NCBI GenBank assembly: GCA_030272585.1
Contig: BSYQ01000003.1
Location: 1,054,001-1,118,000 of the forward strand
DNA: 64,000 nt
Origin: Bryopsis sp. KO-2023
Taxonomy: Eukaryota > Chlorophyta > Ulvophyceae > Bryopsidales > Bryopsidaceae
Direction: 5' to 3'
Shown here piece by piece: positions 1-64,000 of the stretch (position 1 is the stretch's first letter; each line of letters starts with the position of its first letter). The translations under genes were made by a program, and so were the position numbers. The notes under the pieces are model-generated. The model ran no database searches. It was given only the letters and a program-made list of their open reading frames with translations, and was not told where the DNA came from.

Positions 1-1908
1 CATCGTCTGAATGTGTTGAACAGGTGTCTGCATCATAGACTTCTTTCCCGTCGCACAAGAACTCTGCGGTTCCCATGCCAGGCACACCCGTGATTTCGTA
101 CCTGCATCAGCTGGAGTATATTATTCAGTCTGCGACTAAGTATTGACGCAGGGAACACCATACATTCCTTTTGTTGCGTCTACCTGAGCTGTGGAGCAAT
201 GGTGGGATTTAGGGTGGATGTGCGTTCTATCGCGGATATAAATGTGCCATTGTGGCTTGATGTGCCTTCCCCGCCGCCACCACCTGATTCGTCTCCAGGT
301 TCAAGTCCCACATGGGAAACAATCTCAGGAGCCACTTGCACCAAGGGTGCTGGAACTCCAGCTGCTTCACCAACCTGGCTGAACGTACCAGAAGTCCGAG
401 TAAGAGCAAGGTGAAGGCGTCTGTTGGCGTTTTTCAAGCTTAACAACACGTGACTTACATCCAAACTTCAGCCTGCGCTGTAAGTGGTCTGTTTTCCTGA
501 TCGCCATCCCTGGATCCACCTCCTTGGCTGTCGTCGACCTGGAGTCGCCCGTTGAAATGGTAACATGCCACAGTTTCTCAAGCACATAATTTTTCCACTA
601 TCAAGCCTTTGTCTGAGGGATCGAACTAACCTGGTATGTGAATTTGTCTATGCCTTCAAACCGTGGATTCGGAACATAGAAAAATTTGTTCTGAGCTTGC
701 ATCACTGCTCTTCCGTTTTCTGGTGCTGCAATGATAGTGTACCTGCGACAAGCTCCCTCTCAACACTGCATTCCAAGAGCAATTCATATAACCACGGCGG
801 GTTGAGCGGGGGACTCACGTGAGCCCATCACCATCAGGGTCTTCACCAACCAGTGCCCCCACAAGGGAGTATGGCGACTTAAGTTGCATTCGCTGCCTGT
901 CATCTATGTAGGTGTTGGGGCTCAAAATATCCTGTGGCTTGTTGAAAAAGAGACGACCTCTGCCCTTAGCCGCGATTGGTGCGTTGTTTTGAGGCCGAAT
1001 GTAGACCCGAGCTTCGACAAAAGGAGTGACCAGCTGTTGCGGAACAAAGATGGCGCACCCTTACAGTGAACCTTTGTGAATCGAGAGTACCAGAGCTCTC
1101 AGAAGGACCTTTCTTCTCACCTTTGTGCTGGTCCCGTTGTTCGTCGTATTAACGCCGACAACGAAAAAGAAATCCTACGCACAGTTTTCTGGCATTAGCG
1201 TTCTGAATGGCGACTGCGACAACCAGAGCGTATCAATGGTTCGTACGTTATCCTGTGGGGTTGCGCTGTACGCTCCATCCTTTGGTCGATACGATACAGT
1301 TCCACTGGAAGAAACGTCAAAAAACTCCGCTTGCTGAGGGTAGCAAACCGCTCTGGAACGAAGGACGAAGACAACCCGTCAGTCCCCAGCTCAAGCCCGA
1401 TTATATCATTTTAGCCAACCTTCCGGTTCTGTGGGGGTGTTTTTTCCAGTTCAAAGTAATCAGAGGCACTCCACAATCTATTGTAAAGCTTGGTGTGCTC
1501 TGTGTGCATTGCTTTTCGATGTGTTGGCACGCTTGCGGGAAAAAAACGCAGGATAGGCGGTTGGAATGCGGAAAGACGATTGAAAGTCCTCGTTTCTATG
1601 TCTGCACAGTTCATTAGGTCGTTTTAGGGCTCGAAGGCCACCTGAAGTCCTCCGCAAATAGATCTGCAGGCAGTTGTGCTGTCACGGTGCCCCCGTCCTC
1701 CTCAGCTTCAGCTCTTATCGTCGCTGCAAGCAGTGAAGGTCAATTCGGTCAAGAAATGCCTCAGTGCTCCCCCAACGCAAAGCGAGACTTCCCGCCTCTT
1801 CATCTTACGTTTTTGGGCCGCCACGTTACAGAGCAAAATTCCCGACAGGAGGACACAGGTGCACAAGAAGACCGCCGTCTTTGCAGACGTTCTTTCTAGC
1901 TCGACCAT
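1..1908 (-). CDS. Secreted protein with cadherin-like / tandem-95 repeats (3' end beyond window)
   Basis: I built this model from splice phases: exons 1908-1809, 1531-1420, 1352-1183, 1059-819, 742-631, 538-459, 378-184 and 101 to the left edge. All junction phases agree (1,2,1,2,0,2,2), giving about 370 residues here. It starts with a clear signal peptide (MVELERTSAK, then a hydrophobic run ending CNVAAQ), followed by a Cys-containing segment. Exons 4-6 read as a cadherin-like (tandem-95, Big_9-type) repeat: EDPDGDGLTYTIIAAPENG, then FYVPNPRFEGIDKFTYQVDD. A weaker earlier copy is GTVSYRPKDG. The DPDGDG loop suggests calcium binding. Such repeats are known from large adhesive extracellular proteins, so an adhesion role is inferred. 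First donor is GTAAGA, last is GTAGAC. The C-terminus is not visible. Confidence 0.72.
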
Positions 1909-2257
1909 AGTTCAGCCATTTGCAGAGCCTAAGGACGCAAAGTTCCCCGGTACCAGATGATCGAACCGTCTCATTGTCAAAAAAAGAAAGGACACTCCGT
2001 GGAGCCTTGAAGATTTTTGAGGTTACGGTTTCTAACCGTCCACCAATGTTCAACAAGCCCTTGCACACTACTGGAATCGATCAAGGACGCAGAAAAGCAA
2101 ATTCTCTCTTAAAATTCCGCCACATTGTTGACGTTCCTCTTCCCTTTCTGTGTTAACCTCGTTCATTCCAGCAGTCATAGTGTTCAGCCTTCCGTAGCGA
2201 TCCAAAATTGATAAACAAAAATTCATTTCCTGTCACAAGCCATTTCGCGCGCGTTTC
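1909..2257. other. Intergenic, no gene seen
   Basis: This lies between the start codon of the cadherin-like gene and the stop codon of cysteine synthase, both on the minus strand. It must hold the 3' UTR of the latter and the promoter of the former. No convincing coding exon or repeat was seen. Confidence 0.5.
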
Positions 2258-4449
2258 TCATTTCCCGTTCAGAGGTGGAACGAAAAACTTTCGACCCGCC
2301 ACATCAGACAATTGGATACGCTCGTTGATGCCAAGCGCGGCACACTCATCCCTGAGGCTCGAAAAAAGGACGGACGAAAGATAACGCTCGCCGAAACTGG
2401 GGAGTATCACAGCGATCAATTTTCCAGCGTTCTCAGGCCTCGACCCCACCTGCATCCATGGAAACACAACCAATCAGAAAACGGCGCTCCTCTACCACAC
2501 AAGATGGTGACAGCAGATGGATGCATACCTCGATGGCGGCTTTGACGGCAGCTCCAGAAGAGATACCACACAACAACCCCTCTTCGCTGGCGAGTCTAGT
2601 CGCCATCGCGATGGAATCGTCGCTACTGACAGTAACAACTTCATCGAACACTTCAGTGTTCAACACCCCAGGCACAAATCCAGCTCCAATTCCCTGGATC
2701 TTGTGAGGACCAGGTTTTCCACCTAGCAAATAAGCACAACAGTATCGTCAAATGCGAACTGACCTCCTTGAGGGAGCAAATCCGTCCATAATATCAGCGA
2801 AAATAGATGCATGTTGAGCCTACCAGACAAGACGGCGCTCTCCACTGGCTCCACAGCAACCACATGGACTTTTGGGTTTTTCCCTTTGAGATATTCCCCA
2901 CACCCAGTGATCGTACCGCCAGTACCAATCCCGCTGACAAGAATATCAACCTGACCAGCAGTATCTTTCCAAATCTCGGGACCTGCACAGCAAAATGCAA
3001 AGAGCGAAACAGTGAACACACTTGGCCCATTCAGCACCCACCCCCTGATGGAAATACACCTTCGCAGAATACCCACGGTGCTGCTAGATATTCATGGATT
3101 TCATTGTGGAGCAGTCCGCTAGAGAGGAGGACCTGTTGTGAGTCGGTGGACGTCGGCGTTGGCTGCATTCTCAAACTGCTGAAGGATGTAGGCATCTGGC
3201 ATGTCCGCTGCGATGGCTTGAGCTTTGCTCACGGCTCCCCCCATTCCTTTCGCAGGATCTGTAGGCCCATAATACATCAAAGGCATTCTAAAACTTTCGC
3301 AAGAGATCGAACATCTTGGCAGTGAAGGTGGACCTCCTCCAAATCATATTTCACACAACCCCTCCTTAGGAACACTCAAGGCATTGCAGCCAAAGCAGCC
3401 AAAGCCTCAGAACCAAACAAAAAAAGGTCAATTTGTTTTATTGTACAAACCCATCAAGCTCATAAAAAAAGACCACAAAAAAAGAACACCTGTGAGGACA
3501 AGTTTGGCTCCGAATGCCATCAACAGAACCCTGCGTTCCATGGACATCGATGCTGGCATTGTGAGTATGAGATCGTATCCCTTCACAGCAGCAATGAAAG
3601 CCAACCCGATGCCAGTGTTTCCGCTGGTTGGCTCCACGAGAGTTGTTTTCCCAGGGCTGATCGCACCCTTCTTTTCGGCATCCAGAATCATGTTCAAACC
3701 GATTCGATCCTGTAAGATGAGGATCAGTATGGTTAGTAAGGAGAGCACACAAATTGCTGATGTTCTGCAATCAGCATTTGCAGAAATTTGATCAAGACAA
3801 GAACCGAGTTTCTGCAAATCTTTGTGAACATTGTTTGTTTTCGGGATGAAAGGGGATGTCTGAGATTTGAGGAATTGAATTATATATATATTTACATATA
3901 AAAAGGAAAGGGACTTCTCAGGGAGTTGATTGAGAGAAAAAGGCAGAGCCAAAAAAATATATTACCTTGACACTGCAACATGGTTCCATGATTTCCAGCT
4001 TTGCAGCAATTTTCGCTGGGCATCCCTAAAATTGGAAAAAATATCAACAAGAAGAAATTTAACGCTTCTTTACGATTTCCCTCAAAATAGTAGCAGGACG
4101 AGGTTCTCCGATCAATCAATCAACATTTCCAGAAGAAGGATCCCACCTTTCCAAAAAAAACAATAAATGAAATAGATTGAGGTGAAGGAATTCCAGAAGA
4201 AGAAAACCCAGCAGATCCAGGTTGGTCTCAAAAATCAGTCATACAAACACATGGTCACACCTTGGTTACTTTATTCAAAAACACCATTGGGGTGTTTCCA
4301 ATCAGTTCTGTGACATTGCTTGCGATCTTGTCTTTTTTCAATGATGGGATTGGCTCAGTAGAGGCTGCCTGGAGGACATGTCTGGATTTTCGAGAAAACC
4401 CAGTTGGCCTCGACTGACCCACATTCAGGGATGCCACCCCCTTCAACAT
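2258..4449 (-). CDS. Cysteine synthase (O-acetylserine (thiol)lyase), probably plastid-targeted
   Basis: Seven exons: 4449-4261, 4025-3966, 3709-3490, 3258-3133, 2982-2824, 2722-2529, 2449-2258; phases agree and give 379 residues. The enzyme is a PLP-dependent beta-replacement lyase that makes cysteine from O-acetylserine and sulfide. Family marks are ELIGNTPMV, the PLP lysine in CCSVKDRIG, the substrate loop PTSGNTGIG, the phosphate-binding GTGGTITG, and CGISSGAAV near the C-terminus, which ends [12 protein letters not shown]...FGERYLS. About 40 residues rich in Ser, Arg and Val precede the core and look like a transit peptide. An in-frame TGA just upstream of ATG 4449 supports this start. 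Donors include weak forms (GTCCTC at 3132). Length fits plant plastid isoforms. A cystathionine beta-synthase-like paralogue is unlikely. Confidence 0.95.
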
Positions 4450-5612
4450 AAACGATCACATAATACTTCTCACAAAAAGATAACCACATGAAAAGGAGCC
4501 ATCTGAACATGGTTTCTTCTTTTTCAGATCAGGGGAAGGCCTTGAATGAGACGTAAATGCATGTACTTCAATCAGAAGCAAAGATGAGCAAAATATAACG
4601 TCGTTTAGCATCAATGTTTAGCATTTGACGCTTTTTTTGTGACCAAAAAACCTCAAAATACAGTTTCTCATCGGCCCCACCCTTCCTTGAAGCGGAACGG
4701 AGTCTAACGTGGTCCCTGCCAACTGCAGGCATTTCGAGGAGCCTCCTAAAGCCGCCATCACAATTTATAAGCCAGGTAGGAGTGTCGCAGGAATCCACTG
4801 GAGCGACCAGGTGTTGGGGGATGCACAAGGAATCTTTTTCGTGTGGGGCGGGCGATGACGATTTCAAGATGTCGCGTCACGCCAATTTCGCACAATTTCC
4901 AACAGATCAGGTGGATGATTCGCAGACGGTCAAGGGGTGAGATTGAAACTCAGCATGTTATTCGCGATGAGGATTCGTTGCCGACCTCCTCTCGTCTTTT
5001 TTTTTTTCTCATCATTGTCGTTAGGTGTACGTTTGTCGGCTGGTGGGGCTCTGAAACTCAATGATTGATTCATGGGAAGTTCAACAACGATCTGGTACCG
5101 TCCGGATCAAGTTAAACTCTGCAGCTGCGGAGCTTGTCAAGATGACGACTCAACAAGCAACCACTGCAGATTTCTTAACCTCAAACCCAAGGAGCCATAA
5201 CGTAAGCTTCAGTGTTGCTCTAGAGTTCTACAATTCTTTCACTGGCGTTCAGCGGTGCACGCTTCGAGATACCCGAAGTAAAACGACGTGTTAACCAACA
5301 ACAGAGCGCTTGGACTAAAGCTCGCGTCCTCTTGTTCGTGTGGTCGAGGCGGCGACGAGATAAGCCACCGGCCAGTGGGTTGCGGTTTCCGTGACTTGTG
5401 TCGTTGCTAACCGTGAAATCACACGATGATGTACGAAAAAGAGCCTTACTGGGGACGAATTCACTTTGAACGTATTGCCCGGAGCCTTTTGACAAAAACA
5501 CCGCTGCCATCGCCGTTGTTGTCGAATTTTTTACCGACCCAAGCTGCGACCTTATCAAGACTATAGCTTGTTGATATTTTTTTTTCGAACCTGCCGCACG
5601 AACTCTACGAAG
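4450..5612. other. Bidirectional promoter region
   Basis: Cysteine synthase (minus) and the FAS1 protein (plus) start at opposite ends of this 1.16 kb stretch. Open frames exist (minus 4867-4568, plus 4843-5064, and a long minus frame overlapping the FAS1 start), but none has splice context or family similarity. I read it as 5' UTRs and promoters. Confidence 0.45.
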
Positions 5613-7976
5613 ATGTGGCACACTGCTCTCCGAGTCGTTGCCCTTGTGGCCTTGCTGCTGTCTGGTGCGAAATAGATAGGTTTCGGCGAGGGCGATGTGT
5701 CGGATTCTTTTCTGATGTTCGCCGCTGCCTAACCACTCAACTTCGTTGCTTCTCGATCTCCTGCTATTTCTATCGCAGTCCTGCTTGTGCAAGGAAACAA
5801 AAGAGGAAAAAAGTTCGGTTGAGGGCTCCCTTTCTTCGCACTTCCCCTTTGTCCGCGCGCCTTTTTAAAACGTTCGTCTCTCTTCCAACGATTGTGCTTT
5901 CCTCTGGACCTCATCTTGCAGGTGCCAGCGCTAAGAACACAAGGTACATCGTAACCCAGCGTCCAAGTACACGCACTACGCAGTCTGGCGGGTGCAATAC
6001 TGCTGCGGATGTGTTGGGAAAAAACAGCGCAACCACCTTTTTGAAAGCAGTAAAAGCAGCCCGTTTCGAACCTGTTCTATCGGACCCTGCAAACCAGTTG
6101 AAGGGCGCTCTCTTCGTACCTACAAACGCAGCGTTTGCGGACCTCGCTCGTCAACTGGGCTTGAGTGTTCCACAGCTCCTGGCCAATGTTCCCCTCATCA
6201 CGGAAATTGTTCGTTACCACTTCGTCCAGGTGCGGAGTCCGTATCTCGATTTGTAGTGGCAAAGGTACAATTCGATCGTTTGGTAGATATCTGACTTGAA
6301 CTGGCTCTCCCTCAGGACGAAGTAAGGCGACTGTCAGATGTTGGGGATGGAGAAATCCTGCAGACAGCCTTGGGTGATGCTGCCAGCTGTGGTGTCAGCG
6401 TGATAAGGCTGAGAGTCGATGGAATCCAGACTTTCATCGACCAAGCCAGTAATCCTGCAAACCCTGCAGGAGTGGTGAAGCCCAACCTCCGCACCTGCAA
6501 TGGATTTGGATTACATGTGATCGATAAAGTGCTGTTGAGCTGTCCGATCGCGACATTGCGTCAGCTCTTCTTGGGCCAGGCAGCCCCAGCACTCCAACTG
6601 CCAGCGTTCACAACTCAACTTCAGCAAGGATTTCCACAACCAGTGCCCATTGTTCTCCAGCAAGCACAACAGGGCCAGTGTCAATCGCCTTTGCAGGTTG
6701 AAACCAATGAACTGGACCTCAACGAGCTTTTCTTTCCTCCTGAGATTTGTATATTTGGTGCTGTTTGCGACTTGTCTTTTGGATGGATGCAAAAGAAAGT
6801 CCTGATTTTGGAAATGCATGTCCATTATTAATCTCTTCGGCCATTTCTTCACGATTTTTTTCTGTTCTTGTGCTTATCCATCAGGCCATCCAGCAACTGC
6901 AACAGGAGGGCATCAACGTCCAAGGATTCCAGCTTTTCCTCCAAGTGACCAATCTGGTGGAAGCTTTCAGTGATCCTCAGGCAAACGCAACCATATTTGT
7001 CCCCACAGATGAGGCTATCCAGGCAGCTCTGACTGCCAATGGATTGACTTTCGACCAGCTGGCGCAGAATGTAAACGTTGTTCAGGATATTCTGTTCTAT
7101 CACGTGGTCCCCTCACCTGTGGGAGGAGCGGCATTGGACAGCACCCAGCTGACTGAAGGAGCTGTGCTTCAGACCTCACTCACAGCGCCACTGGTGGGAT
7201 GCATTCCATTTTTTGCTGATACATTGCATCTTACCCAACACATCGTTGCAGACCTTACTGACCAGAGATGCATATTTTTATTTTGCAGGCTCTCACTTGT
7301 GGTGTCAGCACTTTGACGATCACCAGGCCAAACAATGGCCTCGTTGTTCTCGGAGCCCAGGGGACGTCGGGTAATTCAGGCACTGCTGCTGCTCCAGCTG
7401 ATCGACGAAGTTGTGCCTCTGTCATTCATGTTATAGATGCCCTGCTCTTGCCTTGTCCTCTGGGAGGCACTCAACAGCAGCCAACACCTGGACAGCCACA
7501 ACCAGTGCCACAACCAGCACCAGTACCTGCTCAGCCGACACCGGTGCCACAACCTACACCAACACAGGTGGTCCCACCTGTTCCAACGGATGCATCTGGT
7601 GCTTTCCAGCTTGCGTTCGGTGATGCCTTCGCCCGGTCAGAGGCAAACTCTCCAAGTAAGACGCACTCACCTCTTATGTGTGTGAGACAGACCTGTGCAA
7701 CACATTCCCCAGTAAGGGCATCGTTCCAAAGCTGAAAGGGGAGTCTTTACGTCTGGGTGTGCGTGTGGTGGAGTGATTTTTTTCTCTGTTGTGGTTGCAG
7801 ATGTGGCTGAGGCTGAATCTGATGCCACCGCTCCAAGGACTGCGTTTTCTGAAGCTTTTGCGACTGGAGGCCAGGCTGCCAGGTCAGTTGCTAGAGCAAA
7901 CGGTGGGGAAAGAGCAGTTGCAAAGTCGGTTGCAGTGGCTGGACAGGCTGGTGGGCGAAAGCTGTTGTTGTTATGA
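5613..7976 (+). CDS. Secreted protein with two fasciclin (FAS1) domains and a Pro/Gln linker
   Basis: Exons 5613-5664, 5922-6229, 6316-6696, 6885-7193, 7289-7655, 7801-7976; phases agree, 530 residues. The start gives the signal peptide MWHTALRVVALVALLLSGA, split by intron 1. FAS1 domain 1 spans about residues 50-185 (LKGALFVPTNAAF, ITEIVRYHFV, CNGFGLHVIDKVLL). Domain 2 spans about 250-400 (ATIFVPTDEAIQAAL, ILFYHVVPS, SVIHVIDALLLP). Between and after lie Gln-rich segments and a Pro-Val/Pro-Thr tract (about 410-450) that resembles arabinogalactan glycomodules. The Ala-rich tail ends RKLLLL. FAS1 proteins act in cell adhesion and matrix organisation. The hydrophobic end is short for a classical GPI signal, so anchoring is uncertain. 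Confidence 0.9.
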
Positions 7977-9334
7977 GGGTGGAATGCCAAGCGAAGGGAG
8001 GCTCTGCATTTTCGTATGGCTGCAATGGAACGGTATTTGATGAGATTGAGATTATAGATGCGTGCAGCTTCAGTTTGAAATATATATAGATTGATTGATT
8101 GATGGCGGCTTAACAATTTTTTATAAGGAAAGAACTGCAGATAACCGAGATGATCAATAAGGGTTAGTGATCATATGGGTTTTTAATAACCACAAACAAT
8201 TGCAACATTTCAGGGATGCACGGATAGGAAAACCTGGGTTTGTTGGTGGAATAAAGTTTTTTTGTTCTGGCTTAGACACGAAATATTGAAGGCGTTCTTT
8301 TCTTTTTTGGTTTGAGTTTTCAAGGTTAGACTTTACATACTCGATTTTAGTCTTTATTCCTTCGGATAAAATTGCCCAGCGGAAAAGCTCCATAACATCG
8401 TTGGGAGGGTTTGTGGAGTTCCGCGGGCAAGGCGCTTTTCTTTTATAATACGGGTTTCGTGATCTGGTTAAACAGTTGTGCTTTCGATAATAATTTGATC
8501 ATTTAAAAATATATATATTTTCTGCTTATTGGCAGAAAGAGTATAACAAAGCTGGTCATGACTTAAAACGTTTTGCCTTAGTAAGAAAAAGGAAAAGGTA
8601 CTTCATCTGGTCGTGATTCTGGTGGGTCGATCTTGCCTTAATTGCAAAAAGGGGAAAAAAAATTGGGCAAAGATCAGCATAATTGTTGATGCCTCGGTGC
8701 CATTGGGAAACCCAGCAGCAAAAAGCTGTGGAAAAAAAGTTTGGCAAGTGGATGAGCTGTTGTTTTTTTTTGAAATTTTTTGTTGCTTCGGCCATCACTG
8801 CTGAGTTAGTACGGGGAAAGCACATTTGCTGTGGTATTCTTGTGTGGCACCGGTTGGTTTGTCGACGTTTTTTAACTTCCAAGAGAGGCAGCAATCTGCC
8901 TGTTTGTTGCATGTGTTGTGTGTGAGTAGCCACCAATCCACCCTGCTCTTTGGGGAAAAGAATAAGCGCCTTTAAATGCCAGTCTGACTCATTTTCCATC
9001 CAATGAAAAAATTAGCGTAACAATCTCCCCTGGCAACAACGAACCCCTGTTCAGAGAGGGTGGGAGGGGAAAAATGAACATAAAATTTTTCTCGAGTGTG
9101 TAAAATAGCAGGAGGCCACCCAGAAGTTGCAAAGGGAACAGATAAGAATATATTTGATCAGATTGAATCAAACCACTTGCCATGGAGCTACCATCATCCT
9201 ATGTTGGATGCCAAAAACCAATCGCCACCACTTCAATATAGTTTTATCACTCTTGGAGTGTATTCTTAAATTGAAAAAGGACCATGTCAATTTTCCTTGC
9301 CCAGCAATTTCCACTACCCTTTCTTTCCCAGAAG
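7977..9334. other. Convergent intergenic region
   Basis: Both flanking genes (FAS1 on plus, UDP-xylose synthase on minus) end here, so 3' UTRs occupy the edges. The centre is A/T-rich with short open frames on both strands (for example plus 8613-8804 and minus 8999-8556). None has family similarity or convincing splice sites. Confidence 0.45.
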
Positions 9335-11233
9335 TTATGGTTCGGATGCCTCCGTCCCCAACCTCTCAGCGAAATCATGTTTCATGAGGTGCAGCCCTTC
9401 CTTCAATGAAATTCTGGGCTCCCACCCCAGAAGAGATTTCGCCTTTTCTATGTCGGGTTTCCGCCGAGAGGGGTCATCCGCCGTGTTTTCCTGAAACTCA
9501 ATCACGGCCTCCGGGTTGACCACCTCTTTGACATGCTCTGCCAATTCCAGCATGGTGAATTCGCTGGGATTCCCGATGTTGAAGGGGCCCATGTGATCGC
9601 TGTCCATTGCAGCAACCATGCCTCGAATGAGGTCCGAAACGTATTGGAAAGATCTTGTTTGGGAGCCATCCCCATACACGGTGAGGGGCTGATTTCTCAG
9701 AGCTTGGGAAACGAAATTGCTGACCACTCTGCCATCATCCAAAGCCATCCGGGGGCCATAAGTGTTGAAAATTCGAATGATACGAATCTGGGCATGCACA
9801 GAACACCAATAGGGAAAGCCTGAAGTCAGGGAAGTCGATCAAGAGTATAAAAAGCCCAAAAAACACACACACACACGCACAAATTGCATTTTTTTTGCCA
9901 TTTTTTCCCACAAAGCTTGCGATTTTCTTTCTTCTGAAAATTATATGTTCGGTTACCTCCACTCCATGCATCCTATGATAATCCATAGCCAGCGTTTCAC
10001 CAAATCTTTTCCCTGAAAAGACAAATTTCCTCAACAAGCGGAAAACCAGATCTGTCCACATTTAAAAAAAATAACACACCTGCCTCAATCGAAACATATT
10101 CGTATACCCCCCCCCCCCCTCTTACCCACCTTCATCATAGCAACTTCTTTCGCCGATGGGATTGACATTGCCCCAGTAGGTTTCCTTTTGGGGGTGTTCC
10201 AGAGGATCGCCATAAATTTCACTGGTGCTCGCCAGCAAGAATTTCGCTTTCACTCTCTTAGCCAACCCAAGCATGTTGAATGTTCCCCAGAAAGCCGTTT
10301 TGCACGTCTTGATCGGATTGTATCTATACAGCACAAACCCGCCAACATTTCTGACACAATTTCAAAAAAAAATACATGAGACAGGATCACGTTCTTGCAA
10401 AACGTGAAGGGGAAAATGATTTAAAGCTAGTGTTGGTAAGCAGTGCTGGGAAAAGAGAAGAATGAAGGTTTTAGCCAGCTGTAAAGCTGGATCGGTGGCG
10501 ATACTTCTCCGCCAGCAGTTCCTTGTTTTCACATTAAAACTCACTTGTAGTGTATGGGCGATGCTGGGCATGCCAAGTGGTAGATTTCGTCAACTTCTGT
10601 GAGATACTCTTGCACAACATCGTGGCGGATGAGCTCGAAGTTGGGGCAATCCATCAAATGCATGATATTCTCTTTCGATCCGGTGAAAAAGTTGTCCAAA
10701 CACAGCACCTACAGAAGATCAACCATCAGCGAAACTTTTGCATGTACAGTACAATATGTCTGTGGATGCAAAATATTGAGTTTCTTTTACTGTAAAGAAA
10801 AACAATCGATTCTTGTGGTGGATATGGGGTTCTTAGCATTCCGAAAAGCGGATGAACAGCATGATTGTGTTGTGGGAGGGTAACAACCACATGGCTTTTT
10901 TTTTTAAGATGTTTCTTTAACTTGATATTTATGAAAGGCCTGATCAGTAACTGAGCCGCCAAATTTCTCGTGAAATCTGCCTAAACGGCACTCACGTCAT
11001 CCCCCCGACCGACCAAGAATTCGCACAAATGGCTGCCGACGAATCCAGCGCCACCAGTCACCATGATTCTGTTCCTCGCCCTTCTGGGCTTCTTTTTGAC
11101 CACGGTGGATCCATTCTGCCATCGAAACAGTCAACATGAGACGCGGCCACCCATCGAAACCGATCTACAAACACCACAGTCTATCATATGATTCTCGAAG
11201 CAGCTTTCACTGAATGCATACGGTGGCGGCCAT
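9335..11233 (-). CDS. UXS: UDP-glucuronate decarboxylase (UDP-xylose synthase), soluble type
   Basis: Exons 11233-11222, 11115-10996, 10708-10545, 10323-10130, 10012-9957, 9787-9335; 332 residues with consistent phases. The enzyme converts UDP-glucuronate to UDP-xylose, the donor for xylan, xyloglucan and glycoprotein xylose. Marks are the NAD-binding [21 protein letters not shown], the TSTSE-like motif [15 protein letters not shown], the catalytic Y and K in CYDEGKR, and [10 protein letters not shown]. The first coding exon (MAAT, 12 nt) is inferred from a start codon followed directly by GTATGC and in phase with the acceptor at 11116. The next residues are basic ([10 protein letters not shown]), with no membrane anchor, so a cytosolic form is likely. 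If exon 1 is wrong, an upstream anchor exon is possible. Confidence 0.92.
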
Positions 11234-13168
11234 GTCACGCGCGAAGTCCCCGCTGATTGAGATTAAAGGCAGCGCGACCGACCAGAGGAGATGCCTGCAG
11301 TCGCCGGCGATAGATAGACGCTCGAACACCTCAAAACCTGAAACTGGCCAGTGGGTGGAGAAATCGTTGGCAAGGGATGCAGTCACGCAGGGTTTTCTCG
11401 GTCCCTTCAAATTCACCTCGCTCGACCTGATGTGATCGAGAGCGCGCAGACATGTGCATTTGAAAGACTTGGGGATGCTGGGCTGGCTGATTCTCGTGTT
11501 CTATGAAAGGAACGCGATCATGAAGGGAGATAGTGAAAGTGGCAGTTGTGAGAGTGTTCGCCGAGAATGGCGGGAAGCGATGCGCTAGTTTCTGGCATCG
11601 ATGTCTGTGGAATGTTGGGCAAAGAAGAAGCCCACATGCTGTTTTCAATGAATGCAACAACAGGGTGCTTGTTATGACATGTCTCGACAGTTACATCCTG
11701 GAAAACAATCTGGCAATGAGCCAATTCCTCCAAAAAGGGGACAATGATGTGTAGGATGCATTTTCCTGGGAAGAGAAATTCGAGTAATAAGCACAGGAAA
11801 CAGCAAAACTCTCTACGCCACAGAAAGTTTCACCACTGAACCGGCCACAGAAATGAATATATTTTGGCACCTTTATCATATCGTGAAAACACGGCTGCAC
11901 TTTTGTATGCAATCTTGCTTGATTGCTTCGTTACACTTTCGTACGGCGCGACCGTCGTACACGTTCGTACACTTTTGGGTCATAATCCTGACTACATATT
12001 CTACCCCAGCCACAGGGATCCGACCTGACTGTAATAAATCCTCCAAAACCCCCTACACATGATCTCTTTGACAGGGGATATGTGGCAGGCTATTCTTATC
12101 TGTCTGTGCAAAACGATTGCCCCTCGTTTGGTGTTGCAACAAATTGGGGTCTTTTGAGAGCTTTGGGTTTTTTTAGTCGCACGATTGCCTCCAGCGTGTC
12201 CACACCTTTCCGGTGTGTCCCTGGCACTGGAATTTCGCTGGGGCTCATTTTCGACTTGCCTCTTCCTCGCAACCCGCGTTTTTTTCTTTACAATATTTTG
12301 CGTGGAGCGGTGTTCTCTGCGCGAAAAACGTGTGTTGTTGTTTTTTTGGTTTGGAGCGTGGCGGTGTTTTTTGTTTCTTTTCTCCCTGATTTTTTTTGCG
12401 GAAGGGAGGTGAAAGCCCTTCCACCCTAGAAAAAAGAAAAAATCGATTCGAGGAGAAGGAAGAAAGAAAAAAGAAGAAAAAACCAAGTGGAGGGGGGGAG
12501 AACCAAAGGGAAGGAACAAAAAACAAAAAGAAACACCAAACAACGGTATCATATTGCGGCAAGAGATTCGTCAAACACCTTATTGGCGAAAGAGAGAGAG
12601 AGGAAAGTCTGAAGATTTTGGAGGAGTTGGTCGATTTTTTTGATTTCAAGCGATGCGTGGATCACGGAACACCCAAGGGCAAGCGGTACGGACGCAAAAT
12701 AAGAAAACAAGAGCCCAGAATATGTGTGTGTTTGTGGAGAGAACGAAAGGAACGGATGGCGTGGACGCGGTGGATTCGGTCTTCGCTGCGTTTGGTGGAG
12801 CCGTGGTTGTGTGAACTGGGGTTTCGGGTGGATTCGATTTTGACGCTTTTGGAGGTTCGCGCGTTGGATTTCGTTTGGCAGGAGTGTGTCTTTGGAGAGA
12901 ACCGGGCGGATCAAGGAACTAAGAGTGGAGGGAGGGGGAGGAAAAACGAAAAAGGATGAAAGTGTGACAACTTCTTGTTTGTACGATAACCACGAAAGAT
13001 GCGTCGGGCACGCTCGGATGGACGCCATTTTTTATCGGAGGGGTGGCTAAAGGGATGCGTTAAATAAAACACACTTTCGGGGTCGAAAGGCTTTTGCTTT
13101 TCTTCCCCTATTGTCTTTTTTTCCCCGACGGGTTTCTGCTTGTCTTAATTTTTGATTTTGTCGTGCAG
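11234..13168. other. Bidirectional upstream region; first exon of the PRAF-like gene probably here
   Basis: The UDP-xylose synthase reads away to the left and the PH-RCC1 gene to the right. The latter still needs a start codon, which I could not fix. Candidates are ATG at 12756 and at 12956. Open frames cover 12396-12959 (plus) and 13028-12549 (minus) in purine-rich DNA, which inflates open frames. A minus frame at 11733-11518 also looks mildly protein-like without support. Confidence 0.4.
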
Positions 13169-16100
13169 ACCGTACTGGGCGTCAGCCCGGTGGCATCCGT
13201 TTCGGGGGGACCTTCGCATCAGGTGGAAGAGTATTGGACAGCAGCTGTTAAGGTGAGGTTGGGCTCCATTATTATCCTGCTCAAGTCATGGTTTTGAGCT
13301 ACCAGTGGCCCATGGGGACAGTTCCTGCAAGGGAAAAGAAAAGAAAGCCCACAAAAATATGAGAAAATAATCAAGTGAATAAATAGGTGAAGTTTTGCCC
13401 TACAGGGAACAAGCTTGCTGAAGTTTGGGAGGAGAGGAAGCCCACACATGCACTTTTTCAGACTCTCTGAGGACAACTGTGCTCTTCAGTGGGAGTCTAG
13501 AAATGTGCGCCAAAAAGATCTCATCGTTCAATGTCACAAAACAAAAGGGAAATAAAAACATGCACAAAAGCGTAAATGCATATGTCCAGGTTTTTTGTTG
13601 GTCATTCGTGGATATCGTTTTCATTTTTCATTTTTTTTTTTTCAAAATACTCCAAAGTTTTGCTGGTTCGTGAGGACTTCAAAATAAAAATGTACAATAT
13701 CATCTCAATCAACATGAATGCACCTTCTTTTTTTTTTTAATCACTCGTGTGGTTGCATGAAAGTGAGGACTTCCTGATATTCTCAATTATTATTTTTTTG
13801 GGGGGGAGGGACATTGAAGTGAAGTGTTGAAATTATAAAAAGAGGTGGTTTTCTCACTAGGGTCGAGTTCGGCGTGTTCCACTGAGCTCAGTGCATAAGG
13901 TGGTCCAAGGTCAACAGACGGATGTATTCATCAAATCACGCAGCAGACAGACCCGTTCGATGGCGGATCTTTCTTTTTCGCTTCTATACAGACACAGGTT
14001 CGGCAAGCAAAGGAAAAAACCACAACAAAAACCTCGGGACCCCCTTGTCCTTCCCCTCCCCCCCCCCCCCCCCCCCCCCCCCTTAAAAAAAAAAAGTTAT
14101 AAATTTTAAAAAATGTGGGTCACTGATATGTGTCATGTTACATCAAGTTGCATTTTGGCTTTTTTTTCCAGAAGTTGAGATATTTGTTGATTTACCGGAC
14201 AGAGGAAAAAGGGGGTTATTAAAAAGGGGGGAGTAAAAATTTAGGATGATGAAGAAACACAATTAAAAACCATATAAAATAAAGTAAAAACAATAACAAT
14301 AAACAAATAATATCACAATAAAATCATCTAAGAAATGGTTATTTAGTATGGAGAAATGTACGATTCTAGACATAGAATGTTGTTTGTAAAACAATTGCTG
14401 TAGTGGGTATGCCCATAAAGATTTTAAAAAAGAGTACCTATAAGAAATGATAAAGTTAGATCAGTTTTTTTGATGGATTTTTGCAGGAGCGAAGAAAGAA
14501 CCCTGGATCTGGTGTGCAAAGACCAGGAAGAATTTGATTTGTGGTGCAACGGCTTGAGTTTGATTGCGGAGCACATACGCAAGGAAGGGAGGGGTGGGGG
14601 GATGGTAATAGGAATCGCTGACCAAATGTATGGCACACCGGCTCCCAAGACCACCCCTCCTGGAGACTGTTACATATGGGGTTCTCTTCCCAGCGAACCG
14701 GTAGGATTTTAAGTGGTGTTGACCTCAAGAATTTGTCTTTTTTGGCTGTTATCTTGAATGCTGTTGGGGTTCCCCAACATCCAGTGACGAGTTGGCTGGT
14801 TGGTGGATTTTGAACCAACCACGATTGGGGTTGAGAATAGAGCGGCATGTTGGGATTGGTTGATTTGACTGCAAAGGGTTTTTTTTTGTGTTTGGGCAGA
14901 ATAATGGATGCAAGGAGCCACAGATTCCGATAACTGCTCCACAGTTGGTTCCGTCTGCACAGAAGCTGGACATTGTGCAGGTCGCATGTGGGCCTCAGCA
15001 TTTTGCCGCTGTCACTCGAAGCGGGCATTTGTACACTTGGGGAACGGGGGATTGTAAGTGCAAATTCCCTTCATACATTCCTTCCCATGCATTCTGTGTC
15101 TTCTTTTTTTTTGTCGAGATTTGAACTTTCAATCTGTTCGGGATCTCCATGGATATCGTACAACGTTCTTTCCAAAATGGCCTACAGGGCTCCTGTTTGT
15201 TTTGATTTCCCTCCTCCCCCCCCAAAAAAAATAAAAAAAATAAAAAAAAACAAAGAAAGGGGAATCCAGCGAGGAAAAAAAACTGACGATCCCCTTTATG
15301 TTGTGTGATTCAGCGGGTCGCTTAGGCCTAGGGACATTGCAGCATGTAGCCACGCCAACTGCCGTGTATGGGTTGAACGACATGGCGTGCGTGAAATATG
15401 CTTCCTGTGGGGATTGCAGCACGGCTGCCATTCTTGGAGATGGGTCACTATCAACATGGGGAGGGGGGTTGTCTGGCCAACTGGGCCACGACAACATGAT
15501 CACACAGTATTTGCCGCGACGAGTTGAAAGGGGATTATATGGGGTCAAAATTGTAGAGGTAACCCTTTTCTCTCAATCAAACCACTGTTTTTGCCCTTTT
15601 ATTTGCCCTTTTTTTGCCTTTTTTTGGTCAATCGAAGCGCCGTTTGTTGTCATTGTTTTTGTCTGTTTTTTTTTCGATCAAGGCTCCTTGGATCGTACTT
15701 TCTCAGCAACTTTTGTATGTGAATTTTGTTTAATGTTTGCTTTTTTTGCTTAGGTATCTTGCGGGCCCTACCACACCGCTGCCTCATCAGAAGACGGGCA
15801 GTTGTACACCTGGGGGGATGGGCTCTGCGGAAAACTGGGTCACGGAGACTGGCAATCCAGCCTGGTCCCGAGGCCTGTTCAATCATTAGTCATGGAGGGT
15901 AGAGTTTCAGCTGTGTCGTGTGGTTGGTGGCACACTGCTGCCGTGTTGGATCTGGCGGTGCCCACCAACAGCATAACAAGTAGTTTATACACCTGGGGAG
16001 GGGAATTCACCTGGAAGAAAGACAACAACAAGGGATGTCTGGGCACAGGCTCCGCTGAAGGGTCATCCTTGCCCAAAAGAGTAGAAGGAGATTTAGGATT

Positions 16101-19100
16101 GCGAAACGTGAAACAGGTAATGTTTTGTGATCGACGCCTGGTCGGGGAGGTGTTTTTTGATCCATGGCATTTTTTTTTTTTTTTGGGATCCTTTTCGTTC
16201 TCTGGACCTTTGATTTAGAACTTTGTTTGATGTTGCAGTTGTGAAAAAAGTATCGCTACTGAAAATTGTGCGTTGATGGTGTGTAGGTGGCATGTGGTTT
16301 GAATTTGACGGTAGCGTTGACGATGGATGGTCTCATTTACCAAATGGGTGCTACTGGCGCTGAAGACACGCACATGCCATGGGAGAGTGCGAAAAATCCA
16401 ACAAGAGTTGAAGGGAACCTGAAGGGGTGCTTCGCCGACAGGGTGGGTCATGATATACAACTCCCCCCCCCAAAAAAAAAAACAAAAAACAACATACAAA
16501 AACGAAACCAATGATTGAAAAGAATAGAAAATTCAAGAAATGATGAAAAATAAAAAAAATAAAACTAAGAATTTCAAAGAAATGTGTGAAGTGTACGTCC
16601 CCTTGCTGTGGAATCCAGCCGTTTCACTGACCTTTCTGTTTGCTGGTGTGTTTTTTCTTTCCTTTCTGTTTTTTTTTTTGAAAAGGTGGCATGCGGTCGT
16701 CAGCATGTCTGTGTGGTGGCGACCCCCATCCAGAGTGGGAGGATAGACGAGGCCAGACGCAGCACTTACCTGTTCACTTGGGGCAGCGGGAAGAGCGGAC
16801 AGTTGGGAAATGGGGATAAAAAAGACCACTCCTCTCCACAAATCGTTGAAGCACTGAGACAGAGAAGAATCGAGGATGTATGGAAACACCTCCCGCCATT
16901 TGAAATCGACACGCCACACAAAAAAAAATTCTGAACTGTTATTATCCCTTTGACAAAACACATAAAAATAGGAGAAACGCATGGAAAAAATATATATGTT
17001 CGAATGCCATTGTGTGAATTTCGCTGTTATGATCATTTTTCGCGGGGGGGGGGGGGTCTCCGTTGATGGATGCATAACTGTGCTGAGTTCCCATGGCGGC
17101 CTTTTTTCTGTGGGATTGCAGATCAGTTGTGGCGGTGACTACACTTTGGCAGTTTGTCGATATGATCCCAGTTTTGCGGCGGCGGCGTTTGTTTGGAATC
17201 CGGACCCAGCAGCCCTCCCAACGTCCAACAGCACTCTGACCAGAAAAAGCAACACCGCCGCGCATCAATCGAGCTCCGCATTTCCGTTCAGCCTGGGGCC
17301 GTTTAAGCAAAAATCAGTCAGACATACAAGAAATCAAGGATCTAGTTTAGGGTCTGACGTCAACATTCCCAAGCCACCGCCTGTAAGATGATCGAAAGTT
17401 TGAGTGTTTTTTCTTTTTTTTTGGGGGGGGGGAAATATGGAAGGTCACAGAAAATTGCCAAGAGTGTTTGTAGGTTTTTGGGGTGGGTGTCCCAACCCAT
17501 AAATGATCATTTTGTTAAAGAGATTTTGGGCTGTCTGATTCTGCCAACAGAAAGTCATTGGAGTGCACATGAAGACCCGGGTCCGCCTGGAGCGTCAGAA
17601 AATCACAGAAACTCCTTGGTTGGCCCCCTTTATGCCCAGTCAGCGGCCCCCGAACTACTCGCCCCGCGGACCTCCCACTGAAAATGGTGAGGGCTCCAGG
17701 AATGGAGATAACAGCAGTGTGAATTCGGAGCGCCCATCACCTTCAGGGGTGATTTCGAGAAGAGACACAGCACCGGCTTATGTGGGACGGGCTTTTGCAG
17801 GGGAAGAGGCTGGGACCAATCACCGCGGGCATCTCATCAGTGCAGACACTGCGTACCAACAAGGGGCCCAATATCTGGATTCGGGAGGTTTCGACGAGGC
17901 GCTGCCTGACGATGGGAGGTCGCTGGAGAGCTCAGAATTGCAGCGAACTCAGGTATGTGTAACTTTCATGGGGGATACCCAATCTTGTGTGAAATAAATA
18001 CTCGAAAAAATAATTAATTAGTAAATTAAGAAATATACTCATGTGGTATTTATTTCACCCCACTTTTTCAATAAAATCGTCAATCGTTACATCAACAAAA
18101 CCTAAAGTTACTTTACGTAACTTCCCCTTCAAGTTTACCTACCTAACAGTGAAAACAATATCAAGTCACTGTACCGGGACGGGAGTCCCGTTTGGACCGG
18201 GATGATTGAAGCAAGTTGGGTTGGGTTGGGTGCAGGATTTCGATGGAGGGGAAAGCGTGACGAGCGGGGTTTTCTCGGATCCGACACACAGCGTGAGGGA
18301 CATGTCTGCCCGATTCCGAGAAATGGATAGAAGTTCAACGGATGGTTCCCTCGCAACCACGGAAGGCATAAACAGAAGTCACATCGATTCCGACGACGAT
18401 GGGACGGTGGAAAGCAGAAGTCACACCAGGTAAGTGCATGTCTTTTCCACTGTGCCACCCCCAGGCTCCATTTTGAATGACCATGATGTCCAAAACCTCC
18501 AGATACTTTAATTCTTGTTCTATGTTTTCGAATGGAAGGTCACCCAATCTTATGGGGGAAAAGCAAATGAGGTGGTTTTCTCTGGCAGGTCGTCCTCCCA
18601 AGTGGACCTCCGTGGGGACGACGACGGTGGACTGAACCAATCGCCGACAGCGTTTTACGAGGATAGAGATGGGCAGGGAGGCTCCACGCCAGGGCCTGAT
18701 GGTCAATACACGAACCTCCCGGTTCCACCAGCAACTGGGCCCTCTTGGCCTCGAAGTCAGCAACTCAGAAGCGCCGCCCGGTTGAGGTCACGGCAAAAAG
18801 TGCTGCAAGAAGTGCTGTCGCTGTCTGAATCCTGGACGGCCCCCGAGCGACATGCAAGCACTAGTGCCATTCCACGTATGACCAGACAAAGCCTGTCGGA
18901 AATCCTGTCGAAAATCAAACATCATCAGGGGGGGGAAAAAACTGCTAAGTTTTCTCGACTGCCTCCTTGGTTGGAGACCTGGGAATCATTTTCTTTCTGC
19001 TTTTTTTTTCCAAGAAAAAAAGGAGCATTCTGAAGTTTCAAGATGTCCGTGGCGCTTACTTTTCTGGGGTGGTTCTCATTAGATGTTTCCGAGCTGCCTC

Positions 19101-21549
19101 GACCCCCCCGGCTTTGGGAGTCCAATGAGAACAGCATCGCTGAAGGTGCTGCGGAGGACTCCGCCCCGGACATCGCAGGGGCAGGTTCAAGAGCCGCTGT
19201 GGACGAGGGGCAACCAGGTCCAAGCACAAGCTCCAACACAGGAATCGCTCACAGCTCTGCCACCCACATCCTGGAGCACCCAGAAACTGCCAGACCCCCC
19301 ACTTCCAGGCAAGTGATGCAACTACCGGGTCATAGTGCGAGAACTCGGCCGGATGGTTTACCCAGGTTGAATCTGGATAGGGGCTCGAGTGTGCCTGTGA
19401 TGAGTTTCCCTCTGGCCACCGCCCGAGAGGAGGTCATGAGTAAAGCTGCTGAGTATGAGCTGTGGAGGCAACAGCTCCAGAAGTACTTGGAAACCTTGCA
19501 GGTCACTCAGGCCAAGCTGAACGACGTGGCTGAGGAGCAGGGGAAAGAGGCGGGCGAACTAGGGGTTGAGATTGGAAACATCAAGGACACGTTGAAAACG
19601 ATGCCTGCTGTGAGAGGGAGCGGAATCGTCCCCACTGCCATTGCCAACCCCTCTCCACAGAATTCTGATGGTGCTCAGAGTGCCCCCATACAGCCAAAAG
19701 TCATGGACGATGTTAAGAAACTTGCTGAGCTGTTGGTGAATTCTTCAGTGGCGTTCAAAGTTTCGGATTCTGAAGCGGGCACTGATGATAAGGTGGGGGT
19801 CCCCGTACATTATGAAAAAAATTGGGAAAAAGTGTGCTTGTTTTGGTGAAAAAAAAAATGAATGAGCAGTCATTCATTTCATTTTGACTTTGGACATGGT
19901 CTGATGGAACTGTAGTCCCGCTATTTCCCCGCTATTTCACGTACGACAGTGCAAATAGCGTAACGTGAATTGAAATTTCTCGGGGGTGGTCCAATTCACG
20001 AACGCTATTTTCACAGCAGCATGACGGACCAGTTCTACATGACACATCGCAGCGTTCCGCGCGCAGCTGTCGCGAGTCGCGTTCGTCTTCTTTCCTGCGT
20101 CGGTTTGTCGAAACGACGACAGCGGCGAGCCCCCAGCTCTTTCTTGGGGCTGGTGACCGCGGTCGCGCGACTTTTTGAGTATGACTAAGTCGATCTTGCT
20201 CGCTGAGGTGGCGTTAGCGCAGCTGCGCATGCCTGACCATGTTCTTCGAACAACTGTACGGAAATAGCGGGACTTGAAATCCCGCTAATTCTTCAGACCA
20301 TGTCCTTTGTAAGAATATAAAATCTTGGTTGAATGATAAACATTGTTGCATCAATTTTCTTCTCAAAATTTCATCGGATGATATTTTCTTAAAAAGGAAA
20401 TAATGAAGTTGCTACCACGTGGATCAACCTTTGTCATAGTGTTTCTCAAATCGTCTTTTTCGGTGTTGTGATTTTCGGGCAGCTGGCAAGCGAGAACATG
20501 CAGTTGAAGCAGCTGTTAGGGTCCCTATCCTCTGTGGTGGATGGGTTGGCGGGGACACTGAAGATCCCTAAGCCAGCAGCTCCTCTGGTCGCAGCAAGCG
20601 AACCCCCAGCTGAGTCCGAGCCGAAGGAAAAAACGGAAGAGGTGACCGAAGAGGAGAAAGCAGAAGAGGTGCCAGGGGAGGCTGAGCCGGAGGCTGAGCC
20701 TGAACCTGTGGTTGAGCCGGAGGCGGAGGCTGAGGCTGTCATAGAGCCTGTGGCTGGACCTGGGCGTGGGGCCGAGCCTGCACCTGGCCACAAACGAATC
20801 AGATCACTAGATCTTGGTAGGGTTTTGCTTTTCCATTCCATCCTCTGTGGAGATTTTCTGCCTCGAATCATACGTGTGCGTGGCTTTGTCAAGTTTTTTG
20901 TCAAGGTTTTATTAGGGGGACCTCAGCATTAGTAGCAGAGATAAATTGAAGCTCACCCATGCTTCCACACAAACTTGATTGGGGAGGAGAAATCCACGAT
21001 GTGGCCTTATTGTTTGTGTGTGTTTTTTTGGGGGGTCTTGTTGCAGCGAGGAATGCGGGCAATGCGAGCGGACCCTCCGGCCAATCGAACACAAACATGA
21101 ACATGTGGATGGATCAGGTGGACACGGGCGTTTCCGTGATTTTCCAAAGCACCCAAAACGTCACCAAGATCAAGAAGATCCGCTTTTCCAAACGTATGTT
21201 CACCGCGGACCGAGCCCAGCAATGGTGGCAGGAAAACCAATCTCGATTGGTGCATCAGTACGGTTTGGTGCCGGGCTCCGGCCCGGGGGAGCAAGGCCCG
21301 GTGAGGAGCACCGCCGCCTCTGAATCTGTTCCAAACAGGGCTCCGGCTGACATGCTGTCGTTGGTCACCGCGAGTGGCGGGGGAAGGGAAGGGCAAAGCA
21401 GGGAACTAGGGGAAAACGGGGCGGCCCCTGGTGGGGTTTCAAGTGTAAGATCGCATCATCAACCACAACAAGAGTCACAGGCACAGCAACACAACAATCA
21501 GCTGGGGGAAGGGGCGGATCCTGCTGTGGATGATTGGGATTCTCCATAA
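13169..21549 (+). CDS. PH-RCC1-BRX domain protein (PRAF-type), FYVE finger not seen; start unresolved
   Basis: Sixteen exons: 13169-13252, 13406-13504, 13861-13997, 14487-14700, 14900-15053, 15314-15558, 15754-16116, 16287-16442, 16686-16877, 17122-17382, 17551-17952, 18236-18429, 18589-18875, 19083-19792, 20483-20816, 21047-21549 (at least 1444 residues). Counted from the first listed exon: PH domain about 20-160 (KKGTSLLKFGRRGSP, then SFSLLYRHRSEERTLDLVCK); about seven RCC1 blades, 170-585 (VACGPQHFAAVTRSGHLYTW and similar); Ser/Pro-rich disorder; a coiled coil near 1040-1090; a Glu/Pro-rich acidic stretch; and a BRX domain near 1300 (KIRFSKRMFTADRAQQWW). Plant relatives are phosphoinositide-binding, GEF-like or polarity proteins. 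The donor at 18876 (GTATGA) was chosen because only it fits the phase of the next exon; a longer exon reading through 18930 remains possible. Confidence 0.88.
14058..14082 (+). repeat. Poly(C) run, 25 nt, in an intron
   Basis: An uninterrupted run of 25 cytosines, followed within a few bases by an A run, lies in the intron after the third listed PRAF-like exon. Its length may be an assembly estimate. Confidence 0.9.
19892..20305. mobile_element. MITE-like element with terminal inverted repeats
   Basis: A 414-bp insertion sits in the PRAF-like intron between 19792 and 20483. The ends are inverted copies: GGACATGGTCTGA at 19892-19904 against TCAGACCATGTCC at 20293-20305 (13 of 13), and AGTCCCGCTATTTCC at 19914-19928 against GGAAATAGCGGGACT at 20260-20274 (15 of 15). 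TTT flanks both ends (19889-19891 and 20306-20308), consistent with a 3-bp target duplication, though such a short match may be chance. The interior is more G/C-rich than the surrounding intron and encodes no transposase, so it is non-autonomous. The superfamily is not assignable from one copy. Confidence 0.8.
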
Positions 21550-24500
21550 AGTTGGAAAGGGATGTTGGGGAGGGGGGGGGGAGGGAGAAAAAAAAACATC
21601 TGCCCAGAAGAAGGAATTTAAAAACGGGGGGGTTTCGGGGAAGTAGAAGAATTTCAAAAAGAGATATTTATGAAGAGGGGTGGGGTGGGGGGGTCGGGGA
21701 AAACGTACGCACACATCATTCACTCTCTCTTTGCTGTCCCCTTTTTTTTTTCCTTTTTTCTCTCTCTCTTTTTCAGAAAATGGATGGCCTCTTGGGCGCT
21801 CTCTCTCTATCTCTTTTTCTCTCTCGATCATCTGTTTCTTCTGTTGAAAAAAATATATATATTTGTTTATGGGGGTTTGGGAGGTTGGGTGTACTCTTTT
21901 ATATCAAGGAGTGTGTGAGAGGGGGGATTTGGAGGAATATTTGAAAATGGGGAAGAGAAAAAAAAAATGAAAACAAGAAAATTCTATTTATATCTATATG
22001 TAAAACTGCACACAAATATATACACACATATATTCTGTGCTTTTTTTTAAATCCGATGTTTTAATATGAGAGGTCTTTTGCCGTTTTTTTTTTTTTGATT
22101 TCGTTGAAGGCGAACGAAGAAACAAAATGTGTTTCAGAGATGGAAGTGAGAAAAAAAAAGGGAGGTGAGATTTTGAAAAGAGAAAAAAAAAAAAAATGGG
22201 GACGTCGATTCTATGAGCTGAGGAGGGGAAAAAAAAGGGAGGAGGAGGAGGAAAAAAAAAGAGAGAAAAAAAGAAAAAGAAGTTTTTTGGAGAAGAAATA
22301 TGGGAATAACCAGTGAAATGCAATTCAAGGGTTGAGAAAAGAGAGATTTGGATACAAATCTATATGTTTGTGGAAAAGGGGGTCGGAGAGGAAGAAAAGA
22401 AACTTATTATCAGAACTTATCGATACAAACAAAGGAGGAAGATATATCGATGATTTTACTTTCAAAAACCGAAAACAAAATCTCTAATGCTTTTTTTTTT
22501 CTTCTCTTCTCTTTATGTTGATTTTTTTTTTGGTTTTGCCGTGGAGGCGATGGAAAATATGGAGTGATGTGGTGGGTTTTTTTTGTGTGTGTGTGTTTCG
22601 ACATAGTCCCCCCCTCCATCCACCCAGGAAAAAAAAATGAAAGTTTAGCGTGTTTATCTTGCCTCAAGAATATCTCATCAACCTATTTTATTTTATGTTG
22701 TTTGGAAAAAAAAAAAAGGAGGGGGGGAATTGGTTCTCGAGTAGAAATTTAAAAAGATGAAAAATTAAGGAAGAAAATTATGCACAGAGAGAGAGAGAAA
22801 AGAGAGAGGGCGGGGGTTGAAGAATGGAGAGAGAAAGGGGAAAAGAGGGGAAAAAAATTGTATGCGATGTGTATCGAAATGTGTATACACAGGTCGTTTT
22901 GAGTTGAAGGAATTTTTTTTGGTGCTTTTCTCAGAAAAAAAAATTTCCTCAAGGGATTGATGGTTTGATTTCGTTTGCCTTTTTTTCTTTTTATGTTTCC
23001 TATTGTTTCTCTTTTTTTTCTTTTTTTTTTAATTCGTTTTTTTCGAAAAGGAAGAGGAAAAGAAACATGCATTTCGGGGTTATATTTGTCGGGCGTTTAC
23101 TCGAGGGAAAAAAAAGGGGTGGGCTCTCACGAGCATGATGATTTTTATCCTATCTTTTGAAAACAAATCATACTGGGGTGACCCTTTTCTTGAGTTTTTT
23201 TTTTCCCTGATTTCTCTCTCTCATTCTCGACTCTTCCATTATGAAGAAAGAAAAAAGAAAAACTTAAAAGGGAAAAAAAAAGAAACGATGAGGAAAGGGG
23301 GAGAGAGAGAAAAAAGCGAAAACAAGAAAAAAGAAAAAAAAATCGATGTGTTTCGTGGTCATCTCTTTAACAAGTGTTGCAGCAGCAGCAGCAGCAGCAA
23401 AAAAAAAGGGGAAAAACTAGTCTTTATACGTATTCTTGCAACCTTGATTTTATTCCATGTCTTTTTTTTGTGTTGCTTTTTTTCTTCTTCTCATTCTTTT
23501 TTCCTTGTCTCCCCTTCCTCATTCCCCTCCCTTCTTCTCTCACTCTTTTTTCTCCCCTCATTTTATATTCCTTCTTCACTCTTTTTGCTTGATATCATAC
23601 ACTCACTCTCTCTCTCTCTCATCTTTTCTCCTCTTCGTTCTTTTTTTCAAGGCTGAATTCAAGCATTTTTTTGCAAGAAATCATCATGGTCACTTCTGCT
23701 TTTTTTTGTTTGTTTTTTTTCCCTGTTATCGGAGAACTGTTTTGTGATTTGCTGGGGTGGGGTGGGGTGGGTGTTTCTGGAACATTTTCTTCAATTGATG
23801 GCTGTGTTGATCAACTAATATTTCATGGTTTTAATGATAAGGGGAGGGGAAAAAGAAGAGGGAGGGGGACGGGGGGGAATTTGTGATGGGTCGTGCTTGA
23901 CTCAAAAAAGAAAAAGGAAGGGCAAGAGATATCAAAAGGGTTTTTTCAAGGTGAAAATTAAGTTTGGGAGAAAATATATATCATCCAGGTCAAATATCTC
24001 CAGGGCCTTTGCTTAAAAATGAGAAATATTCCAACACCCACTTTTAGATTGCCTCTGTTCAGGTTGCTTTTTTTCTGTCTGACCATGGTGGGTGGTGGTG
24101 GTGATTTTGGAGGGTGGAAGTTGGGAAAAGGGGTTTATTGGAAAATATATATAGTATTTTGAATGACTGGTGATGTAATGGTTTTGGGTAGTAGATTGTT
24201 GAATGGGTTTGAAAAAAAAGGAGGGGGGGAAAGGGTTGGGGTGATCAATTTAGATTGCAAAATGTCGTTGCGGAATGACATTCAGATTTGAAAAAAAAGA
24301 AAAAAGAAAAAAAAAGGGAAGGGGGGTTCTTACAATCGTGTTGAGCAGTGATCACACATAGAGCTAACTGGTTTTTAAGTGAGTTGAGGTGGGGGGGGCA
24401 GAAAAGTCATGAAGTCCCCTTTATTTTAAAAAAAGTGAAAACATTTGTTGCTTTTTCTTTCTGAGCTGATGGAAAGGAAAAGAAAATTTGTAAGGGAAGG

Positions 24501-25267
24501 GTGAAGGGAAAAAAATTGTGTAAAGAAAAATCCTCTTACCTGGAGGGGAAAATTCGTCTTTTTTTTTGGATGGTTGGTTTTCTGGGAGGAAAAGGGGTGC
24601 GTTAGGGTTTTTTTTGGTGGGGGGAGGAGGAGGGGTGCGTGTAACGCAAGGTCGGAAGCAAAAAAAGAACGTAACGGTTTCAAGCTGGTGGTGGTGGCAG
24701 TGGTTTTTTATTCCGTTAATTTTCTCGCGTATTGTTTGGTGGGGTTTGAAAGGTGTTGGGGAGGGAAAGGGTTGAATATCTGTCGCTTCCAGTGTATCTG
24801 TTTTGTTTTGTTTTTGCTTTTGCCTGTCGGAGGAACGAGAAAAAAAATTTCGTGTGTGGAGGAGAATGATTCCGTCGTTGCCCCGACGCAGCGATGATTC
24901 TGAAGGGTAAAATCAAAAAAAGAAAAGAAGAAAAAAATCCTCGACACACGAATAGCAGAAACGGAAATGCGGGGAGGGAGAAAAAAAGGGAGGGAAAAAA
25001 CCTATTTCAGGAGGGGGGGGCAAGGGCAAGAAGAGAAAACACAGATTTGAAGGAATTGAATAAATCGTCCAGTATTTAACGCGCGTCGCGTGTCGAATGG
25101 CGTTCAGTCGTCCGTCTGTGTTCTTGGGGAGGGGAAGAGTTTTATGGGGAGATGGGGAGGGGGCGGGTTCCTTATGCATGTAATCACGAAAACGATATTT
25201 ACGCGTGCAGCAGCGCTCAGAACCTTTGGTTTTCATTCAAAATAAATTTTCCCGTTCCAAAACGCCC
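21550..25267. other. Low-complexity intergenic region without a recognisable gene
   Basis: This 3.7 kb stretch is dominated on the plus strand by runs of A, G and T and by purine blocks (GAGAGA and GGAGGA types) alternating with T/C blocks. Many open frames arise only because such tracts lack stop codons, such as the phosphate-free Phe/Ser/Leu frames around 23135-23656. The 3' UTR of the PRAF-like gene occupies the left part. A (CAG)n tract lies at 23380-23399. Confidence 0.55.
23380..23399 (+). repeat. (CAG)n microsatellite, about 6.7 units
   Basis: Six CAG units plus a partial one, directly followed by an A run, in non-coding DNA. Confidence 0.85.
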
Positions 25268-26115
25268 ATGTTCACGATGCACAAGGAGCAACAGCCGTCG
25301 GACGACCCAGTCTTGAACCGGTCTTGAACCGGTCGTGAACCGGTCACCCCCAACAGACACTGTACATGGGTTTTCTATAATTTGAGAAACGGAGGTATTC
25401 TGGGGTGCTCCTCAGGTTTGGCAGCATCTCCTCTGGTGCGGAAGAAATGGAAATGGACATAGAGTCACAAAGGTAGCCGCCGTTTCTTGGCTATATTGTA
25501 ACTCCACAATATGGCCCCTCAGGCAATATGTAATTATTGTTGTTGTTGTTGTAACGCCACAATGTAACGTAGTACGTCCAGCAACGGGGTCGTTATTCGT
25601 TTTTGCAGCACAGGGAGCCGGCGGGCAAGCCGGATGGAAAATTTCCAAAATAGCTTCAGGGAAGATATTGCGAAGGTTGGCGCCAAGAAGGCATTCAGGT
25701 TTAAAAAAAAACACAGCCCGCGCTTCGTCAAAAACAAACGAAATGTCTTTGGTACAAAAACCTCGTCTTTTTTTTTTCTCACGCAGGAAGGCGTTCCGAA
25801 TGATTGTTTTGCAACAAAGATTTCTGAAAGCGGCGATGTCAGAGTGCGAGCAGGTATGTCAGACAGCTGCATTTTTCAGGGTACACCGTTTTTTCAGTGT
25901 TGAGGAAAGCATTTCATTGAAAAAATCCACTTCAGGAAGCAAAAGAGGCAGCAGAACACATGGTGGATCATGAAACAATGATGGTGATGCTGACTACCAC
26001 ACTGACATCCTTATCCACCCCCACACGGGAAAAAATACTGGAAGATTTGCTGAAGAAGGTGCCCCCTGAAACAGCTGAACACCTGCTCAAGACAGCTTGG
26101 GACGCCTTGAAGTGA
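25268..26115 (+). CDS. Small orphan helical protein
   Basis: Proposed exons 25268-25320, 25609-25698, 25787-25853, 25936-26115 give 129 residues with phases 2,2,0. The last two exons are the best supported: clean acceptors after T-rich tracts, donor GTATGT, and a continuous helical sequence (FRMIVLQQRFLKAAMSECEQ, then a Thr-rich stretch and KILEDLLKKVPPETAEHLL). I do not recognise a family. The first exon (MFTMHKEQQPSDD...) depends on a weak donor, GTCTTG, inside a short tandem repeat. If it is wrong, translation could begin at ATG 25634 for 103 residues. No signal peptide, no transmembrane segment; rich in Lys, Glu and Met. Probably an intracellular protein-interaction helix bundle, by inference only. 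Confidence 0.55.
25310..25342 (+). repeat. 11-bp tandem repeat, three copies
   Basis: GTCTTGAACCG occurs twice back to back, followed by GTCGTGAACCG. The proposed first donor of the small orphan gene falls at the junction of the first two copies. Confidence 0.85.
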
Positions 26116-26966
26116 TTTTCAAAAAGGAAGCCCCGATTTGCAACTTTCCAGTTTTGCTTTCCACCAGCAATGATTGACCAGAAGGATTTGGAAGACTCAG
26201 CTTAATCTGCTAAAGAGAGTTCACCTTTTTAAAATCAGCAGATGCATTGGCAGAACACGCCAGTTTTGCAGAGAATCAAATAAGCATCCCTTACAAAAAC
26301 GTTCCCCACTCAGGTTCGACCAGCAAAGAATGCCGAAAGAATACAGACTTATTTTGCCTTTCAATTTTCCCCACTACTCTTAAAAGCCAAGCGCGGCCCT
26401 CTAACCCCCCTCCCCTCCCCGATTAAAACCCGTCCAGAAAACGAAAACCCCTCCCAAGCCCCCCTGGTTTTTTTTTGTTCCCTCACATATCATGCACAGA
26501 ACTTTCCCACCTCCCAGAAAGAGCCGCGAAAATCTTGCACTTGCCTAGTTGTAAAAATCGAAGCACCATTATGGAGAAATTCAACCTGGCCTTTTTTTTC
26601 CCCCCTTCCTTTATCACGGGTGTCTGACATCCCCACATTCCTTACGAAATCAAGTCTCTTTTATCTGTTTTCTCATGTTTTGAAAGAAATCTTCTTCACC
26701 GCCCCTATGGCATTGTTCTTTTTTTTTTTTTTTGAAACGAAACCCAAGCCGCCACCACCACTTCTAAAGAAACTGCAAATTGCTGAATTAAACCTCATCC
26801 TGGACACCAGCTCACTTCCTTCCTTTCTGTTTTTTTATCGGAAAAAAAAAGCTACTGATACTCCACCCAACCACAACATCGGCAATCCCCCCCCCCCCCC
26901 TTTCAAATCGAAGCCAAAAAAAATGAAGCGAAAAACAAAAAAATAAAGAGAAACGATCACGATGGA
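26116..26966. other. Convergent intergenic region, no gene seen
   Basis: This lies between the stop of the small orphan (plus) and the stop of the HAD protein (minus). It is C/A-rich with T and C homopolymers; the open frame at 26620-26946 is homopolymer-driven. Confidence 0.5.
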
Positions 26967-28177
26967 TTACACTTTTCTCGGAATGCAGTCGCACGTTTGC
27001 TCGAGGTAAGGATGCAAAGCCCAGAAATCATCCCAAGTCACCCCATGCTCCGGATCGACATGCACCCAATGAACGCCAACCTCGGTGGCATGCTTCTCCA
27101 CGTTATATTTCAAATCGTCGAAAAACATCATGCACTCGGCTGGCGTCTTAAAGTGGTCCATCAGCTTATTTAACTCGTTGGTTTTCCAAGGGTCGCAGTT
27201 TTGGAAAGCTGGACTCTCAAACCAAGCATCGGTGAAAATATCATCGTCGATGTGGTTGGGCAAAACGAACTTCATTTTGGGGGTGTCACAATTGGCTGAT
27301 GCTAAGGCTACTTCGTAGCCCAAATCCTGTTTAGAAAAAACGTTAAAAATTGAATGGAAATAACAAGCAACATGAGTTGGTCAGGGCCCCCAAGGATAAA
27401 ATGAACAGCAGCCAAACCTCCAACATTCAAGGGTTGAATTCACTATTTTTTGTTACAGTTTTATTAAGCATTTTTTGGACGTCAAGGGGGGGCAGACGTG
27501 TGGAGCTGAGCAGATTGTTTATCGACAAACGATTGTTCATTCCACACTTTGCGCTTTCTGCAAATTCTGCTGCACACTCTGCTATACATGACTAATACCA
27601 AACCCAAGTCCCTGAAGGGGGGGTGGAACAGCACAGGTGTTGGGGATGCTCCTGACCACCCAAAGGTCAAAAACTAGATCAGGCAGCCAAAGGGCCATCG
27701 TAGCCATAACCCAAGCAATGTCCAGTTGAAAAAGAATTAAGAAACAGCCAAACTACAGGTGTAACCTCAGAAAGTACGCGATCGACTTACTCTGCACTTG
27801 TTGACGATCTCGCGCGAGTCTTTTGACCCAACCGACTGCACAGCAAAACACACATTGAGTTAGAAGCGCAGGCAATCCACACGCAGGCGGGCAATCGACC
27901 CAATAAATATCGAAACAAGTTCCTTCTCCGCAGCCATACATACCGACCGAAACTCAACGAAAAGCACACACGAACAACGGCGATCGCAACAACCCACCCA
28001 TCCAGTGGAGTTCTGCACACGGAGGGTCTCGTCGAAATCGAACACACAAACGCATTGCCCCGTCTTTTTTTCCTCCCCCTTTTCGACGAAGAGCCTCGAT
28101 TTGTCGCGAGCGCTAACTCCACCCAACAGGAGTGCAGCGCACACGAAAAGAAAGCACAATTCACGAGAAGCACCCAT
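26967..28177 (-). CDS. Secreted HAD-superfamily hydrolase-like protein
   Basis: Exons 28177-27998, 27835-27791, 27326-26967; all phase 0, 194 residues. The N-terminus is a signal peptide (MGASRELCFLFVCAALLLGG, cleavage near VSA). HAD motif I is FDFDETLR at about residue 48, where the two Asp would be nucleophile and acid/base. A Ser/Thr strand position is ALASAN, and the acidic metal motif is MMFFDDLKYN, followed by WDDFWALHPYL. The overall size suits a capless HAD phosphatase of the magnesium-dependent phosphatase-1 type. Secretion is unusual for small HAD enzymes. The substrate is unknown. The middle exon (45 nt) is confirmed by the join to DLGYEVALASAN. An alternative in-frame upstream Met exists but would bury the signal peptide. 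Confidence 0.82.
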
Positions 28178-29266
28178 ACTGCAGCGTTCCTCTCTTTTTT
28201 TTCTTTTGAAACTCCGAAGCTGAGCCGTCCGTCGATAAGAGCAGAAAAACAAGGGTCGAATTTGAAGTGAGAAAACTGCGAAAAAGAGACTATTGAGGGT
28301 GCGAGAATCGGTCGACCCGAAGCCTGTGACTGGACGTGTCAGGGGAAGTGGTTTGACAAGACGGGTTGGGTTGCAAGCGAATTCGTGGAAGATTATAGAG
28401 GGTGCAGGTGGTGGGACTGTCGTGCTTCGTTGAAGTTTGTTTCGACGGCTGTGTTGCACAGAGAAGCCACAGACATATACCCTGTTTTGAAACCATTCAA
28501 TAGACATCTTTTTACCCAGTTTTAAAACCATTGAATAGACACCCAGCCGCCGCCGGTGGTGTGTTGGACACATCTAAGAACCAAGCGTGAACGGAGCGGC
28601 ACCCCGTTCAGCGTTTTTTATCGTTCTTCATTCAGGACATTCCAACGTCGAAAGTTGGGTTTATTATCGAATCAGCGGAAAGAGCGTTTGTCAGCGTGGC
28701 CTCTAGGAACCAAATTTCGTCCACTTTCGAGCCGACGGCCGCCACCCTGCGCAAGTTTTTGACGCGCAGTCGTTTCTGTGAGTTGCCATATGTCGAAGCT
28801 ATGAAAGCTGCTTCTAATGTCGATTCCGTTGGACGAATCGAGTGGGGCCCCTATCATGTTAGCATCTTCCTTGCCAGTTGTCGAGCTGACTGCTAGGAGG
28901 TGACTCGGAGGCGGATCCATTTGCCCCAGCGCCCTTTTGCCAACACCTTCCAGTGGCTCGTTTTCGTTTCAGCGGAACAGCGCGTCGCTCCATCTTTCAA
29001 TTAGGTTGCATTTGGGGGTTCGGAAAGATAGCGGAAGTGTTTCAGTTCCAGCTTTCGTGCTGTTTTTCCGTTTTGTGATTTAATATATTTTTTTTGTACG
29101 TGCGTACGTGTGGTTGAAACACTCGAAAAAAAAAAAACACGATAAAACGGCGAAGGGAACACCAAAAACAAAAAAAATCTAGAAAGAAAGGAAAACACAG
29201 TCGGAGAGTGCGGTGGTGCTAGCTTTTTTTTTTCCGGGGAATTCTGAGAAGGAAAAGTATGCTAGC
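28178..29266. other. Divergent upstream region with an unexplained open stretch
   Basis: The HAD gene starts at the left edge on minus and the receptor kinase at the right edge on plus. From 28635 to 28895 the plus strand is open after a plausible acceptor (TTCATTCAG), and the minus strand is open from ATG 28920 to 28672. Neither connects to a convincing first or next exon, so I leave it unassigned. Confidence 0.4.
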
Positions 29267-32200
29267 ATGCGCATAGGGGCATGGAGGCTTCGTGTGGGTG
29301 TGGGGATTATCGCGTGTTTGCTGTTCGGTGCGACGGACAGCGCGTTGTCGGAGCCCCAGACAGGGCAATTGAACGGAACCTCGCCAGACATCGGCGGTTG
29401 CGAGGCGGTCGTAGAATACTCGGCCGTGACCGGTGACCCCGTAAAAGCAAACAAGTCTGCGATTTTCAGGGGATTCATAGTTGCCAGCGAGGTGAGCGCC
29501 GCACGCCAAAAATTCATGTGCGCTGTCGTGGAAATAATCACTACCTTCACGAAACCCCCTTCCTCGCGTGTTTTTCTGTCTTGCTCGCGGTGTTTTTTTT
29601 TGTTTGGGGGGGGGGAGGGGCGGAGGGGTCCAATCGTTGGGGTTTGGGGTTTTGAAAACGACACAGAGGTCCCTGCGCCGGGTTTTGTGCGATGAATTTT
29701 CCAAAAAGGGGCGAAATTTTGATCAGGATTTCGTAGTGTGGTTTCGTTTTGTAGTGTTGTGATAATAATAATGTGTTTTTTTGAATTGTCCGTCCCCCAG
29801 CATTCCAGCGAAGATGTCAATCTCCAATGGACTTTTTCTGAGGGTGAAGCTATAAGGGGTGGCACCGATGTTTTCAAAGACCCTGGACGGTCGCAGATAA
29901 CCCAAGAGCGGGGCGTCGAATTTTCCTCCACAACCAGTGATGATACGCAAACGGTGGAGCTTCAGTTTCCTTCAGGTTTGCTATTGGACAGGCAAAAACA
30001 AAAATAGAACAACAAAAAAAAGAAAAAAAATTTGCGGGGGTTGGTGATGGTTCCTTTCGAAATTCTTCGGGTTTGATGATTTTTTTTGTTTGAGGGAGGC
30101 TTTTTTCCCTGAAGCATTTTGAAAAGAAAGAAAAACATGAGGGAGAAAAATGTAAATAGAGAAAATACCAGTTATTTCAGTTGCTCAGGATTTGTTTTTC
30201 TCCCTGCTTCTGCTTAAACCACAATTGCACACTTGGAGCTCCAAACTAAGTCCTTTTTGGGGTGGTTTTTATAGATAACAACACCAACGTGGACATCGGC
30301 TTCATTGCATACAAGGGCCTCAGCAGCTCGTCGGCGCCCTCGGAGCCTGTCTATAAGGTGGGGCTGCCTTCGGAAGTCAAGTTCAATGAGCTGACGTGCA
30401 ACAGAGCCCCTGATGGCCGGCTGCCTCAGTATGTTGGGGTGGAAGATAAGGACGCTGTGGAGCCGAGGAAAAAAGTGTTGGAGTTGGAGTACCTTCCGAT
30501 CGAATTCACCAACATGCGTTTTTACAACGGCTTCGCGTCGAATTTTGCTATCTTCACCTTCAGGTAAACATTTAAGGCTGAAAGCTTGCTTTTTTTTTTG
30601 TTTAAGAAAATTCACTTTAACAAAAAGTCTATTTTTTTCCCTTGACAGCCTATTGTCAAGGTAAAACCACCTTAACTGAAATTTTCCATCAAAATTATGC
30701 AAAAAAAACCCCAAAAGGTAGCATTTCGAGTTTTTTTTTTCTGTCTTGCTGTTCGAGTGACATTTCTATGCTTGTTTTATCATTGAAGGATAAAAAATGT
30801 TGGTAACAAGCCAATAAATCTGACTGACGTGGAGCTCGAGTACTGGTTCGATGGAGGCGATTTCCAAGACAAACCTCCAAATCTGCTTTACAAATCCCTG
30901 TGCATGACCTCCACTCTCACAGGTAAGCAAACCTGCAATTCAACTTTTTTTTCCATTCGTTCCCTGCTTTTTCGTTCGTACAATTCTTCCGGGATGGGGA
31001 TTAACACACATGGTGTTTGCTGTGGAAAACGGCAGGCTGTGAGAATTTCCGCATCAACATCTTGCCTGGTTATCGGTATATCCGAGGAGCTCACTACAAA
31101 GTGAAAATCGGATTTTCTGAAGAAGCCGGTGCATTAAGTCCCGAGCCTGGGCTGGATTTCGGTGGACATCTGGGTCTGGGCGATGAAGAGGAGGTGAGCT
31201 TTTTTATTTTATTATTATTTTTGTTCTTTTTTGTTCAGTCGTGAATGACCAGGGTGGCAAATCAGCAAATCGGAGAAGGGATGCACTCAGAATTTTGCTC
31301 CTTGCAGGGAGAACGCTCCGATATCTTTTATTTTTGCGGACAGACATCATTTTGCACAGATTTTTTTATTTTTTGTTGGTTTTAATGATAAAAAGCAGTT
31401 TTTTACGTCTTGTTCTGGTTTATTTTTTCCAGGAGGAAGAAAGGCCTCCCTTTATGCTGGAGGCAATCGTGAACGTCACGTCCGTCCAGTTTTTCTCCCA
31501 GATCGATGTCACCAAGGACTATTCTTTCCTGAACACGACAGTCATCGAGGAAGATTCTCAGCTGCCGCCACAGTTGGTTTCCAGGAAATACGAACCCAAC
31601 AAGAAATTCCCTGTCTATTACAAGGGCGAAATCGTGTACGGTGCCCGACCCAAGTCTGGTGATCAGCAGGTAATGTTTTGCTTGGGGTTTCTTTCCACAG
31701 TCCACAATCGAGTGGTGAGAAGCTGCTTATTTTATTCATTATCTGCTCAATTTCTGAGATTTCTTTTGTCAATTTTTTCCTCCTGAATAGGTGAAACCTG
31801 TGTCTGATCCCAATCGAAATCAATGCTGGTTTAAGAAACCTGGAATTCAGCAGTGCGGTCTACGTGTGAAATACTGCTGCGTGAATCCTCCACCCCCAGA
31901 TGGTACCTCCACAGATCTGGATGTCTTAGGGGACCCCGTACCTGTCACCATCCCTCCACCAGACGAACAGGAAGCTCTTCCCGACTGGGCTGTGGTGGTC
32001 ATCGGTAAGCTGCGAGCTGCACACTCTCAGCCCTTCATTTGCAGTTCCATTTTCACAGAAGGGATAAATATCCACTACTTACCTATCACTGATTTCTTTT
32101 TTAAAAACACAGGGAGTTTTATTGTATTGTGTGTGTGTGTGTAGTTCTTTTGTTGGGATTGGTGCTGGCGTGCGCCTGTGTGTGTGCAATCTGTCGATGG

Positions 32201-35124
32201 AAAAGGGCCGTATGTTTTTCCAGACGGCCCTTTTTAAAATCAGGAAGTTCGCACGATGACATTCTGGGACCCATGCGTGACGAATTCGGATCTCACGCAT
32301 GGAGCATCGTCAACGGTGGTGAGGGGGTTTCATATAATTTCCGATTCTCATAAAAGCCCTCAATCTTTTTTTTTCTTTTTTTAATTTCGCCATAATCCAA
32401 GGTGTTTCTCTAATGAAACCGAGAACATCTCCTAAAGATTTTTTCATCTTTTTTATTGTCTTTTTTTCTTTTGATGCTGAAATCCAAAAACGAAGAGTGC
32501 GGCCTGGCAGTGTTTTTCTTTTGCTTGACTTTGAATTTTCTCCTCTTTTCCGCACGCAGAGTCCAAGAAAGAAATCAGGGTAGTCAAGAAGAGCCCAACC
32601 GATTTCGGCGATTCGGATGGTGAAGATGAGATCAGGCGCAGCTCCACCAAGTTCCACACCGTCCCTTCTATATCAGGGGTCGATTCGTGTTTGCTTTTGG
32701 ACAAAGCAGCAAATTGGGATCCAAGGTGCGAAATTCACAAAAAATCTCTTTTCCTGATAAAATCTCTTTTCTTGATGTTGGCTTCACCATACACTCTGTG
32801 TGACGAGGTCTTTTTCTTGTTCTTTTTTTCATTGTTTGGCCCTCTTCAAACAGAAAGGGGGGTGGGGGGGATGATGCTTTGAAAACCTTTCTTTTCTGAA
32901 ATATCGAGTTCTCCAGAGTCAATTCAGATATTTTCCATTCCTCAGTTTTTTCGCAATTCAACAATGGAAGCAAAAATGGGTGTTCATCTGGGTTTTTCTT
33001 CTGTTTTTTTTTTCAAATAATATCAGGGAGGAGAAGACTTGGACTGGGCACATCCATTGGCTGTGGGAGCCTTGGAACGTGTCTGAAGTCCGAAGGACAG
33101 CCACAGCCCTGCCTCCTGTTGGAAAACCAGGTCAATTCTTTACTCTCTCCACCAAGAAGCTCCCCATGATCGATGTCAAGGTCGATTTCAAGACTGAGAT
33201 TGAGCCCTACCTTGGAGAGCAGCTGGTAAACTACCAGAAATTGAACTGGACCGAAAAGAGAGTGTGTATCCTGTGTTGTTTTTTTTTTTCTGCAAACGGA
33301 AATGTGTTGCTTCAATGGGGCTGTTTTGTGGTGATTGCAGGGGGAAGGTGGCTTCGGAAAAGTTTTCAAGGCCATGTGGAGGGACCAAGATGTTGCTGTC
33401 AAGGCAAGTTTCTGATTTGCTTGTCTCTGGGAAAAACGAACCTGAAAATCCTGCGTTTTCATAAAAACGCGAAAAAGCCCTTTACAAGCCCTTGTTGAAA
33501 AAGCATTGTGCAGCGTGTATTCATTCCGCAGACATCCCAGAAAGAGAAATTGGGATTTTTATATTAATCCCAATTAAATGAATTTTCTAATTTTTTTTTT
33601 GAAACTTGTCTTTTTTTTTTCTTTCATCCAAAACAGGTTCTGAAAGTGGATACGGAAGCGATGATAAGAAGTCTGGAGGACGAAATCAAACTTTCCAGCA
33701 AAATGCACAACGAGAGGGTCGTTCGGCTGCTGGGGGCTTGCTTGGGAAACAAAGACAATGTGTGCCTGATCATGGAGCTGGTGGAGGGGGGGAATCTGTC
33801 GAAAAGGATTCACAACAAAAATTTGAGGCGGCTGGAATACCTGGAAGTGCTCCAAATTGGGCTGGACATTGTTCATGGGCTTGCTTACCTGCACCCCTCC
33901 GTCATTCATAGAGATTTGAAACCGCAGAATGTGCTGTTGAACAAAGACGGCCGTGCTAAAATCGCTGATTTTGGCATTTCTAAATTTAAGGTACCGTGAG
34001 GGGGAGTTATTTCTGCTGTGGAAGTGGAAGACCTCTTTTTTCCCCCCTCGTGGGGGATCTTCAAAACCGTTGATCGAAAAGAAAACCTGCTGCTTTGTTT
34101 CTGAAAGCGCTGCAGGAGGAGGTTGCTACGGACTTGTTGGTGTTTTCGAGATCGACCCTTTTGACTGATTTTTTTGGTGTTCTTTTTTTCCAGGACCCCC
34201 ACAAGAGTTACCTCTCTGTGACCCAAACGGGTGGGACTCCAAACTACATGGCCCCAGAACTGTTTAATGGGACACGGGTTGATGAAAAGTAAGTGCTGTT
34301 TATGTCGACTACCTATTTTTTCTTAATTTGTCTGCGGAGGGGCAGAGAATAATTGAGCCATTTCTAACATGCCCTTTCTATGAAAATAAAAAAGACTGAC
34401 TCGATGAGCACCCAGGCACAAATTTGGCCTGGGTGGCTGAAACAGTATATGAGTCCTCGCAAGATAAAAACCTCAATTCTGAAATTTTTTGTTTGATAGC
34501 CCTGATTTCTAAACGTTGTTTTGGATGGTTGGTTTGTTTGCAGATGTGATATTTTCTCATTAGGATGCATTTTGTATGAAGCTATGTCTCGAAGGGTCCC
34601 CCTTTCTGATCTTCCCAGTGACAATTGCGCCCCATTATTCCAGGTAATCAAATTTACGCACTGCCCACACTTCACATATAAAATCAATGCCATGTATACA
34701 CACAAATATGTTACACATGGTCAAACTGCCAATGATAATGTCAGGTTCAATGAAATTTGCCCGTGCCTGCATAAAAATATCGACTGCGTTTATGTGTTTT
34801 TTTGCTTTTCAATGATGTATGGTACAGATCATCAAAACTGTGGCCATCGACAAGCGCCGGCCGAAGATTCCAGACAATTTCCCTGCGGATCTGGCTGATT
34901 TGGTCAGGGCTTGCTGGAAAGATAACCCCAGGAGCCGGCCCGGCTCATCTGAAGTGGCCAAAGAGCTGGAAAGAATGATCGATGACGAGGTTGGCAGGCA
35001 AAGAAGGCTAAGGAAGGCTGCTCACACCCCGGGCCGGAAAGATTCCAGCCAGAGCTCAGCGAGCGCAGGCAAGAGAAGCCCCAATATCCTTGATAAGTTG
35101 CATGCACTAGGGGGCAGGGATTAG
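29267..35124 (+). CDS. Receptor-like kinase with CBM2-like and CBM3-like ectodomain
   Basis: Fifteen exons: 29267-29491, 29801-29975, 30275-30563, 30789-30922, 31036-31193, 31433-31669, 31791-32004, 32145-32318, 32560-32725, 33027-33261, 33341-33403, 33637-33990, 34194-34288, 34544-34643, 34828-35124; 971 residues, all phases consistent. Signal peptide at the start (MRIGAWRLRVGVGIIACLLF). Residues about 45-150 resemble CBM2 (CEAVVEY, LQWTFSEGEAI, VDIGFIAYKG). Residues about 205-395 resemble CBM3 (FRIKNVGNKPINLTDVELEY, YKVKIGFSEEAGALSP, FPVYYKGEIVYGARP). A Cys-rich, Pro-ending stalk precedes the membrane helix near 472-495. The TKL-type kinase, about 668-945, has GEGGFGKVF, VAVK, HRDLKPQN, DFG, APE and a final Arg, so it looks active. 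Exon 11 ends at a GC donor. Likely a wall-polysaccharide sensor (inference). Confidence 0.9.
33404..33636 (+). other. GC-AG intron in the kinase gene
   Basis: The exon encoding the invariant VAVK ends AAG followed by GCAAGT, the standard sequence of non-canonical GC donors. Using the nearest GT instead breaks the kinase frame. The acceptor is AAAACAG before GTTCTG. Confidence 0.85.
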
Positions 35125-36292
35125 TAAACAGCCCATCTCATGGGCTCATTTAGCGAATGTTTCGTTGTTTTTGTGTTTTTTTTCTGATTTTTTTTTTCCC
35201 TTTCATGTCATGATATTTCTGGTTGCCAAAAACAAAAGAAAAAAAACGAAAAAGAAGGTTGAAGAAAAAACATAGGAAAGGAATAGGTTAGTCCAGTCTC
35301 CAGGAGAAAAAAAAGGTTGAAAAAAATGATTTAGATCACGCATTGAGCTTTTTTTTGTCCCCAGAATTTCAGTTCAGACATTTTTGGAGCTTTTATTTCC
35401 AGGGAAAAAAAAGGGAGATAGAGAGCGAGAAAAAAAAAGAAATGCTGTTTTATTTTCAATACGATTACTGTTATTTACTTCTGGGAAAAAAAAATCACCA
35501 TTAAAATTGGGGCTTTGTTTGGCGAAGAGGGTAGAAATTTTCAGCAAAAACGTGACACCGAGAATTTTTCGTAATCCAGTGGAGCATTAGCTGTGGTCAT
35601 TTTTGGGGCTCTGCGTTTTCCGGGTGCGCCTTTTTTTTTCTGTCGGTTGAAATAATTTCTGAGGGCTAGTCCATAAAGCTCAGCTCCAAAGTGAGCTCTC
35701 GGATGAAAGCTGCGGCATTTTCTTGCTGCAGAATGACCATCAGGACGGGGAGAGAAGGGGGGGGGGGTTGAGGGACTGCAGGATTGTATTATTTCATTTT
35801 AGTGGAATACGTGTTGGGGATATATTTTGGGATATCACTGCTGTGTTGGCATGGCTGACTTTTGACAGATGATTATTTTTTTTGTAATCCGTCTGTGAGC
35901 GTAAATGCTAATAAAGCCTTATTCTATTAGGTCCATGACATAATCTATCCAGTGCATTACATTCTAAAACCAGCTGGCCCCCCCTCCCTCCAAAGAAAAA
36001 TAAAAAAAATTCAAAAAAGAAAACGAAAAAAGAAGAGAAAGTTCTCCCCGGATGTTTCTGGGTTTTTTTAAATCCCTTCTGTGGGGTGCATCCTCTTTTC
36101 TTTTTCTGTTTTTTTTTCTATTGTATCTTTTTCAGATTCCGACAGAACGACAAGAGCTGCAACTGAGTTGAGACGAAGCGAGAAGGGGGAAAAGAAAAAA
36201 AAAGGAAGTTAGTATTGGATGAGCAGTAGACCCCCCTCCTGAAAAAAAAAGACAAAAAAAGACGAAAAAATTGACCGACATGCCTTTGAGAG
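35125..36292. other. Intergenic, no gene seen
   Basis: 3' UTR of the receptor kinase and upstream region of the next orphan. It is rich in A and T runs; AATAAAG near 35911 could serve as a polyadenylation signal. The short frames at 35384-35590 and 36118-36389 lack support. Confidence 0.45.
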
Positions 36293-37066
36293 ATGGTGGT
36301 CTTGGTGGTGGATCCAGGAGGGAGATCGTTTGATCCAGACTCTTCGGGCCGCTCGGCCCGCATACCCCCTGGGAAAACTGTGTTCTCACTGCTGGACAGG
36401 AAAAAATCTAGGAGGGCAAAAGTGACGGCAGGGAAAGCAGTCGAGCTGGAGACTTTCCACTCCGCGATGTCCTCGCAGTATTACACGTCGGCTTCCGAAA
36501 GCACAGACAGACCGCTGATCGAGGATCTGGACAGAGCGGATACCCTCCGGAGGTGACAGCATAAATCTGTAGTTTTTGGCTCATCATTTTCTGATTCTGG
36601 TTGGGAGGTGGGTCGGTGTTTTTTTGATGTTGATGGATGTTTCTTCAGGAGTGGGATTTGGACTCAGCAAGCGTCTGTATTTGAGCAAACTACCCATCCC
36701 TCCTTCGACTCTTCCCGCAACAGCAGCGGCTCGTCATCTTCTGTCCGAAAGAGCGCCGGCTCCCGGGACATGAGCTCCTACGTGGATTCCACCACCAATC
36801 TCAAATATGCACCTCCTGGGCAGAGCTTGGCTGTGGTGATCGAGCCTCGCAGACAAAGCCTCCCCGAAAGCTCCTCACCTGATCCTTATGGATTTGGGGT
36901 GCTTTCGGGGCAATTGGAGGGTTCTCAAGACCTCGATGCTGATGTGAAACGACATCCGAGGACCACCACCAGGTTCAAAGAGCTGGAAGCGATGGAACCT
37001 GACGAGGATTTTGCCGAGGAGCTGCTGGAAATGAAAAAAAGGATGAATCGTCCTGCCCGAGTTTGA
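36293..37066 (+). CDS. Ser-rich orphan protein
   Basis: Exons 36293-36552 and 36649-37066, phase 2 join (donor GTGACA, acceptor TTCTTCAG), 225 residues. An in-frame TGA precedes ATG 36293. An overlapping upstream ATG (36281) opens a short frame that stops inside exon 1 and could act as a translational uORF. The protein is hydrophilic: Gly/Asp/Pro-rich start, a basic patch (RKKSRRAKV), Ser/Tyr-rich stretches (SSQYYTSASES, RNSSGSSSSVRKS), and an acidic-basic C-terminal helix (FAEELLEMKKRMNRPARV). Nothing identifies a family and most of it is probably disordered, with many possible phosphosites. It follows the receptor kinase by 1.2 kb on the same strand, but no functional link can be shown. Confidence 0.65.
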
Positions 37067-38321
37067 AATGACCTGCCTACCTTCTCACAGTTTTGAATTG
37101 TAAGACTCAGAAACAATGAAGAGTATGTTTCGGCTCGGAAAGATGTCAACTTTTGGGATTTTGATGGTTGAAACGAGGAGATGATTGCTTTTTCTTTTCT
37201 TCTTTTTGTTTTCTTTTTTTTTTCAGAAGGGGTGTTGTATTCTATTCCAAATTTCCATTCGGATGGGCTGGGGTGGAATTAAAAAAAAGGCAAGGAGAAG
37301 AAGAAGAAAGAAAAAGAAAACAAGTGTGTATGTGTATGTATCCTGACTTGTTTTGGATTTTTTTTTTTTCCTCTTTTAAAGGGTCCAGAGCAACACGAAA
37401 TTGGGAAAAAGAAAAAAAAAAAGAAATCTAATGCAAACCGGAACAAACCACCGGAAAAAAAAAAGAAAAGGAGTATAAAATATGGGGATTTTATCTTGTG
37501 GCGTTTTGCTGATATATTATTAACAAGTATGGTGGGGGCAGGGAATGTGTTTTTGTTTTGTTTTATATATTACTCTAAATTTCGGTAAAGGAATCTGCAG
37601 CGAAAGAAAAAAAAAAAGCAAATGAATACTGAACGGCGATACGTGAGGAACTTATGAAATGGGGGAAATGGATTGAGAAAACATTTAGGGCTCGAATGCA
37701 AGTTGGGGCAAATTTGAATGCATGTATTTTCTCAGTTTGTGTGAAGTATCTAGGTGTCGTGTTCGCATATTGGATTTGACAGCCACCCAGAATTTGGAGG
37801 GGAAAAAAAAAGTTTCGTCATCCAATTCTTGAAAGGGAATGTATGGGTGTTTTTTTTTTTTTTTCAAAAAAAGGGAAAGAAAACAAAGAACAAAATGGAT
37901 TTTTTTTTTTTGAGAATGGGGCAAAGAATGAAAAATGGGCTATGCCTCAAAGATGCGTTCGGTTTTGCTTGCAGGGTTAGTTCCTGGGGTTTGAATCTTG
38001 CTGAGCAGTTGTAACGATGCGCACTTTCTGTCATATTCTTAGACAGCAAGCATTTTGGGGCTATTTTTAGTTTTCTCCCTGCTATATTTTAGGAATTTGC
38101 ATCCTCGGAGGTTTGGCAATCGAATCCAAGTCTCGTGTGGGGTGCACCTACAGTTGGGCACGTGATTTGAATAAGCGATTTCACTGAGGGCAGCTGACGT
38201 TGGATGCTTTTGATCTAGAGTTTGCGCAGGCCCTCTCATGTGTGTGTGTTTGTATTGAGTGCCTGTGATCGTGTGCTATTGGCGTTGTGTGGTGGATGGA
38301 TAATGTAATGGTGTACAAAGG
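37067..38321. other. Intergenic, no gene seen
   Basis: T/G-rich DNA with A and T homopolymers; frames at 37168-37431 and 37754-38014 are homopolymer-driven. It holds the 3' UTR of the Ser-rich orphan and the promoter of the next gene. Confidence 0.45.
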
Positions 38322-39330
38322 ATGGAGAACCCAGTTGGAGACGAGGGTCAGTTTACAGAAACTGACTCATTTGGGAGGGAGGACGTGTTTTGGCATTGAC
38401 CGTTTTGACTTTTCCGAAGAGTAGAAAGAGGTCTAGCAAGAGCGTGGGAAGGTGGGCACCTCCCGCGGCCTTCAACACCTCGACAAAAACACAACGAAAA
38501 TTTGAAACACCCACTCAACCATCCTTGCCCACTCCCACATTCCAATGCTGACCCCTCCATTTTTCCTCCTTCAATCTTGATCCTCAAAAAGGTCATATTT
38601 TCAGAGCTGGCACCATTTCAAAGATGATCCAGAATCCACACTGGGAGAACTGGTGCAAGAGAGAGTTCCTGACGGCGATGCGAGCGAAAGGGAAACTCGA
38701 AAAACCGACAGGAGAAGCAATCCAGAAAAAGGTACCAATCAAGAAATCCCAAAATCGCCCATTGTGCTCAGATCACCCCACACATTTCACACACACGTGT
38801 TTTAGGCGTGTACAGTTCCGCCGCCGCTACTTTGATTGTTTTTTCTATCCTTGGAAACAAAGCAAAAATCGTCAGATTCGTCCGTTCGAACTCCAATTAT
38901 ACTCAGGGTATGAACATCAAAACAAGCAACAATCTCAATTGGGTGCTCTCAATTCTTGAAACATTGCAGTGTTCAGGAAAACGCCTACCACCACACCATT
39001 GAGCGAGTTTTCCCGCCGCCTCTCCTGGGTGAAGATGGGCTGATCCTTGAGGCGCAGAAATTTTTGCGAGAAGATCCCAGCCTCCCCCCGAAAACCGGTG
39101 CCACCCGAAAGAGCAACCGTGCGATTTTGAAGGTGAGCCGAAACACGACCAGTTTGCAGAAACAGCACGTGTGTTTTCCTGTAAGCAGAACTTGACGTCT
39201 TTCTGTGCTTTATTGTTTTCTTTCGACCCTGCAGAAACAAATCGCCAGGATTGAAGACCAATTCCTCACTGAACGCTCGGAACGGATACGACTGGAGGCC
39301 GAACTTCACCAGCTTAGATCTCGGAAATAA
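38322..39330 (+). CDS. Small coiled-coil orphan protein
   Basis: Proposed exons 38322-38346, 38607-38731, 38977-39132, 39235-39330; 133 residues, phases 1,0,0. The three later exons have good borders (donors GTACCA and GTGAGC; acceptors TTCAG and CTGCAG) and read continuously: NPHWENWCKREFLTAMRAKG, ENAYHHTIERVFPPPLLGED, then a Lys/Arg linker and a C-terminal coiled coil (IARIEDQFLTERSERIRLEA). The first exon (MENPVGDE) rests on donor GTCAGT and a GAG acceptor. Otherwise translation may start at ATG 38624. I do not recognise a family. The compact all-helical tail and the Trp/His-rich start suggest a subunit or adaptor of a complex, for example flagellar or centriolar, but this is speculation. 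Confidence 0.6.
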
Positions 39331-39516
39331 AAGGGTTGTCAGAAGTCGGAGGCAAACGTTTTGGAACACCATTTTTATCAGCAACTCTTTATGACCACTT
39401 CCATCACTGAACAACAGGAAGACCCAACTCCCAACACAATTCCAGCCCTTCGCTTCAATTCACCCATTCTGTTTCTTGCGGTCGCTCGCTCAAAACTTCG
39501 AGCAACTCTTTTAAAA

Positions 39517-39540
39517 GATCACTGTAAATTTACAGTGATC
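39517..39540. repeat. 24-bp perfect palindrome
   Basis: GATCACTGTAAA is followed immediately by its reverse complement TTTACAGTGATC, with no spacer. It lies about 190 bp after the stop codon of the coiled-coil orphan. It could be a dimeric protein-binding site, a hairpin in the 3' UTR, or a remnant of an inverted repeat. Confidence 0.9.
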
Positions 39541-39765
39541 GCGAAAGAAATGAACAACACTGAACACCAACAACAGTTGACAAATAGTTTTCAGTATTAT
39601 CAAAACGAAAAAAAGCCTGTGGGCTCTTAGGCGCAAGTTTACACGAAAGGGATGAGATCATTGAAACTAACAAAAGTTAGCAACTGTTTCCCCACAAGTA
39701 TGAACTCAAACTTCGAAGCTGCAAAAAACACAGCGAAAAGGTTGGCGGCATAACTTACGTCCCTG

Positions 39766-39800
39766 CAACAAACAAACAACAAACAAACAACAAACAAACA
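39766..39800 (+). repeat. AAC/AAAC tandem repeat
   Basis: Roughly three copies of an 11-base unit, CAACAAACAAA, in non-coding DNA. Confidence 0.8.
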
Positions 39801-40297
39801 TCAATTACATTGTGTAGGAGAGACATTCTCCTATTACAAGGATCAGTAAAAAACCAAATAATCCCTGCAACAATCGTGTGCTTGGAGATACGATTGCATC
39901 CGACTCCGCATTGATGCTCTTGACAGATCAAAATTGATTAATAATGATTTTTAATGGGAAGTGCGGAAAAGAATGTGAATGATCGAGAGAGAACTCCACA
40001 CTGCATTGTACTGGTCAGTACAGCCAGTCCTCAAAATAGAGTGTGCAATACACACCCGCCCAACATCTGGTACAAGGGTTCCACTGTGTTCAATCGTTGG
40101 GTGCTGTAAAACGGGCAGTACTTCCGTCAAACACTTCAACTTCTCCACCTCGTTGTACGTTTGATAAGACTCTCACAACTCTGAACCTCAGTAGGAAAGG
40201 TACAAAACCGAGCGCATCGATAGAATGTTCGGCCAAACATCGACAACGCTCTGGACTCAGAAGCCTGATCAATCCCAGTTCCACTTTCGTGCAAAAA

Positions 40298-41711
40298 ATG
40301 CGGGCAACTTTTCTCGCCGTGGCAGTGTTGGCCTTGCTTGCGCTGGGGTCCGATGCGCAGGAGTTGAAAGGGTGGGCGTATGTACATAAGCTCGGACCAA
40401 ATTTGATCAACCACCCGACGCGGGTGGCTTATCTGGAATGATTGCGTAGCGAATTATGGGCTCAACGCATTTCCTGTGTTGCAGGTTCAAGAAATTTCCG
40501 GTTCCCGTTCCCGGTCCGCCATTCGGCAAGAAGGATTGCTCCTTGGGCGCTTCGCCACAAGTAAGATTCACATGGGGAATTGTCTTCGAGCCGCAGCTGG
40601 GTTTTTTTCCTTGGGGTTTCACTTCACATTCAGATCAAAACATCAAAAATTGGAGTGCGCCGTTCCTGCAGGTCAAGTGCAGCAACAACTTGGATTGCTT
40701 GACGTCTTGTCGCTCGGATAAGTTCGAGTGTATTGGATGCCCCGCATGCCCCGATTCGGTAGGAATCGATGGTACCTGTGTTCCCAAAGGAACGCTTGCA
40801 GTCCTGTGCAAAAAGCCTTCCTTTGACGATCCAGGGTGCAAGCCGCCAACGCCTCAGCCCCCAACTCCTCAGTGCACCAGCAAGGATAGTAAGGTGAAAA
40901 ATAGGTGGCCCCTTGTTAAGATCATTCCATTCTCTGTTAGTCATTTGACAGCACCGTTATCCTCCTCCTCCTGCTGATTAAGGTCTGAATCTTGGTTTCG
41001 GTGGTGGATCTTTCACAGAAGTGCCTGAGCGATGAGCAGTGCAAGAGCCAATGTGGCGACGGTTTCGAGTGCAAGAAGTGTCCTCCCAATGGCTGCCCTG
41101 GCCGGGAGGTTGGCACCTGCTTGAGGAAAGAAGAACTCATTGCTTGCACTCAGGAAATATGCTCCATTCCGCCACTTGTTACACCAACTCTTCCGACTGT
41201 TCCCCCCACTGTGCCTCCGACTGTTCCTCCTACGGTTCCACCAACTGTTCCCCCCACTGTGCCTCCTACTGTGCCTCCGACAGTTCCCCCTACTGTGCCA
41301 CCGACTGTGCCACCACCACGCCCTAAATGCGAGGTGTGCTTTGAACTTCACATCTTTCTGTGTGCTCTTCACTTCAGTCTAATGCACTCAGTGTTTGGTT
41401 CAGTGTTTGGTTGTGAAGGAATATTTGGGTTGTCATTGAGTTGCCGACATGTTTGATGATTAACCCTGGACTTTGGTTTTATCTTGCAGAGGGGTGGCTG
41501 CAGCGGTGAGCTCTGCGTTGATTCTGCAGCCGGGCCAATTGCTTCGCCATGCATTTTCAAGCCTGAGTTTGCTTGCTTCCGGGATGCTCAGTGTGGAAAC
41601 TTTGGACCAGGGGGTAAGTGTGGCTTCAAGCAAACCCTGGAGCTGAGGAAGTGCCTGTTCGTGAAGAGGAACAAGTCGACTACTGCAGTTAAGGGTTCGG
41701 ATGATGACTAA
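40298..41711 (+). CDS. Secreted Cys-rich protein with (TVPP)n hydroxyproline-type repeats
   Basis: Exons 40298-40371, 40485-40560, 40672-40893, 41019-41333, 41490-41711; 302 residues, phases 2,0,0,0. Signal peptide MRATFLAVAVLALLALGSDA. The mature protein carries Cys-rich modules with repeated patterns (CLTSCRSDKFECIGCPACP and CKSQCGDGFECKKCPPNGCP), a PPTPQ linker, then about ten TVPP units near residues 180-225, and a third Cys-rich module (CVDSAAGPIASPC, CRSD-like FRDAQCGNFGPGGKC). The repeats look like extensin or pherophorin-type glycosylation targets, so it is probably a cell-wall or matrix glycoprotein. The Cys modules look internally duplicated, one per exon group. The repeat number may vary between individuals. 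A TTTGAATAAAATG signal follows about 35 bp after the stop. The exact family is not recognised. Confidence 0.85.
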
Positions 41712-43771
41712 GGGTGCCTGGTGGTTGATGCTCAGCATGATGCGTTTTGAATAAAATGAATGGGATGTTGATTATAAACATGACCAGGCTGTTTTTGATG
41801 CAAAAGATTTTGTCGTGGAAGGCTTTGGTTTGCCTGACATGGAATAAAGTTTATCTAGAGGAGAATAAAGTTTGATGTTTGAAAGCTTATTTAGAGCGTC
41901 AGTACTTTGCAAATTCGCGATTTTGATGTATACAGAATAGAAGCGTCATGCAAAAATGTAATTTCATGTAATAATTGCATTTTTGAGGTGGCTTTTCTTC
42001 AGTGGCTTGTTTCCTTCTAGTCCTATTGTGCAGTTGAACGAACAACAACGAAAAAGTTATGCATGTGCAGATCGGAAATCTTATGATCAAAAACCGAGTT
42101 CAAAACTGACTTTTGAATTGGAGGCCAAACTGGCTTGAGCTTTATTCATAAGAAATTGACGGAAAAACAACTATATATAAACACTCACATCTTCTGATCT
42201 GACTGATCACAACAAGACCTTGTGTTGGAAAAAGCATGTTAGATGGAAGAACATTCGAATATCTGATTGACTAGTGTGACATCCCAATGAACAGTTACAT
42301 TAATAGAGTGATATTCAGCCCATGCTGCAGGTCAGCTGGGTAGGACAACAGGTGGCAGAACAGTAAGAATAGGAACAGAAGTGGAATGGGGTGTGTCTTG
42401 AGACAGCACCAAGAAAGTCAGTGGGAACTTCAGAATAGGTTTTACTATAAGAATGGTAATAACACTGAATGTAATAATTTTGGGATACTCTGGAAATGCT
42501 ATCTCACAGCATTCGAAAAGACCCTGTATCCTCCCATCGGTTGACAGACCGCGACACCAGTATGGGATAAATGTGTTTGGTGGTGTTTCGAGTGTTTCTG
42601 CAAAAAAAAACAAACCAGCAGTGCAGTATTTCTCAAATGGCCGACATTTGCTAAACGTGCAGGGTATGAAAAGTATGGCAGAGCATCTGTGGGGCCATCT
42701 CAGTGGAATGTGCAATGTTCTAGATGCAAACAAGCAAACATCAAATAGCATTGTGGAGGAGAATTGCCACTTGTTCTGCATACAGTGTAGATAGATGGTT
42801 TGTGGTGAGCAGAAGGGGGGGGGGGAGGAATTCGAATAGGCATGTGGCAAAGAGCTAGGTTTGGGACTCCTAGCAGCCTGGAGTTGTTAGATGCATTTGA
42901 AATGATAAAAATTTATGGAAATTGTAACATTGGTGGATGGGAATGCTTGTCAATGCAATTAAAAAAATCCGTTCGTTTCGTGATGTTGCAATGATTTGAT
43001 CGGGATTTTTTTTTTCGAAAAACAGAGAAACAAACAAGCGATTTATATTGAATTCTTTCAAGAAACCAGCCAGACAAAATTAGTGTTCCGACATGAGGAA
43101 ACATGTGTCACAACATGAGGAAACCGACGTCAAATACGCATTTGGGGTTTTGGAAAAACGGAAAAAGACCCAGATGCATGCATCTATTCTTCTTTCTTTC
43201 TTTCTACACACATAATTGGTCATCCAGATTTTTGCAAGAAAGCAAAATCCAAGAACTGCCCTGCATTTGATTTGGTATCAGATGAGAAACTGAAGGAAAG
43301 ATGCTGATAATTACAATTCATGATGTTGTTGTCTTTACCAACTGGATGTGATTTAAAAAAAATTTATTGAGACTGGATTTTGTGCAATATTTTTGTCTCC
43401 TTTTCGAACGGAAACCTCACGAGACGCTTTGAACAGGAATTGTGGCTGACGAAAAAGGGATTGGCCCACCAAAAAAGAATTAACGAATGAAGAACTCTTC
43501 TCTAGTTTTCAATTCGTCTTTTTGCAGACTATTTCTGCACATGTTCATTGGTGTGAATTTCATATGTTTTGGATTTTCAGGGGAAAATAGCTTGCGGGTG
43601 TGCCCTCGTTAAACCGTCAGGCTTCCTTCTGCTGCCAAGTGGTGGGGGCACCAATTGCTATTGTTTGGTGATCAGTCCGGCTTTCTTAAACCAAAGCATT
43701 TTGAGTTGTGCCTGTTTGTGTGTTACGGAACGTGCAAAGTGCAAGTAAAACAGCGTAACGCCCCAGGAGGT
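41712..43771. other. Intergenic, weak open frames only
   Basis: The left part is the 3' UTR of the TVPP gene. Opposite frames at 42453-42794 (plus) and 42850-42332 (minus) overlap. The plus one has a faint resemblance to the DDE region of Tc1-type transposases (INVFGGVSS followed by FSNGRHLLNVQ), too weak to call. Nothing else stands out. Confidence 0.35.
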
Positions 43772-44583
43772 TTACTTCCACAGCAATCCTGCGTTCTCTG
43801 GACTCCGAGGAGCTAGCCAGCTAGCGTTTGTACTGGAAGAATAAATCTCGCCACTCGTTCTTTTCGAGAACTCTCCCTGCGCACGTTGCTCGTTAGTAAC
43901 TCCATTAGGACGTCGCCAGGCGCGCCTTTGGTTTCCTCGTTTATCTGTTGAAAAACATGCCTTTTCCAAAGCTTGAGCACGCTGAAGTCGCTCTGCCTCG
44001 ACCTGTGGCAAGAAAGAACGGCGGCGCGGCTACTTGCTGCAAGTTCGACTCCCGCACGCTCTTACCGCCAGAAAAAAGAAGTTGAGGTGAACTTACAGGA
44101 ACTCTCTAACCGTAGCGCAATGTCACTACTTACCAGCGAGACGGCTTGGGTTTTTTTTGGAAAGCGAGTTTGAATAATCGATCTGCGGATCGCGAAAGTC
44201 AGGAATCCCGATGTCACGTATCAGAGTGTCAGGATTTTTGGATGTATGTGATGATGAATGAAAATGAATGTTCCAATGTCCAGGACTTGAATGTGTCACG
44301 AACCTCTGCCAAAAAAACAAAAAGCAACCAGGATGGCCGTTGCAGCTCGTACCAAAACAGGGTCTCCTGACGATAAGTCGATCCTGACGCCTTTGAGGAT
44401 AAAGTCCACAGATAACCGGTCAGCACAAGAGGCTGCATAACTTGGAGGTGAGAAATACTGTCCATCTTTGTTTTCAAGAATATCAGGTTCTTTTTGTAAG
44501 AAGCCATGCAAATCTTTGCATACTTTCTTCTTTTTGGGGGGCATTGGATGCCCCCAGTGTAGTTTGTAAGGAATTGAATCCAT
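43772..44583 (-). CDS. Possible gene of unknown function (exon phases not fully resolved)
   Basis: Three open blocks on the minus strand look protein-like. Block 1, 44583-44353, starts MDSIPYKLHWGHPMPPKKKK and ends at donor GTACGA. Block 2, 44305-44134, follows a strong acceptor (long T tract then GGCAG), reads RFVTHSSPGHWNIHFHSSSH and contains DTLIRDIGIPDFRDPQ, with donor GTAAGT. Block 3, 44002-43772, follows acceptor TTGCCACAG, begins VEAERLQRAQALEKA and ends at a stop. The block 1-2 join is in phase, but only about 47 bp of intron would separate them. The block 2-3 join is out of phase: the donor leaves one base, while block 3 reads from phase 0. In the phase that fits, block 3 would stop after about 20 residues. 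No family is recognised. A pseudogene, a missed small exon or a false model are all possible. Confidence 0.35.
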
Positions 44584-44800
44584 GTCAATCAAACAGGGGA
44601 GCAATTTTTATTTTTTTTTACTTTGTTGCTCACTTTTTTTGCGTCCGAAAGCCTCATGTAACTAACTAACCATCAACAAGATGAGCTGCCAGAAAGTTAT
44701 CACTGTCATTTTCTTTGTTGTTCGTGACATTGTCCTGGGTCTCAGATTTGGGGTTAATAATTTTAACATTTGTATTGTTTTTTGTTTTTTTTCTTTGTAG

Positions 44801-45081
44801 AGAGAGAAACAGTTGGATGCTCGCGAGCAGAAGCTTAAGAGCGACCTGAAAGAACTTCTGCAACAAGAACTCAACCAACGAAAGGTAACATCTGATGACT
44901 TAAGGGTTAACTGATCTCTTTTAGAAGGCCAGCGACCTCCCTTTCGATTCGGATGTTCTGGTGGAATGAACATTAACGAGTTGTGACTTTGACATGATGA
45001 TTGGGCATCAGCAGCACCTGTTTCCTAACAAAAACCAAACTATTTTTTCTTGAATAGGTGAATGCTGATTCTAATGGGTAG
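44801..45081 (+). CDS. C-terminal exons of a possible coiled-coil protein
   Basis: Exon 44801-44884 lies between a strong acceptor (TTTCTTTGTAG) and donor GTAACA and encodes a charged helix (REKQLDAREQKLKSDLKELL and on to QRK). A short last exon, 45058-45081, adds VNADSNG and a stop. Upstream exons would have to share the region of the minus-strand blocks. A plus-strand candidate is ATG 43957 (MPFPKLEHAEVALPRPVARK), whose donor leaves a different phase, so the model is incomplete. It competes with the minus-strand interpretation of the same region. Confidence 0.35.
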
Positions 45082-45741
45082 GGCGGAGATGGTGGTACGA
45101 CCACAAGTGACCTTGATAAAGAAGAATCTTTCAGGACTGACGTATACTATTGAGAGGTAAGAGAGTGTGTGGAAGTCACATATGAGGTTTGATTAAGTTG
45201 TTTGACAAAACTCCTGTGCCATGAAATTCAGACTAAGGTTGAAACACTTAGTCTGGAGAAGAAAACGTCGACGACACAGAAAAAGAAAAACAAACTGGGG
45301 AAAACTGAAGGAGAACACTGGTGAGGTATCGTGGGTGTGAACGACGGTGGCGACGTACGACACGTACGTATCAAATCATCACTTTGCGAACGCCCCCCCC
45401 CCCCTGAAAAGCGAAAAGATTCCGCCCCAATGAAGCACCCCCCAAAAAAATGAAAAGAAGATTGATTCGATATGTGGAAAAAATCATAGTGCAAATTGTA
45501 TGATGTCTTTGAAAAGAAACAAAAAAGAAAGTAAATGGTGAGGGTGCACTGTGATACGTGTGCTTTGTTCGGAGTGTCGCACTGGCCTGCGCAGCCTTTC
45601 TAGTTGATCGGGATAGTGGAGTAACTGGAAGGTGGGAACGTGGACTGTGGCGAGTGTCGTAGTTAGTTGATTGATTCGATGGGACTCATGTTGTTCATTA
45701 TTGTTGTTGATGATTGGATTGGCGGGCTATGTAAAGCCCAG

Positions 45742-45820
45742 TTGACACTTTGACTGTAATTTTACATCAATTACAATGTAATTGATGTTTGTTTGTTTGT
45801 TTTGACACTTTGACTGTAAT
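45742..45820. repeat. Palindrome framed by a 19-bp direct repeat
   Basis: TTGACACTTTGACTGTAAT occurs at 45742-45760 and again at 45802-45820. Between them, 45764-45788 is an inverted repeat with 12-bp perfect arms (ACATCAATTACA and TGTAATTGATGT) around one base, followed by TTTG repeats. It may be a regulatory element or a small foldback insertion with duplicated flank. Confidence 0.85.
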
Positions 45821-45960
45821 CTATTGATTTCTGGTTGTATTGTGTTGTCCAGAAATCTTTGTAGGTTCCCTGATGCACTCACCCAACCCCCTACCCAAAA
45901 GGATGTGGCAGGAAAAATTTTACGAGAGCTGTGGAATCATACAAATCAGAGTGTCGAAAA

Positions 45961-45985
45961 TGTGTGTGTGTGTGTGTGTGTGTGT
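45961..45985 (+). repeat. (TG)n microsatellite
   Basis: About twelve TG units in non-coding DNA. Confidence 0.9.
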
Positions 45986-46468
45986 CCAGTGCTGAGCTGT
46001 GTTTGAGACATAGGGCAATCCACCCCCCAAATTAATGTTTTTTTAAAACCGTTCGCATGCTTCAAACCACGAGGATCCCTTCTCCTTTGATCGTAAAACA
46101 TGAAGATGTGGAGGAAATCATATGTGGGCTGTTACATCGTGATTTTTTTCTTTTCCTGCACGCCAGACTCAGTCCAAGGCTTGGCGACTCAAGCGCAAGA
46201 ACACTCTCCTCAGAATACTCGAACTGAATTTTACGAGCACAGCATCTAATGTCTGAAAACTGAAATTGACCAACAACAATCCATCAGTTCTTGTTTTGTT
46301 CACTTGATTTTGGTATGAATTCCTGTTATGAGCACAGCCTTCTCTTATCAAAGCTTCCCCAAAAAATACCAATCGTCTGATGAAAAACACACATAAAAAT
46401 ACCCATGGATTTATAAATAAACAAATTCTGATCCATCTACACAAACCAAACCAAGCCAAAAATTCCAT

Positions 46469-49288
46469 CTACACAAGCTCCTGCCTGGATTCTTGGTAGG
46501 CCCTCCACATGCTCTCTGAGAAAATTTTTGCTTTGTGTTTGTCGACTACCCCCTCGTATCGGAGCTTCAGCAAACTGCTCCAAACACACATCTTGAAAAC
46601 AAATCTATTCGACCTGCCTTTGAAATCGCAAGGAATTTCCGGAAAAACGAGAGTTGTTCCAGTTCCACATGCTCCAATTTCTGGGTCGCTGAGATCCAGG
46701 TCCAAGGCGTTGTGATGGACTGACGACTTTCCGGGCCATCGCACGACGACTCTGGCTTTGGTGGCGGCGCCCATTCCAAAGAGCTGACGTTTATCGGACG
46801 AGGAATGCAGATTACCGCTTGTGAGGGGACGGATGACGGTTTTCAAACCTTCGGGGGTAAAGCTAACTATTGCGCCAGTAGCATCCCGATTGACCTCCGC
46901 GTGCCAGACGTCCCCGACTGACCCTCGAAACCGGATCCTCACACCCTTATTCTCACTGTTGGCGTCATTGATTTCAAGAGCGAGCCGACCGCTGGCCTCA
47001 GGGGTTAAACCAACGGGATTCACCCAGGGAAATCCACCCGATCGTTCAGAGAACGTTGGGTAGTGAACCGCATCCTTCATGAAAGGACTGCCGGCGACGC
47101 AGGCGGAATCATTGCTGTCGATCACCAAGAGGCCATCGCGACTCACCTCCGCACCGCTGATCGCCGCATAGTCTGGAAAACAATCGCCATTGAAGTCTCC
47201 TGCCGCCAATCCAGACATGATCAACGTATTATACGCCCCCTCACCAAGCGCATCGCTTCTGTTAAACGTTCCCGAACAAATCCCGATGTTTTCGTACACA
47301 GACCCTGGCGTAACGATCCCCGCGCTCGCAGAAACCATCCCTCCAATGTGCACGATGTCGAGATCTCCATCGTTTTCCAGGTCCATCATCTCCACCCCCC
47401 ACCCAAACATGTTCGCTTTCAATCCACCCAACCCACGGAACGTGAATTTCCCGTCCTCCGACCCAAACACCCACTGAGATGACTCCTCCTCGAAACAAAC
47501 GTCTGGAGGGGCACCTTGAAGACCCAACAACCTCGTCTGGATGCTTCCCAAACGAGTCACGAAAAAATCAATGTTTCCATCGCAATTCAGATCCCCGAAC
47601 GCCTGGCCCATATTGGCTGCTTCGTTTGAGAGATTGAATCCGGCCTGTTCGGTGATCCATTCAAAATTTCCATCCCCGTCGTTCGAGAACAGTTTAATCG
47701 TGCCTCGACTGGTTCCCCCCATCCCACCCCGATCGTCAAAGAAAAACACATCCAGGTCGCCATCCATATCAAAATCCACCAGAGCTGCAGACCATGTTCC
47801 ATTGTTTTTGCCTTGATAGCCGCCCAGACCTCTGATGTCCGTTTCATCTACGAAATGCTGCTCAGCTTCTGGACCCTGTTAGAAGTCAAGCATTTTAGCA
47901 CCATCGCATTTTAGAGTCCAGATTTTCAAAGATTATTTGGATACTTTAATACACAATGAGATCCACCTCACTCAAAAATGGAAATCGAAGGCTATAAAGT
48001 TGCTGCAAAGTTTTTGGGGGCCCCTTTGAGAATTTTAAAAGAACACAAAACAGAGGAAACCACCCCCCCTCCATCACAGAAATCAAACAGCATATTCTGA
48101 AATCACGAATTGTACATAAGATGCTAAACAAATGTAAGGAGTGCCACCCTAGCCCCGGGTTTTCACCTGATTGATGTACAGCTGGTTCGGGCTGCCGTAA
48201 GCAAAGGGATCAGCAAAAATTCCCAAAATATTAACGAATGTTGTGGAAATGAGCAAATCCACCAGCCCATCCCCGTTCACATCTCCGCACGTGCATGAGG
48301 AAGGCTCGTAGTCTGACGTATCATTTTGTGCAACAGAAACATCCACAAAAACCCCTCCATCGTTCCTCAACAAACTCCAAGGGTGCCGGCTGTTCAGTAC
48401 AATCAAATCCTCATCCCCATCGTTGTCAATATCACAGCCACACACCGCATTGCTGTCAATCCCTTCCAGCTGGACCCCGAATTTTTCCCCAGCTTCGTGG
48501 AATTCCAGTCTGCCAGCTTCGTTCAGTTGATTTAGAAACAGTTGATTGGCTTGGCGATCTCCAGTGGGGACGTAAATGTCCAAATCGCCGTCTGAATCTG
48601 CATCCAGCAGAGCGATTCCGGGCCTTCCGAAAGCTCGGACAGGTGATGGGTTGTTTTTGGTGAAAACGTTGGCCCAGCCCTCAGATTTGGCTCGTTGATA
48701 ATCGTCAGTTTTGCTGGGATGCTTTCGAGCAAATCCAGTGATTGCAGGGTCATCGCTCCGCACAAATTTCACACTATCCGCAGCCGGAAACTGATTGAAC
48801 AAGACAAGGAAAAACAAGAAACATATGAGGAATGGAAAATTTAAAATAATACGTGTATAAATGGACAGAAAATGAATAAATAAATAAATGCAAGCCAGCC
48901 TAGAGTTGTAGGTGCTTCTCAAAAAATACCTCCTTTTGAACGCGTCAGTGGATGGCCACAGGCGTAACCCCCCAGAAAAACAATTTTGAAAAAGAAAAAA
49001 AATATATTAAAAGTTAGTGAGAGCAAATTTTGGCTCCACCCCTTCCCAGTTCATTATCCTGGTTATATTTATGTGCATGGCACTCAGTTGCCATGGCTGG
49101 AGGACTTTTACTTCGAATTCAGAAAAAAAATCTGGGGTTCCAATACCTTCCACATTGCAGCTCTAGACAAAAAGTAAAAATAAAAACAGATCCATGCGCA
49201 ATGTAAGACTCACCGACTGTGAAATGATCAAAATGATGAGAATTTTTTGGAGCTTCCCCCCGAAGCCAATTTTCTCAAACAGGTCCAC
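46469..49288 (-). CDS. FG-GAP / ASPIC-UnbV repeat protein (CRTAC1-like); 5' end incomplete
   Basis: Supported exons 49288-49214, 48790-48167, 47875-46469, all phase 0 (701 codons). The main part carries seven calcium-loop repeats: DADSDGDLDIYV, DIDNDGDEDLIV, DVNGDGLVDLLI, DFDMDGDLDVFF, DLNCDGNIDFFV, DLENDGDLDIVH and DFNGDCFPDY, forming an integrin-alpha-like propeller. The C-terminus has the ASPIC/UnbV pattern (FGMGAATKARVVVRWPGKSS). Relatives are extracellular calcium-binding proteins (CRTAC1 in animals) and bacterial UnbV proteins. Exon 49288-49214 encodes a hydrophobic stretch (KLQKILIILIISQS) that would serve as signal sequence or type II anchor. Upstream, an in-frame block ending at 49347 (possible start ATG 49658) could be the first exon, but its sequence is unremarkable. 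The last exon of 1.4 kb is unusually long for this window. Confidence 0.85.
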
Positions 49289-49658
49289 CTGCAAGGAGAC
49301 AAATCAGTGAATGAATGAAGGATTCAAGCAAAGGACTGGCAGACACCTGCAAAACGTGAAGAGCATCGATCGGAAAGTTGATTTCATCAATGGTGAACCT
49401 GTGCCATTGCGCAGCACACGGGGAAAATCGCACTGCCACGATCGCTGCAACCTCCTCAGTTCTGGAGTGAATAGCACTAAGATTCGCAGAAGACGCAAAA
49501 CGAAAAACGCTCGGACCACATGTCGTTACACAGCGAGGCACATTGGCGGCGCCATCAAAACCCAGGATTTGACACACAATATGTAACGGTCCCGTCGTTG
49601 TGCTTTGTTTGTCATGCCTCACTTGCTGTAAATGCCCAAGTGATTTGTTCTGTGACAT

Positions 49659-51191
49659 CAAGAATTGGACTTTCTGGCTTTCGTCTTGTGTGAGGTGGTC
49701 ACTCACGGTGGGTTGTATTGGGCAGAGATCACCAGACTCTGTGCCTTCCTTCGCCAACACAGAGTTTGGTGTATCTCTGCCCTTCAAGCAATTTTGCGAG
49801 TCGATTCCCGCTTGGACTTCGCAAAGTCCAGTTCAGGAGGAGGATCTCCTGATCATGGGGGTTTTTCAACAGGCTTCTTGTGGCTTTGGTGTGTTTTTTG
49901 GTATTGCTGCTTGCTGGTGTCGTCGAAGCTCGAGACGGGTGGCGCTTGGTTTGACAAGGTACTTCCAAACTGATTTGAGTTAGTGACAGGAGAATTAGAG
50001 GGAATTTCTCTGCAAAATTTTTTGTTGGAAAGATTTGTTGTTTGTTTCAAGCCAGCCAGGTGAGAAGGGTGGTCTCTCCAACTTAGAGTACTTTTTGCTT
50101 TCGATGGTTCAGTGGTTCCCTAAAAAGAAGAGAAAATTGGGCACTGTTGAAAGGGTGTATATTCAGTGACAAAGTCTTCCTCACTTGGACTCAAAAACCT
50201 CAAGTTTACAGACAGAACTGAACAATGACCCCAAGCTACTAAATGGAGCCAGCCACTCCACCTGACTAATTTCCATTCATCACTAAAATAAATGTCCCCA
50301 GTCAGACTTACAGAACAGTTCCCACCAGAACTTTACGGGTCCTCAACAGTACCTTGTCATCATAAGTGCATAAGTGCATAATTGCATGAGGAGGGATTGC
50401 ATAACACAACAATTCTATCAAGATTTACCATTGATAATTGATTTCAAGATGCCTGTGTCAGTGTTGTGAAGTATGTTTGAGAGATGAACACTGGGGATGT
50501 CTGGATAATCTCACCTTTATGTCATCAGTGTAGGAAATTGCTTTACAACAGCACAGAACTTTAATCCACCTGTTCCAATGTACCACTGCATCCCCACCTC
50601 CCACAATTTCCTAAATCTTGTCTGACTGCTATTTATGGGTTTTCAACAAGGGGCACTCATGTGGATCTCTGTGATTCATATGTCTCAGGTGTGGAAAGTT
50701 GGATGCGAAACAACAGTCTTTCAGAATTTTCCAACACAGGGAACTGTTGTCACTGTTTATTTTTTGAACACACATCTTTTCGTCACATGGCAAACCTGTT
50801 GTTAGTACACACTGCTGTTACCAAAACAATTCTCAGATTCACAATTCCGACATAAATTTTTTCGTTTTCCCCTTAATGACGTGACTTGGGGTGTGAATAT
50901 GAATCGCAACTCAAAATGTTACAAACGTTCTTTCACCACATCCCAATATTGGTCCCAATGTATAGGTCCATATCCAGTTAGCCAGCAACTCACAACAAAC
51001 TGTGAGTCCTCCAGTCAATCCACTATCCTAACCACTGCAACTAGCATGCTGGCTGAGTCATCTGGGACAGGGTGTCCCTTGTCAGACAGTCTATTTTTAC
51101 GTAAACGTGAATGATGGAGTCTATCCATGAGGATACATGTCAGAGAACAACGCCCAAACTTTTCCCAACGCGCCAGAGCAGAAGCCAAATC
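49659..51191. other. Divergent upstream region, no gene seen
   Basis: It separates the FG-GAP gene (minus) from the dehydrogenase (plus). Small frames at 49600-49983 and 50661-51114 overlap nothing recognisable. Promoters and 5' UTRs are expected at both edges. Confidence 0.45.
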
Positions 51192-52183
51192 ATGGACCAC
51201 TCCACCCTCGATCCCGAATTCTCCAGAAGAGTAGTCCTTGTTACTGGCGGAGCGTCGGGAATCGGCCTCGCTGTTTGCAAGCTTTTCGCTCGCAAGGGGT
51301 GTCGGGTGGCCGTCGTGGATAATAACGATCAGGCCGGGGCAGGCGCTCTGTCGGACCTAACGAGGGAGACTGGATGCAGCCACGAGGACTTGTTTTTCAA
51401 GTGTACCGATGTGGGGGTGGAGTCGGAGGTAAAAGAAATGATGGAGTCGATTGTGGGTCGATTCGGACGAGTTGACATTGCTGTGCTGGGGGCAGGAATC
51501 GAAGGAGATGCTGGACCTTTGGCAGATTGTGCTGCAGAAAATTTTCAGAGAGTGATGCAGGTGAGGGTAGCTCCCACGAAACGAATTGTCTGACAAATGT
51601 TCGCTGCAATGCTGAATTAATTTGATCAATTTTGGACATTGGATTCGCTCTGTTCCCTCATTTTCATCTCATTAGCTTTTGATTAGTAATCGATCGTCAA
51701 TCTGCTCCTGTCTTTGAACACATGATATGATATGTGTTTTGATATCAGGTGAATTGCTTTGGGACGTTCTTTTGCATGAAAGCCGCCATCAACCAAATGA
51801 AAGGCCAGGAGCCTTGCACGGTGGGAGCTTACAGCATAGTCAGCATCGGCAGTCGATCCTCGGTGATGTCCACCCCAGGTATGAGTGCCTACTGTGCCAG
51901 CAAACACGCTGTGCTGGGTTTAACAAGGAGCGTTGCGAAGGAGGCCATCCGGGATGGTATCAGAGTGAATGCCATGTGTCCTGGAGCAACGGACACCCCT
52001 TTGCTTCACCGAGTTGTGGAAAATCTCGGCTCCAGCGAGGAGCAAGCGATGGATCGAATTCCCTACAATCGGTTTGCCACCGTTGAAGAGATCGCTGAGG
52101 CGGTGCTTTTCTTGTGTTCCTCGAAGTGTGGTTTCATTGTTGGACATGCTTTGGTTGCGGATGGTGGGGTATCTTGCTATTGA
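51192..52183 (+). CDS. Short-chain dehydrogenase/reductase (classical SDR)
   Basis: Exons 51192-51560 and 51749-52183, phase 0 (donor GTGAGG, acceptor TATCAG), 267 residues. This is a Rossmann-fold NAD(P)H oxidoreductase. The cofactor motif is TGGASGIG, followed by the acidic strand end VVDNND, which favours NAD over NADP. Then come the NNAG-equivalent LGAGIEG (altered), catalytic Ser in SIVSIGSRSS, the YCASK catalytic pair, and the PG motif VNAMCPGATDTPL. The length is typical. I chose ATG 51192 (MDHSTLDPEF); in-frame ATGs at 51111 and 51114 would add 27 or 26 residues without similarity to the family. The substrate cannot be told. The change of the usual NNAG to LGAG is notable but tolerated in some members. 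Confidence 0.93.
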
Positions 52184-53953
52184 AATTTATTTGCCGCTTT
52201 TGCGTTCCCAGCAGGTCCGTCCGTGTGTGTGTTTGAATACCTTTTCCATGGTCATCCCTCCATCAAGGTGTTGCCAGAACCTTGGAATATGGATTTAGTG
52301 AAGCTGAAAATTGTGCCAATCAGATAGGCCATGTTAGAAACCGGAAGACGAATTTTACAGTTTTAGAAATGCAGAATCATTCATGCCTCCTCCACGTTAA
52401 TTCCCTTCACCCCACATGAACTGGAATAGCTGCAGGACCCAGTCAACTGTAAACCAACCCATATCCAGGGAGAGAATTACCGTTTCTAGTCATAATGTCC
52501 AACCATGAATCAAACGACTCCAGTTCCTACAATGGAAAAGATAATCAAATCCAATCAACCCCACAATTACCTTGCAATCGGTGCAGTTCCCGCATGCCAG
52601 AGATATAATTGCATCAAAAATGGTAGTTTTCAAATACGCTAGAAGAATGTGGGGAGAGCTGCTGGCAGAAACCACGTGGATTAAGGAGTTCTGTGGCCCA
52701 GTCCTACCAAACTTTGGGTGAATGTGGACCTTTGGTGTCCCCAAATTTGCCTTATAAAATCATGTTTTGGCCCTTTTTCAGCCCCAAATATTGCCAAACA
52801 AAATTTTTGCAACAAAAAACCACACTGCAGAACACATGGTCCAATCGCACATCAGCTGAACAAACAAACAAACAAGCATAATTACATGCGAAGATGCCGC
52901 CGGAAGATGCACGAAAGGAACACCTCAACCACTTGATATTTTTCCAACGCAAGAACAAAGTGACATCTTGCCAGTGCGGGCTTGGAGAATGTCGGCTATA
53001 TTATTGGATTAGATGATAAAAAGAGTTGGGTTTTTTGTTCCTTTTATTTCTGGGGAGGGTGAGAATGCTTGTCTGCCTTTCAGTGTGGAGTTTTTGATAA
53101 CCCAAATAACCCAAATTGTGCATTGTGAAAATGCATGGGGTTGCGGGTTGGCAATATTGTCACCAATTAATGGGAGTCATGGTCAGTGATATAGGCTGAA
53201 CGAAGTTGGAAAAAGAAGAATAATAATTTATCCTTTTTTTTTTCGCTGACAGCGTCTGCCTGGTCCCGCTTGATGACTCTGCAAAGTTGTGGCCTCAGCC
53301 TATCCTTAGCATTGTCTTTACACAGCTTTGTGCCAAGAAGAAAGATAATAAAAACGAAAGAAAATTCTGGTCCTGAACAATCAATCAATGCATTTCCTAG
53401 TTCTATATGTACATATATATGTATGTATGTTCATGTGCAATGGATTCCGGTCAGTTGGCTCCTGTGCATGTTTTTAGAAACATTTCAAATCTTTGATGCC
53501 CTTTTGTAAATGAACGGCAAACAAATAACTAAATTTGCTCTTCATAACTTTGTGAAGATAACGTCTCTATTACTTGGCAGTTCATATCCTGCAGTACTGT
53601 GGTCTGGTACCTACAGGCGGTCCTAATATTGCCCATATATATGAGGGTAATTAGACTCATGGTGGCTTTTTCCTGTTCACCCACTTTTCAGTGCCCAATT
53701 CTGCATTTCGTTGTGTTAAAGAGATGTGACCGCGTTTCTGGGTGGCATTCCTTCCACAGACCTATCTCTGTCAACACAGCGCGGGCGCGTTTGACCTCAG
53801 AGCATCAAAACTTTCAAAGCCACAGCAAGAGGTGACTATCCAGAACAGAAACGTGCTGTGTTTCGTCGCTCTGCCCAGCCCTGCTATTCATGCGCTGACG
53901 CTTTGTTGCAACAAACTGGGCTCTTGTTTTCGATAACCACCAGGGAGGGGGCG
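52184..53953. other. Intergenic, no gene seen
   Basis: 3' UTR of the dehydrogenase, then A/T-rich DNA with a short CAAA tract near 52861 and a TATG-rich tract near 53405. No supported exon. Confidence 0.45.
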
Positions 53954-54828
53954 ATGACCAGAAGCACGTTGTCGAAAGTCTCGATGGTTCTGGGGAAGAT
54001 ACGCCAGCCGAGCAGCAATACTTCCAGAAAACTCGTTTGTTTGACGGATCTGCCCAGCGACGACTCCAGGGACCCACTCCCAGGACCACCTGCGAAGCTG
54101 TGGCAGTGGTTTGGCCTGGTGAAAACGTTGCTCGCGCCAAAAGACAAGTATAGATGGGATCTCATAACTTGGTCTGAGTCCGAAGGGGAGGAAAGCGAGA
54201 TCTACTGGAGCGAGCTTTCCACTCCGACGACTGGAGATGCGTTTCTGCCCGTCGTAACCGTGAGGGGGAAGAAGATCGAGGATCCCGGCTTGATCACTCC
54301 AGAGAATGGTAGCAGTGGCGTCGGTTTTCGCCCAGTTGCCGTAAACAAGTCGTCAGCGGTTTCTGGCATTCATGACGCGACCGGTCTGGGCCAGAAACTG
54401 TGGAAAAAATGTCAAGGACTCAGAACAAGTTTTCGGAAAAGAGGAAATCACTTCTGCGCCGTTCGAGCATCAACAGAGGTACAGAGTGTTTGCTGAGCTG
54501 TGCGCAACCTGTTGGAAGCCCGAGATATGACCTTGAGAGTTTTTGAGTTTCTTGTTTCTGTGTGCAGAATGGTGGCGAATTCAATCAGAGGCGGACACTC
54601 AGAAAAAAGGTGGACAAGTGGATGGCTGGCGCCAGGACGTCAGTGAGCAAGAAGTCGGACGGGGAAAGTCGTAGGGTCGGAAAACACCACTGCAACGACC
54701 TGTTTCAGAACACCAGTGGGATCGTCACGCCACCTCCCCAACAGAAGCCAAAGGTTTCGGATCGAACGAGGGGGAATGTGGAGATGGTGCTTCAGAAAAT
54801 CGCGGTTCGCTGGTGGACAAAGGAGTAG
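53954..54828 (+). CDS. Basic orphan protein
   Basis: Exons 53954-54478 and 54568-54828, phase 0 (donor GTACAG, acceptor TGTGCAG), 261 residues. The frame is open upstream of ATG 53954 without another ATG, so an earlier spliced start cannot be excluded. The protein is polar. It has a Ser/Arg-rich start, a Trp-rich segment near 60-85 (KLWQWFGLVKTLLAPKDKYR, then WDLITW), an acidic stretch (SESEGEESEIYWSE), and a strongly basic C-terminal half (RTSFRKRGNH, RRTLRKKVDKWM). No family is recognised. The composition suggests a nucleic-acid or chromatin-associated protein, which is only inference. It is transcribed in the same direction as the transporter that follows 1.2 kb later. Confidence 0.65.
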
Positions 54829-55991
54829 GGTGACAGAATGGTACGCCTTCAGCACTTTCCGTGATTGCTGTTTTGTCTGGTGTGTTGCAAACAAACGCAA
54901 ACCTAAGGGCTTGTTTCAAACAAAAAGCAAATATCTGACATAGTTTCCACGGTTCCTGCAGGCGTCGATTCAACTGGAAACTCTTTTATTTGGGGGGGGG
55001 AGAGAGATGGAAGTTTCCATAATATTCTTAGCGGATAGAAACGAAATTGAAAAGCAGACACTGAGTCCAACAGCGGGTGGAGAGAAAAAAGGGAGATTTG
55101 CAGCTTAGGGCATCAATCTGTAATTTTATGTAGAAGAAGGAAAAAGGTGAAAAAGAAACAAAAAGTGGAAAATGAGAGAAATTGGGCATAGTTGGTGACA
55201 CAGGATAGTAATGATGTCACGATATTTGTAAGCAACACTTCATGTCTGTTGAGGGTCTTCAATATGGAGTTCGTCTCTTATCACTTGTTTTAAAAACTAG
55301 AAAATTCCCCCAAAAAACCTCAAGGGAAGGAGATGCTCCGAGCGTGCTTTTGTTTTCAGAAGAGAAATACTGTTCTCAGCCCCCCCGCGACTCCCAACAT
55401 ACACAGATACATATATAGAGAGAGACAGACCTGCCCTTCCCCTTCCTTCTGCACAATGGTGCGCATGAACAGCTCATTGATTGAGACTTGAACCAGGCCC
55501 CAGGTGTACAGCCACAGCGACCTACTCAAGTGTAAACAGATTCCAGATTCCTTCCCCACTTCTTGAGTCTCTTTGGAGGATCCGACCAGCCATCCCAGCA
55601 TTCCAAAAACAAAAAAAACAAATCGACCGAAATTTTCACGAATCCGCTTCTCTGAGTCCATCAGAACCAGCAATCATTCCACCTTGCCCCCCCCCAAAAC
55701 GTGCCTTCTTCTCAAATGGTGTTGAGCGTATCAAGTCTAATATTCACCATCTTTCAGTTGTTGAACCCTCGTTGACGACTCTACATGTCCACCATCACCA
55801 TGCACACATGATAGCACAGGCCGTCGCTTTCCGTTTATTCAAATCAAATCAAATCATGATTACACACATTTCCGTTTATTCAGCGAGCTGTCCCTGCGCT
55901 TGTGACAATAGCAGTCTATTCCTAGATCACCTTGCTTCCTCACAGTTCGCTCGAATCGCTCCATAGTGCAACGAGCGTCTGAGAACGCCAC
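54829..55991. other. Intergenic, no supported gene
   Basis: A minus frame at 55673-55356 encodes a mildly hydrophobic 105-residue peptide and a plus frame overlaps it (55481-55966). Neither has splice context or family similarity. The upstream region of the transporter lies at the right edge. Confidence 0.4.
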
Positions 55992-57548
55992 ATGGACGTG
56001 AATGACAACCCAGCAGAGGGAGGATCCGAGATTCCTCTCCTAAGCAACGATTCAGCTCCGGCTACCAAACTGGAGGTCGACGCCGTCTATCGAAAAGTGG
56101 CCTGGACGCTGGTTCCTTTCTGTTTTGCCACGTTTTTCGTTTGCTATGTGGATCGCACCAACATCAGTCTGGCTGCCATGGACATGTCTTCAGATATCGG
56201 CCTGACAAAATCGCAGTTCGGAATGGCTTCCAGTCTCTTTTTCATAACGTACATGATTTTCCAAATCCCCAGCAATGAGATTTTGAAAAGAGTGGGGGCC
56301 CCATTGTGGTTGGGGATATTACTCATTGGATGGGGCTTGGCTTCCTCCTTGACGGCATTTGTCAGAAATGTAACAGACCTCTATGTTCTCCGCCTTCTGC
56401 TGGGGATCTTCGAGGCTGGGACAATACCTGGGGTGTTTTTCTATTTGGGTCAGTTTTTCCCAGCATCTCGAAGCTCTGGAGTGTATGGGATATCTCTCGC
56501 AGGATGTGCTGTTGGCATGGCGATTTCGGCCCCCTTGGCTGCTGGGTTTTTGTCAATGGATGGAGTCTTGGACTTCAGGGGGTGGCAATGGTTATTTCTG
56601 CTAGAAGGGCTGCCAGCAATAATCCTTGGGGTTGGAGTTATGTTTTATCTGCCGAAATCCCCTGAGTCGGCACCTTTCCTGACCAAAAGAGAGCGGGTGA
56701 TTTTAGAAAGTGACAGGACCCCCTCAAAGGCCCCTGTGGATGGAAATCTCAATGGCTTGCTGTACCTCTTGAGAACAGTGGTTATGAACATCAAATTGGG
56801 GGTGATTGTGTTTTGCGGTTTGCTGTTTGGTACGATGCGATATGTTGCCATGTTTTGGACACCCCTCTGGATCGATGCCTTGGTCAGTGGGGGTGGCTTA
56901 GATTGGGAAAAAGCAGAAGCCACCAGTCATTCCAGCAACAGTGTTCAAGTCGCTCTACTGTCGACCCTCCCCTATGCCCTGGCTGCATTCAGTACAGGGT
57001 TGTTTGGCTGGACTTCTGAAAAACTCCAGGATAGAACCATTCACTGTTTCTTCTTGCTGCTGATCGGGGGTTTGTTCTTTTCACTGTTGCCGTATCTTGC
57101 TGGAGTGGATGTTGCTCTAGGATTTGTTGCACTGGTGTGTGGGCATATTGGGGTCAATGGGATCTGGGGGCCGTATGTCTCACTGCAGGTCTCCTTCATG
57201 ACTGAAGAAAACAAGGCATTTGCACTAGCATGGATGAGTACGATCGGTAATTTCAGTGGATTGTTTGGGCCCATGATAACTGGATTTCTGGCTGACCAGA
57301 CTGGGTCGTATAAATCAGGCATTTGGGGAACTGGTGCTATGACTATTGTAGCAGGTTTAGCGATAATTTTTGTCAAGGATGCTGTAAGGGAAAATCGTGG
57401 AAAAGGCCAAGTTCAACTGAATCTCTGCAGGGGGGGGGTGAGGGACCATCCTCATGTATCCATTACTTTTTTCAATTTTTTGCAAAGCTTTTTGAAATTG
57501 TTGATTATTTTTGTCCTGTTGCCACTTTGTTTTTATGTAAATGGTTGA
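55992..57548 (+). CDS. MFS transporter, anion:cation symporter type, intronless
   Basis: A single open frame of 518 codons in an intron-rich window. About twelve membrane helices are visible. Family marks are the helix-1 motif CYVDRTNISLAAMDM, the loop with GLTKSQFG, the cytoplasmic RLLLGIFEAGTIPGV of the ACS family, and PESAPFLTKRER in the central loop. This family moves organic anions such as allantoate, nicotinate, tartrate or phthalate with protons, as in fungi and bacteria; the substrate is unknown. The homologous part ends near AIIFVKDAVRENRGKG. The remaining tail follows a GGGGGGG run and reads like read-through, so a splice donor (GTGAGG) or a frameshift at 57431-57437 may shorten the real protein. 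Lack of introns suggests horizontal transfer or retroposition. Confidence 0.9.
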   Translation: MDVNDNPAEGGSEIPLLSNDSAPATKLEVDAVYRKVAWTLVPFCFATFFVCYVDRTNISLAAMDMSSDIGLTKSQFGMASSLFFITYMIFQIPSNEILKRVGAPLWLGILLIGWGLASSLTAFVRNVTDLYVLRLLLGIFEAGTIPGVFFYLGQFFPASRSSGVYGISLAGCAVGMAISAPLAAGFLSMDGVLDFRGWQWLFLLEGLPAIILGVGVMFYLPKSPESAPFLTKRERVILESDRTPSKAPVDGNLNGLLYLLRTVVMNIKLGVIVFCGLLFGTMRYVAMFWTPLWIDALVSGGGLDWEKAEATSHSSNSVQVALLSTLPYALAAFSTGLFGWTSEKLQDRTIHCFFLLLIGGLFFSLLPYLAGVDVALGFVALVCGHIGVNGIWGPYVSLQVSFMTEENKAFALAWMSTIGNFSGLFGPMITGFLADQTGSYKSGIWGTGAMTIVAGLAIIFVKDAVRENRGKGQVQLNLCRGGVRDHPHVSITFFNFLQSFLKLLIIFVLLPLCFYVNG

Positions 57549-58624
57549 ATGGATTGATTTTCAGTAAGGCAAATTGGATCAACGCCTTCAAAAACATTTT
57601 GAAAAACACTCCATAGTTTTTCCTTCTCAGTTTCAATGCCAGCTGCACCTTCCGAGGTTTCCCATGTACTGTAGTACATAAATATTTCCTGTCACATTTT
57701 TTTTAGGACCCTCCCCTGTTCAGCTTTGGTCTTTTTTTCAGCAATTATATCTATTCAGAAACGCTGTTCAAGGAGAACGGCACCTCCTCCACAATGTGGT
57801 AAAAAGAACCTTTTGTTTGAAAAACAAGTTTTTGATGTCCAGAGTTTTGGATTCTTGTAAGAAAAACCAACTCAATAAATAATGGCTGCCGTTGTCACTA
57901 TATGTTCATCAGACATTTTGGTCGGCCGCACAAAAAGCGAGAAGGCCAGTTGTAAACGAACTATGTGGAAAGGAGTAATTCAGTTGGGTAGTTTGCTGGC
58001 AGTTTGTACAGTGTTGATATCGCAATCCTTAACCTTGTTTCGAACAAGTGTTTTTCTTACAGAAAATTGTTCCCGGACACAATCCTACTTTCCAAACTTA
58101 TACTTCAAGATCTCTCCTCTCATCAACTAATTTAGTTCACATCTACAGAAATTAAGGCTACTCTGAAATCCAATTCCCAACAACAGTTAGGACTCTGGGT
58201 TTTGGTATTTGAAGGGACTTTGGTTGGAACAGGGGACGTACTTCTTACTGTAGAAATGTGAATCCAACAATTAATTAAATTAATTTTTGTCAGTTCTGTT
58301 GCTGAAAGAAAATCCTACTCATCTGGTCTTGTGCAAAACCACAACAAGGAAAAAAACGCCTTTGCCGAGAAATGCCAGGTTACCAACCTATTTGCACACT
58401 CCATTTGGGACGAGGCGACGCAGATGCCAAGACTTGGAAATGAACAGCGTCGGTTGGGGGCTTGATGATCGTGTGATTTGATTTGGGATGTTGTATCACC
58501 GCTGGCACACTTTTTGAAGCGCCATTCTGATACGGCGATCTCGTCTCCCCGTCTCTTCCGCATTGCACCCCGCTCTACTTTGCGGGCTTGCCAAACGGGT
58601 TTTTCCAACCTCAATTTTCGCACC
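57549..58624. other. Intergenic, no supported gene
   Basis: 3' flank of the transporter and promoter of the SRPBCC gene. A small frame at 57882-58130 and a minus frame at 58707-58315 lack support. Confidence 0.45.
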
Positions 58625-61364
58625 ATGCCACCTGCGAGCGTTCGCGGATCCCAATTTTCCGTCGGGTTGGCCTCGGTGCAGTCACGGTTGGTATTACGGG
58701 TTCGCATCTCTCTTTATGTGTGTGTGCGTGTTTTTTTTTTACCCCCCTTGGACTTGTGTTTTCTCGACCTCCCCGGTACATTGCAGATCGTTCGTAACAT
58801 TTCCAGATCTGGCAATTTTTGGAAAACAATCTGGATTTTGCTTCTTTTCCACACATCCAGTGGGAACCAACATCAAAAATCCACCTGAAAAGGATTTTTG
58901 ATCTGATGCATGCATTCATATCATTTATTTATTGTTCATCTAGTGGATATAGTACATCCAGTCGATTTTCCCAGTTTTTTTTCGATTTTTCATTTTTCGA
59001 TTTTTTTTTTTTTTTTATTGGATTTTCATCGATTCATTCGACAGCTGCCGACCACTGCAAACAAATCTGTAGTTTTTCGCAGATCCACTGAAAAATTGCC
59101 CTAATTTTTCCCCGGGCAGAGAGAAGATTTCCGTTCGTTGTTTTGTTTTGGGGGAAAATTTGAGCAAAACACAATTGTGATTTTCTTGGTCAGACGTTTG
59201 TGGCTCTCTTTGGACTTATGACCTGTTCCCTTGCTCAGGCAGTTTTCACCAACACCGGCTTTGACACAACACATTAAACACAATCCACACCGAGCCAGGG
59301 GGAGGGACCGCGTGCGAGTGAAAAGCGTTTTGGGGCAGGAAGTGGCCGAATTTCAGTCACCAACCAAGGTCTGGGAGTGCGATGAATCCCACATCACTGT
59401 CAAGCAGGGGAAGGGCTCGATATGCCATGCATTGATGGGGGCCAGGCTGGAAGCATCCGCTCAAAGGGTGTTTGAGCTGTTCCAGCGACCGGACTACGAC
59501 ACCATGTTCAGGATATTCAAGGTACCTCCATGTAACTGATCCGTTGATCAATTTTCTATTTCGTTTTGAATTTGTTGCCGTGAGGCTGAAAGGTGGATCA
59601 AGTGGATCAGCCCATTCGAGGAGCAGTGACTGATTTGGGCTAGCTGCGAAAGCGGTGTTGCCTTTTTTTTTCCGTTGATGTGATTTGTGCTGTGTGAATT
59701 TATTTTATATTATTTTATAATAATATTTTGCTGAGTAGTATTTTTCTTGGTTTTCCTCCAGTTGGTCAAGTACCATTCTGTAGCATCCGATGATGGTAGG
59801 GGTAAGCAGGAGTTTCAGCTGGAGTTCGATGCCCAGTGGCGATTTTGGAAAGTCAGGGGAACTTGTGCCATCCCCCTGAAAATGCATTTGGACAAAAGCA
59901 CAGGGGAGGTGGGTTGATCTGTTGAGTTTCTTTCGGTTATTTTTTTTTTACGAGCTGAAAGTGTGGTTCTATTTCAAACTGATCAGTATATTTAAAACTG
60001 TAGATTCATCTCAGTTGAATTTTAAGTTTGAAATCACACACACTAATTCGAATTAGTTGTTTCCCTGAAAAAATATCCAACCATGTTGTTCAATGTATGT
60101 GCATATGTATATTTTTCCCTGAAAGTAATAGTATTATATATTTATTTGTACATGTCTGCATATTTTTTCATAAATGTACAAGTATTTAGTTTTTTAAATT
60201 GAAACAAAAACCATTCGAAAGCTACCAAATAATGTTTTGGGCGGGTTAGGGTAAAATATCAAGCATCTTTTCCAACTAATTTTGAAAATCTGTAAAATTA
60301 TTTTGACACTGCATTCAACAACTCAAGGAAGAAAATAATGGAGCTTCGTCGAGATATCTAAATTTTGTTCATTTTGTTGATCTTCCCAGATCGCATTCTT
60401 TCAAACGAAACCAGGGTTTTTGAAAGTGTACAAGGGGGCGTGGCGAATCTTGGAGTTATCTCCGGAAGGTGTTCCAGTGGATGCTACAGAGAAGCCTTGG
60501 TTCAATCCTCCGGAAGTACCCAATTTTGAGTTAGAATACAAGCCAAAGAAAGGTAACCCACATCAATTTTGCTAAAACCACCTGTTGAAAAAGCAGAAAC
60601 CCGGAATGGAAGGGGGTTCCTGGCTTGTGTGGCAGCACACCGTTGGATTGCCCTTTCTCAGGAAGTCCTTTTCTTTTCTTTCTTATTAATTATTATTATA
60701 ATAATTCTTATCATTATCATTATTTTTTACTATTTTTTACTATTTTTTTTTTTTTGGGGGGGGGGGGGGGAGGAGGGGGGGAAGCCAATCAAAAAGTGCA
60801 CTCTGGAATTTCAGTTGAGGGGTGCTGCTTCAGTGTGTGGGGTTTCTTTGAAAAAACATTGAACTCCTCCCTACTTTTGTTTTCGTAGCTGATGAAATAG
60901 ATGAGGGTCGGTCGCTGGTTTTCCTCGAACTGGATGTACTGCCTGCTTTTGTACCGCCACCCCCACTGAACCGTGCTCTCAAGGGAAACACTGCCAGTCA
61001 AGTGGAATCTCTATTTGAGGACCTGAAGAAGGAGCTCAATGGTAAGCGTTCAAAAAAAAAGGATGTTTTCAAATTGAATTCATTATTCAACAAAGGGTTG
61101 AACAACCCCCCAAATGATGCACAGAGGGGGGTGAATGAGTTTTCCGCTGGTATATTCCGATAGCCCCCCTTTCAATTCGAGTTTTTTGGTTTTGTATCTT
61201 CAGAGGGTACGGAGGTAGTTTCGAAGCGCTCTACGATTGTGGATGATATGTCTGCCAGTCTGACATCCATGAGTGATGCCGATGTCGACATTTCGGAGCA
61301 GCTTGCCGAAGCCACGAAACGAAAAAAGGTCAATGGGTTAGACTTCGACATCAAGTTTGACTGA
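58625..61364 (+). CDS. SRPBCC / START-like lipid-binding-fold protein, possibly plastid-targeted
   Basis: Exons 58625-58686, 59239-59521, 59762-59908, 60390-60552, 60889-61041, 61204-61364; 322 residues, phases 2,0,0,1,1. The first exon (MPPASVRGSQFSVGLASVQS) is Ser/Arg/Val-rich with no acidic residue, like a transit peptide, and its phase fits exon 2 exactly. The core, about residues 60-220, reads as an SRPBCC barrel: ICHALMGARLEASAQRVFEL, the Tyr/Asp-rich helix PDYDTMFRIFK, EFQLEFDAQWRFW, then FLKVYKGAWRIL. This resembles uncharacterised plant plastid proteins with START or polyketide-cyclase folds. The C-terminal third is acidic and helical, ending in a basic patch and a LDFDIKFD tail. The ligand is unknown. 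Confidence 0.78.
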
Positions 61365-62462
61365 ACGACCCTCATGCAAAATCCCCATTCGCCGACCGCC
61401 ACCACCACCAGTGAAAAAAAACACGAAACAAGAAATATCAAACAGAGCAAAAAGGGGAAAAACATTCGCTCATGGAAATGACACGTAGCAAGTTTCTTGA
61501 GGGGGAAATTTCTCTTGGTGAAAAAATGCTTGTGGTTTTCGTGTTTTGTTGGAAATCCTTTCTATATAGGGGGGTTGGGGGTTGGGCGTGGTTTTGCTGT
61601 CTTTTCTTTTCCCGCCTTTTTCTTCTTGACCTAATTTTTGAGGGCTACCGGAAAATTGTACAAGTTTTCACACAAATAGAACGAAGGAAATTGATACGGT
61701 TGGCATGGGCCCTGGATTTCGGCACTGGCTTTTAGTCGGGGTGTAGTGTCAATTGTATAAAAGTGATTCGCCACCGCAAAATAGCATATGGAATGAAAGC
61801 ATGCCTACAAAATTCATCTGTGGAATGGCATGCCGTATTCCAGATTCCAGATTGAAGTGGTGGAAAGATTGCCTGGATGTTTTGGGTGTAATGTACTGAG
61901 GCTCGGCATAGAAAAACGAAAAAGGCGAAGTGGGTAGTATTGACTGACATTGTCAATCAAAATTCCAACGCCCAAATAACAAGAAAACCCAAAACCCCGT
62001 CCACACGAACTTGCGCTTCAATACACCGTAGATAGGCTGATTTTAGTGTTGGACTGTTTCTTGCGATCGGAAAAAATCGCACGTAGAAAACAAACAAGCA
62101 GTAGTCAATGTGCACAAAAATTACGTGTTTTGCATGTGGTTCTCTCGTCTGATCGGGTGGCTGGCGCAATACGAGAATCTTACACGTGTCCAGTGCGCAA
62201 GTTTTGTGTGGATCCATGTGGTTAAGCCGCCATGCGTTACAAATTCGTGAAATCGAAAACTGTGCTGTGCATGCTGTACTTCAACGGTGGAGAAAGGCAG
62301 CCCGACAGCAGGTGGGCAACTGAGTGGAACTTGCCTTGGACGTTCGACTCCACAACACTTCCGTGTTGTGAACAGTCCGTCCAATATAAACGATCGAGAT
62401 CCCCAAACCGTAGTGAGAAAACTATTGTCGGGTGAGAGAATACAAGAAGAACACAACCACCA
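61365..62462. other. Intergenic, no gene seen
   Basis: 3' UTR of the SRPBCC gene and upstream region of the PLAC8 gene; opposing short frames between 61957 and 62513 are unsupported. Confidence 0.45.
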
Positions 62463-63660
62463 ATGCAGCCCAATATGTACGCGCCACAGGCGCAGCGAAC
62501 ATGGCACCAGCACTTCTGTTGCTGGTGTGGCGATTGCGATGCGCAGGGCTGGGGCTCGTGCTGCCTAAGCGTTTTCCTCCCTTTCATCCCCTTCGGGTAT
62601 GGAGTCTGGGTACAGGGTGACTTTCGCATCGACACTGTCGATATGAGCACGTTTCAAGCTTTCGTGTCGTATGCAACGACAGCCGCTGTTTAACGAACCT
62701 CGACGAGGTTTGTTTTCTTATCGTTGCCGGTTTCCGTGCTTCACAGGTGGAACCGCCAGAGAGCGTTCGCGAAACACGGTTTGCTGTGGGGGTTGGCGTT
62801 TTTCGTGTTATGGCTGGCCAATATACTCGTCCAATCACTCGCTCGTGAAGAACACTGCGAATGGGATGACGACTTCAACAGGGACTGTGAGTCCAGACCC
62901 ACTGTCGTGGGAGGAATCCTGATAGCAGCATTCGGCATCGGCTTGATAGCGCTGGGCTACAAGAACAGACTGGACCTCCGCGCGAGGTTTGGTATCGAGG
63001 GGAATCCAAGCTACCCCGTCACTGACCTCCTGCTTTGGATTTGCTGTTCCACTTGCGCCCTGTGCCAGGAGACCAGAACGATGATGCACAACCAGGTGGA
63101 AAACGGTCTTTGGGCAGGCCCGGCCGGCATGGCGCAAGTCGTCGTCACTGGAAAGCCAGCTCCAGGTCAAGGTGGCTCTCAGTATCCACCTGCACAACCG
63201 TCCTTCGAGGCACCAGCGCTGGTGGTAGCACAACAGAATTTGGGTAAGCTTTCAAAGATAAATCAAGTGTGACTGGGGCTTCCACTCCCGTGATCTTTCG
63301 TGCAATGAAATATTAGCAAAATAGGTTCTGTTTGTATGGTGGGTGAGGCATGATTTTTATACATTCCATAAAACCGAAAAACCACTCACTCCTGCCAGCA
63401 ATTTGTAGAAAGCTAGTAAGATAAAAAAAGCATAGGCTAGTGATGCAAATTCTGAATTATAAAACGTGGAACCTCGCAATGCCATTGGTCCGGTTTTCCA
63501 TGTAATCCATGCATTCTTATTGCTTGCTTGATTGATTTTTTGATGTTTTTTTTCCACGATAAGGTGGTATGTCTATTTTTTATTTTTGTTGTGATTCTGT
63601 TTTTTTGTATTTCTTATTGCAGATGGCACCTCTGAATACGATCGCAAACTTGCAGTCTGA
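62463..63660 (+). CDS. PLAC8-family Cys-rich membrane protein
   Basis: Exons 62463-62596, 62747-63243, 63623-63660; 222 residues, phases 2 and 1. The first donor is GTATGG at 62597; reading through would end in a stop soon after. The N-terminal part has the PLAC8-type pattern HFCCWCGDCDAQGWGSCCLS followed by FLPFIPFG. A second Cys group, LLLWICCSTCALCQETRTM, marks the end of the domain. Two hydrophobic segments lie between (GLLWGLAFFVLWLANILV and VGGILIAAFGIGLIALGY). The C-terminus is Pro/Gln-rich and ends EYDRKLAV. In plants this family includes FW2.2/CNR cell-number regulators, the PCR cadmium-resistance proteins and the MCA calcium channels. The distance between the Cys groups is longer than in short PCR proteins, so function is open. 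Confidence 0.85.
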
Positions 63661-64000
63661 AAGGGTCAGGGAAGAAATATTTTGAAACTCACCCACCACC
63701 CACCAGACATTGCCTTAATACACAGGATTTTTATTCCCCACAGCGGGCCACCTGTGGTGATTTTTGATTTTTTTTTACGATCTCATTAGATGTGAATATC
63801 GAAACGGGGTGGGGGTGGGGTGCCATTTGAATGCAGGTGTTAAGTAAAGTAGGAGTCAAGCAGGATGGCAAGTGGGGGTTTTCAAAGGACAATCGACCAC
63901 CAGCTAATCTGTTTTTCACTTTTTGGAGCTTTGAGCTTGAGCAGTGTGGAGAATGAGAATTGATTTTTGTGGGTATAGTGTGTTGGAAGCCTGTGTTGTA
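63661..64000. other. 3' flank, no gene seen
   Basis: Downstream sequence of the PLAC8 gene to the window edge. A minus frame at 63919-63731 is unsupported. Confidence 0.5.

Follow-up and report, generated by a model that had tools for sequence, protein, structure and literature searches.

Introduction

The closest working analogue of the gene described here is found in the RsgI anti-sigma factors of Clostridium thermocellum (PDB 4b97, 4b9c, 4b9p), which likewise place a module of carbohydrate-binding module family 3 (CBM3) outside the cell, one span in the membrane, and a signalling part inside. The RsgI CBM3 4b97 was also the best single-sequence PDB match of our ectodomain. According to the excerpted text of the sources, RsgI1, RsgI2, and RsgI4 carry CBM3 (PMC4711584); unlike our gene, they are bacterial and of opposite topology, with the CBM at the C-terminus (PMC4711584), and they signal through an anti-sigma factor and proteolysis rather than through a kinase (PMC12203970).

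The CBM3s of scaffoldins and GH9 cellulases are homologous to the ectodomain and share its predicted fold, but they are parts of secreted enzymes or scaffolds, and the strip and calcium-site residues mostly kept in 75 bacterial CBM3s are changed in our protein. A further relative, BSKO_02619 (hereafter P0002), has an ectodomain 88-89% identical to that of our protein and lacks the kinase. Malectin-type receptor kinases belong to RLK/Pelle; they differ in the family of their ectodomain, whereas our kinase is nearest to TAK1/CTR1 among solved ones. Like our protein, the malectin and malectin-like receptor kinases (CORK1/IGP1, FERONIA, ANXUR) have a carbohydrate-module-like ectodomain, and the available excerpts describe a wall-linked role (PMC10139151, PMC6038381).

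Receptor-like kinases are few and patchy in chlorophytes, as stated in the excerpt of PMC10868138. In the titles and abstract starts of mainly open-access literature, no CBM3 receptor kinase was described among the matches listed, and no work on wall monitoring by siphonous giant-celled algae with 1,3-xylan was found among them. With an ectodomain derived from CBM3, the receptor kinases of the plant lineage would gain a further ectodomain class, the sensor plan of the bacterial CBM3 proteins would have been invented a second time, and the protein would provide a specific handle for wall sensing in Bryopsis wound healing.

Gene structure and protein anatomy

We analysed a window of 64,000 nucleotides (C3:1054001-1118000) from Bryopsis sp. 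KO-2023 and searched the genome of this alga (28 contigs, 91.09 Mb). The initial annotation had set the locus among streptophyte algae, which has to be corrected, Bryopsis being an ulvophyte chlorophyte. Splicing of the gene reproduced the proposed start, stop, and single reading frame across 15 exons (Table 1), with 13 GT-AG introns and one GC-AG intron. The GC-AG intron (donor 33404, end 33636) lies inside the kinase-coding part.

Protein searches with the gene returned only four relatives, P0001 to P0004, and showed no record of its own annotated protein; in two of these searches, scoring covered the candidates with the most words in common with the query (7993 and 7997). Exon 10 ends better at 33225 (donor GTAAAC) than at 33261, a change that drops 12 residues just ahead of the glycine loop and shortens the protein from 970 to 958 aa; the revised kinase entry, LGEQLGEGGFG, aligns with P0001, an environmental sequence of 837 aa.

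Table 1. Features of the receptor kinase gene, given as positions in the 64,000-nucleotide window
Feature	Position	Strand	Description
Window gene	29267..35124	+	15 exons, 14 introns, one frame, 958 aa; spliced by script
Exons 1-8	29267-29491, 29801-29975, 30275-30563, 30789-30922, 31036-31193, 31433-31669, 31791-32004, 32145-32315	+	
Exons 9-15	32560-32725, 33027-33225, 33341-33403, 33637-33990, 34194-34288, 34544-34643, 34828-35124	+	
Signal peptide (predicted)	29267..29344	+	residues ~1-26; by hydropathy and by eye; hydrophobic windows within residues 3-28
N-terminal module	29399..30399	+	residues 45-175, Cys45 to Cys175; without known family
CBM3-like domain	30505..31660	+	residues 211-403; exons 3-6
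Juxtamembrane Cys module C..C..YCC	31824..31880	+	residues 418-436; Cys pattern common to P0001 and P0003
Membrane helix	31986..32194	+	residues ~472-494; 19-residue hydropathy reaches 3.24
Cytoplasmic linker	32195..33213	+	residues 495-652
TKL protein kinase domain	33214..34968	+	residues ~653-907; catalytic motifs intact
Recurrent stretch, 5' flank and exons 1-7 to YCCV	28886..31885	+	four occurrences on contig C2, all lacking the kinase exons

Hydropathy and domain searches place a signal peptide, an ectodomain, one membrane helix, and a kinase in a single protein. Both hydrophobic elements named in the annotation were recovered: the N-terminus is hydrophobic, and hydropathy gives a single strong helix, whose coding sequence is split by the intron 32005-32144. 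The CBM3-like domain contains an acidic insert, DEEEEEE (residues 324-330), and residues 566-652 of the linker fall inside the BLASTP alignment to P0001 (residues 566-795, 44% identity). From this sequence anatomy, the gene very probably encodes a fused receptor kinase.

In Pfam, the kinase half matched PF00069 at E=6.4e-54 and PF07714 at 2.9e-50 (on the 970-aa model, with numbering shifted by +12). The glycine loop, VAVK, HRDLKPQN, DFG, and APE motifs are intact and the nearest solved kinases are TKL members, in agreement with the apparently active TKL kinase of the annotation. Among the matches listed, TAK1 (2.2e-41) and CTR1 (1.4e-36) came first, followed by LysM receptor kinases and CERK1 (1.4e-34, 1.9e-34). 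Because TAK1 and CTR1 are the nearest solved kinases, downstream signalling may resemble a MAP3K route more than an RLK/Pelle one. The general plan is that of pattern receptors such as CERK1, the kinase of which appears in the 25 solved-kinase matches listed, and these likenesses would fit an immune-type receptor for a foreign polysaccharide from bacteria, oomycetes, or epiphytes, a reading that we consider quite improbable.

Descent of the ectodomain from CBM3

As judged from several kinds of profile and pairwise search described below, the ectodomain is a descendant of CBM3, a family known from bacterial cellulases. The signature order noted in the initial annotation was present, the profile search returned a CBM3 match, and the Pfam, PDB, and HMM matches were all to CBM3. 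Pfam CBM_3 (PF00942) matched residues 222-251 at E=1.5e-3 with 19.4 bits against a cut-off of 22.4, and scored 20.2 bits for the ectodomain piece and 19.0 bits for P0002, both under the same cut-off. Precomputed database labels place PF00942 on P0001 and P0002, while a direct Pfam scan did not report it for P0001, P0003, or P0004. We use the wording "CBM3-like" because the Pfam score is under the curated cut-off and the labels are uneven across relatives.

Against all PDB sequences, residues 196-405 matched nine chains at E<=10, every one a CBM3 according to its entry title, with 4b97 best at 2.3e-5. A five-sequence profile (the window gene with P0001 to P0004) found only CBM3 among 14 chains at the same threshold (best 7.6e-9), and in four of the five printed alignments the last strand matched too, as a separate second segment that was correctly ordered but mostly weak. 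The hhalign comparison with five CBM3 fragments gave 98.5%, the fragments being drawn from those same PDB matches.

The HMM built from 75 bacterial CBM3s gave 27.4 bits for residues 31-470 and 31.3 bits for residues 206-404, as well as 19.4 bits for P0001 and 12.0 bits for P0003. The best of 2000 shuffles reached 7.4 bits (873 shuffles scored at all), and the N-terminal module scored -1.0. These 75 modules are the best 80 of 271 loci found with the pattern AD[TQY]Y[LVC]E[IL][GAS]F, minus five whose locus was shorter than 1480 bases, and are thus not a random sample of CBM3; D89, Y91, and E93 were not used as evidence because they are invariant by construction of the pattern. Since the PDB matches were all CBM3 and 27.4 bits stands against 7.4 for shuffled sequences, the relation is well beyond chance, and we regard it as firm at the level of sequence comparison.

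The predicted fold is a CBM3 beta sandwich, obtained with bacterial CBM3 rows within the input alignment and hence not independent of them; from a four-row alignment only, the prediction had a pLDDT of 37. Both fold-match lists are headed by 4b97, and one of them includes CelQ and BlCel9A entries, which presumably contain a CBM3c. Searched exon-wise across the Bryopsis genome, PF00942 gave no match at 1e-3 and five weak matches at E<=10, all in the window gene and its copies on contig C2.

The CBM2-like module that the annotation had placed ahead of this domain found no such backing. The N-terminal module matched no Pfam family at E<=10, gave three chance matches only in PDB (E 5.3-8.2), and reached an hhalign probability of 1.2% against four CBM2 sequences, so we reject CBM2 identity as unlikely. 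Since no fold was predicted for this module with confidence, a very divergent CBM2 relative is conceivable. Its Cys175 is kept in P0004.

One gene with two halves

The relative P0001 runs in one unbroken ORF from the second half of CBM3 through the Cys module and an apparent membrane helix into the kinase, as far as DFGISRIK. The kinase part of P0001 found its best Bryopsis match in exon 12 of the window gene (56% identity, E=5.7e-37), the next kinase following at 4.3e-21. Its CBM3 part was listed only at exon 5 of the window gene (1e-4, with 54 of 144 candidates scored), and the C2 copies match this part as well. The unbroken ORF of P0001 and the best match of its kinase to the window gene disfavour a mis-joined gene model. 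An ectodomain gene like those on C2 joined by mistake to a kinase gene would account for the end of similarity in the C2 copies after the Cys module, for the stop that L023 has a little further on, and for P0002, a Bryopsis sp. KO-2023 protein of 468 aa annotated as ectodomain-only and ending after the same module. However, all junctions of the window gene are in frame and P0001 carries both halves, which makes such a two-gene artefact highly improbable and agrees with the single frame of the initial annotation. The safest reading is a receptor kinase whose ectodomain derives from CBM3, and the initial annotation was right in placing both in a single frame.

The ends of these ORFs also coincide with introns of the window gene: P0001 and P0003 start, and P0004 ends, at the intron after residue 230, and P0001 ends at the intron after exon 12 (residue 795). 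These ORF ends are hints that intron positions are shared with the relatives.

Kinase-less copies

The recurrent stretch of Table 1 is repeated at four C2 loci, L021, L022, L023, and L024 (~2.30, 2.88, 3.09, and 3.66 Mb), with 83-84% DNA identity to the window in the main blocks and 74-75% in one intron block in three copies. Similarity stops right past the Cys module in all four. No recognisable kinase was found in the 9.5-9.8 kb fetched for each copy, so that, among the loci seen, only the window locus joins both halves. Both L023 and P0002 end in KSRFD, followed by a stop or the chain end, and P0002 carries a duplication seen in L022. An ATG upstream of the window start is common to the four copies and is used in P0002.

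Over the codons compared, three of the four copies are free of stops, and L021 has one in exon 2. Compared with the window gene, dN/dS was 0.27-0.29 in all four comparisons (dS 0.18-0.21), which shows constraint on each copy-window pair, with the branch not assignable.

The C2 repeat unit is longer than 8 kb, occurs four times on the contig, and is 86-97% identical by block. Besides the ectodomain-only gene it holds other open frames, one of which may encode a membrane protein of the bile-acid/sodium-symporter type. Transposon capture is an unlikely origin and segmental duplication a likelier one, because the unit exceeds 8 kb, contains other frames, and in L022 lacks an inverted repeat of at least 40 bases. 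A decayed ectodomain fragment was also seen on contig C4 near 6,065,806 (L025, 5244-5827); it retains exon 5 and the sequence on either side of it, together with the junction of exons 6 and 7, and has lost most of exon 6.

Contact face and wall chemistry

We take the cellulose strip of CipA to be D56, H57, R112, W118, and Y67, and its calcium site to be T44, D46, T122, N125, and D126. In an alignment with the 75 bacterial modules (CipA numbering), Y67 was not alignable and the other four strip positions were compared. Position 56 is D in 75/75 bacterial modules and M269 in the window protein; position 57 is W in 67, Y in 7, and H in 1, and here T270; position 112 is R in 73/75, and here H319, in a loosely aligned stretch; position 118 is W in 73/75, and here F348, aromatic for aromatic. 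The common bacterial residue is thus kept at none of the four alignable positions. P0001 and P0003 keep W at position 57 and have S and V at position 118. The ligand may differ between lineages, given Trp57 in these environmental sequences versus Thr in Bryopsis.

One of these five calcium-site positions is kept, D126 (74/75) as D356. T44 (74/75) is replaced by D251 and D46 (70/75) by G253, while T122 and N125, at which bacteria vary too, correspond to D352 and K355. Loss of calcium binding is no bar to the family, because 2l8a is titled as a CBM3 without a calcium-binding site. In the groove, R40 (75/75) is replaced by E247 and Y127 (72/75) is kept; groove and calcium residues of a CBM3c are given in the excerpt of PMC4579020.

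Excerpts of PMC6419167 report both 1,3-xylan and cellulose in Bryopsis microfibrils, mannan in the B. plumosa sporophyte, and an apparent absence of cellulose in most of the Bryopsidales genera examined. Exon-wise across the Bryopsis genome, the plant cellulose synthase model PF03552 gave no matches and the broader GT2 model PF13632 gave nine pieces, searches that do not settle cellulose synthesis. The absence of PF03552 contrasts with the cellulose reported in the microfibrils (PMC6419167).

The step from CBM3 to cellulose sensing, as taken in the initial annotation, is a further point at which our results diverge from it: M, T, H, and F stand in place of D, W, R, and W on the strip, and the fibrils also hold 1,3-xylan. 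Judged from these residues, cellulose binding by the ectodomain is doubtful, and wall chemistry points the same way, against plain cellulose binding. A true cellulose sensor would be consistent with the CBM3 ancestry, with the cellulose that lies beside 1,3-xylan in the microfibrils (PMC6419167, in excerpt), and with the biomass-sensing RsgI CBM3s among the close matches of the predicted structure; set against the loss of all four common strip residues and the lack of PF03552 matches in a genome with other GT2 pieces, we regard it as improbable.

The same changes on the strip, together with that of groove R40, would also be expected if the CBM3 fold now served to bind a protein or a peptide, with the wall not the direct ligand. 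We know of no candidate peptide, and P0001 and P0003 keep Trp57, so part of the old binding face survives in relatives. For malectin-like receptors, the excerpt of PMC6038381 describes that ANXUR1/2 have lost the surfaces for carbohydrate and that FERONIA binds RALF peptides; by this analogy a protein ligand is the strongest counter-reading, although we consider it unlikely. ANXUR1 in particular has a CBM-like fold and carbohydrate binding was not detected (PMC6038381, in excerpt), a warning against assuming a sugar ligand here.

Proposed mechanism

The best overall explanation, for which we see an even balance of acceptance and doubt, is a single-pass receptor kinase whose CBM3-derived ectodomain sits on a wall fibril and signals wall state. 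Two elements of this explanation are demonstrated at sequence level, namely that the parts of the receptor are joined in one protein and that its ectodomain is homologous to CBM3. The strip and most of the calcium-site residues are changed, the Pfam score is under its cut-off, and the ectodomain also exists without a kinase, all of which count against it. A wall polysaccharide as ligand falls slightly short of an even chance in our assessment, and wall integrity as role we rate a little lower still. By analogy with the RsgI sensors and the wall-linked receptor kinases, wall contact is the likeliest role.

Under the explanation of a receptor on a wall fibril, the ectodomain would lie in the wall space, docked on a fibril or its fragments, with 1,3-xylan as the first candidate and cellulose as the second, through a contact face that would have been rebuilt and would no longer be the standard cellulose strip. 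Changes of contact through wall loosening, wounding, or protoplast extrusion could alter receptor clustering or tension, which would turn on the TAK1/CTR1-like kinase and pass wall state to a MAP-kinase-type pathway. The four ectodomain-only copies, if secreted, would be located in the wall, where they would be competitors of the receptor for its docking sites. More tentatively, the receptor may represent a separate chlorophyte class of wall-integrity receptors, in which a CBM3 adapted to 1,3-xylan or to mixed fibrils had become joined to a kinase of the TAK1/CTR1 type by the time P0001 and Bryopsis split, in parallel to RsgI and independently of malectin/WAK, with soluble copies made later as competitors.

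Other frames in the window

Elsewhere in the window, a Fasciclin domain (8.1e-6) lies on the plus strand at 5567-6256 and marks another candidate protein of the wall or matrix. On the minus strand, 46469-49006 contains two frames with FG-GAP repeats, one of them also with UnbV_ASPIC. A long open frame of 521 aa for an MFS transporter (2.3e-43) occupies 55983-57548 on the plus strand.
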